Origin: Acidimicrobiales bacterium
GTDB taxonomy: Bacteria; Actinomycetota; Acidimicrobiia; Acidimicrobiales; SZUA-35
Assembly (NCBI GenBank): GCA_020628305.1
Contig: JAHDFH010000002.1
Coordinates: 1 to 36,568 of the forward strand
DNA length: 36,568 nt
Direction: 5' to 3'
Below are positions 1 to 36,568 of the stretch, piece after piece. The notes below the pieces were generated by a model. It saw nothing but the letters and a program-made list of their open reading frames with translations. It had not been told where the DNA came from and did no database searches. Within the stretch, counting starts at the first letter, position 1; each line of letters begins with the position of its first letter. The position numbers and the translations under genes are program-made.

Positions 1-52
1 GAGCATCGGACTCTTAATCCGCAGGTTCTGGGTTCAAGTCCCAGGGGGCGTA
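1..52 (+). tRNA. tRNA-Lys(CTT), 5' part outside window
   Basis: The anticodon loop CTCTTAA gives anticodon CTT, decoding AAG (Lys). The T arm is CTGGG / TTCAAGT / CCCAG at 28-44, followed by seven acceptor bases and discriminator A52. The D arm and 5' acceptor strand lie left of the window. The bases after A52 read CAA, so the CCA tail is not encoded here, unlike the two tRNAs near 6.8-6.96 kb. Confidence 0.88.
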
Positions 53-109
53 CAAAAATGTCAGCGTGTGTGTGGGTGAAGGCGTTTGCCGCTCGGCGTG
101 CTGGGCTTT
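30..109 (+). repeat. Direct repeat, copy 1 (tRNA-Lys 3' end plus flank)
   Basis: This is the first copy of an about 80-bp direct repeat. It starts inside the T arm of tRNA-Lys and runs through the GT-rich downstream flank. The second copy lies 118-119 bp further on, so the pair is a local tandem duplication of the tRNA 3' end and its flank. Confidence 0.85.
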
Positions 110-147
110 TGTGGCAGGTTTGAGTTTTGGTTGTTTTGGTTTGCCGA

Positions 148-228
148 GGGTTCAAGTCCCAGGGGGGCGTACAAAAATGTCGGCGTGTGTGTGGGTGAAA
201 GCGTTTGCCGCTCGGCGTGCTGGGCTTT
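148..228 (+). repeat. Direct repeat, copy 2 (tRNA 3'-end remnant)
   Basis: This second copy matches 30-109 apart from a few substitutions and one extra G in the acceptor-side G run. It carries only the T-arm and acceptor 3' half of a tRNA, without anticodon or D arm, so it is a remnant and not a second tRNA gene. Confidence 0.85.
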
Positions 229-312
229 CTTCCTGGGGCACACTAAATGTCTGAGCCGCAAGCTTGGAGCGTTGCCGCCGGAGGTCGACCCCAAGAGCTA
301 GTCAGGAGCATG

Positions 313-318
313 TAACCT
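313..318 (+). promoter_or_regulatory. -10 box (TAACCT), leaderless start of LapA-like gene
   Basis: TAACCT ends 7 nt before the ATG at 326, and no Shine-Dalgarno is visible. This matches the TANNNT-plus-5-to-9-nt arrangement seen at more than ten other starts in the window. Confidence 0.5.
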
Positions 319-325
319 TGTTGGC

Positions 326-592
326 ATGGAGACAAACGCCGAAACCGAAGTAGTTGATACACCTAAGGGTGACGAGGGTAGGGGCCTGTTGAGCCTCTTC
401 AAGCTGTCTTTTGGAGTCGTATTACTGGTAGTTGCTCTGATCGTGTTTGCCCAGAACCTTGAAAGCGTCAATATTGATGTGTTGTTATGGGAGTTTGACA
501 TCGCTCAAGTGCTTCTCTTGCTGTGCACCGCCGGGTTGAGTATCTTCATCTGGGAAGTGTTTAAATTTGCTCTAGGACGAAAAAAGGCTTGA
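326..592 (+). CDS. LapA-like (DUF1049) small membrane protein
   Basis: This 88-residue protein has a short acidic N-terminus and two hydrophobic segments, at about residues 27-46 and 53-77, then a basic FALGRKKA end. The first segment, the AQNLESVNIDVLLWEF stretch and the second segment fit the LapA/DUF1049 domain, a two-helix inner-membrane module. In proteobacteria LapA takes part in lipopolysaccharide assembly; actinobacterial members have no assigned role. The ATG at 326 lacks a ribosome site but sits 7 nt after a TAACCT box. It is the first gene after the tRNA-Lys region and appears to be transcribed alone. Confidence 0.75.
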   Translation: METNAETEVVDTPKGDEGRGLLSLFKLSFGVVLLVVALIVFAQNLESVNIDVLLWEFDIAQVLLLLCTAGLSIFIWEVFKFALGRKKA

Positions 593-619
593 ACTCGTTC
601 TCGAAATAGATGGTTTTAT

Positions 620-638
620 GGGTAAATTACCCTACGCT
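620..638 (+). promoter_or_regulatory. Palindrome abutting a -10 box upstream of Rpf-like gene
   Basis: A perfect palindrome, GGGTAAATTACCC (620-632), directly abuts TACGCT (633-638). TACGCT is identical to the box placed 9 nt before tRNA-Pro on the other strand. If it is the -10, the transcript would start near 645 and carry about 75 nt of leader, and the palindrome would be well placed for an operator. Function is inferred. Confidence 0.4.
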
Positions 639-660
639 GTGTGAAGTAGTGAAGTTTAAG

Positions 661-692
661 AGATTTAGCTCTCCCTAGGTGTGGCTGAATCT
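661..692 (+). ncRNA. Hairpin in the 5' leader of the Rpf-like gene
   Basis: AGATTTAGC (661-669) pairs with GCTGAATCT (684-692). The stem has 9 bp including one G-U pair, with a 14-nt loop, and ends 27 nt before the ATG at 720. It is not followed by a T run, so it is more likely a leader structure than a terminator. It does not match any riboswitch I recognise. Confidence 0.35.
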
Positions 693-719
693 AAAGCAAT
701 CAATTTATTTACTTAGTTT

Positions 720-1628
720 ATGATCGAAGAAGAACAGCCAAATTTGCAGGAGATGAGCGAAACTCTCTTCCCTGGAACCGCAAGCTCGGGGCTTGCTCAG
801 TGGAAGATTCGTTTGGCCGTCGTCGTGGCAGGGGCGATGATCATCGGTGCTGTGGCTGGATTGCCGCTAGTGTTTGGCTCCGACAGTGACGATGATGTTG
901 TTGCCTTGCTGGAAACGCCAGAGCTAACAACAACTACGCTTGACGAAGTAGCTGGATTTCCCCGGGCTCAAATTGCTCAGGTAGCCGGCCCTTCGACACT
1001 TGCAACGGTGCCCGAAGACGAAAGCACTTCTTCAACAGAGCGCAAGTTCTCGGCCAACCGTTCTACATGTTTGCGTCTCTACAGCGAGCCAACACTTGAT
1101 GTTGCATTCCGCTTTCAGGGCGAACCTCGACCAATCCCGTCATCTTCTACTTCTACAACGGTTGCAGAAGAGACCACCACAACTACCGCCGCTTCTTCAA
1201 CTTCAAGCGTGGACGAAACTACAGTCTCTTCAGCCTCGTCAACGTCTTCTTCGACAATTGCAAGCTCTATCTCTTCAACATCTGTTGAATCAACAACTAC
1301 GAGTGTGGCTCCAACTACAACCGAGAGACTCATCGCACCTCCAGCACTTCCAGGATGGGCCGATGCTGGTAACGGTGTTAACGTGCCCATTGTGTTGTTG
1401 GCTATCCGTTGTTGTGAATCGCGAAACAACTACCTGGCTACCAATTCTAAGAGCACAGCCTCAGGAGCGTATCAATTCTTGGACGGAACCTGGGCAGGTC
1501 AATTTGGGGTTAGGCGTGCTTTGTGGGCGACTCCAGCGCAACAAGATATGGCAGCAGTTGCTGAGTGGCGTAAGAACGGCACCCGGCCATGGAACGCCAG
1601 CAAACATTGCTGGGGTCAGGACGCTTAA
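720..1628 (+). CDS. Rpf-like transglycosylase with Ser/Thr-rich stalk
   Basis: This 302-residue protein has a cytoplasmic N-terminus, one membrane segment (about residues 31-52), an extracellular Ser/Thr-rich linker (about 140-200) and a C-terminal lysozyme-like domain (about 215-302). The domain carries CCESRNNY with candidate catalytic Glu233, then ASGAYQFLDGTW and a terminal Trp/Cys-rich segment, as in resuscitation-promoting-factor-type transglycosylases that cut peptidoglycan glycan strands. Cys231/232 and the Cys near the C-terminus may form a disulfide. The leader has a palindrome and a hairpin, so regulation is plausible. It ends at 1628, sharing the TTAA tetranucleotide with the stop of the converging HAD gene. 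The domain call is firm; the exact substrate is not. Confidence 0.85.
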   Translation: MIEEEQPNLQEMSETLFPGTASSGLAQWKIRLAVVVAGAMIIGAVAGLPLVFGSDSDDDVVALLETPELTTTTLDEVAGFPRAQIAQVAGPSTLATVPEDESTSSTERKFSANRSTCLRLYSEPTLDVAFRFQGEPRPIPSSSTSTTVAEETTTTTAASSTSSVDETTVSSASSTSSSTIASSISSTSVESTTTSVAPTTTERLIAPPALPGWADAGNGVNVPIVLLAIRCCESRNNYLATNSKSTASGAYQFLDGTWAGQFGVRRALWATPAQQDMAAVAEWRKNGTRPWNASKHCWGQDA

Positions 1629-2308
1629 GAGATTTCGAGAAAGTCGCTGATCTCCGAAAGCTTCTCAATTTGCAGATCGGGGCTGTGGCTTGTGTCGTTG
1701 CGTTGAAGCGGGCCTATCTGGACATAGAAGATGCCAGCGGCTTTGGCGGCTCCGAGGTCTGCTTGAGTGTCTCCGACCATCAGAACTTCATCAGTAGCTG
1801 AGCCGAGCTTGTCGCAAAGCCCAAGCAGCATTGCAGCCCCTGGTTTCGGACCCCAACCCGAATCCGCACCAGCGACGGCGGCGAAGTATTGACTCCAGGC
1901 AAAGCTGGCAGCGATCTTCTCGGCCCCTGCCTGGGAATCGTTAGTCGCGATAGCTAGATGAATTCCAGCGTTGTGGAGCTTGCCTAGCAAAGCTGTGGCA
2001 CCAAAGTTTTCTGTGTAGTTACCGTGGGATTGCCGAGCGACTTCAGAGTAAAAGCGTTGAGGGTCAATAGCAATTGAGATTCGCTCGGCGGTCTGTGCAG
2101 CTGAAAGCGATGGTGTTAGAGACTCTGGGGTAAAGGTCTGGGAGCTAAGGTTCAAACCTAGTAGTTCTGCTAGCCACCGCTCTTGCTCGGGGTCTGTTGA
2201 AACTTCAGAAACAGCGTTTGACATTGCCTTGCCCCATGTAGCGTCAAGATCAACCAGGGTGCCATCTTTGTCGAAGATGACGGCGGTGACTTTAGAAGGA
2301 AAGTTCAT
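1625..2308 (-). CDS. HAD-superfamily phosphatase (third of three)
   Basis: This 227-residue protein has all four HAD motifs. Motif I is IFDKDGTLVD near the N-terminus (Asp nucleophile and acid/base Asp), motif II is IATND, motif III is the Lys in GPKPG and motif IV is VGDTQAD. A cap-sized insertion lies between motifs I and II, as in phosphoglycolate-phosphatase-like HAD-IA enzymes. Its ATGA start overlaps the stop of the upstream HAD gene, so the genes are translationally coupled. The C-terminal segment GIFYVQIGPL and what follows closely resembles the neighbour's GVFYIQIGPL, which suggests tandem duplication. The substrate cannot be told from the sequence. Its stop shares the TTAA at 1625-1628 with the converging Rpf-like gene. 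Confidence 0.85.
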   Translation of the reverse strand: MNFPSKVTAVIFDKDGTLVDLDATWGKAMSNAVSEVSTDPEQERWLAELLGLNLSSQTFTPESLTPSLSAAQTAERISIAIDPQRFYSEVARQSHGNYTENFGATALLGKLHNAGIHLAIATNDSQAGAEKIAASFAWSQYFAAVAGADSGWGPKPGAAMLLGLCDKLGSATDEVLMVGDTQADLGAAKAAGIFYVQIGPLQRNDTSHSPDLQIEKLSEISDFLEIS

Positions 2309-3105
2309 GGAGTTAGCTTAGTGCCTGGCCTTGGTGTCTGAATTGGGAAAACTGTGATCCCCTCGCTGCTAGCCTGCGACATCGCTTGATCGGCTGCGTC
2401 GATGGCGGCATAGAAAGCAGATAAAGATTCGAAGTGAAGGTTCGGTCGAAATCCTCGAGGGTTTTCACGAAGAGGTCCTATTTGGATGTAGAAAACGCCA
2501 GCGTCCCGAGCTGCTAGAAGATCATTTACTTCGTTTCCTACCATAACAACTTCGCTTGGAACGACTCCAGCTAGCTCTATAGTTGCTTTCAACATGCTGC
2601 CGTCGGGTTTAGATTTAAGGCCTTTCTCATCGTCGACTCCTAACACAGTCAGGAAAAATTGTAGCCAGCCCAGCTGTTCGACGCTGCTAACAACATTGTC
2701 GTAACCGTCGTTCGAAGCCATTGCGCATGCGATGCCTTTGCGCTTGAGTAGCTCAAGAACTGGTTGAGCGTGCTCAAATGGCACTGAAACAAAGTTAGCC
2801 AGGAAAGATGTAAACAGAGCATCAAAGTGATCAGAGAATTCTTTCACGAGCGCTTCTATAATCTGTTCCCGAGTCGCAGTCCGCACCATCGAGTCTTCTG
2901 TTAGCAGCTGACTTTCAAGGTCAAGGCCCAGAGTTTTTGCAATCGCTTTCTGCTGGTTAACGTCCTGGAAAACTTCAATCGCTGCTTTACACATTGCCAC
3001 ACCCATCGTCTGGCGTTCATCGAGGAGGGTGTCGTCTCGGTCAAATATAAACAACGACTTCGTTGAAAGGAGCCTTATCATCGATTCATCAAATTTCTTG
3101 ATCAT
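2305..3105 (-). CDS. HAD-superfamily hydrolase with altered motif IV
   Basis: This 266-residue middle member of the HAD trio has motif I IFDRDDTLLD (DxDxT intact), motif II MASNDG and a motif III Lys in KSKPDGS. Motif IV reads MVGNEVNDLLAARDAG: the first acidic residue of the usual GDxxxD is Asn, and the last Asp is kept. That may weaken Mg2+ binding or shift specificity. It overlaps both neighbours by 4 nt (ATGA), as a coupled operon. The C-terminus extends past the HAD fold with a tail (about residues 215-266) whose first part resembles the downstream HAD gene. The native substrate is unknown. Confidence 0.82.
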   Translation of the reverse strand: MIKKFDESMIRLLSTKSLFIFDRDDTLLDERQTMGVAMCKAAIEVFQDVNQQKAIAKTLGLDLESQLLTEDSMVRTATREQIIEALVKEFSDHFDALFTSFLANFVSVPFEHAQPVLELLKRKGIACAMASNDGYDNVVSSVEQLGWLQFFLTVLGVDDEKGLKSKPDGSMLKATIELAGVVPSEVVMVGNEVNDLLAARDAGVFYIQIGPLRENPRGFRPNLHFESLSAFYAAIDAADQAMSQASSEGITVFPIQTPRPGTKLTP

Positions 3106-3695
3106 AGTTTCTCCAATGTTGCTCTTAGATTCTCAGGTGAGGTGAAGAGCTCAGCTGTTAAACCAAAGGCTCTTGCTCCATCGATGTTGACTTGCAAGTC
3201 GTCTGTGAAGAAGATTTCATCAGGCGAATGCTGAGTTTCGGTACAAACATGTTTAAAGACTTCTGGCTCTGGCTTGGCAAAACCGATTTTGTGGGTTGTG
3301 AACAAATAGTCGAAGCTTTCAGAAAGTCCAAAATCTTTCAATTCTTGATCGATTGTGTCGGTTGAGTTCGTCAACAAAGCGGTAGTGAAACCAGCCTGTT
3401 TAACATCTTCAAGAAGCGCTACCATGTTGTTGTCTACCTCGCCAACTTCGCTTAGAACTAGTTTAGCTGCTTCGTAACAGCCAAGTATGTCGGCCGTTTT
3501 GTTGATCCACTGCTGCTTGTTCAGCAGGCCCTTTGCAACCTCGACATAGTCTTGTTCGATAAATGCAGCTGAATAAATAGAACCTGATAGAAGGTCGAAG
3601 TCTGCCTCGACCTGGGCCCGCAGCTGCGGATCGAAATGTCGAAATAGGCCGTCGAAATCAAACAGTATCAAACTAATTTTCCCTGGAGTCACCAT
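3102..3695 (-). CDS. HAD-superfamily hydrolase (first of three)
   Basis: This 197-residue HAD-IA-like protein has motif I ILFDFDGLF (DxD present), motif II LLTNSTD, motif III FAKPEPEVF and motif IV IFFTDDLQVNIDGARAFG, typical of small sugar-phosphate or nucleotide phosphatases such as the YihX group. It heads a three-gene minus-strand operon in which each junction is an ATGA overlap. It is more distant from the other two than they are from each other. The 47-nt gap to the divergent S33 hydrolase gene at 3743 must hold both promoters. Confidence 0.83.
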   Translation of the reverse strand: MVTPGKISLILFDFDGLFRHFDPQLRAQVEADFDLLSGSIYSAAFIEQDYVEVAKGLLNKQQWINKTADILGCYEAAKLVLSEVGEVDNNMVALLEDVKQAGFTTALLTNSTDTIDQELKDFGLSESFDYLFTTHKIGFAKPEPEVFKHVCTETQHSPDEIFFTDDLQVNIDGARAFGLTAELFTSPENLRATLEKL

Positions 3696-3728
3696 TTAAG
3701 GGTAGCTAAACAATTCCATATGCAGGGC

Positions 3729-3734
3729 TAGGCT
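3729..3734 (+). promoter_or_regulatory. -10 box (TAGGCT), leaderless start of S33 hydrolase
   Basis: TAGGCT is followed by 8 nt and then the ATG at 3743. No Shine-Dalgarno lies between them. Confidence 0.6.
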
Positions 3735-3742
3735 AAGACACT

Positions 3743-5296
3743 ATGCGCATCAAAGTTAACTCGTTACTTTCAATCGGAGCTCTCATCCTGGCCCTAGGGT
3801 CCTGCAGCTCTCTCACAGATTCTTCAGAACCTAGTGAAACAACCGAAGCTTTGACTGGTCTCGAACTGTCGACATCAGACACATTCGCTGCAGTGGATTG
3901 CGATGTTGATCTGCCTATTGGTCCGGCAGCATCGTGCGGCGTTCTAACAGTTCCTCAAGACTGGGATAACCCCGACAGAGGTGAGATGGTTGAGCTATCC
4001 GCAGCAGTGTTGGTCGACGATGAAACTCCTCAAGATGCCATACCTTTCGTGTATCTAGATGGTGGTCCTGGGGGAGCGATCTTGACAGATCTTGATTTGG
4101 CGTTCCCTCAGCTGTTTGGCGAGATCGTTAAAGATCGTCCAGTTGTGGTTTATTCTCAGCGTGGAGCGCCTCAGTCATCACCCGATCTTGTCTGTGAGGA
4201 AGTTACAGAGTTCTCCCTTGAAACCTTGGACGCTGACAAAGAAAGCCAAGACTTTGTCGAGCAATCTGCGAATGCGGTTTCAGAATGCGCCACTCGATTA
4301 GTTGGAGAAGGTATCGATTTCGCCGAAGTAAACTCGTCAAATGCTGCTAAAGATCTTGATGCTCTGAGACAGGCATTGGGATACGAGACATGGAACGTCT
4401 ACGGCAACTCCTATGGAACTCGTCTGGCGCAAAGCTACGTGAGTGAGTTTCCTGATTCGGTTAAAGCGCTTGTCCTCGACGGTGTCCAACCTACCGTGCC
4501 TGAACTGGCAGTAGGGAAGTTAGCTGAGAACGCCCACAACTCAATTGAGCTGATGTTTGTAAGCTGCGAGCGAGATTTACAGTGCGCAGGGCGCTACCCA
4601 GATCTTCGTGATCGTTTCTACAGTCTGTACGATCAGTTGGAGGTAGAACCAGTGGAGTTTCCATCAATCTCGCTAGACACACTTGAGGTCACACCGGTGC
4701 TTTGGGATGGTGAGGCATTGGTAGCGTCGGTTTTCACAGCCATGTATTCCCGGGACACTATCTCGATAGTGCCTGCGATGATCGAGGAAATGGAGCAAGA
4801 CTCCTATGTCAACGCCGGACTGTTAGCTTCACTCGAAATTTTTACTCTCACAAGAGTGGCAACAGGTATGAACTCTGTTGTGCTCTGTCATGATGGGTTC
4901 CGTCATTTGGATGAGGCAACCTACCTGGCTGGAGCGTCGGACAACGCAGTTATCAACAAAGTCTTCGGCATTGATGAAGACGGATTTGGAGAACTGCAAC
5001 AGTTGTGCGAAACATACGGAGACTCGCTTGCCGCCAGTGACGACCTGGACCTGGTCCAAAGTGACGTGCCTGCGTTAATTACCTCCGGAGAGTTCGACCC
5101 AATAACCCCAACCTCCAACGGTGATGCTGTGGCGGCAGGTTTCAGTAACAGTACTCATGTAGTGTTTAACGGAGAAAGCCATGGCGTGCTGGGTAGCGAG
5201 TGCGGTACCCAGGCCATCAAAGAATTTTTCGCTGACCCTTCTGCTGAGATCAACTCAAGTTGTGCGTCTCAACCAAATCCCATCGAGTGGAGTTAG
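3743..5296 (+). CDS. Secreted S33-type alpha/beta hydrolase lipoprotein (TAP-like)
   Basis: This 517-residue protein begins with a lipoprotein signal, and the lipobox LGSC places the acylated Cys at residue 21. The alpha/beta hydrolase fold follows: an oxyanion-type LDGGPGG loop near 105-111, the nucleophile elbow GNSYGT with Ser223, an acidic residue in SGEFDPITP near 450 and the catalytic His in GESHG near 478. Length, cysteine pattern and C-terminal layout fit the tripeptidyl-aminopeptidase (TAP-like) branch of S33 peptidases common in actinobacteria. It probably releases short peptides or hydrolyses esters on the outer face of the membrane. The start is fixed by TAGGCT 8 nt upstream. It converges on the YihY gene with a 3-nt gap. 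Confidence 0.85.
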   Translation: MRIKVNSLLSIGALILALGSCSSLTDSSEPSETTEALTGLELSTSDTFAAVDCDVDLPIGPAASCGVLTVPQDWDNPDRGEMVELSAAVLVDDETPQDAIPFVYLDGGPGGAILTDLDLAFPQLFGEIVKDRPVVVYSQRGAPQSSPDLVCEEVTEFSLETLDADKESQDFVEQSANAVSECATRLVGEGIDFAEVNSSNAAKDLDALRQALGYETWNVYGNSYGTRLAQSYVSEFPDSVKALVLDGVQPTVPELAVGKLAENAHNSIELMFVSCERDLQCAGRYPDLRDRFYSLYDQLEVEPVEFPSISLDTLEVTPVLWDGEALVASVFTAMYSRDTISIVPAMIEEMEQDSYVNAGLLASLEIFTLTRVATGMNSVVLCHDGFRHLDEATYLAGASDNAVINKVFGIDEDGFGELQQLCETYGDSLAASDDLDLVQSDVPALITSGEFDPITPTSNGDAVAAGFSNSTHVVFNGESHGVLGSECGTQAIKEFFADPSAEINSSCASQPNPIEWS

Positions 5297-5299
5297 ATC

Positions 5300-6256
5300 T
5301 TACTTGTCGTTCGAACGGCCAAGCACAAACAGAACGATCAGTCCGAGTAGGACCTTCGAGAACGGAATCTGCTCTTCGGTCCTAGTTTCTTCCTGCCTGA
5401 TCGGTGCCACGGCTTGGGTTTCGGCTTGCTGAAGCAAATAGCCGTTAGTTTCAGCTCCAAGGATGATAGCGGTCGCCATCAGCTGAAGAAGTATCATTAT
5501 CGCGGCGATGCTTCCAAGCAGCCCATAGGAGCCAGGCATTGCTCCAACATTGGCTGAGTAAAAGCTAAATCCCATGGTGAAGATAGCTATCAATACCGCT
5601 GCAACAGCCGAACCTGGGTTCAACCATTGAGTTCTGTTGGGTTTCATATCTGGCGCATAGCGATACAGCGCAGCTGTCCCTAGACCGAAGCCAGCTAGAG
5701 CAGCTAAGGGTTGAATAAGGCGTACCAGTGGACCACTGAAATCTTGTAGAAGCGCAGGTAAGAAACCAATCAAGAAGACAAAACTTGCGATGCCGATAAT
5801 TGCAGCTGTCGTAAACAAATAGGCCAACGCCTTCAACTTGATGCCGCTTCTTGTTTCTTCTGCTTCATACGCTAGCGAGATGGTACCCATGAGTTTGCCG
5901 ACTGCACCGGAAGCTGACCATAAGGCGAGCCCAATCCCAATTACCAATGCAAACCAACGCGCGGCCACATTAGGTTCTGCATCCTGCGATTCCACATCCC
6001 CGACAATGCTCTTCAATTGCGAGGTTAGAAATGCTTGAGTATCTGGGTCTAGGTTGCCAGCCGTCTCAGTGACTTGGGTCTCTATATCAGCTGGGTCTGC
6101 AATCAAAGCATAAACCGACACAAGGGCAACAAGAGTTGGCACTAGAGCCAAGAGTCCATAAAAGGCGATACCAGCAGAAGAAACAGACATGTTATGTCTG
6201 GCACTTCGCTTCCATATGGATTTCGCAGTAGCGAATTTTGAACCAATGCTGGACAA
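5300..6256 (-). CDS. YihY/BrkB family inner-membrane protein
   Basis: This 318-residue protein has about six hydrophobic segments. The N-terminal GIAFYGLLALVPTLVAL region is the family signature of YihY/BrkB (once misnamed ribonuclease BN). Later motifs include LWSASGAVGKLM and the AMPGSYGLLGSIAAIM helix. The biochemical role of the family is unsettled. The start is TTG at 6256; TAGGTT lies 13 nt upstream and GGAAAG sits at ribosome-site distance. The last about 35 residues are a charged segment and a final short hydrophobic helix. Confidence 0.85.
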   Translation of the reverse strand: MSSIGSKFATAKSIWKRSARHNMSVSSAGIAFYGLLALVPTLVALVSVYALIADPADIETQVTETAGNLDPDTQAFLTSQLKSIVGDVESQDAEPNVAARWFALVIGIGLALWSASGAVGKLMGTISLAYEAEETRSGIKLKALAYLFTTAAIIGIASFVFLIGFLPALLQDFSGPLVRLIQPLAALAGFGLGTAALYRYAPDMKPNRTQWLNPGSAVAAVLIAIFTMGFSFYSANVGAMPGSYGLLGSIAAIMILLQLMATAIILGAETNGYLLQQAETQAVAPIRQEETRTEEQIPFSKVLLGLIVLFVLGRSNDK

Positions 6257-6349
6257 CAGCTGCTTTCCTAACCTAGATCGAAGTCCCTACCTACATCGGC
6301 CCCAACCCGTCAGCAATTAGTCATAGCGCAGAGAGCGCCCTGACCCGCC

Positions 6350-6757
6350 CTATGAGGCCGCCAACTGTTTGTGGAGGGCAACGATAGCTGCTAGAGCATA
6401 AGCTTTGACTCTTGGTTCGATTTGCTGTGGCTCAATCCCTGGTCCAAGAATGCCTACACCAGCGGGTTTCATAAATTCAAGCTCAAGTTCAATGATCGAT
6501 TTGATAACCGCATTCCCCATTGTGGCACCGTGAAGCGTTTCGCCCTTTTCAATTATCCCAAGCAAGACGGCGCCGTCGACATCGGACTTCAGAAACTGTT
6601 GCTTGAGCGCCAAAGGCTTCTCCATCGAGCCAGGTACCCGAACCACTTCTACTATTTCTAAACTGTTGGCAGCACAATAGGTCTCAACAACTTCAATCAT
6701 TTGCTCAGATTCGATCTTATGAAACGAGCCGGCAATTACAGAAATTCGATGCGCCAT
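6350..6757 (-). CDS. Lumazine-synthase-like protein (RibH family)
   Basis: This 135-residue protein aligns through the RibH fold: VIAGSFHK (Phe12 at the substrate-stacking position), VPGSMEKPLA (usually VPGAFEIP), AVLLGIIEKGETLHG with His76 matching the family's proton-transfer His, GVGILGPG, and Arg116 at the phosphate-binding position. True lumazine synthase condenses butanone phosphate with the pyrimidine intermediate of riboflavin synthesis. The changed VPGS-EKP and GETLHGAT segments make either a divergent RibH or a paralogue possible. The ATG at 6757 has an AAGG ribosome site. Longer upstream reading would run through tRNA-Gly, so this start is preferred. No other riboflavin gene is adjacent. 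Confidence 0.72.
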   Translation of the reverse strand: MAHRISVIAGSFHKIESEQMIEVVETYCAANSLEIVEVVRVPGSMEKPLALKQQFLKSDVDGAVLLGIIEKGETLHGATMGNAVIKSIIELELEFMKPAGVGILGPGIEPQQIEPRVKAYALAAIVALHKQLAAS

Positions 6758-6783
6758 AGCCTTGACCTTGCTGATAGGAAAAT

Positions 6784-6858
6784 TGGAGCGGGTGACCAGA
6801 TTCGAACTGGCATCATCAGCTTGGAAGGCTGAGGTTCTAGCCCTTGAACTACACCCGC
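6784..6858 (-). tRNA. tRNA-Gly(TCC)
   Basis: Read on the minus strand, the acceptor GCGGGTG pairs with CACCCGC, the anticodon loop CTTCCAA gives TCC (Gly, GGA codon) and the T loop is TTCGAAT. The CCA tail is encoded (6784-6786). It lies 26 nt upstream of the RibH-like start and 25 nt downstream of tRNA-Pro, so the three are probably one transcript. Confidence 0.95.
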
Positions 6859-6864
6859 AGGCTA

Positions 6865-6882
6865 ACTTGTCATAAGACAAGT
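6865..6882 (-). other. Hairpin between tRNA-Pro and tRNA-Gly
   Basis: A perfect 7-bp stem (ACTTGTC / GACAAGT) with a 4-nt loop almost fills the 25-nt spacer between the two tRNAs. No T run follows. It may serve as a processing site for the tRNA precursor. Confidence 0.5.
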
Positions 6883-6883
6883 A

Positions 6884-6961
6884 TGGTCGGGATGGTGAGA
6901 TTTGAACTCACGACCCCTCGCTCCCAAAGCGAGTGCGCTAGCCAAACTGCGCCACATCCCG
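6884..6961 (-). tRNA. tRNA-Pro(TGG)
   Basis: On the minus strand the acceptor CGGGATG pairs with CATCCCG, the anticodon loop TTTGGGA gives TGG (Pro, CCA codon), the T loop is TTCAAAT and the CCA tail is encoded (6884-6886). It is the first gene of the tRNA-Pro / tRNA-Gly / RibH-like cluster. Confidence 0.95.
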
Positions 6962-6970
6962 ATCTGAGAC

Positions 6971-6976
6971 AGCGTA
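6971..6976 (-). promoter_or_regulatory. -10 box (TACGCT) for the tRNA-Pro cluster
   Basis: TACGCT on the minus strand lies 9 nt before the mature 5' end of tRNA-Pro. The same hexamer followed by GT occurs at 633. No clear -35 is visible. Confidence 0.45.
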
Positions 6977-7041
6977 ACCGAATCATTTCACAATTGCATA
7001 CCTTTTTGTAAAGATCATCTCCTGTGAGTCGACCGCTAGCT

Positions 7042-7057
7042 CCGCTGGTGTCAGCGG
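7042..7057 (+). other. Inverted repeat upstream of tig
   Basis: CCGCTG / CAGCGG with a 4-nt loop lies 31 nt upstream of the tig -10 box, in the 139-nt divergent region between tRNA-Pro and tig. It could be an operator; nothing in the sequence identifies a regulator. Confidence 0.3.
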
Positions 7058-7088
7058 GTGCGCATGGTTGTAAACCGAAATGCCTGGT

Positions 7089-7094
7089 TAGACT
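7089..7094 (+). promoter_or_regulatory. -10 box (TAGACT), leaderless start of tig
   Basis: TAGACT is followed by 6 nt and the GTG start at 7101. No ribosome site is present, which fits a leaderless GTG start. Confidence 0.55.
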
Positions 7095-7100
7095 GTTTCG

Positions 7101-8435
7101 GTGGAAACATCACTAGAAACATTAGAAGACAATAAAGTTAAGCTCACAGTGGACGTGACTGAAGCGGAATTCGAGGCGGACCTTGATGCAGCATTCAAAC
7201 GGATAGCCGAGGAAGTAAATCTGCCTGGCTTTCGTAAAGGAAAGGCTCCCCGCAAAGTTCTAGAAGCTCGACTGGGACAAACCTATGCTAGAGGCGAAGC
7301 TTTACGTGAGGGTCTTCCTAACTATTACAGCGATGCTGTGAATAAAGAAGAAGTAGATGTAATCGCACCGCCAGAAATTGATGTAACGGCCGGAGAAGAA
7401 TCAGGTCCCATCACATTTGAAGCTGTTGTAGAAGTGCGACCACAGATTTCGATTTCTGGCTATAAGGACATTGAGTTGGAGGTTCCTGCACTCGCAGTGT
7501 CAGCTGAAGATGTGCAAGAGGCAATCGACTCTGTGCGAGGTCAAGGTGCGGAAACTCAAGAAGTGCAACGTGCTGCTGTCAAAGGTGACACAGTTGTAAT
7601 CGACATTGAAACATCTCATAACGATGAGCCAGTCGCCGGTTTCACCACCCAGGCGTACAGTTACAAAGTGGGCGCTGCAAACATCGTTCCCGAAATGGAC
7701 GAAAACCTTGAAGGGGTCTCTGCTGGCGACGAGGTTGAATTTGACGCTGCTCACCCCGACGAAACTGAAGAAGCTCCACTCAAGATGAAGATCAAGGTCG
7801 TTTCTGTTGCTGAGCCGGTTCTGCCTGAACTAAATGCAGACTGGGTTAAAGACAACTCCGAATTTGAAACAGTAGATGAGCTAACAGAGGACTATCGCAA
7901 ACGACTTGAAGTAGCGAAGGTCTCGCAGGCGCAGAACGAAGCCCGGAATCAGCTTTCTGACAAACTGGCTGAATTAGTTGCTGATGATTTAGTTCCACAA
8001 GCCCTTGTAGATAATCAAGCGGACACACGTTTGCAGGACATGGCAATGCGTCTACAAGCCCAGGGGCTTAGCTTTGAGCAGTTCATGCAATTCTCTGGAC
8101 AAAGCCAAGAACAAATCATGGAAGAGGTAAAGAGTACTGCTGAGGTGACTGCTCGTTTAGACCTAGCGCTCCGAGCTATAGCGATCAATGAATCTCTTGA
8201 AGTATCAGATGAAGATATCGACGATGAGCTTCGGCAAATTGCAGCCCAGATTGACAAAACCGTCGACGAACTTCGCCAAGATTTCAGCAAGAACGGTCAC
8301 ATGCGTGGTTTGAAAGCAGATTTGCTTAAGTCCAAAACCCTTGACTGGTTAATGGAAACAGTGGCTATTAAAGACACCGAAGGACAAGTGGTTACATCGT
8401 CTGACCTAGAAATAAATGAAGAGGAATCCTCTTAG
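7101..8435 (+). CDS. tig: Trigger factor (ribosome-associated chaperone, PPIase)
   Basis: This 444-residue protein has the three trigger-factor domains. The N-terminal ribosome-binding domain carries the signature LPGFRKGKAPRKVLEARLG (near residues 40-58). A FKBP-like prolyl isomerase domain covers about 155-240, beginning KGDTVVIDIE, and a long helical C-terminal chaperone domain follows. It binds the ribosome near the exit tunnel and shields nascent chains. It starts at GTG, 6 nt after TAGACT. clpP and clpX follow, the classic tig-clpP-clpX order linking folding and degradation, though clpP has its own possible promoter in the 54-nt gap. Confidence 0.96.
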   Translation: METSLETLEDNKVKLTVDVTEAEFEADLDAAFKRIAEEVNLPGFRKGKAPRKVLEARLGQTYARGEALREGLPNYYSDAVNKEEVDVIAPPEIDVTAGEESGPITFEAVVEVRPQISISGYKDIELEVPALAVSAEDVQEAIDSVRGQGAETQEVQRAAVKGDTVVIDIETSHNDEPVAGFTTQAYSYKVGAANIVPEMDENLEGVSAGDEVEFDAAHPDETEEAPLKMKIKVVSVAEPVLPELNADWVKDNSEFETVDELTEDYRKRLEVAKVSQAQNEARNQLSDKLAELVADDLVPQALVDNQADTRLQDMAMRLQAQGLSFEQFMQFSGQSQEQIMEEVKSTAEVTARLDLALRAIAINESLEVSDEDIDDELRQIAAQIDKTVDELRQDFSKNGHMRGLKADLLKSKTLDWLMETVAIKDTEGQVVTSSDLEINEEESS

Positions 8436-8448
8436 AACATTTAGGTAG

Positions 8449-8454
8449 TACAGT
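8449..8454 (+). promoter_or_regulatory. Possible -10 box (TACAGT) for clpPX
   Basis: TACAGT lies 35 nt before the clpP ATG. A start near 8461 would give a leader of about 29 nt containing the ribosome site GAAAGG (8474-8479), so clpP would be a leadered gene unlike many neighbours. Confidence 0.35.
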
Positions 8455-8489
8455 ATCGAGATACGGAGATTTCGAAAGGCTCAAAGACG

Positions 8490-9146
8490 ATGACGCAAGC
8501 ACATGCGGATGGCACCTTTGTCATTCCTAACCCAACAGTTATTGAACAAACTTCCAAGGGTGGGGAACGAGTTACGGACATCTACTCGAAGTTGCTGAGC
8601 GACAACATTGTCTTTCTTGGAACGCCTATCGTGGACGAGATAGCCAATATTGTCTGTGCTCAGCTTCTGCATCTTGAGTCTGAGAACCCTGACGGTGATA
8701 TTAGTATCTACATCAATTCCCCAGGTGGCGACATTAACGCAATGTTTGCCATCTACGACACGATGCAGTACATCCAGTCGGAGATCACGACGATCTGTTT
8801 CGGACAAGCCGCATCGGCCGCAGCGATTCTGCTGGCTGCGGGTAGTCCCGGCAAGCGCTTAGCTTTGCCTAACGCAAGAGTGCTGCTGCACCAGCCTTAC
8901 ACAGGTGCTCAGGGGCAAGTTTCAGATCTTGAGATTGCAGCAAGTGAAGTGGAGCGGCTCAAAGTTTCACTCGAGTCAATTCTTTCAAAGCACAGCGGCC
9001 AGCCAATTGAGCAGATTGCTAAGGACACAGACCGAGACTTTGTCATGACAGCAACTGAAGCTAAAGAGTACGGCATCATTGACGAAGTGATTGCCGAACG
9101 TGAAGTGGTGGACAAGAGCGGCGCTATACGAGCTGTAGGTTCGTAG
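8490..9146 (+). CDS. clpP: ATP-dependent Clp protease proteolytic subunit
   Basis: This 218-residue serine peptidase (family S14) has nucleophile Ser109 in GQAASAAA, His134 in VLLHQP and a candidate triad Asp183 in TDRDF. The INSPGG oxyanion region is at about 76-80. Fourteen subunits form the degradation chamber that works with ClpX. The N-terminal about 25 residues are an extension ahead of the usual start of the family and may be a propeptide. A GAAAGG ribosome site precedes the ATG. clpX starts on the next base after the stop. Actinobacteria often carry two clpP genes; only one is here. Confidence 0.96.
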
Positions 9147-10415
9147 ATGGCAAAGATCACAGACGGCGTCGAACTGCTGAAGTGCTCATTCTGCGGCAAG
9201 TCGCAGAAACAGGTAAAGAAGCTAATAGCTGGACCGGGCACTTATATCTGTGACGAGTGCATTGACTTATGTAACGAGATCATTGAAGAGGAGCTGACCG
9301 AAAATGCTTCTCAGGAGATTACTTTTGATGAGCTGCTAAGGCCTCACGAGATATGTGAGTTTCTAGATGAATACATCGTCGGGCAGGAGTCAGCCAAGAA
9401 GGTTCTCTCGGTAGCTGTTTACAACCATTACAAGCGAATTCAGTTTGGCTCTGTCGGCAACGATGTAGAGCTAGGCAAATCAAACATAATGCTCATCGGC
9501 CCAACTGGTTGCGGCAAAACACTGCTCGCTCAGACACTAGCTCGAATGCTCAACGTCCCTTTCGCTATTGCGGACGCAACAGCCCTTACCGAAGCCGGTT
9601 ATGTTGGCGAAGATGTTGAAAACATTCTACTTAAACTAATACAGGCTGCCGATTTTGATATTGCGAGAGCTGAAACTGGCATTATCTATATAGATGAAAT
9701 CGACAAAGTTTCCCGCAAGAGCGACAACCCTTCCATTACTCGAGATGTATCGGGCGAAGGCGTCCAGCAGGCCCTGCTGAAGATATTGGAAGGCACTGTC
9801 GCTTCCGTCCCACCACAAGGCGGACGCAAACACCCACATCAAGATTTTCTACAGATTGACACCTCTAACATCCTGTTTATTTGTGGCGGAGCGTTCGACG
9901 GGATCGACAAGATAATCAAAGATCGTATTGGGAAGCGTCCTGTTGGATTCCAAAACTCTTCTGATGCTGCGCCTGTTGAAAGAATGTCTGAAGATGAGAT
10001 CTACTCTTTAATACGCCCAGAGGATCTTCTAAAGTATGGACTCATCCCTGAGTTTGTCGGCCGCCTACCAGTGATTGGAACGGTCGAAAAGCTAAGTCAA
10101 GACTCTCTCTCGGAGATACTTGTGGAGCCAAAGAACGCACTCACCAAGCAGTATCAAAAGTTCTTCGAGATGGAGGACGTCAAACTATCCTTTACCCCAG
10201 AAGCTCTTGGGCTTGTTGCGGAACAAGCTATCAAGCGGGGTACCGGAGCTAGGGGATTGCGGGCAATCATGGAAGAGATACTGCTTGACGCCATGTATGA
10301 AGTTCCGAGTCGTGACGATATTGAAGAGTGCGTCATTGACGATGAGGTTGTAGCGGGCCGAATCAATCCGAAGTTCGTCTCACGTGCGGAGAAGGTTAAG
10401 CGTAAGGCTTCCTAG
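9147..10415 (+). CDS. clpX: Clp protease ATP-binding subunit ClpX
   Basis: This 422-residue AAA+ unfoldase starts with the C4 zinc-binding domain (CSFCGK near 12-17 and CDECIDLC near 36-43), which recruits adaptors and substrates. Walker A is GPTGCGKT near 118, Walker B is IIYIDEIDK near 179, and the sensor and arginine-finger region includes PEFVGRLP. The C-terminal small domain holds [13 protein letters not shown]. It unfolds tagged proteins and threads them into ClpP. The ATG directly abuts the clpP stop, so it is translated from the same message. Its stop codon overlaps the -10 box of folC. Confidence 0.97.
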
Positions 10416-10418
10416 CCT
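10413..10418 (+). promoter_or_regulatory. -10 box (TAGCCT) overlapping clpX stop, for folC
   Basis: The clpX stop TAG is the first three bases of TAGCCT, which lies 9 nt before the folC ATG. This would let folC be transcribed independently as a leaderless message despite the 12-nt gap. Confidence 0.5.
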
Positions 10419-10427
10419 GATAGAACG

Positions 10428-11750
10428 ATGGACTATCGTGACGCACTCGAGTATCTAGACTCACACCTCAACCTCGAAGCTAGGCAAGTTCCGATCGCTG
10501 GGCAAATGCCAGCCACTTCCAATCAAGCAATTTCAGAGCTGCTATCTGTGCTGGGCAACCCGCAAGACAATTTCCGCTCTATCCATATCACCGGCACCAA
10601 CGGGAAGGGTTCAACGGCTGCGGCGGCAGCAGCGTTCCTTGCCGCCACAGATCTTTCTGTTGGCGTATACTCCTCGCCGCATCTTGCGAAGCCCAATGAG
10701 CGGCTTAAGTGGAATGGAGAAGAAATCTCAGATGAGGCATTTGCTAGAGTAATAGAACTGATCGCATCTGTTCAGCCGATGGTCTCCCATGAACTTTCAT
10801 GGTTCGAGATTCTGACTGCAGCAGCATTTGTATGGTTCTCTGAAATGGCAGTAGATGTAGCCGTTATTGAAGTGGGACTACTAGGAACCTACGATGCGAC
10901 CAACGTAGTCGATGCTGATGTTGCTGTTATTACGAACGTAGGCAAGGATCACACTAATGGTGAGGGGGCTTGGGCTTCCAAGATCGCAGAAGAAAAAGCT
11001 GGCATCATCAAGCCTAACTCTACCGTAGTGATTGGTGCAGACATGGGGGAGCTAGCTGCAATCTTCGAGGCTAAGTCTGCTCGTAAAGTGCTTTGGGCAC
11101 ACACAGATTTTTCAGTCTCTGACAACCTGCTCAGCGTTGGGGGTCGATTAGTGGATCTGCAAACCCCTCACAGCAATCACGAGGAGTTGTTCATCCCATT
11201 TATGGCAGGCTACCAAGCCGATAATATCCTCACGGGGTTAGTTGCTGTAGAGGCATTCTTTGACAGAGCGATTGAACGAGACATCGTTGAGTTTGCGCTC
11301 ACCCAACTTCGTTTGCCAGCCCGGTTTGAAGTTGTTACGGCAAGGCCTGTGACGGTGCTTGATGGCTTTCACAACGAAGATGGGGCGAAGGCTACTGCGC
11401 AAGCGCTAGGCGAGGGCTTCGCCAAACTTGGTTCTTGGGTTCTGATTATTGGGATGCTTAAAGACAAAAGCCCAACAGAGGTGTTAGTTGCTGCTCAGCT
11501 GGATATGTACGACGCTATTATTTGCTGCCAGCCTAACTCTCCAAGAGCCTTCGATGCAGCTGAACTTGCTCAAGTGGTCAAAGACCAGGGTTACGATGCT
11601 GAAGTGATTCACCAGCCGTTAGATGCTTACCGGCGGGCTCGCTCTATCTGTGCCGATGAGGACTTGATTATGGTTGGGGGCAGTCTTTATATGTTGTCTG
11701 AGATCAAGCAATGGGTTGTCGAACAAGGCCCAGACACTGATAATTGGTAA
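10428..11750 (+). CDS. folC: Folylpolyglutamate synthase / dihydrofolate synthase
   Basis: This 440-residue Mur-ligase-family enzyme has the ATP loop ITGTNGKGST near residues 53-62, SSPHL with NERLKWNGEEIS after it, the central EVGLLGTYDATN and ITNVGKDH motifs, and the C-terminal domain with VLDGFHNEDGAKA and GGSLYMLSE. It adds glutamate to folates (and to dihydropteroate if bifunctional), keeping them in the cell. The DGFHN segment replaces the more common DGAHN. It sits between clpX and the PASTA protein gene. Confidence 0.93.
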   Translation: MDYRDALEYLDSHLNLEARQVPIAGQMPATSNQAISELLSVLGNPQDNFRSIHITGTNGKGSTAAAAAAFLAATDLSVGVYSSPHLAKPNERLKWNGEEISDEAFARVIELIASVQPMVSHELSWFEILTAAAFVWFSEMAVDVAVIEVGLLGTYDATNVVDADVAVITNVGKDHTNGEGAWASKIAEEKAGIIKPNSTVVIGADMGELAAIFEAKSARKVLWAHTDFSVSDNLLSVGGRLVDLQTPHSNHEELFIPFMAGYQADNILTGLVAVEAFFDRAIERDIVEFALTQLRLPARFEVVTARPVTVLDGFHNEDGAKATAQALGEGFAKLGSWVLIIGMLKDKSPTEVLVAAQLDMYDAIICCQPNSPRAFDAAELAQVVKDQGYDAEVIHQPLDAYRRARSICADEDLIMVGGSLYMLSEIKQWVVEQGPDTDNW

Positions 11751-11767
11751 GTTTTCCGCAGCCCAGC

Positions 11768-11773
11768 TAGCAT
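11768..11773 (+). promoter_or_regulatory. -10 box (TAGCAT) for the PASTA pseudokinase gene
   Basis: TAGCAT lies 31 nt before the ATG at 11805. A start near 11780 would give a leader of about 25 nt containing AGGGGG and GGAG, so this gene has a ribosome site. Confidence 0.4.
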
Positions 11774-11804
11774 GAAGTGATTCGTCTAGGGGGAAACGGA
11801 GCCC

Positions 11805-13745
11805 ATGGCTAAAGTAGCGCCAGTCATAGATGCTTACGAGATTGAGGGCGAGGCTTGGGAATCTGCAGCCGCTGCGTTTTGGACTGCAACTTCTGATGAA
11901 GGTCAAGTGACAATCTCAGTCCCGAAAGGTGGCACGCCCGAAGACCTTGAGGTGTTTGCCTATCAGCTAGTGCTGGCCCGTAAAGTAGCTGAAATCGATG
12001 GAGTGATTCGCCTCAAAGAATCTGGAACCACTGGAGCGGCCGAACCATTCATAGTTTACGAAGGCGTTACTAAAACCACGTTAGGAAGCGAAATAGAGGC
12101 CAACGGTGGGTTGGATTGGCCAGAAGCTGTGCGCATAGTCAGCGAAATAGGTCAAAGTGTTGGGGCTTTGCACGCAGAAGAGATTGTTCATAGCGGTCTT
12201 TCGATGGAAACAATAAGACTTCAGCAGTCAGGTTCGCCCGTGATTGCTGATTTTTCAAGTGCCGATCTAGGCAAGGTGCATCGACCTGGATCAGCTGAAG
12301 ATGAAAGCCAAGGCGCGCAAGACTTCTCAGTCGATGTTCATGGCCTCGGGCGGCTGTTCTGGGCAGTGGTTCAAGGTGAGGAACCTTCCAGCGATGATGA
12401 AGAGATCTTGGCTGAAATTCTTGCTCCTAACTGTCCGGTAGCTGTTCATGAGGTTGTGGCCAAGGCCATGTCTGCGGACCCCGAGCAACGTCAGCAGAGT
12501 GTGGGTGAGTTTCTAGAGCAACTTGCCCAGGCAGCATCGGCAGTCGATGATGTCGAGGCTGCTATGGTGGGCGACATCACCAGCGAGACAGTCATGTTTG
12601 AAGAATTAGAACCTACAGGTGAACACACAGCGCAATCCGGAGTGGCTGTAGTTGAACCAACCGGAGAGTTGCAAGTTACTCAAGGTCCCGACACGATGGC
12701 CCCAATTGTGGTTGATGACCACATCGAAGTTGTCACAGCCCCAGCTGCTGAAGAGGCGGCGAGTGGAGTGCCGTGGTTTGCAATGGCGGCGTCCTCAATT
12801 GTCACAGCATTGATCTGTATTGGTGGATTCATGCTGTTTTCGGATTCTTTGCTTGGCCGACAAACTATAGATGATTTTGTCGGCATGACCTTGACCGAAG
12901 CAGAACTAGTCCTAGAAGACACCTCAATAATTATTGAAACCCAACTAGGGCGGGCTGATGGCTCTGAGCCCGGTGACATCCTAGAACAGATCCCACGGGC
13001 AGGAACGATTGTTGATGCAGGTTCGATTATCCGCTTCACTGTCTCGGAGGGGTCAGAACTGCGGGGTCTTCCCGACCCTTCAGGTCTAACAGTGGAAGAA
13101 ATAGCTGCAGCATTAGAAGCTCAAGGCTTTGCTCTTGGGGAGGTCATTGAACAGAGAGACCATCCTAGTATCGATCGTGACCTTGGCATCGAACTGGTAA
13201 TCGAGGGGGAGTCAGTCGATGGTGAGTACCCTGGTGGAACAGCGTTCGACCTGGTCACTTCGACTGGTTTGGTAACCATTCCTCGAATTTCACAACAAGA
13301 GATCGAGAGCATTTTGGTCGACGAGCTCGGTTTGGACGTTGAGCTCGTCGAAGAGTTTTCACAAGATCTTGAAGTGGGTGAAGTGATCCGCACCGAGCCG
13401 GCAACTGGCGAAAAGGTCGAGCAGGGAAGTACAGTGAAGGTGGTTCTAGCTAGCGATGTGGATCCGCCGCTAGTCAGGGTTCCTGATGTAGTTGGTAAGA
13501 CCTTGGGGGACGCAGTCAATCGGCTCAGAGATGCGGGTTTCAATCCGGCATTGGCCGCCTCGTCGCCTGGTTGTGGGTTAAACGTGCTTCGAGAAGCTAG
13601 AGAACGATGCCAAAACGCTGAACGTGGACTGGTTTGGAAAGTTGAACCAGAGCTAGTTGAACATTTCCAAGGCTCAACCATTACTCTCTATGCACCACAA
13701 GATGTAGTCGAAGATTACAAAAATGAAGCAGATGATGATGATTGA
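11805..13745 (+). CDS. Membrane PASTA protein with degenerate Ser/Thr kinase domain
   Basis: This 646-residue protein resembles PknB/StkP receptors in layout. It has a cytoplasmic kinase-like region (about 1-255), an acidic linker, one membrane helix (322-345) and an extracellular region with about four PASTA-like repeats (352-640). The last two are clearest, with IPRISQQEIESIL and VPDVVGKTLGDAVNRL. The kinase region lacks catalytic hallmarks: no glycine-rich loop is evident, the HRD/HRDLKPSN segment reads HSGLSMETI at 129, and the DFG-like site reads ADFSSADL. It is therefore probably a pseudokinase that senses muropeptides or lipid II and signals by binding (inference). The acidic tail ends ADDDD. 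Two extra Cys in the last repeat may form a disulfide. Confidence 0.82.
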   Translation: MAKVAPVIDAYEIEGEAWESAAAAFWTATSDEGQVTISVPKGGTPEDLEVFAYQLVLARKVAEIDGVIRLKESGTTGAAEPFIVYEGVTKTTLGSEIEANGGLDWPEAVRIVSEIGQSVGALHAEEIVHSGLSMETIRLQQSGSPVIADFSSADLGKVHRPGSAEDESQGAQDFSVDVHGLGRLFWAVVQGEEPSSDDEEILAEILAPNCPVAVHEVVAKAMSADPEQRQQSVGEFLEQLAQAASAVDDVEAAMVGDITSETVMFEELEPTGEHTAQSGVAVVEPTGELQVTQGPDTMAPIVVDDHIEVVTAPAAEEAASGVPWFAMAASSIVTALICIGGFMLFSDSLLGRQTIDDFVGMTLTEAELVLEDTSIIIETQLGRADGSEPGDILEQIPRAGTIVDAGSIIRFTVSEGSELRGLPDPSGLTVEEIAAALEAQGFALGEVIEQRDHPSIDRDLGIELVIEGESVDGEYPGGTAFDLVTSTGLVTIPRISQQEIESILVDELGLDVELVEEFSQDLEVGEVIRTEPATGEKVEQGSTVKVVLASDVDPPLVRVPDVVGKTLGDAVNRLRDAGFNPALAASSPGCGLNVLREARERCQNAERGLVWKVEPELVEHFQGSTITLYAPQDVVEDYKNEADDDD

Positions 13746-13759
13746 GACGCTCAGCCGGC

Positions 13760-13765
13760 TAGTGT
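13760..13765 (+). promoter_or_regulatory. -10 box (TAGTGT), leaderless start of ndk
   Basis: TAGTGT is followed by 7 nt and the GTG at 13773. No ribosome site intervenes. Confidence 0.55.
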
Positions 13766-13772
13766 TAGCTTT

Positions 13773-14183
13773 GTGGCAAGAACTTTTGTAATATGCAAAC
13801 CCGATGCGGTTGAGCGTGGCCTAGTAGGCCGAATTATTTCAAGATTTGAAGATCGTGGACTGAAGATAGTCGCAGCTGAATTACGTCAGCTGGACGACGG
13901 CATCCTGGGTAATCACTATGCTGAGCATGTAGAGAAGCCATTTTTTCATGATCTAGTTACCTTTATGAAGCGTTCGCCGGTCATGTTGCTGGCTGTTGAA
14001 GGACCTTCTGAGACTGTTTCAATGGTGAGGGCGATGCTGGGAGCTACCAATCCCGCAGAATCCGCTCCAGGGACTATTAGAGGCGATTTTGGTACAGAAA
14101 TGACCGAAAACCTCGCTCACGGTTCAGATTCCGATGAATCTGCCGAAAGAGAATTAGGGATATTCTTCCCCGGGCTCGCCTAA
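13773..14183 (+). CDS. ndk: Nucleoside diphosphate kinase
   Basis: This 136-residue protein is of normal length for the family. Motifs are FVICKPDAVERGLVG at the N-terminus (Lys for phosphate binding), GATNP, GTIRGDFG, and NLAHGSDS with phospho-acceptor His116, ending in the usual IFFPG. It equilibrates nucleoside tri- and diphosphates by ping-pong phosphate transfer. It starts at GTG after a TAGTGT box. Its place upstream of RNase E/G is typical of actinobacteria. Confidence 0.97.
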   Translation: MARTFVICKPDAVERGLVGRIISRFEDRGLKIVAAELRQLDDGILGNHYAEHVEKPFFHDLVTFMKRSPVMLLAVEGPSETVSMVRAMLGATNPAESAPGTIRGDFGTEMTENLAHGSDSDESAERELGIFFPGLA

Positions 14184-14188
14184 CCCAT

Positions 14189-14194
14189 TAGGCT
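14189..14194 (+). promoter_or_regulatory. -10 box (TAGGCT) upstream of the RNase E/G leader
   Basis: TAGGCT is followed by 6 nt and an ATG at 14201 that opens a 6-codon ORF. This is the main-gene spacing seen elsewhere, but it lies about 200 nt before the RNase gene. Confidence 0.5.
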
Positions 14195-14400
14195 ATAGGT
14201 ATGGATCAATTTGATTCATGAAATGCGAGGACGCATGGGATTGTCACAGAAGAATCCAACTAGAACCATAAGAAGTACTTGGTTTTCGGTTATGTCTCGC
14301 TTTATTAACAAGAACTATCAAGCAGATCCGGCTCACTTCGCCCGCTGTCTTGATCGACCAGCAGTTTTAAGATTGCTCGGTCTCGAAAGGGAACCTTTAT
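14195..14400 (+). promoter_or_regulatory. Long 5' leader of the RNase E/G gene with short ORFs
   Basis: About 200 nt separate the -10 box from the RNase ATG. A 6-codon ORF (14201-14221, MDQFDS) starts where a leaderless message would start. A second ORF of 17 codons (14218-14271) overlaps its stop as ATGA. A 48-codon frame opening at 14292 reads into the RNase gene in another frame. Enterobacterial RNase E is known to autoregulate through its 5' leader; a parallel here is inference only. Confidence 0.4.
14201..14221 (+). CDS. Putative 6-codon leader ORF before RNase E/G
   Basis: ATG GAT CAA TTT GAT TCA TGA starts 6 nt after TAGGCT, and its TGA overlaps a further ATG (ATGA). Support is only positional: it occupies the site where a leaderless ribosome would initiate. 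It may be a chance ORF. Confidence 0.3.
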   Translation: MDQFDS

Positions 14401-15966
14401 ATGTCAGAAGTAAACAAACAAGGAGGCGGCTCAAGTAGTCAGCCTCCTAAACCAAAAATCGGGGATTCGATAAAGCCCCCTCCAATTGCCAAGAAAGCAA
14501 TCAAGAAATCCAACAGTGAGGAAGATCCGCAGGGCTCAGGTAGCTCGGCTAAGTCTGGGAACCAGAAGCGGCGGCGTAGGGGCAAGCGTAAGAGCAAGCC
14601 CAAAGACTCTGCGGTTTCGCAAGTCGTGTCCGACGCTGGCGTTGAGTTAGGCGAAGAAGAACTCAAAGCAAGACGTGGGCGATCTCGAAAAGGTCGGCCT
14701 GTTGGGCGCTATTTGATGATTGTCGAAAAGAAAAAGGACGCTACGCATATTGCTGTTCTCGAGGGCCGTACGTTGGTGGACTTTTACGTCTCTCGACCTA
14801 ACGACAATGTTTTCCAGATCCATGGCAACATCTATCTGGGCAAGGTTCAGAATGTTCTTCCAGGCATGGAAGCAGCCTTCGTTGACATTGGTACTCCTAA
14901 GAACGCTGTGATCTATCAGGGTGACGTTCAATACGATTCTGATGATTTTGAGAGCGACAAGCCACCTCGGATCGAGCAAATGTTGCAGTCTCGTCAAAAC
15001 ATTTTGTGCCAGGTTACTAAGAACCCTATTGCGCACAAGGGAGCACGATTAACCACTGAAGTGTCTTTACCCGGACGCTTCGTTGTGCTCGTCCCAGATT
15101 CTGACACCTTAGGAATTTCAAAGCGCCTGCCAGATTCGGAACGCAAGCGCCTTAAGAAGATTCTCGATAAAGCCAAACCTAAAGAACATGGTTTGATCGT
15201 TAGAACTGCTGCTGAGAATGTAACTGATGTAGAAATTAAGAGAGATATCGACGGTCTGGTTGATCAATGGAACCAGGTAAAGGCCTTAGCTGAAACTGCC
15301 AAAGCCCCTTCGCTTCTTTACTACGAGCCAGATATAGCTGTGCGGGTCATTCGTGAAGAATTCAATAAGGATTTCCGTGGGGTCATAATTGACGACCAGG
15401 AAATGTATAACGATGTGGCTGAGTATGTTGGCGCTGTCATTCCAGCTCTGGCTGAAAGAGTTCAACATTATGATGTCGGTGAAGAGAAACTGGGGCTGTT
15501 CGAGCGCTATCACGTTAAGGAGCAACTCATCAAGGCTCTAGATCGTAAGGTTTGGCTACCATCAGGTGGCTCTTTGATTATTGAAGCGACAGAAGCTTTG
15601 ACAGTTATCGATGTCAACACGGGCAAGAACGTAGGCACATCATCGCTTGAAGAAACTGTCTACCTCAATAATCTTGAAGCTGCGGAGGCAATAGCCCACC
15701 AGTTGAGATTGCGTGATATTGGCGGCATTATCGTAATTGACTTTGTTGACATGGAATCCAAGAAGAACCGTGAAGAAGTTGTTCGAGTGTTCAAGAAGGC
15801 TTTGGCTCGGGATAAAACCCGCACACAGGTGTTTGCTATCTCTGAGCTTGGTTTGGTTGAGATGACCCGCAAACGCATTGGAGAAGGACTTCTTGAGTCG
15901 ATGGCAACCGCTTGTGAAGACTGTGATTCTCGTGGTTTGAAGGTTCCAGCGGAACTAAGCGCCTAA
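14401..15966 (+). CDS. rng: Ribonuclease E/G family endoribonuclease
   Basis: This 521-residue protein opens with a Lys/Ser/Arg-rich disordered extension (about 1-95, with RRRRGKRKSK). The S1 RNA-binding domain begins near IFQIHGNIYLGKVQNVLPGMEAAFVDIG in frame, followed by the 5' sensor and the DNase-I-like catalytic domain. Metal-binding Asp residues lie in VIDVNTG and IDFVDM, and the Zn-link CEDCDSRG is close to the C-terminus. It cleaves AU-rich single-stranded RNA in mRNA decay and rRNA/tRNA processing. The N-terminal basic extension with a short C-terminus is the actinobacterial form. AAAGGGA 8 nt before the ATG fixes the start. rplU and rpmA follow. Confidence 0.93.
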   Translation: MSEVNKQGGGSSSQPPKPKIGDSIKPPPIAKKAIKKSNSEEDPQGSGSSAKSGNQKRRRRGKRKSKPKDSAVSQVVSDAGVELGEEELKARRGRSRKGRPVGRYLMIVEKKKDATHIAVLEGRTLVDFYVSRPNDNVFQIHGNIYLGKVQNVLPGMEAAFVDIGTPKNAVIYQGDVQYDSDDFESDKPPRIEQMLQSRQNILCQVTKNPIAHKGARLTTEVSLPGRFVVLVPDSDTLGISKRLPDSERKRLKKILDKAKPKEHGLIVRTAAENVTDVEIKRDIDGLVDQWNQVKALAETAKAPSLLYYEPDIAVRVIREEFNKDFRGVIIDDQEMYNDVAEYVGAVIPALAERVQHYDVGEEKLGLFERYHVKEQLIKALDRKVWLPSGGSLIIEATEALTVIDVNTGKNVGTSSLEETVYLNNLEAAEAIAHQLRLRDIGGIIVIDFVDMESKKNREEVVRVFKKALARDKTRTQVFAISELGLVEMTRKRIGEGLLESMATACEDCDSRGLKVPAELSA

Positions 15967-15994
15967 AGTGGTTGCTGCGGCCCAATTTCACACC

Positions 15995-16000
15995 TAGAGT
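15995..16000 (+). promoter_or_regulatory. -10 box (TAGAGT), leaderless start of rplU
   Basis: TAGAGT is followed by 9 nt and the ATG at 16010, without a ribosome site. It would drive the rplU-rpmA-obgE operon. Confidence 0.5.
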
Positions 16001-16009
16001 GAATAAGTT

Positions 16010-16345
16010 ATGTATGCAATAGTAGCCACTGGTGGCAAGCAAGTTAAAGTCGAAAAAGGACAAACTGTAGACATTGAGCTCGTTGGCGAGCCCGGGTCAA
16101 CTGTTGATCTTCGTCCAGTTCTTCTAGTGGATGGCGACAAAGTCATCTCAGATCAATCAGCTCTTTCCAAAGCTGTTGTTTCAGCTAAGGTTTTAGAAGA
16201 GGTTAAGTCTCGCAAGATCGACGGCTTTATCTACAAGAACAAGTCCAATAACCGTCGTCGTTTCGGTCATCGTCAGCGCCTTTCAAGGGTTGAGATCACC
16301 AAGGTAAACAAAACTGGCGGCTCTAGCAAAGAAAGCGAGTCATAG
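16010..16345 (+). CDS. rplU: 50S ribosomal protein L21
   Basis: This 111-residue protein begins MYAIVATGGKQVKVEKGQ, the L21 signature, and has the GFIYKNKSNNRRRFGHRQ basic segment that contacts 23S rRNA. The Ser-rich last about 10 residues are beyond the usual C-terminus. The rpmA ATG follows its stop directly. Confidence 0.97.
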   Translation: MYAIVATGGKQVKVEKGQTVDIELVGEPGSTVDLRPVLLVDGDKVISDQSALSKAVVSAKVLEEVKSRKIDGFIYKNKSNNRRRFGHRQRLSRVEITKVNKTGGSSKESES

Positions 16346-16597
16346 ATGTCTAAGACTAAAGGTGGCGGTTCTACACGCAACGGTAGAGATTCTGAGAGCA
16401 AACGCCTCGGCGCTAAGGCTTATGATGGAGAGTTTCTAAGCTCCGGTTCTATTATTGTGCGCCAACGTGGTACACGGATTCATCCGGGCAACAATGTTGG
16501 TCGTGGCAAGGACGACACCTTGTTCGCAAAATCTGACGGCACAGTCAAGTTTGGTTTCAGAAAAGGCAGAAGGCTAGTCGACATTCTTGCCGACTAA
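16346..16597 (+). CDS. rpmA: 50S ribosomal protein L27
   Basis: This 83-residue protein has the [17 protein letters not shown] signature, [10 protein letters not shown] and the [10 protein letters not shown] segment. The N-terminal tail, which reaches towards the peptidyl transferase centre, reads MSKTKGGG instead of the usual MAHKKGGG. It lies in the conserved rplU-rpmA-obgE order. Confidence 0.97.
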
Positions 16598-16603
16598 AAT
16601 TCG

Positions 16604-17863
16604 TTGTCAAATTTTGTAGACGAAGCGAACTTCTGCGCCCGAGCAGGCAATGGAGGCGCAGGTTGTGTTTCGTTCCGTCGTGAGGCTCACGTGCCCTTTG
16701 GTGGCCCCGATGGTGGTGACGGGGGTTCGGGCGGCTCTGTATGGCTCGTAGCTGATTCCTCTGTGGTGTCGTTGCTGGCCTTCCGAGACTATCCACATCG
16801 AATTGCAGATTCAGGAACGCACGGTAAGGGTGCCAAGAAGCATGGCAAGTCCGCTCCTGACCTGCTTGTGAAGGTACCTGAGGGTACTGTAGTGAAGGAT
16901 CACGAGACAGGCGAAGTGCTAGTTGATTTGGTTAACCATGGTGACCGCTGGCTTGCCGCCCAGGGTGGTGAAGGTGGTAAGGGTAACACCAAGTTTTTTT
17001 CCAACAAACGTAGAGCTCCGGCGTTTGCTGAGCAAGGCGAAATTTGTGAAGACAAATGGTTTCGGCTCGAACTTAAACTGCTAGCAGACGTTGCTCTAGT
17101 TGGCTTTCCATCTGCGGGCAAGAGCACACTGATTTCAACCGTTTCAAATGCCACGCCAAAGATTGCGGATTATCACTTCACAACGCTAACTCCAAACCTA
17201 GGGGTTGTAAGGCTAGACGGTGATTCTGAGTTTGTTATGGCTGATCTGCCAGGCCTCATCGAAGGCGCCTCTGAGGGCAAGGGGATGGGCCACCAGTTCT
17301 TGCGCCACATTGAACGTGCCCGAGTCTTGGTGTATCTGCTGGACCTTGCAGCTGTAGATGCCCTGAGTCCTAAAGCTCAGTTTGATGCGCTACAACAAGA
17401 GTTAGGTAGTTACAATCCAGATCTGCTGGAGAGACCAGTGCTGGTGGTTGGTTCTAAGGCCGACGTGCTGAGTGCAGCTGATTGGGGGAAGGACTGCCCG
17501 AAACTTGACCTAGAAATCTCTTCTGTTGATCGTACTAACACCAAAGAACTCAGTTGGAAACTGTTCGAGCTAGTGCAACACGAGCGTTCGCTGGAGCCGG
17601 AACGAACTGACTATATTGTTCACCGTCCAGCAGCCGAAGGTGTTGAGGTTATCCGTGACTTTGACGGAGCTTGGAGGGTGATTGGTAGGCCTGCAGAGCG
17701 TGCAGTAGCGATTTCTGATCTAACCGATGTCATCGCACTCGACTATGTCCAAGACAAACTCAAAAAGCTGGGAGTTGAAAAGGCACTTAAGCGTGCTGGC
17801 GTCAGAGAAGGCGAAGAAGTGCGCATCGCCAGCTTTGCCTTTGAATACCACCACGACTTGTAG
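16604..17863 (+). CDS. obgE: GTPase Obg (ribosome assembly / stress GTPase)
   Basis: This 419-residue protein has all three Obg-subfamily parts. The glycine-rich Obg fold (about 1-158) holds CVSFRREAHVPFGGPDGGDG. The G domain has G1 GFPSAGKST near 167, G3 DLPGLIEGASEGKGMG near 214 and G4 reading SKAD instead of NKxD. The C-terminal OCT domain (about 340-419) is the one found in actinobacteria. It binds the 50S subunit and couples ribosome maturation to guanine-nucleotide levels. It starts at TTG 6 nt after rpmA; no better start exists because Obg homology begins at NFVDEA. It faces murJ across a bidirectional terminator. Confidence 0.95.
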   Translation: MSNFVDEANFCARAGNGGAGCVSFRREAHVPFGGPDGGDGGSGGSVWLVADSSVVSLLAFRDYPHRIADSGTHGKGAKKHGKSAPDLLVKVPEGTVVKDHETGEVLVDLVNHGDRWLAAQGGEGGKGNTKFFSNKRRAPAFAEQGEICEDKWFRLELKLLADVALVGFPSAGKSTLISTVSNATPKIADYHFTTLTPNLGVVRLDGDSEFVMADLPGLIEGASEGKGMGHQFLRHIERARVLVYLLDLAAVDALSPKAQFDALQQELGSYNPDLLERPVLVVGSKADVLSAADWGKDCPKLDLEISSVDRTNTKELSWKLFELVQHERSLEPERTDYIVHRPAAEGVEVIRDFDGAWRVIGRPAERAVAISDLTDVIALDYVQDKLKKLGVEKALKRAGVREGEEVRIASFAFEYHHDL

Positions 17864-17890
17864 CCATGGGTTGACTTTGGGGTCATTCTA

Positions 17891-17920
17891 AGGGGCCTCA
17901 ACGGTCTCGAGTGATCTCTA
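17891..17920. repeat. Dispersed repeat B, copy 1
   Basis: This 30-nt segment, opening AGGGGCCTCAA and closing ATCTCTA, matches 27273-27302 at 26 of 30 positions. Both copies are intergenic and lie after a plus-strand gene end. Confidence 0.65.
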
Positions 17921-17953
17921 AAGTGTTTTGGCCCACACTAGTTAAAGATTCCA

Positions 17954-17972
17954 GCTGGCCATCGAGGCCAGC
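17954..17972. other. Strong hairpin in the obgE-murJ gap
   Basis: GCTGGCC / GGCCAGC form a 7-bp GC-rich stem with loop ATCGA. There is no T run on either side, so it may act as a transcript 3'-end stabiliser beside the terminator at 17989. Confidence 0.45.
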
Positions 17973-17988
17973 CATAATGACCTTGAAC

Positions 17989-18028
17989 CTGAGAAGCCAA
18001 AAAACAGGGTTACTTTTTAGCTTCTCAG
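17989..18028. terminator. Bidirectional terminator between obgE and murJ
   Basis: CTGAGAAGC pairs with GCTTCTCAG, and the stem continues as an A run (17999-18004) opposite TTTTT (18014-18018). A-rich and T-rich inner flanks make it usable from either side. The murJ stop codon (18017-18019) lies inside the structure. Confidence 0.65.
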
Positions 18029-19675
18029 TACCCCTACAGCGTCGATGCCTGAGCGCTTGAGAATCAAGTAGTAACTGGCTCCGCCAAGAGCAAGGGCTAG
18101 CGCCAGATCGATAGGAGAGGGGAGCCACGGAAGGTTCCCGAAAACAGACATAACCAACAAGCAGCCGAGCCCTGCCAGCAGGATCGGTCGACGGTTTGCT
18201 AGAGCAGTGATCCCTTGTGTGGTCTTGAGCCTGCGCCTCAGCAGGAGCAGTTCAGTCCAAGATGCTATGGATGCCCCCAATGCCAAACCGACTGGGCCCA
18301 GCTTGGGTGGTTGGCTGTCATCAAGTCGGATCTCCTCGGGCAGCCGCTCCAGCGTCGGCAAATCTGGGACATTAGGGACAGTCCCCATTGTCCCATCGGC
18401 AATTTGCAGCCAGTCGAACTGCAGCATTAGTAGCGAGCTGATGCACAGAACAAGCAGCACTCTCGCTACAGCAATTCTGGCTGGACCCTTAACATCACCC
18501 AAGCTGTAGAGCGTGTTTTGGGTGATACGAGCATTCATCGCTGCTGGTAGCCCAAGAGCGAAAGCAGACAGTATCAAAGCAACAACAATAATCTGATCTT
18601 GTCCGAAGATTGCTTCGCTACTTGAGCCTGCGATCCAATCTTTGAGCCGAACTGGAATCCCATACAAGCCGTCAACAACTGCGACACTCGCGCCTATATA
18701 TAAAGCGGTAACGAACCCAGCGGGGACAAGCACCTTGTTTGTGGCGTTACTGAATCGTTGCGCAACTGTTTCTTTATCGTGCGAGATCCGCGACATTTCA
18801 GCGAGTTCCGAAGCAGCAATCGAGAAACCAAACAACGATATAGGCAACAAGTACAAGGGCAATGATGCTGTGTATAAGGGCAGCGCAGAAACAGCAATTG
18901 CAGCAGCAAGGAAGGTATCTATATAGCTCGAAATCTGCACGACACCTCTAGCGCCAACAGCCGGAACGAATCTAGTAGCAACATCTTTAAGCTCTGCCGA
19001 AATGTCGACTTTGTCTTCGCCGGAGCCAATGAGGCCGAGCGTTGGGAAAAGTTGGATGAGTAGTTGTGCAACACCTCCAGCTACTACTGCAACTGCCAGC
19101 CAAGTAGCGGAGTCTTCTAAGCTAAGACTCAACGCAATTGCAATTAGCAGTGCTGTAATCTGTGCAAAGTTCCACAGAACTGGAGCCACATAAGACAAGA
19201 AGAACCTACGGTGACTGTTCAGAACTCCAAGACACCAAGCGGAAACGACTAGAAAGCCTATGCCTATGGAGGTAATTTGAACAAGCTGAGTTGCTTGATC
19301 ATACAAAGCTTGGTCTGATTCCCAAGAAGTAAAGAGCGCAACAATTGGGCGGGCAGCTACAACAAAGGTAACAACAACAAGCGATGTGATGACGACTAAC
19401 CATGAGACGACAGCTCGGGCAAGTTTAGAAGCTTTGGCTTGATCACCTTTTTCGATGAGGTTCGCATAGACAGGTATGAACGACGCCGAAAGTGCACCTT
19501 CGCCAAGAAGGTTCTGTAGCAAGTTAGGGATGCGCATAGCGAAGCGGAAAGCCGATGCAGATTTCGAAGCTCCAAGGGTGGCGACAATGACCTGTTCACG
19601 AACCAAGCCAGCAATACGAGATAGCAAAATGCCTGCAGCAACCAAATTCGAACCGCTTTTAGGCATTCTCAGCAT
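18017..19675 (-). CDS. murJ: Lipid II flippase MurJ
   Basis: This 552-residue MVF-family protein has about 14 membrane segments. The N-terminus reads GILLSRIAGLVREQVIVATLG, followed by the AFRFAMRIPNLLQNLLGEGALSASF-type signature (basic residues lining the cavity), a hallmark of MurJ/MviN. It flips undecaprenyl-linked peptidoglycan precursor to the outer face. A longer reading from 19957 would put 94 residues of non-homologous sequence in front. The ATG at 19675 is chosen because homology starts there and TATACT lies 9 nt before it. The extracellular loop near PNVPDLPTLERLPEEIRLDD is longer than in model MurJ. It converges on obgE. Confidence 0.92.
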   Translation of the reverse strand: MLRMPKSGSNLVAAGILLSRIAGLVREQVIVATLGASKSASAFRFAMRIPNLLQNLLGEGALSASFIPVYANLIEKGDQAKASKLARAVVSWLVVITSLVVVTFVVAARPIVALFTSWESDQALYDQATQLVQITSIGIGFLVVSAWCLGVLNSHRRFFLSYVAPVLWNFAQITALLIAIALSLSLEDSATWLAVAVVAGGVAQLLIQLFPTLGLIGSGEDKVDISAELKDVATRFVPAVGARGVVQISSYIDTFLAAAIAVSALPLYTASLPLYLLPISLFGFSIAASELAEMSRISHDKETVAQRFSNATNKVLVPAGFVTALYIGASVAVVDGLYGIPVRLKDWIAGSSSEAIFGQDQIIVVALILSAFALGLPAAMNARITQNTLYSLGDVKGPARIAVARVLLVLCISSLLMLQFDWLQIADGTMGTVPNVPDLPTLERLPEEIRLDDSQPPKLGPVGLALGASIASWTELLLLRRRLKTTQGITALANRRPILLAGLGCLLVMSVFGNLPWLPSPIDLALALALGGASYYLILKRSGIDAVGVLRS

Positions 19676-19684
19676 CGATAGGCA

Positions 19685-19690
19685 AGTATA
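19685..19690 (-). promoter_or_regulatory. -10 box (TATACT), leaderless start of murJ
   Basis: TATACT on the minus strand is followed by 9 nt and the ATG at 19675. It is the closest to consensus of the boxes in the window and decides the start of murJ. Confidence 0.6.
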
Positions 19691-19795
19691 GGCCAACCTT
19701 GGGATGTGGGCTGGGAGGCGATTGGTAGCTAGACTCTCAGCAGGCGGACAGAGAAGAGGCAGTGTTCTGATAAACCTTGGCTTGGGAAGCATTCG

Positions 19796-21040
19796 ATGAT
19801 GGAAGATCGCACTGCTGCGTTGGAGCGCCTGGCCATTAGCTATGACCCTTCCGAACTGGAAACTGTACGAAGAGGCTTGAGCCAAGACCGTGAAGGGTGC
19901 CTTCTCGCGACTCTTATTCTTGATGGCAGGTTCAAGACTGGAGGTAAAGCAGTGCAACTTCAGTCAAGGTATTTGCCAGTACAAGAGCTTCGAGACGCTC
20001 CAGATAGTGACGAAGTGGCGTCTGCGGCGGCGGGCTCTCTGGCTAGTTTGAAGCGTCGTTATCTTGATGCGAGCTTGACAGAGGATCGTCTGGCTGGTGC
20101 AGTGGGTCTTTTCATTGCTGGTTCTTTTACTCCTGATACTAAGAGTCAGCCAGTCTCTTTGAGAGACTTCGTTAGATCCGTTAGTTTTTTCCTGGAATGC
20201 CCTGATCCTGAAGATCTCAGGCCGAGGCTTGACAGCATCGAGTCTTGTTTCAAGCGGATCATGCCCACACACAACGGTGAGGGGCTAAAAATGCATCAAC
20301 TGCTGCGTCAGCACCTCTTACTTAGAATTATTGACCGTGCCGAAGGCGGTCTTAAACTGCAAGCAATGTGGCTTTATCTGCGTCCTCTGACCGCAGTCCA
20401 CCAAGCCATATACCTGGAGTTTCAAAACGGTTTGGCCGCACAGTTACATAACTACTTAATAACTGGTGAAAGCTGGCAAGTAGCAGAATCTGCGTTGCAG
20501 ATTGCCATGCTGATTCCATCTGAGAACCTTGGTGCTCTAAATCTTGATGACATCAGATCTATTTGGGAACTTCGCACACAGCGAGACTCTGTAACATTAG
20601 GCGCTGAACTACAGCGACTCCATGCTGGCTGTTACAACAAAACGATTGAAAGTATGGCACTTGATCGCCTTCTAGAGCGGCCTCCACAGAAGCCCGATGT
20701 GATGTCTGCTTGGCTAAGCGGAGTGCCACAAGAAATTGTTCAAGCTGGATTTCCCGAGCAGATGATGGACCATTTGGCCGCAATCATGTTGGATTCGGGT
20801 TCTAACGATACTCAAGTGCGGAAAGCTGTGAGAGATGGAATTAAATGGCTGACGGCTGAGCAGATCGATGATTTAAAACTGCAACTGCGAAACAGTCGCT
20901 CGACTGCTGTTGTTAATCGGGTGTTCCAATTCACATCCCATTCTCCAGAACCGGGACCAGTAATTGTGTATCATCAGCCAAGATTGCCTGGAACTGAACC
21001 GCCCCGCCCTCGGAGAGGCAGAACAAGACCTCGAAGCTAG
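19796..21040 (+). CDS. Conserved-looking protein of unknown function
   Basis: I do not recognise this 414-residue soluble protein. It is largely alpha-helical, with Leu-rich amphipathic stretches (for instance MHQLLRQHLLLRIIDRAEGG) resembling a helical-repeat scaffold. Residues 1-60 include a possible DNA/RNA-binding region, DREGCLLATLILDGRF. The last about 30 residues are Pro/Arg-rich (PPRPRRGRTRPRS), which suggests nucleic-acid or membrane-surface contact. There is no signal peptide or membrane helix. Codon use resembles the neighbours and the frame is open over 1.2 kb, so it is real. The start is the first of two adjacent ATGs, with GGGAAG upstream. It is divergent from murJ and upstream of leuS. 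Confidence 0.7.
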   Translation: MMEDRTAALERLAISYDPSELETVRRGLSQDREGCLLATLILDGRFKTGGKAVQLQSRYLPVQELRDAPDSDEVASAAAGSLASLKRRYLDASLTEDRLAGAVGLFIAGSFTPDTKSQPVSLRDFVRSVSFFLECPDPEDLRPRLDSIESCFKRIMPTHNGEGLKMHQLLRQHLLLRIIDRAEGGLKLQAMWLYLRPLTAVHQAIYLEFQNGLAAQLHNYLITGESWQVAESALQIAMLIPSENLGALNLDDIRSIWELRTQRDSVTLGAELQRLHAGCYNKTIESMALDRLLERPPQKPDVMSAWLSGVPQEIVQAGFPEQMMDHLAAIMLDSGSNDTQVRKAVRDGIKWLTAEQIDDLKLQLRNSRSTAVVNRVFQFTSHSPEPGPVIVYHQPRLPGTEPPRPRRGRTRPRS

Positions 21041-21146
21041 GTAGGAGCTCGTTTCGGCGGCGAGAAAGGCCGGTGCTCTCCGTGCAGCGGAGACGACAAC
21101 AAACTTCAGGAACAAGAGGTAGGTTCTAGAGGTGGGCTAGGCCCGC

Positions 21147-21152
21147 TAGGCT
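21147..21152 (+). promoter_or_regulatory. -10 box (TAGGCT), leaderless start of leuS
   Basis: TAGGCT is followed by 6 nt and the ATG at 21159. A 6-bp hairpin (21077-21093) lies further upstream and would be outside the transcript, so no T-box leader is present. Confidence 0.55.
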
Positions 21153-21158
21153 GAGGGA

Positions 21159-24011
21159 ATGTCTGAAGGTCAAGAAACAACCGAAACTACTCACGGTCCA
21201 GAATTTCGTTACAGCCCCGCTCTAGCAGCCAAGATCGAGGCTAAATGGCAGGATTTCTGGGATGAGAATGGCACGTATAACGCAGCTAACCCTGTTGGTG
21301 ATCTAGCAGATGCTGAGCTTGCCGATTGTGACAAGCTATACGTGCTGGACATGTTTCCGTACCCGTCAGGCAAGGGTTTACATGTAGGTCACCCCCTCGG
21401 CTTCATAGGCACTGATGTCTTTGCTAGGTACAACCGCATGCGGGGTGTTAACGTGATGCATGCAATGGGGTATGACTCATTCGGCCTGCCAGCTGAGCAG
21501 CATGCAATTAATACAGGTGTGCATCCTCGCAAAAACACCGAAGACAACATCGCAAACATGCGCCGCCAGCTCCGCAGGCTAGGTTTGGGACACGATCAGC
21601 GCCGTAGCGTTTCAACCACGGATGAAGATTTCTATCGCTGGACTCAATGGATCTTCAACCAGATTTTCAACGCTTGGTATGACGAAGCCAGAGACAAAGC
21701 TCGACCAATTGCCGAATTGGTTGGTCAGTATGAATCTGGTGAGCGTCTCTGCGAAGATGGTCGGAGTTACTCGGGTCTCTCGGCAAGCGAGCAGCGCAAA
21801 GTCATTGACTCTCACCGCCTGGCTTACCTTTCAGACTCGCCCGTAAACTGGTGTCCTGGCCTAGGGACAATTCTTGCTAACGAAGAAGTCACAGCAGACG
21901 GTCGCTCAGACATTGGTAACTATCCGGTCTTCAAACGGGACATGAAGCAGTGGATGATGAGAATCACCACCTACGCAGACCGATTACTCGACGATCTTGA
22001 CAAGCTCGATTGGCCAGATGCGATCAAACTAATGCAGCGCAACTGGATAGGTCGCTCCACAGGTGCGAACGTTAGATTCGCTACTCCAGCTGGAGAGTTA
22101 GAAGTGTTCACCACTCGTGCTGACACTCTTTTTGGAGCAACGTTTATGGTGATCTCACCCGAGCATCCAATGCTTCAAGCCCTCACCGCAGCCGAAAATT
22201 CAGCAGAGGTTGAGGCCTATGTGAAAGCTGCAGCTGACAAAGCCGAAGTTGATCGACTGGACGCAACTAAAGAAAAGACAGGTGTCTTTACAGGTTCTTA
22301 TGCCACCAACCCACTGAATGGTCAGCAGATCCCTATTTGGATAGCTGACTATGTGCTGATGGGTTACGGCACGGGGGCGATTATGGCTGTTCCATGTGGA
22401 GATCAGAGAGACTTTGAATTCGCCCGCAAATACAACCTCGAGATCGTTGCGATTCAACAGCCGACAAAAGAGTGGTTCGCTGAGCACGAGATGAAGCCAA
22501 GCTTGGATTGTTCAACATGGCCAGAACCGTTTGTTGGTGATTCCCAGTATGTTAATTCGTCCAATGAAGAACTAGATCTTGATCAGTACGCCAACGTCGC
22601 TGAAGCCAACGCAGCAATCTATGCTTGGCTTGAAAGTAAAGGCTTAGGCGGGGCGACAACCACGTATCGACTTAGAGATTGGCTATTCTCTCGTCAGCGT
22701 TACTGGGGTGAACCTTTCCCAATCGTCTACGACGAAGATGGAAATCCCCATTCAGTCCCGGACTCTATGCTTCCGATTTTGCTTCCCGAATTAGAAGACT
22801 TCAAACCAACGGCAATGGATCCAGAAGATGATGTTACCGATCCTGTGCCACCACTGGCAAGAGCGACCGAATGGTTAGAAGTGGAGCTTGATTTAGGTGA
22901 TGGTCTAAAGACTTACAAGCGTGAGATCAATGTTATGCCACAGTGGGCAGGCTCCTGTTGGTACGAGATGCGCTATCTTGACCCAACTAACTCAGAAGCT
23001 TTCATAGACCCAGAGATAGAGAAGTATTGGATGGGTCCAAAGCATGAAGGCCACTCTGGAGGAACAGATCTTTATGTCGGCGGGGTAGAGCATGCTGTTC
23101 TGCATTTGCTTTATGCACGTTTCTGGCACAAAGTGTTGTTTGATCTTGGCCATGTAAGTTCCTTTGAACCATTCCATCGTTTATTCAACCAGGGCTACAT
23201 TCAGGCTTACGCATACAGAGATGAACGTGGCCAGGCTGTTCCAGCTGAGGATGTTGTTGAAGAAGCTAACGGCACATTCACCTACGATGGTGAGCAGGTG
23301 ACGCAAGAGTACGGGAAGATGGGCAAGTCGCTGAAGAATATTGTTACCCCGGATGATATGTATGACGCCTATGGGGCCGATACCTTCAGGCTTTATGAGA
23401 TGTCTATGGGGCCACTCGACGCGTCTCGTCCTTGGAACTCTCGAGATGTTGTTGGAATGCAGCGATTTTTGCAGAGAGTTTGGCGCAATCTAGTTGACGA
23501 AGATACAGGTGAGTTAACTGTTGTCGATGGTGCAGAAGTAGATGCTCAGCTTATGGCTCTGACTCACAAGACCATTGCGTCCGTGGCCGAAGATATGCAG
23601 TCGTTGAAGTTCAACACTGCTATCTCAAAGCTTATTGAGTTGAATAATGAGTTGACATCGAGCTACCAGGATCAACCAATGCCAAGAGAATTAGCTGTGC
23701 CTCTTACACAAATGATTGCTCCGCTGGCGCCCCATATTGCTGAAGAGCTGTGGTCGATGCTGGGGCTCGAGGGGTCGGTTCATCGCAGTCAGTTCCCGCA
23801 GGCGGATCATGCAATGCTTGTTAACGAGCAAGTTGAAATGGTAATTCAGGTGAATGGCAAAGTAAGGGACAAGATTTCAGTAGGCAAGGGCATAAGCGAC
23901 GCTGAAGCTGAACAACTTGCACTTGCCTGTGAGGCAGTGACCAAGCGCCTTGAGGGAGAACCTCGCAAGGTAATTGTCAGAGCTCCGAACCTGGTCAATG
24001 TAGTGGTTTAA
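21159..24011 (+). CDS. leuS: Leucyl-tRNA synthetase
   Basis: This 950-residue class I synthetase is longer than the about 860-residue E. coli form. The HIGH-type motif is [17 protein letters not shown] (HVGH near 75), the CP1 editing domain covers about 300-480 with [13 protein letters not shown], and the KMSKS-type motif is GKMGKSLKN near 720. An anticodon-binding helical domain and a small C-terminal domain ([10 protein letters not shown]) follow. The extra length includes an insertion near residues 190-215 between the two halves of the catalytic core, a form I associate with actinobacteria. It charges tRNA-Leu and edits mischarged norvaline. The start is fixed by TAGGCT 6 nt upstream. Confidence 0.96.
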
Positions 24012-24019
24012 GACTACTA

Positions 24020-24056
24020 GCGCGGCAAGTTGCCGCGTCCCTAATGCCGCGCTTGG
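24020..24056. repeat. Dispersed GC-rich repeat A, copy 1
   Basis: This repeat shares a 21-nt identical core with 35309-35329 (TGCCGCG...ATGCCGCG), plus GCGCGGC before and CTTGG after it. GCGGCAAGTTGCCGC at its left end is a hairpin. Both copies sit just upstream of a plus-strand gene. Confidence 0.75.
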
Positions 24057-24070
24057 CCTCATTTATGAAT

Positions 24071-24076
24071 TAGGCT
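24071..24076 (+). promoter_or_regulatory. -10 box (TAGGCT) for the ECF sigma operon
   Basis: TAGGCT is followed by 5 nt and an ATG at 24082 that opens a 14-codon leader ORF, not the sigma gene itself. The message would begin at or near that ATG. Confidence 0.5.
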
Positions 24077-24081
24077 GGTCG

Positions 24082-24126
24082 ATGGATACCAGCTGGTGGC
24101 TGGGTCGTCTAAAGGTTGGAAAGTAA
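24082..24126 (+). CDS. Putative 14-residue leader peptide upstream of sigma factor
   Basis: The ORF encodes MDTSWWLGRLKVGK and its TAA overlaps the sigma-factor ATG as TAATG. It begins 5 nt after a TAGGCT box, the position used by leaderless genes here. Two adjacent Trp codons are notable in so short a peptide. It may set translation of the sigma gene by coupling. Existence is inferred from position; a GTG at 24096 in the sigma frame is the rival start for the sigma gene. Confidence 0.45.
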   Translation: MDTSWWLGRLKVGK

Positions 24127-24680
24127 TGGTTGACAAACCAGAAGTTAGCGAATCAGCATTGCAGACGCTTGCAATTGCTGGTGATGCTCAAGCTTTTGGC
24201 AAGCTAATCAGAACTTATGACCATGATCTGCGTGGCGCTGTTTACAACATCACCAGATCAGCTAACGATTTAGACGACATCATGCAGAAATCTTACGAAA
24301 AAGCCTTCAAATCTGTTTCGAATTTTAATGCTAGGTCGAGCATGAAAACATGGCTCTACACGATTTGTACCAGGCAGGCCATTGACCATCTTCGTTATGA
24401 AGGCCGTAGAGATCATGACGAGATTGATGGCTCTCACGATTCAACGGAAGGGTCAAACAGTCCAGAATCTGCAACGCTCTCAAAGATGGCCTGCGATGAG
24501 GTTCTTCAAGATCTTGATCCAGAGACTAGAGCAATGCTTGTCTTCACTACGGCTCTGGGATTTTCTTTCGACGAGACAGCGGAAATTATGGAATCACAGC
24601 GGGGAACAGTAGCGTCTAAAGTCGGGCGAGCTAAGAAGAAGCTTCGAGATAGATATTCGCAAGCAGGGGAGGATAGCTAG
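24126..24680 (+). CDS. ECF-type RNA polymerase sigma factor
   Basis: This 184-residue sigma-70-family protein has only regions 2 and 4. Region 2 (about 20-90) includes FGKLIRTYDHDLRGAVYNI, DLDDIMQKSYEKAFKSV and MKTWLYTICTRQAIDHLR. Region 4 (about 125-180) has LDPETRAMLVFTTALGFSF, then DETAEIMESQRGTVASKVGRAKKK in helix-turn-helix form. The linker is acidic. The ATG at 24126 is preferred to GTG at 24096 because of the GGAAAG site before it and the coupled leader ORF. The next gene, encoding a membrane protein, starts immediately after the stop and is probably its regulator. Confidence 0.9.
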   Translation: MVDKPEVSESALQTLAIAGDAQAFGKLIRTYDHDLRGAVYNITRSANDLDDIMQKSYEKAFKSVSNFNARSSMKTWLYTICTRQAIDHLRYEGRRDHDEIDGSHDSTEGSNSPESATLSKMACDEVLQDLDPETRAMLVFTTALGFSFDETAEIMESQRGTVASKVGRAKKKLRDRYSQAGEDS

Positions 24681-25550
24681 ATGAGTAACCCCGAAGAATT
24701 AGAAACAGTAGAGCTGGCTGAAGAACTCGAATTGCAACTTGCAGCCAGTCTGTCGCTTGAGGCTCCAGCACCAAGCGAGGACTACTGGTCCTCAATCGAA
24801 TCAACACTGATTGCTATTGAAGCAGCCGACACCGACGAAGATGATCTTGTGGCTGTCGGGCCCGGACTGGCTGCTATGGGACAGCAGAAGTCTGGTCTGA
24901 CCAAAGCTCTATTTGGTACCGCTGCGGGACTTATGCTGCTCGCTCTGGGCGGAGTTTGGTTGTTTCAATCTGATGGGTTCTTAACAGGCGATGAGGACAC
25001 TACCGAATCAGCAGTCGCTGCGGGTCAAGCTGAAGTGTTTGAAGAAGTTGCTAGGCAAGCAGAGGCCGAATCTTTCATTGCAGACAATAGCGCCACTGAA
25101 GCAGCAGAAGAAAGCTCTGATGAGTCCTTCGATGATTTCGCCGCCGATTTAGAAGAAAGCACCGAAGCAAAAGATCTGGCTCTTAGCTTGGAGGAGTTTG
25201 ATTGGTTTAACGCCATTAACAGTTCCAAGAATTTGGTCTCTGATGAAACTTTCAACAAAGTCCGAGTGAGCTCAGCAGATGGCCTATTGGAACTCAATGA
25301 TTATGCTATATACCGGTTCTCAACCGATGAGGGCGTGACTGGTCGAGTTGTACTCGCTTCTACGGGGCTTGCTGCTAAGGCAACGGTATATGATCCAACA
25401 GGCGAAGAGCTAGCGGCCGACATTGATTTCGTTGACTTCGAAACCACTCAGCCCGGTGAACACTATCTAGTGATTGATATCGCCGATCCTACAGATCTTG
25501 AGGGAACATCTGAGCCAATTGAATTTGGGTTGAGTTTGCAACTCAACTAG
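24681..25550 (+). CDS. Membrane protein, probable anti-sigma partner
   Basis: This 289-residue protein has an acidic N-terminal cytoplasmic part (1-75), one membrane helix (about 76-96, LFGTAAGLMLLALGGVWLF), an Asp/Glu/Ser-rich linker and an extracytoplasmic beta-rich domain (about 190-289) that looks like a pre-peptidase C-terminal (PPC) fold (EFDWFNAINSS, TGRVVLAS, AKATVYDPTGEEL, PGEHYLVIDIADP). It starts on the base after the sigma stop with a GGGGAGG ribosome site, the arrangement of sigma/anti-sigma pairs. No HxxxCxxC zinc motif is present, so the anti-sigma role rests on context. It shares its CTAG stop with the converging gene. Confidence 0.68.
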   Translation: MSNPEELETVELAEELELQLAASLSLEAPAPSEDYWSSIESTLIAIEAADTDEDDLVAVGPGLAAMGQQKSGLTKALFGTAAGLMLLALGGVWLFQSDGFLTGDEDTTESAVAAGQAEVFEEVARQAEAESFIADNSATEAAEESSDESFDDFAADLEESTEAKDLALSLEEFDWFNAINSSKNLVSDETFNKVRVSSADGLLELNDYAIYRFSTDEGVTGRVVLASTGLAAKATVYDPTGEELAADIDFVDFETTQPGEHYLVIDIADPTDLEGTSEPIEFGLSLQLN

Positions 25551-26515
25551 AGGTTGCGGCTGCTTCTAGACCGAGATCTACGCAGGCTGCGGGAACTGCG
25601 TGCACGCGTGCGTCGGCTACGACCCGTGAAGATGTTGCCCCCATTCGAGATTGGAGACTGGCTAGAGACTCCAGTACCTCGAGTCTGTGTTCTCGATGCG
25701 GAACCCATTTTCGACTTTAGAACCGATCCGAGGATCGATCCGAGCCCACCAGTCATGGCGCCTCCCAACCCGCCAGAACGGCCGGTTGAGCCTCCAAACG
25801 GGCCCGATCCAGCTGAGCCTGAACTCGATCGACCATTGCGACCGAATCTAGATTTCAAGAAGCGGTAGCCAAGAAATAACACGACGCCGACAATAATGAT
25901 TGTCGTGAGGCTTATCCCTCCGCCAGATTCTGTTGTTGAGTCTTCTGATTCAGTTGAACTTGAGCTAGTGGTGGTAGCGCTGGACTCGCCCTGCGACGAC
26001 GTGACCACGCTCGAATCTGGGCCCGGAAGCGCATCAGGATTCAACCCAGAACTACCGGCACCCCCAGAGCTAGAAGAAGCCAGAGCGTTCGGTAGGTTAT
26101 TGTTAATCTGGAGTAGCCCGGCTGCGACGTTGCCATCTGTAAATGAAGCTTGAGCAGTATCAAGAGCAGTGTCTATCTGGGAATTTGTGAGCGTGTCAGA
26201 TTCCATCACTAGAGCTTCAGGCGAGAGCACAAGTAGTGATGTGTATCGTGAGTTGCTGCTATTGAGGCCGTCAAGAAGTTGTTGTGAGAGTGATTCGAGC
26301 TGCGCTGCGTCTCCAGAACTCAGCCATGCAAAGGCTACGTTGTTGGACGCCAGAGTTTGTTGAGCTAGCTCGACATCTGAGGTTATTGTCTGCTCTGCGT
26401 AGAGGCCGTCTGCGGCGAGATCTTCAACCGCTGCTGAAATCTGACCTTCTGCTGGGCTGACAAAGAGGAGCAGTGTCCCTGCAGCTATGAAAAGGAGCCT
26501 TATGGTTTTCTTCAT
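25547..26515 (-). CDS. Secreted/membrane protein with Arg/Ser-rich tail, possibly TPM-like
   Basis: This 322-residue protein has a signal peptide (MKKTIRLLFIAAGTLLLFVSPAEG), an extracellular Gln/Ser/Asn-rich region (about 25-145) with weak resemblance to TPM-domain proteins, a Ser/Gly/Thr linker, a membrane helix (about 205-222, LTTIIIVGVVLFLGYRFL), a Gly-rich segment (GGLGGAMTGGLGSILGS), and a cytoplasmic Arg/Ser tail (SRRTRARSSRSLRRSRSRSS) to the end. The ATG at 26515 is chosen for the signal peptide and the TAGATT box 7 nt upstream. The tail may bind nucleic acid or acidic lipid (inference). The function is unknown. Confidence 0.68.
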   Translation of the reverse strand: MKKTIRLLFIAAGTLLLFVSPAEGQISAAVEDLAADGLYAEQTITSDVELAQQTLASNNVAFAWLSSGDAAQLESLSQQLLDGLNSSNSRYTSLLVLSPEALVMESDTLTNSQIDTALDTAQASFTDGNVAAGLLQINNNLPNALASSSSGGAGSSGLNPDALPGPDSSVVTSSQGESSATTTSSSSTESEDSTTESGGGISLTTIIIVGVVLFLGYRFLKSRFGRNGRSSSGSAGSGPFGGSTGRSGGLGGAMTGGLGSILGSVLKSKMGSASRTQTRGTGVSSQSPISNGGNIFTGRSRRTRARSSRSLRRSRSRSSRNL

Positions 26516-26522
26516 GTCACAT

Positions 26523-26528
26523 AATCTA
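26523..26528 (-). promoter_or_regulatory. -10 box (TAGATT), leaderless start of the Arg/Ser-tail gene
   Basis: On the minus strand TAGATT is followed by 7 nt and the ATG at 26515. It lies 41 nt from the oppositely oriented box at 26569, so the two divergent promoters share about 65 bp. Confidence 0.55.
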
Positions 26529-26568
26529 GCCGATTTCTGTAAGGCTAGAGGTTCCGTCGACCAGCGAC

Positions 26569-26574
26569 TAGAGT
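26569..26574 (+). promoter_or_regulatory. -10 box (TAGAGT), leaderless start of thioredoxin-family gene
   Basis: TAGAGT is followed by 6 nt and the ATG at 26581. GGAG falls within the 6 nt and is too close to be an efficient ribosome site. Confidence 0.55.
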
Positions 26575-26580
26575 GGAGCA

Positions 26581-27153
26581 ATGGTTGCAACTAACTCTGA
26601 AATGCTCGAACTAGGCACGCAAGCGCCGGAATTTAAACTGATAGACACCGTGTCAGGCGAAATCGTGAGTGATGCCGACCTAAAAGACAAGCCCCTAGCA
26701 GTACTGTTCATCTCGGCTCATTGTCCCTTTGTTGTACATATCCAGGATCGCCTGGGCAAGATTAGCCAAGAGTTCTCCGAGACTGTAAACATGATTGCCA
26801 TTTGCTCTAACGACATTGAAGGCTATCCAGACGATGCTCCGGACAAGCTAGCAGAACAGGCTAAGGAGTTTGGCTTTGCGATGCCATACCTTTACGACGA
26901 AACCCAGGAAGTTGCTAGAGCTTACCGAGCTGCCTGCACTCCAGATATTTTTGTGTTCAACAGCGACCACAAGCTTGTGTACCGGGGTCAGTTTGATTCA
27001 ACCCGTCCAGGGGGAGAAGCAGCAAACGGCGAAGATCTTGTAGCCGCACTATCTGCGGTTGCGAACGCACAGCCAGTCTCAGCTGACCAAAAACCAAGCC
27101 TTGGCTGCAACATCAAATGGAAACCAGGTAACGAACCCGACTACTTCGGCTAG
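26581..27153 (+). CDS. Thioredoxin-family / AhpC-TSA-like redox protein
   Basis: This 190-residue cytoplasmic protein of the alkyl-hydroperoxide-reductase / thiol-specific-antioxidant fold starts with ELGTQAPEFKLIDTVSGE. The CxxC site of thioredoxins reads CPFV, leaving a single Cys near residue 49. A second conserved Cys lies in RAACTPDIFVF and a third in LGCNIKWKPGNEP, the C-terminal hallmark of this subfamily. The catalytic resolving Cys is probably one of these two. The substrate and electron donor are unknown. The start is fixed by TAGAGT 6 nt upstream. Confidence 0.82.
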   Translation: MVATNSEMLELGTQAPEFKLIDTVSGEIVSDADLKDKPLAVLFISAHCPFVVHIQDRLGKISQEFSETVNMIAICSNDIEGYPDDAPDKLAEQAKEFGFAMPYLYDETQEVARAYRAACTPDIFVFNSDHKLVYRGQFDSTRPGGEAANGEDLVAALSAVANAQPVSADQKPSLGCNIKWKPGNEPDYFG

Positions 27154-27181
27154 GGACATTGGGGACGGGGGTATTTGTCCC
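27153..27181. repeat. Dispersed repeat C, copy 1 (element left end)
   Basis: This 29-nt segment opens GGGACATTGGGGACGGGGG and closes TTTGTCCC. It differs from 32080-32108 at one base. GGGAC and GTCCC at its ends form an inverted repeat. Confidence 0.75.
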
Positions 27182-27272
27182 ACTCTTGTGCGACCGGGGC
27201 CATCCTCTAGCATCCTGATTCCAGATTCGTCAAACATCGCGTTCCCAAAGGGTTTTGGTCTTCGTCATCCAG

Positions 27273-27302
27273 AGGGGCCTCAATGGCCCCGAGGGATCTC
27301 TA
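27273..27302. repeat. Dispersed repeat B, copy 2
   Basis: This matches 17891-17920 at 26 of 30 positions and here forms a perfect GGGGCC / GGCCCC hairpin with a 5-nt loop (27274-27290), whereas the other copy has lost the pairing. Confidence 0.65.
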
Positions 27303-27308
27303 TCTTGT

Positions 27309-27363
27309 TTCGCTTGGCCCGCCGCCTCACGATGACGTCGAGGTCGTATTGTCGTTAGAGATC
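27309..27363. repeat. Internal repeat D, copy 1
   Basis: This begins TTCGCTTGGCC and contains CGCCTCACGATGACGT and GTCGTTAGAGAT. It is similar to 27492-27544 with substitutions and small gaps. Confidence 0.5.
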
Positions 27364-27491
27364 TTCCTTCGGCATCGAGCCTCGAAAGATGACGCAGTAG
27401 ATCATTCACTCCATACTTTCACAACCGTTGCCACGCACTTGTTGCTGGCTCAGCAACTTAACGTCTGTGGTAGTTGAGAGCCTGAGCCGGG

Positions 27492-27544
27492 TTCGCTTTC
27501 TCACCGCCTCAGGATGATGTGGAGTGTAATGTCGTTGTAGATTT
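27492..27544. repeat. Internal repeat D, copy 2
   Basis: This begins TTCGCTTTCTC and contains CGCCTCAGGATGATGT and GTCGTTGTAGAT, aligned with 27309-27363. Confidence 0.5.
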
Positions 27545-27598
27545 GTCCCCGGTGCTGAAACTAATGTGACCATTAGAGACCTGTCCCTGATTGTCGCT

Positions 27599-28081
27599 CT
27601 AGCTGAGGGCTTCTAACTTCTTGAGAATCTCTTCAGAATGCTCAGCGGTCTTAGGGCGCTTAAAAACGTGCACGATCTTACCATCGCCGTCAATCAAGAA
27701 AGTGGTGCGCTGCAGTCCCATGAAAGTCTTGCCGTAGTTCATCTTCTCACCCCAAACACCAAATTTGTTGATGATCAACTTGTCTTCATCGATGATCAAT
27801 GGAAAGGGGAGTGAGTACTTCTCAGTGAATTTAGCGTGGCTGTCACCACCATCGGGAGAAACCCCAACAACTGCGACCCCAGCATCTGTTAAGACGCTCA
27901 TGTTGTCTCGAAGATTGCAGGCCTGCTTAGTGCATCCAGGGGTGTCGTCTTTGGGGTAGAAGTAAAGTGCCAGGTACTGTCCAGCAAAGTCATCGAGCGA
28001 GACATCCTTGCCATCGTGGGTTTTGCCCTCAAACTTGGGAGCCTTGGTACCAACTTCGAGGGGTTGTGGTTTCTCTGCCAT
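27599..28081 (-). CDS. bcp: Thioredoxin-dependent thiol peroxidase (BCP/PrxQ)
   Basis: This 160-residue 2-Cys peroxiredoxin has the PrxQ arrangement TPGCTKQACNLRD: the peroxidatic Cys and, five residues on, the resolving Cys. YFYPKDDTPG precedes it, and FMGLQRTTFLIDGDGKIVHVF is in the C-terminal half. It reduces hydroperoxides with thioredoxin as donor. The ATG at 28081 is preferred to one 48 nt upstream because family homology begins just after MAEKPQPLEVG and AAGGAAG lies 6 nt before it. The gene is divergent from the M24 peptidase gene. Confidence 0.93.
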   Translation of the reverse strand: MAEKPQPLEVGTKAPKFEGKTHDGKDVSLDDFAGQYLALYFYPKDDTPGCTKQACNLRDNMSVLTDAGVAVVGVSPDGGDSHAKFTEKYSLPFPLIIDEDKLIINKFGVWGEKMNYGKTFMGLQRTTFLIDGDGKIVHVFKRPKTAEHSEEILKKLEALS

Positions 28082-28133
28082 GTTCACTTCCTTAATGTGC
28101 TTGAAACAAATATAGCCCAACTTAAGCACCTGC

Positions 28134-28139
28134 TAGCAT
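28134..28139 (+). promoter_or_regulatory. -10 box (TAGCAT), leaderless start of M24 peptidase
   Basis: TAGCAT is followed by 7 nt and the ATG at 28147. The ATG at 28138 overlaps the box itself and would not be on the message, so the box decides the start. Confidence 0.55.
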
Positions 28140-28146
28140 GTTGGCA

Positions 28147-29235
28147 ATGTCATTTATAGATCGAATCCAAGCGGTTACCGAGAGTATGAAAGTCGATCAG
28201 ATAGCTGCGTTGCTTGTGACCCACTTGCCTTCTATTCGCTGGTTGACAGGGTTTGACGGTTCATCTGGCATCTGCCTGGTGGCTGTCAACGGCACAGTCA
28301 GTTTGCTGAGCGATTCTCGGTATACCGAAACTTGCGTAGCGCTGGATTCGGTGCAGTCAGGTCTCGTCAACTTCGCCCAAGCTTCGCCAGGGGACTGGCC
28401 TAGGTTGTTGAATCAGCTTGGAGCCGAAGAAGAGATGGAGTTTGTTGCGTCGCAGACGACAGTTGATATCCACCAACTTCTTAGCGAATCGTTGAGGCTA
28501 AAGGCTGCGAGAGTCGACAGAGTGCTTCAGGCTCGGATTATCAAATCCGAAGCCGAGATATCAGCATCACGAAAAGCCCTTAGCATCGCAGAAGAATCCT
28601 TTACCCTTGCCATCGACATGGTTGTCCCGGGAAGGACTTCGGAGCGAGCTCTTAGAAGCTTCCTTGAATCGAGGATGTTAGAGCTTGGCGCCGAGGCTGT
28701 GGGTTTCGACACGATTGTCGCATCCGGTCCAAACTCGATCAGGCCGCACACTAACCCTACTGATCGAATCATCAACGAGGGCGAGTTGGTGATTGTTGAT
28801 TGGGGAGCCCAGATTGATGGATACAAATCTGACACATCTCGAACGCTCTGCTTTGGAGCGCCCACTGAAGCACAAACCAACCTTCATGCAGCAATCCTTG
28901 AAGCTTTCAAAGCTGGAGTCTCAGTAATACGGCCTGGAGTAACGTACGGGGAAGTTAAACAGGAATGTGACAAGGCCATATTTGAGGCTGGGTTTGGCGA
29001 AGGCATCAAGCACCCGTTTGGTCACAACTTAGGGCTCGATATTCACGAGCGACCTTTCTTCACAACACAACAACCTGATGGTTCAACACTAATGCAACCA
29101 GGACATCTCTTTGCCCTGGAACCCGCAGCTTACGTTGAGGGCCTCGGCGGAGCCAGAATAGAGAACATGGCGCTAGTCACCGAAGATGGGTGCGAAGTGC
29201 TAAACACGCTGTCAACTGAACTTAACTTCGCTTGA
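28147..29235 (+). CDS. Xaa-Pro aminopeptidase / M24 metallopeptidase
   Basis: This 362-residue protein has a creatinase N-terminal domain (about 1-125, with LPSIRWLTGFDGSSGI) followed by the pita-bread M24 domain. Metal ligands appear in order: Asp in VDWGAQIDG, Asp in YKSDTSRT, His in HPFGHNLGLDIHE, Glu in FALEPAAYV and Glu in ARIENMALV. It probably cleaves X-Pro bonds in peptides, needing two Mn2+ or similar ions. Specificity between aminopeptidase P and prolidase cannot be told. The start is set by the -10 box; the earlier ATG at 28138 would add three residues. Confidence 0.9.
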   Translation: MSFIDRIQAVTESMKVDQIAALLVTHLPSIRWLTGFDGSSGICLVAVNGTVSLLSDSRYTETCVALDSVQSGLVNFAQASPGDWPRLLNQLGAEEEMEFVASQTTVDIHQLLSESLRLKAARVDRVLQARIIKSEAEISASRKALSIAEESFTLAIDMVVPGRTSERALRSFLESRMLELGAEAVGFDTIVASGPNSIRPHTNPTDRIINEGELVIVDWGAQIDGYKSDTSRTLCFGAPTEAQTNLHAAILEAFKAGVSVIRPGVTYGEVKQECDKAIFEAGFGEGIKHPFGHNLGLDIHERPFFTTQQPDGSTLMQPGHLFALEPAAYVEGLGGARIENMALVTEDGCEVLNTLSTELNFA

Positions 29236-29289
29236 GAGGCATAAAATACAGCTAACAATTGACTCAGGTGTCTAAATCCATTGTCCGAG

Positions 29290-30612
29290 CTAGCGTTCGC
29301 TCATTGAAACATAGTCACGTGCGGCTGGTCCTACGTAGACCTGGCGTGGGCGTGAAATCTTTGAGCCTTGTTCTAGCGACTCTTGCCAGTGCGATAGCCA
29401 GCCTGGCATACGGCCAATAGCAAACAACACTGTGAACATGTCTAGCGGGAAGCCCATGGCCTGGTAGATAAGTCCTGTATAGAAGTCGACATTAGGATAG
29501 AGGTTTCTACTCTTGAAGTATTCGTCTTCCAGAGCGATCTCTTCAAGTTTGAGTGCAATATCGATGAGAGGGTTCTTGCCTGTGACCTTGAACACCTCAT
29601 CAGCATGATTCTTTACAATTCTTGCCCGAGGATCATAAGCCTTGTAGACGCGGTGACCAAAGCCCATTAGCTTTCGATCTCCTGCCTTAACTGATTCGAT
29701 GAAGGCTGGAATATTGTCGTAGCTTCCAATCTCTTCAAGCATATGAATAACAGCCTCGTTAGCTCCACCGTGACGTGGTCCATAAAGAGCTGCAGTGGCA
29801 CCGGCAGCTGCAGAGTATGGGTCAGCCAAGGATGAGCCAACGACACGCATCGCAGTTGTTGAGCAGTTCTGTTCGTGATCTCCGTGGATAATAAACAGAA
29901 CGTCCATGGCTTTGGCGAGAACTGGATCTGCCTGGAAGTTAGGGTCAGCCACTTGGAACATCATTGACAAGAAGTTTGCAGGATATGTCATTGAGTTATC
30001 TGGATACACAAAGGGCATACCGATTGAAGCTCTGTAAGCCATTGCAGCTAACGTTGGAACTTTCGAGATTAAGCGATTGATCTGTTTGTAGCGAAGGTGA
30101 GGATCATTCACTTCTTTGGCTTCAGGGTAGAAAGTTGAAAGCGCTGCGATAGCAGAAACTAACATTCCCATTGGATGGGCGTCGTAGTGGAAACCCTCAT
30201 AGAACCGTTTACGCATGTTCTCATGGATAAAGGTGTGGTAGGTGATGTCATGAGTCCAAGTGTCCAGCTCTTGCTGATTTGGGAGTTCCCCATTAAGCAG
30301 CAAATATGCAACTTCTAGGAAGGTTGATTTTTCAGCCAGCTGCTCGATTGGGTAACCCCGGTAGCGGAGCACGCCGTTGGCGCCGTCCAGCTCGGTGATA
30401 GCGCTAGAGGCTGACGCTGTAACGCCAAAACCCGGATCGAGAAACCATAAACCTGGCATGAGGTCTCGCCATGCAGAGGCGTCGACTCCTCCATCGACAA
30501 TTGGGACTTCAACCGATTGGCCGGTCCGATTATCTGTAATGGTTACTGACTCTGTTGATTCTGACACGGTTTGTGGCCCCTTAACTACAATGGTCGAATA
30601 CATATCGGCCAT
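29290..30612 (-). CDS. gltA: Citrate synthase
   Basis: This 440-residue type II citrate synthase has HGDHEQNCST with His243/His246, GPRHGG (His281), catalytic GFGHRVYKAYDPRA (His320) and the catalytic Asp in NVDFYTG near 376. It condenses oxaloacetate and acetyl-CoA. The N-terminal beta-strand domain (about 1-60, TDNRTGQSVEVPIVDGG) is the one found in the hexameric NADH-sensitive group. The ATG at 30612 has TAATAT 15 nt upstream and a weak GAG site. It lies between M24 peptidase and carboxyltransferase, with aconitase further right, a loose TCA-cycle neighbourhood but not an operon. Confidence 0.95.
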   Translation of the reverse strand: MADMYSTIVVKGPQTVSESTESVTITDNRTGQSVEVPIVDGGVDASAWRDLMPGLWFLDPGFGVTASASSAITELDGANGVLRYRGYPIEQLAEKSTFLEVAYLLLNGELPNQQELDTWTHDITYHTFIHENMRKRFYEGFHYDAHPMGMLVSAIAALSTFYPEAKEVNDPHLRYKQINRLISKVPTLAAMAYRASIGMPFVYPDNSMTYPANFLSMMFQVADPNFQADPVLAKAMDVLFIIHGDHEQNCSTTAMRVVGSSLADPYSAAAGATAALYGPRHGGANEAVIHMLEEIGSYDNIPAFIESVKAGDRKLMGFGHRVYKAYDPRARIVKNHADEVFKVTGKNPLIDIALKLEEIALEDEYFKSRNLYPNVDFYTGLIYQAMGFPLDMFTVLFAIGRMPGWLSHWQESLEQGSKISRPRQVYVGPAARDYVSMSER

Positions 30613-30693
30613 GTCTGCTCAGGCTTGATATTAGTCGATAACAAATACCGATGGCAGCTTATAGATCTGAGAGCTGCAGTGGGGGTACGTGTA

Positions 30694-32031
30694 TTAAAGA
30701 GGGGAGTTGTCGTGCTTACGGGGGCGCTGTTTTTCCTTTTTGGTGTTCAACAGCGCTAGTGACTCACAAATTACCTTACGTGTCTCAGCCGGCTCGATAA
30801 CAGAAGAGATCGAGCCTCGTTCAGCAGCAGGGTAAGGGGTGAGATACTTTGCCTCATACTCTTTAACAAGCTCTTCTTGTTCTTCAGGGGTTGCCTTTCG
30901 ATGCAAGATGCCGACAGCGCCTTTAGCCCCCATGACAGCGACCTCAGCTGAAGGCCAGGCAAACATCAGATCGTTCCCCATGTAGCGGGAATCCATCACA
31001 ATGTAGGCTCCACCATAAGACTTACGAAGGATTAGGCCGATTCGCGGCACTGTTGCTCGAGCGTAAGCGAAGGCCATCTGAGCGCCGTGTCTTATCATGC
31101 CTCGCCACTCAAGGTCCTTACCTGGCAAGAAACCCGAAGTGTCGACCATTGTCAGCAACGGGATGTTAAATGAGTCGCAAAGTGAAACGAACGCAGCACC
31201 TTTTTGAGATGCTGGAATGTCAATCGAGCCTGCGAGAGCCTGAGTCTGGTTTGCCACGATGCCAACAGGTAGGCCGTTGAAACGTGCGAAGCCGGTAATG
31301 AGATTGGTGGCCCAGTTGGCCTTGGCCTCTACAAATGCGCCATCGTCACAGATACTTGAGATTACTTCTCGAACATCATATGAACCCATAGCGGTTTCAG
31401 GAATCAGCTCACCAGCCTCGGGCGTGCGTCGCTCGGCATCGTCTGATGTTGGAAGGATAGGCGGTAGCTCATCAACATGGTCGGGCATGAACGACAAGTA
31501 CTCGTAAAACATTTCGAGAATCTCGGCTTGGTCATCTGCAATTGCTGTGCATACCCCAGTGGTCTTATCATGTCGTAAACCGCCACCAAGATCGTCAAGC
31601 TCAATCGTTGTGCCGGTGTAGGTTTCAATGATCTTCGGTCCGCCAATGAAGGCAAAGGACTCAGGTGTGAAAATATTTATGTCGCTGAGACCAAGCAGTA
31701 GAGAGACGCTTGAAACGACTGGCCCGTCGACTCCAATGAGGAGGGGAATGATGCCTGAAGAGGTGGAGAGCTCTTTAGCTGCTTGTGCCCAGCCGAAAGC
31801 AGACGAGGCACCTGAGTGCGCATCAGCGCCAGTAGTGGAGAGAATAGCCATAAAGGGGATGCGCTTGTTTCTCGCTGACCGAATGGCGTGAGCCAGCGCC
31901 ATGCCATCTTCAGCTGTAATGACATTGGCGATACCTTCTGCGGTCTTGGCAAGCACTGCTTGGCGGCCGTCAAAAGAGATAATTTCTGTAGTCAGCGTCT
32001 GAGTAGATTTAGATTTAAGCGAAATAGCCAT
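30694..32031 (-). CDS. Acyl-CoA carboxylase carboxyltransferase (beta) subunit-like
   Basis: This 445-residue crotonase-fold carboxyltransferase has both halves. The N-terminal half includes IPLLIGVDGPVVSSVS, FIGGPKIIETYTG and the ELDDLGGGLRHDK segment. The C-terminal half includes GFARFNGLPVGIVANQTQ, VDTSGFLPGKDLEWRGMIRHG and the RKSYGGAYIVMDSR oxyanion region. It would transfer carboxyl from biotin to an acyl-CoA (propionyl- or acetyl-CoA). It is about 70 residues shorter than usual at the N-terminus. ATG at 32031 is preferred because TAGAAT lies 8 nt upstream and longer readings run through the repeat region. No biotin-carboxylase gene is adjacent. The C-terminus ends in a Lys/Arg-rich stretch. 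Confidence 0.85.
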   Translation of the reverse strand: MAISLKSKSTQTLTTEIISFDGRQAVLAKTAEGIANVITAEDGMALAHAIRSARNKRIPFMAILSTTGADAHSGASSAFGWAQAAKELSTSSGIIPLLIGVDGPVVSSVSLLLGLSDINIFTPESFAFIGGPKIIETYTGTTIELDDLGGGLRHDKTTGVCTAIADDQAEILEMFYEYLSFMPDHVDELPPILPTSDDAERRTPEAGELIPETAMGSYDVREVISSICDDGAFVEAKANWATNLITGFARFNGLPVGIVANQTQALAGSIDIPASQKGAAFVSLCDSFNIPLLTMVDTSGFLPGKDLEWRGMIRHGAQMAFAYARATVPRIGLILRKSYGGAYIVMDSRYMGNDLMFAWPSAEVAVMGAKGAVGILHRKATPEEQEELVKEYEAKYLTPYPAAERGSISSVIEPAETRKVICESLALLNTKKEKQRPRKHDNSPL

Positions 32032-32039
32032 CGGCCTAG

Positions 32040-32045
32040 ATTCTA
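32040..32045 (-). promoter_or_regulatory. -10 box (TAGAAT), leaderless start of carboxyltransferase
   Basis: On the minus strand TAGAAT is followed by 8 nt and the ATG at 32031. No ribosome site lies between. Confidence 0.55.
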
Positions 32046-32055
32046 ACGTGTTCTT

Positions 32056-32070
32056 GGACGTTGGGGACGG
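32056..32070. repeat. Dispersed repeat C, partial copy
   Basis: GGACGTTGGGGACGG repeats the opening of the copy at 32080-32108, in the same orientation, 25 bp before it. Confidence 0.6.
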
Positions 32071-32079
32071 TACTGCCGT

Positions 32080-32108
32080 GGGACGTTGGGGACGGGGGTA
32101 TTTGTCCC
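32080..32108. repeat. Dispersed repeat C, copy 2
   Basis: It is one base different from 27153-27181 over 29 nt. The copy is followed by ACCCGTCCCTGAT at 32157-32169, so the pair bounds a region of about 90 bp, against about 440 bp at the other site. Confidence 0.75.
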
Positions 32109-32222
32109 TTCTTTTGATGGAACGCTGGTCTGTATCGTGTTGTCCTAACCGTTTGTACCCGTCCCTGATGGTTGAGGGGGATAGTTGGCACAAAATTTGT
32201 CAAAAAGTCACGACTTTGAGGT

Positions 32223-32861
32223 TTGAGTTTTTTGGAAAAGTTCTACCCTGGATCGGTGCCTTACAATCCTGATCTTCAACTTGGCCCAGAGAACCATCCC
32301 ACAACTCCGGGTAGGCTTGAAAAGCTCGTTCGGGTGCAATTCATACCTGGGAGAACTAGTGAGGGCTACTACGGAAACGTAGCAACCGATCGCCGACGAT
32401 CGAGGTTTGACAGAGATTTAGCTGCATCAGGAATTAAAGACCCAGAGGGCGTAGTGTTTTTGGTAGGTCTCAAAATGACCACCATAGAAGAGATGGAAGA
32501 GATCTGGCGTTGGCTGGAAAACGTTGACAATCTAGCACTCTATGCTCCGGCACTTTTTCAGTTACCAAGAGAAGATTACCCTTGGGTGCCAGTAACTAAT
32601 TTCGTGGATCTCGCTGATTTGCCATTATCAGGACAGGATGAGCGTCTTCCAATACAGACAGGTAATGCTGTTTATCAAGTGTCGTTTCGACGAAAAGCCA
32701 CCGGCATAAGACGTCGTACTGATTTAATGCGATGGCACGAAGTCGCTGACGCAGCACATGAGCTACTGCGTGGGGAGCATGTTTCACCAATAAGGTCGGC
32801 AGGAGCTAGCAACAATCCACTAGCGCCGATCCAACAACCTCGACGACTGGTCCGCCGCTAA
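32223..32861 (+). CDS. Protein of unknown function, forced TTG start
   Basis: I do not recognise this 212-residue soluble protein. It contains RFDRDLAASGIKDPEGVVFLVG, an amphipathic EEMEEIWRWLENVDNLALYAP stretch in frame and a basic C-terminus (RRKATGIRRRTDLMRWHEV, ending QQPRRLVRR). No signal or membrane helix is seen. A TGA lies two codons before the TTG at 32223 and no ATG follows for about 85 codons, so TTG is the only start that keeps the full frame. A GAGG sits only 2-3 nt before it, which is close for a ribosome site. The mix of acidic and Arg-rich patches is consistent with a binding protein, but nothing specific is visible. Confidence 0.65.
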   Translation: MSFLEKFYPGSVPYNPDLQLGPENHPTTPGRLEKLVRVQFIPGRTSEGYYGNVATDRRRSRFDRDLAASGIKDPEGVVFLVGLKMTTIEEMEEIWRWLENVDNLALYAPALFQLPREDYPWVPVTNFVDLADLPLSGQDERLPIQTGNAVYQVSFRRKATGIRRRTDLMRWHEVADAAHELLRGEHVSPIRSAGASNNPLAPIQQPRRLVRR

Positions 32862-32935
32862 GGCTTCGATCGTGCCACAGTCGGGATAGGGATCCTCCCG
32901 CTGCGTTGAGCCCTCCGTCTTAAAGTCTGGGAAGC

Positions 32936-35254
32936 TTAGGCATTCGCTCTAATAACAGCCAATGCTGAACCGTGTCTGAACCATTCAATCTGTTCCTCTG
33001 AGAAAGTGTGGTTACCTTCAAAACTGAACACTTCTCCGTTAGCCTTGGTCACCATGACGGTGACTGGACGTCCTGGAGCTAGCTGAGCCACGTCTGCTGT
33101 TCCGAAGCGGTCATCTTCGTCAATTCGGTCATAGAAGCTCGGATCAGAGAATGTAAGCGCCAAAATGCCTTGCTTTTTCAGATTGGTTTCATGGATGCGG
33201 GCAAAAGATTTTGCAACAATCATTCTGCAACCTCTAAAGCGTGGTTCCATCGCAGCGTGTTCTCTTGAAGATCCCTCGCCAAGGTTCTCATCTGCAACGA
33301 CCACCCATGGTTGGTTCGCGGCATGGTAATTGGCTGCAATGTTAGGTAGCGTATCGACTTCGCCTGTGAGCTGATTTACACCGTGGCCGACATTGTCTTG
33401 GTGGAAAGCATTCACTGCACCGAGATAGAGGTTGCCTGAAATGTTCTCTAGATGTCCACGGTATTTAAGCCATGGGCCGGCAGCTGAAATATGGTCGGTT
33501 GTACACTTACCGTAAGCCTTAACCAGCATTGGCATGTCGGAGAACTCTTTGCCATCCCAAGCTTCGAAAGGCGTTAGTTCTTGAAGGCGATCAGATTCAG
33601 GCGAAACAACAACAGAGATAGCTGAATCATCTTCTGGGGGAGCTATGAAGCCATCAAGCCCAGCATCGAAACCTTCTTCGGGGAGCTCAATACCGACGGG
33701 CTCTTCAAGAGAGATCTGTTCACCGGAAGAGTTCTCGATAGTGCCTGTAACTGGATCGAAATTAAGATCTCCAGATAGCGCCAAGGCCATCACGGTTTCT
33801 GGTGAAGTGACGAAAGCCAGCGTTGCAGCGTCACCATCATTCCGCTTGGGGAAGTTACGGTTATAAGAAGTGACGATGACATTTGACTCACCCTTGGCTT
33901 GTGAATCTGATCTGTCCCACTGCCCAATACATGGACCGCAGGCATTCGCCAGCACTCGGGCACCTAACGCTTCAAAATCTGCAAGAAGGCCATCACGTTC
34001 AATGGTTGCTCTGACTTGTTCTGAACCTGGTGTTACCAGCAGATCAGTTTTTAAGTTTAGACCATCACGTTTTGCCTGACGAGCAATCGAAGCCGCTCGG
34101 GTTATATCTTCATAAGAAGAGTTTGTGCAGCTGCCAATGAGCGCAGCGGAGATAGTTTCGGGCCACTCGTTGTCAGCGATTTCAGATTCGAAGCCGCCAA
34201 CTTGTCTCGCTAGATCAGGAGTGTGGGGGCCATTGATATGGGGACGCAGCTCAGAAAGGTCGATCTCAATCAGCTGGTCGTAGTACCCGCCCGGGTTTGT
34301 GAGTACCTCATCATCAGAGCGGAGGTGTTCGGCTATGGCGTTTGCCGCTTCGGCTGTTGTTGAACGGCCTGTGGCCTTTAGGTAGCGTTCCATCGAAGAG
34401 TCGTATGCAAAGATTGATGTCGTTGCGCCAATCTCGGCTCCCATGTTACAGATTGTTGCCTTGCCCGTTGCCGAGAGCGAGTTTGCCCCAGGGCCGAAGT
34501 ATTCAACGATCGCTCCCGTGCCTCCTTTAGCGGTCAAGATCTCTGCAACCTTTAGAATCACATCCTTGGGTGCAGACCAGCCAGTCAACTCGCCAATCAG
34601 TTTGACACCAATCAGTTTTGGCCAGCGAACATTCCAAGCATTGCCTGTCATCACATCAACAGCGTCAGCGCCACCAACGCCAATAGCGACCATGCCCAGA
34701 CCGCCAGCGTTGGGGGTGTGAGAGTCTGTACCGATCATCATTCCACCAGGGAAGGCATAGTTCTCTAAAACAACCTGATGAATAATTCCAGAACCTGGCT
34801 CCCAAAAACCGGCACCATACTTGGCGCTAACAGACTTGAGAAAATCATAGACCTCAGAATTAGACTCCAGAGCTGTTTGAAGGTCGGCCTTGGCCTCGAC
34901 CTTAGCTTGAATCAGATGATCACAGTGCGTAGTAGTAGGTACAGCCACTTCGCTCAAACCAGCGAGCTGAAACTGCAGCCATGCCATCTGAGCGGTAGCG
35001 TCCTGCATGGCAACTCGATCAGGATTGAAATCGACATATGATTCACCCCGCACAGGGCTGGTGCTTTCGTCAACAAGATGAGCGGCAAGGATTTTCTCAG
35101 ACAACGTCATCGGGCGATTGAGTGTTGAGCGCATTTTGGCAATTGCAGGCTCAAACCGGGCGTAAGCGCCTTGGATTAATTCGATTGGTGTTTCAGGACC
35201 GACACTCACTGAGATACCTCTAGCTTCTGTTGAGAACGCCTCCAAGATTAGCAT
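32936..35254 (-). CDS. acn: Aconitate hydratase, mitochondrial type
   Basis: This 772-residue aconitase carries the motifs of the eukaryotic mitochondrial type rather than bacterial AcnA or AcnB: RPMTLSEKILAAHL, VPTTTHCDHLIQAK, GTDSHTPNAGGLG, IGSCTNSSYED with the first [4Fe-4S] Cys, NACGPCIGQWDRSD with the other two, and the C-terminal swivel domain GEGSSREHAA. It interconverts citrate and isocitrate. The ATG at 35254 is used; an in-frame TTG at 35269 is the alternative, and neither has a ribosome site or a clear -10. It works with the citrate synthase encoded 2.3 kb to the left. Confidence 0.94.
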   Translation of the reverse strand: MLILEAFSTEARGISVSVGPETPIELIQGAYARFEPAIAKMRSTLNRPMTLSEKILAAHLVDESTSPVRGESYVDFNPDRVAMQDATAQMAWLQFQLAGLSEVAVPTTTHCDHLIQAKVEAKADLQTALESNSEVYDFLKSVSAKYGAGFWEPGSGIIHQVVLENYAFPGGMMIGTDSHTPNAGGLGMVAIGVGGADAVDVMTGNAWNVRWPKLIGVKLIGELTGWSAPKDVILKVAEILTAKGGTGAIVEYFGPGANSLSATGKATICNMGAEIGATTSIFAYDSSMERYLKATGRSTTAEAANAIAEHLRSDDEVLTNPGGYYDQLIEIDLSELRPHINGPHTPDLARQVGGFESEIADNEWPETISAALIGSCTNSSYEDITRAASIARQAKRDGLNLKTDLLVTPGSEQVRATIERDGLLADFEALGARVLANACGPCIGQWDRSDSQAKGESNVIVTSYNRNFPKRNDGDAATLAFVTSPETVMALALSGDLNFDPVTGTIENSSGEQISLEEPVGIELPEEGFDAGLDGFIAPPEDDSAISVVVSPESDRLQELTPFEAWDGKEFSDMPMLVKAYGKCTTDHISAAGPWLKYRGHLENISGNLYLGAVNAFHQDNVGHGVNQLTGEVDTLPNIAANYHAANQPWVVVADENLGEGSSREHAAMEPRFRGCRMIVAKSFARIHETNLKKQGILALTFSDPSFYDRIDEDDRFGTADVAQLAPGRPVTVMVTKANGEVFSFEGNHTFSEEQIEWFRHGSALAVIRANA

Positions 35255-35297
35255 CGCAGTGGCTTGCAATACATGATCTGTGAAAGCGTTGCTGAAG

Positions 35298-35335
35298 GCG
35301 CGGCCGTTTGCCGCGTCCCTAATGCCGCGGCTTGG
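35298..35335. repeat. Dispersed GC-rich repeat A, copy 2
   Basis: It shares the 21-nt core (35309-35329) and flanking GCGCGGC and CTTGG with 24020-24056. The copies are 11 kb apart; here it lies between the divergent aconitase and lipoprotein genes. Confidence 0.75.
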
Positions 35336-35385
35336 GGCCTATTAGGCATGGGCAAATCAGCTATCCGGCTCAAAAAGAGGCAGAA

Positions 35386-35985
35386 ATGGTCGAATCGGTT
35401 CTTGTGAGGATTCTCCAGTCTCTAATTCAATTATCAGTTGCTGCTGTGCTGTTTCTTGGTGCGTGTGCTGCTGAGCCTGTAGCGCTTAGCCAGTTGGAGA
35501 TTTCAAACGCATTAGTCGCTCAAGGTGTTGACATTGAAGTGGCGAGCTGTGCGGCTGGTCTTGAAATCACCGAAGCACCAACACAAGATTTGCTTAATTC
35601 AGAACGTCTTGCGAAACACATTGACGATTGTGTTGAGTCGCAAATTGGTATCGCTCAACTAGAAGCTGAAAGACAAGAGCTAACAGTGCTTGCATTTGCT
35701 GATCCGCAAAACTACGGAGACGATGCTGAGTTAGATCTGTTGTGGGACGATTGCGCTGCCGGTAGTGGCAAAGCCTGTGACAAGTTGTTTGCAGAATCGC
35801 CAATCAGCTCAGAGTATGAGAAGTTTGGGTTAAGCTGCGGCGAACGCCTAGAAGTGCTCGACTGTGAAGAACTAGATGCTGAAGATGAAATTCAGCCGAT
35901 CCCGGAAATCGCGGTTGTTACCACTACAACGACTGTCGTGGCCGAGGATGCTCCAGCACCTCAACAAGCAGCACAGACCAACTAG
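35386..35985 (+). CDS. Lipoprotein of unknown function
   Basis: This 199-residue lipoprotein has a signal peptide with lipobox FLGAC, acylated Cys at residue 27. The mature part holds paired Cys and the motif LWDDCAAGSGKACDKLF...EYEKFGLSCG, which resembles a C-terminal cysteine module shared by several actinobacterial secreted proteins. The tail is Thr-rich and Ala/Pro-rich (VVTTTTTVV, then APAPQQAAQTN). The ATG at 35386 is preferred to the in-frame TTG at 35332 because AGAGG precedes it and the signal peptide then begins close to the start. It shares its CTAG stop with the repeat protein gene on the other strand. Confidence 0.72.
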   Translation: MVESVLVRILQSLIQLSVAAVLFLGACAAEPVALSQLEISNALVAQGVDIEVASCAAGLEITEAPTQDLLNSERLAKHIDDCVESQIGIAQLEAERQELTVLAFADPQNYGDDAELDLLWDDCAAGSGKACDKLFAESPISSEYEKFGLSCGERLEVLDCEELDAEDEIQPIPEIAVVTTTTTVVAEDAPAPQQAAQTN

Positions 35986-36568
35986 CGACGATTCGTTTGG
36001 AGTCGGTCAGCTCGAACTTCAGCTGGTGGCGGGCTGGTTGCTTTGAATGACGTTGTAGTCTCTTCATTCCACCAGTTCCTCAATCCAGCTAGCGGGTCAC
36101 TAATGTTGTTGATGGCGAATCGGAGTTTTATTGCTGGTGTGAAGGTTTCTTGTGCTTGTTGTGGTGTGATGTTGAGGTGGTGGGCGATGTTTTCGTCTGT
36201 GAGTGTTGTGTCGAGGTGGTGTTTGACTCGGGTGATTGCAGCTAGCGGGTCACTAATGTTGTTGATGGCGAAGTGGAGTTTTATTGCTGGTGTGAAGGTT
36301 TCTTGTGCTTGTTGTGGTGTGATGTTGAGGTGGTGGGCGATGTTTTCGTCTGTGAGTGTTGTGTCGAGGTGGTGTTTGACTCGGGTGATTGCAGCTAGCG
36401 GGTCACTAATGTTGTGGATGGCGAAGTGGAGTTTTATTGCTTGTGTGAAGGTTTCTTGTGCTTGTTGTGGTGTGATGTTGAGGTGGTGGGCGATGTTTTC
36501 GTCTGTGAGTGTTGTGTCGAGGTGGTGTTTGACTCGGGTGATTGCAGCTAGCGGGTCACTAATGTTGT
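35982..36568 (-). CDS. 51-residue tandem-repeat protein, C-terminal part (runs off right edge)
   Basis: A minus-strand frame without stops enters from the right edge and ends at TAG (35984-35982). It encodes 194 visible residues: three full 51-residue units plus partial ends. A unit reads ISDPLAAITRVKHHLDTTL, then TDENIAHHLNITPQQAQETF, then TPAIKLRFAINN. Each unit should form three helices; TDENIAHHLNITPQQ resembles a helix-turn-helix. The last unit gives way to a unique tail, LAGLRNWWNEE to the end ADRLQTNRR. The coding strand is strikingly C/A-rich and T-poor, unlike all neighbours. There is no start codon in the window, so the protein is longer than seen. The function is unknown. Confidence 0.75.
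   Translation of the reverse strand, partial: NISDPLAAITRVKHHLDTTLTDENIAHHLNITPQQAQETFTQAIKLHFAIHNISDPLAAITRVKHHLDTTLTDENIAHHLNITPQQAQETFTPAIKLHFAINNISDPLAAITRVKHHLDTTLTDENIAHHLNITPQQAQETFTPAIKLRFAINNISDPLAGLRNWWNEETTTSFKATSPPPAEVRADRLQTNRR
36087..36568 (-). repeat. 153-bp tandem repeat array (3 units plus edge)
   Basis: The units begin at 36087, 36240 and 36393, and a fourth starts at 36546 and is cut by the edge. The period is exactly 153 bp (51 codons). Units differ at only two to four bases: AATCGG against AAGTGG near the left end of each, GTTGTTG against GTTGTGG, and GCTGG against GCTTG. Confidence 0.92.

Follow-up and report, generated by a model that had tools for sequence, protein, structure and literature searches.

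The right end of the window, i.e., the whole stretch of 36,568 nucleotides analysed here, raises the question of whether a run of near-identical 153-bp units represents part of a gene and, if so, which kind of protein it encodes. Contig C85 (113,432 bp), of which the window forms the left part, belongs to a genome of 2.36 Mb in 132 contigs; judging from the encoded proteins, the lineage appears to be actinobacterial, probably Acidimicrobiia. A search with TRF retrieved a single tandem array in the window, at positions 36086-36568, with a period of 153, 3.2 copies, 98% matches and no indels, and on the minus strand a reading frame is open from the window edge to a TAG at 35982, for a total of 194 codons. 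These data confirm an earlier note on this DNA, which had described near-identical units in an open minus-strand frame; its three full units were all recovered, whereas of the fourth, which it placed at the edge, the window contains only two bases. Besides the three full units, the array has a 24-bp remnant on its left and an 82-bp partial copy beyond an assembly gap. The features are the following:

36414..36566, minus strand: repeat unit 1 (NISDP...FAIH, with Q as residue 42), from TRF, the ORF and the unit alignment
36261..36413, minus strand: repeat unit 2, with two base differences from unit 1
36108..36260, minus strand: repeat unit 3 (KLRFAIN variant), with four base differences from unit 1
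about 36084..36107, minus strand: terminal partial unit NISDPLAG, the 24-bp remnant, from the ORF and the unit comparison
35982..36083, minus strand: unique C-terminal tail of 34 residues (pI 10.6, predicted disordered), with the TAG stop
36086..36568, minus strand: the window part of the whole array, which continues past the window edge
35332..35985, plus strand: convergent lipoprotein-like gene, a neighbour outside the system, kept across the family

The three full units (36108-36566) vary at four positions altogether, all located in its final 30 bases: Q or P is encoded at codon 42, H or N at codon 51, and at codon 47 H is changed to R through two bases. The helix-turn-helix-like core does not vary among the three units. 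All the base differences between units change an amino acid and none is synonymous; the comparison of the units therefore gives no sign of purifying selection on the repeat. The recent expansion proposed from the near-identity of the copies is supported.

Beyond the window edge, exactly 100 N (C85:36569-36668) lie inside the array and represent a scaffold-gap placeholder. The 82-bp partial unit is located to the right of this gap and ends at C85:36751; the repeats are preceded by an N-terminal part of 209 residues of unique sequence, and the frame opens at an ATG (C85:37377) about 40 bp downstream of a gene that Pfam identifies as an acyltransferase and that has the same orientation. Extended to the right, as the earlier note had suggested, the frame meets no stop soon after the edge and reaches this ATG 809 bp further on, across the gap. 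According to the unit phase and the frame on both sides, the expected content of the gap is 108+153k bp; this is a multiple of three, so that the frame is consistent across it. The smallest complete protein would be about 467 residues long, comprising the 209 unique residues, a partial repeat, at least four repeat cores (the three seen and one or more in the gap), and the 34-residue basic tail. The number of units is probably under-represented in the assembly, since near-identical units tend to collapse when short reads are assembled.

The coding nature of the array was checked using a codon-usage score trained on ten genes of the window. In the sense frame, the N-terminal part scored +0.24 bits/codon and the array +0.22, known genes ranging from +0.22 to +0.40, and all the other frames of the two regions scored lower. 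Every unit has stops in two of its three frames on either strand; besides the sense frame, one antisense frame is also open through the array, and openness alone is thus weak evidence of coding. It is the open frame together with a codon usage like that of known genes that bears out the coding claim. The codon endings of the N-terminal part are ordinary, leaning towards G/T (0.64). The RNA of the array has no excess structure (z -0.23); hence, the array bears little resemblance to an RNA or hairpin element, and such a role was rejected.

Neither the repeat unit nor the N-terminal part has a relative among the 60 nearest relatives, a 395-genome class sample, a species-level genome collection, viral contigs, phages, and plasmids, to which a 397-genome phylum sample was added for the N-terminal part; moreover, no second copy of the unit was found elsewhere in its own genome. 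The statement that no described family contains this unit stands in the collections searched. The earlier note had counted a lack of homologues with the repeat in frame against its own reading, with satellite DNA as the alternative; no homologue was indeed retrieved, but, as the reading frame holds together and its codon usage agrees with it, an orphan gene is a better reading of this absence than satellite DNA. Weak matches to the N-terminal part were inspected at three loci (L038, L042 and L045; L039, L043, L044 and L046 were left out) and were attributed to chance: L038, from the class sample, overlaps an acyl-CoA dehydrogenase, and at L042 and L045, from the phylum sample, no ORF resembling the query exists at the match.

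The flanking lipoprotein-like and acyltransferase genes are kept in the family and lie near each other in several genomes. The slot between them (C85:35986-37416 in the genome under study, G000) holds the repeat gene here, a TetR-like gene in G003 (L026), and a glycosyltransferase-like gene in G006 (L025); it is short in G004 and G008. The unrelated genes of G003 and G006 imply that the slot is a variable one, in which G000 harbors a species-restricted gene. On the left side, the repeat gene and its convergent lipoprotein-like neighbour have their stop codons in one palindromic CTAG (35982-35985).

The structure of the unit was predicted with AlphaFold from the single sequence. In the best model (pLDDT 80), each unit forms four regular helices; this is the one confident model of the array out of five, the remaining ones having a pLDDT of 43-50. 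The helical nature assigned to the unit by the earlier note is thus in agreement with the prediction, whereas its count of three helices is not, and the helix-turn-helix core that it recognised is weak, also in terms of domain matches. A single unit matches Sigma70_r3 (PF04539) with 16.9 bits and an E value of 0.0072, below the Pfam gathering cut-off of 25.3, and the whole protein exceeds this cut-off (42.3 bits) solely by the sum of three near-copies. The whole-protein Pfam matches (Sigma70_r3 at 8e-11, DUF2316, KELAA, and others) and the whole-protein PHROG matches were discarded as inflated in the same way; with one unit as the query, Pfam leaves only the sub-threshold Sigma70_r3 match. Sigma-70 regions 2 and 4 are absent, with no match to them over the Pfam cut-off in the array plus tail part, and the N-terminal part has no Pfam match; the AlphaFold model of the latter (pLDDT 35) is too poor for use. 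A Foldseek search against PDB and viral models retrieved nothing significant, the best matches being HigA-like proteins with E about 1.

In principle, the array might be a modular one binding nucleic acids, each unit being a helix-turn-helix that contacts DNA or RNA in a TALE-like manner, in accordance with the weak Sigma70_r3 resemblance of each unit and with the basic C-terminal tail. The charge of the unit itself speaks against nucleic-acid binding, being net acidic (pI 6.2, about -5 per three units), and the would-be recognition helix, TPQQAQETF, has no basic residue. Considering also that the single-unit score is under the family cut-off, that the HigA-like fold matches are not significant, and that the cores are identical, which leaves no variable code, we regard this hypothesis as unlikely, and the nucleic-acid scaffold suggested in the earlier note did not hold up. 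The sub-cut-off Sigma70_r3 match, the acidic unit, the lack of a basic recognition helix and the absence of significant Foldseek matches rather favour a spacer or a protein-binding scaffold.

Another possibility, less probable than not, is that of a neutral macrosatellite in a fast-evolving orphan gene, amplified in frame by chance and with no selected function; the T-poor strand rarely makes stops, which would be part of the reason why the frame stays open. The absence of synonymous differences between units, the open frame on the opposite strand, the A+C bias, which lowers the chance of TAA, TAG and TGA, and the confinement of the gene to one genome are all in line with it. On the other hand, the four remaining frames do carry stops in every unit, the frame is continuous with an N-terminal ORF of normal composition and its codon score fits coding, and the best AlphaFold model assigns regular helices to the unit. 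It could also be argued that the scaffold was wrongly joined at the repeat, and that an array from one gene or genome was thereby attached to the N-terminal domain of another, given the 100-N gap inside the array and the fragmentation of the assembly. This appears very improbable: the sequences left and right of the gap carry the same unit on the same strand, their phase differs by 108 bp, which is divisible by 3, the unit has no second copy in the genome, and three units on one side are free of gaps.

The reading that we prefer, and to which we assign about an even chance, is that of a species-restricted gene whose recently amplified helical-repeat product acts as a spacer or a protein-binding scaffold. 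According to this model, a real protein-coding gene limited to one species encodes a 209-residue N-terminal domain, at least four (and probably more) near-identical 51-residue all-helical repeats, and a 34-residue basic tail; the array would have been built by recent in-frame duplication (153 = 3 x 51), through either slippage or unequal crossing-over. The product would most likely be a repetitive helical spacer or a multivalent protein-binding scaffold, with a reach set by the copy number. The anatomy of the gene, its coding frame, the near-identity of the units and the lack of relatives in the collections searched come directly from the data; the stacking of the helices, the binding of a protein rather than a nucleic acid, and the change in copy number are inferred, and any binding target would be purely conjectural. 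The helical repeat is an undescribed one and its array is naturally homogenised; it may represent a test object for the origin of new bacterial repeat proteins.

As for known systems, the kind of gene is already known, since near-identical in-frame tandem units in an open frame, which characterise bacterial intragenic macrosatellite genes, are found here; the sequence family is new. The adhesin gene cmbA of Limosilactobacillus reuteri is described as an intragenic macrosatellite gene (PMC13339910), and it shares with the present gene long near-identical in-frame tandem units, contained in a single bacterial gene, that earlier assemblies resolved poorly; it differs in that its product is a cell-wall-anchored adhesin, whereas, by eye, neither a signal peptide nor a wall anchor is obvious in the repeat protein, whose units are predicted to be helical. 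Compared with Sigma-70 region 3 (PF04539), the unit stretch TRVKHHL..TDENIAHHLNITPQQAQETF resembles the helix-turn-helix part; the differences are the sub-cut-off score of the single unit, the tandem near-identical copies, and the absence of the other sigma domains. TALE units are 33-35 residues long, consist of two helices, carry hypervariable di-residues that specify the base, and have a basic surface. The array resembles TALE and TALE-like proteins in that near-identical DNA encodes tandem helical modules that are likewise near-identical, but its units are acidic, 51 residues long and with four predicted helices, and the core is invariant in three units, which does not fit TALE-like repeats. 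Lastly, the DUF222-HNH (13E12-like) genes of the same lineage have the same extreme signature of A/C-ended codons on the coding strand, but they are dispersed and single, whereas the repeat gene is a tandem array. The repeat protein has no phmmer match to 30 DUF222 proteins and no DUF222 or HNH Pfam match, and a common descent was rejected because of this lack of similarity.

The array nevertheless shares its codon signature with these genes. The coding strand of the array has 77% A+C, the maximum being 71% (on either strand) in any other 150-bp stretch of the window, and about 45 consecutive codons per unit end in A or C. The earlier note had seen this composition nowhere else in the window; it is indeed unmatched there and not unique in the genome, where a survey based on the pattern of 38 consecutive A/C at every third base retrieved the array and a few other places. 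In a DUF222-HNH gene on contig C65 (L108, 6610-7947, minus strand; Pfam), the A/C signature occupies the 3' part, the share of codons ending in G/T dropping from an initial 0.68 to 0.04. In 30 DUF222 genes from 14 genomes of the lineage (L110-L139), this share changes by -0.154 from the first to the last third (p = 5e-6), compared to falls of 0.03 for 26 genes of the window and 0.04 for the relatives' acyltransferase genes. Furthermore, in the single-contig genome G038, the DUF222-HNH genes (L160-L171) show a mean fall of 0.226, downward in 12 out of 12, while 126 other predicted genes have a fall of about 0.01 (p = 2e-7 for the difference). Eleven of these 12 genes are in lagging-strand orientation, assuming a terminus half-way from the dnaA end, an assignment resting on this assumption and on a dnaA-dnaN-recF-gyrB-gyrA cluster at base 1 recognised by eye; the GC skew sampled along G038 did not reveal two clean replication arms.

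In mycobacteria, repeats of this DUF222-HNH/13E12 kind are named REP13E12 and have been reported as a gene-conversion hotspot (PMC13061034); REP13E12 has also been flagged alongside DUF222 as a repetitive element (PMC10589994). In the literature searched, no paper links REP13E12 with the lagging strand, and the 5'-to-3' gradient of the DUF222-HNH genes, together with their apparent replication-orientation bias, is statistically strong and unexplained there. One might speculate, although we consider it rather improbable, that the A/C signature of the array marks a strand-directional process (e.g., gene conversion or mutagenesis by way of single-stranded DNA) whose effects extend to the DUF222-HNH genes of the lineage, the array being its target or by-product and not merely a slipped repeat. 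In any case, the repeat gene directs attention to the codon signature common to the DUF222-HNH genes, and the observation of their codon gradient may outweigh in value the finding of the repeat gene itself.

Two surface-protein-like genes at contig ends (L107, C59, 6051-6500; L109, C82, about 1-300, minus strand) have near-identical starts, corresponding to the signal-peptide region, in which 98% of the codons end in G/T, i.e., the opposite bias, and which was among the other places retrieved by the pattern survey; this bias weakens towards the rest of the gene, and past the start the two sequences diverge, so that the starts look like homogenised 5' cassettes. Inside the window, an ORF rich in Thr and Glu (L013, 8086-8634, minus strand) contains a 21-bp repeat (ETTTTEE) and has the look of a secreted low-complexity protein.
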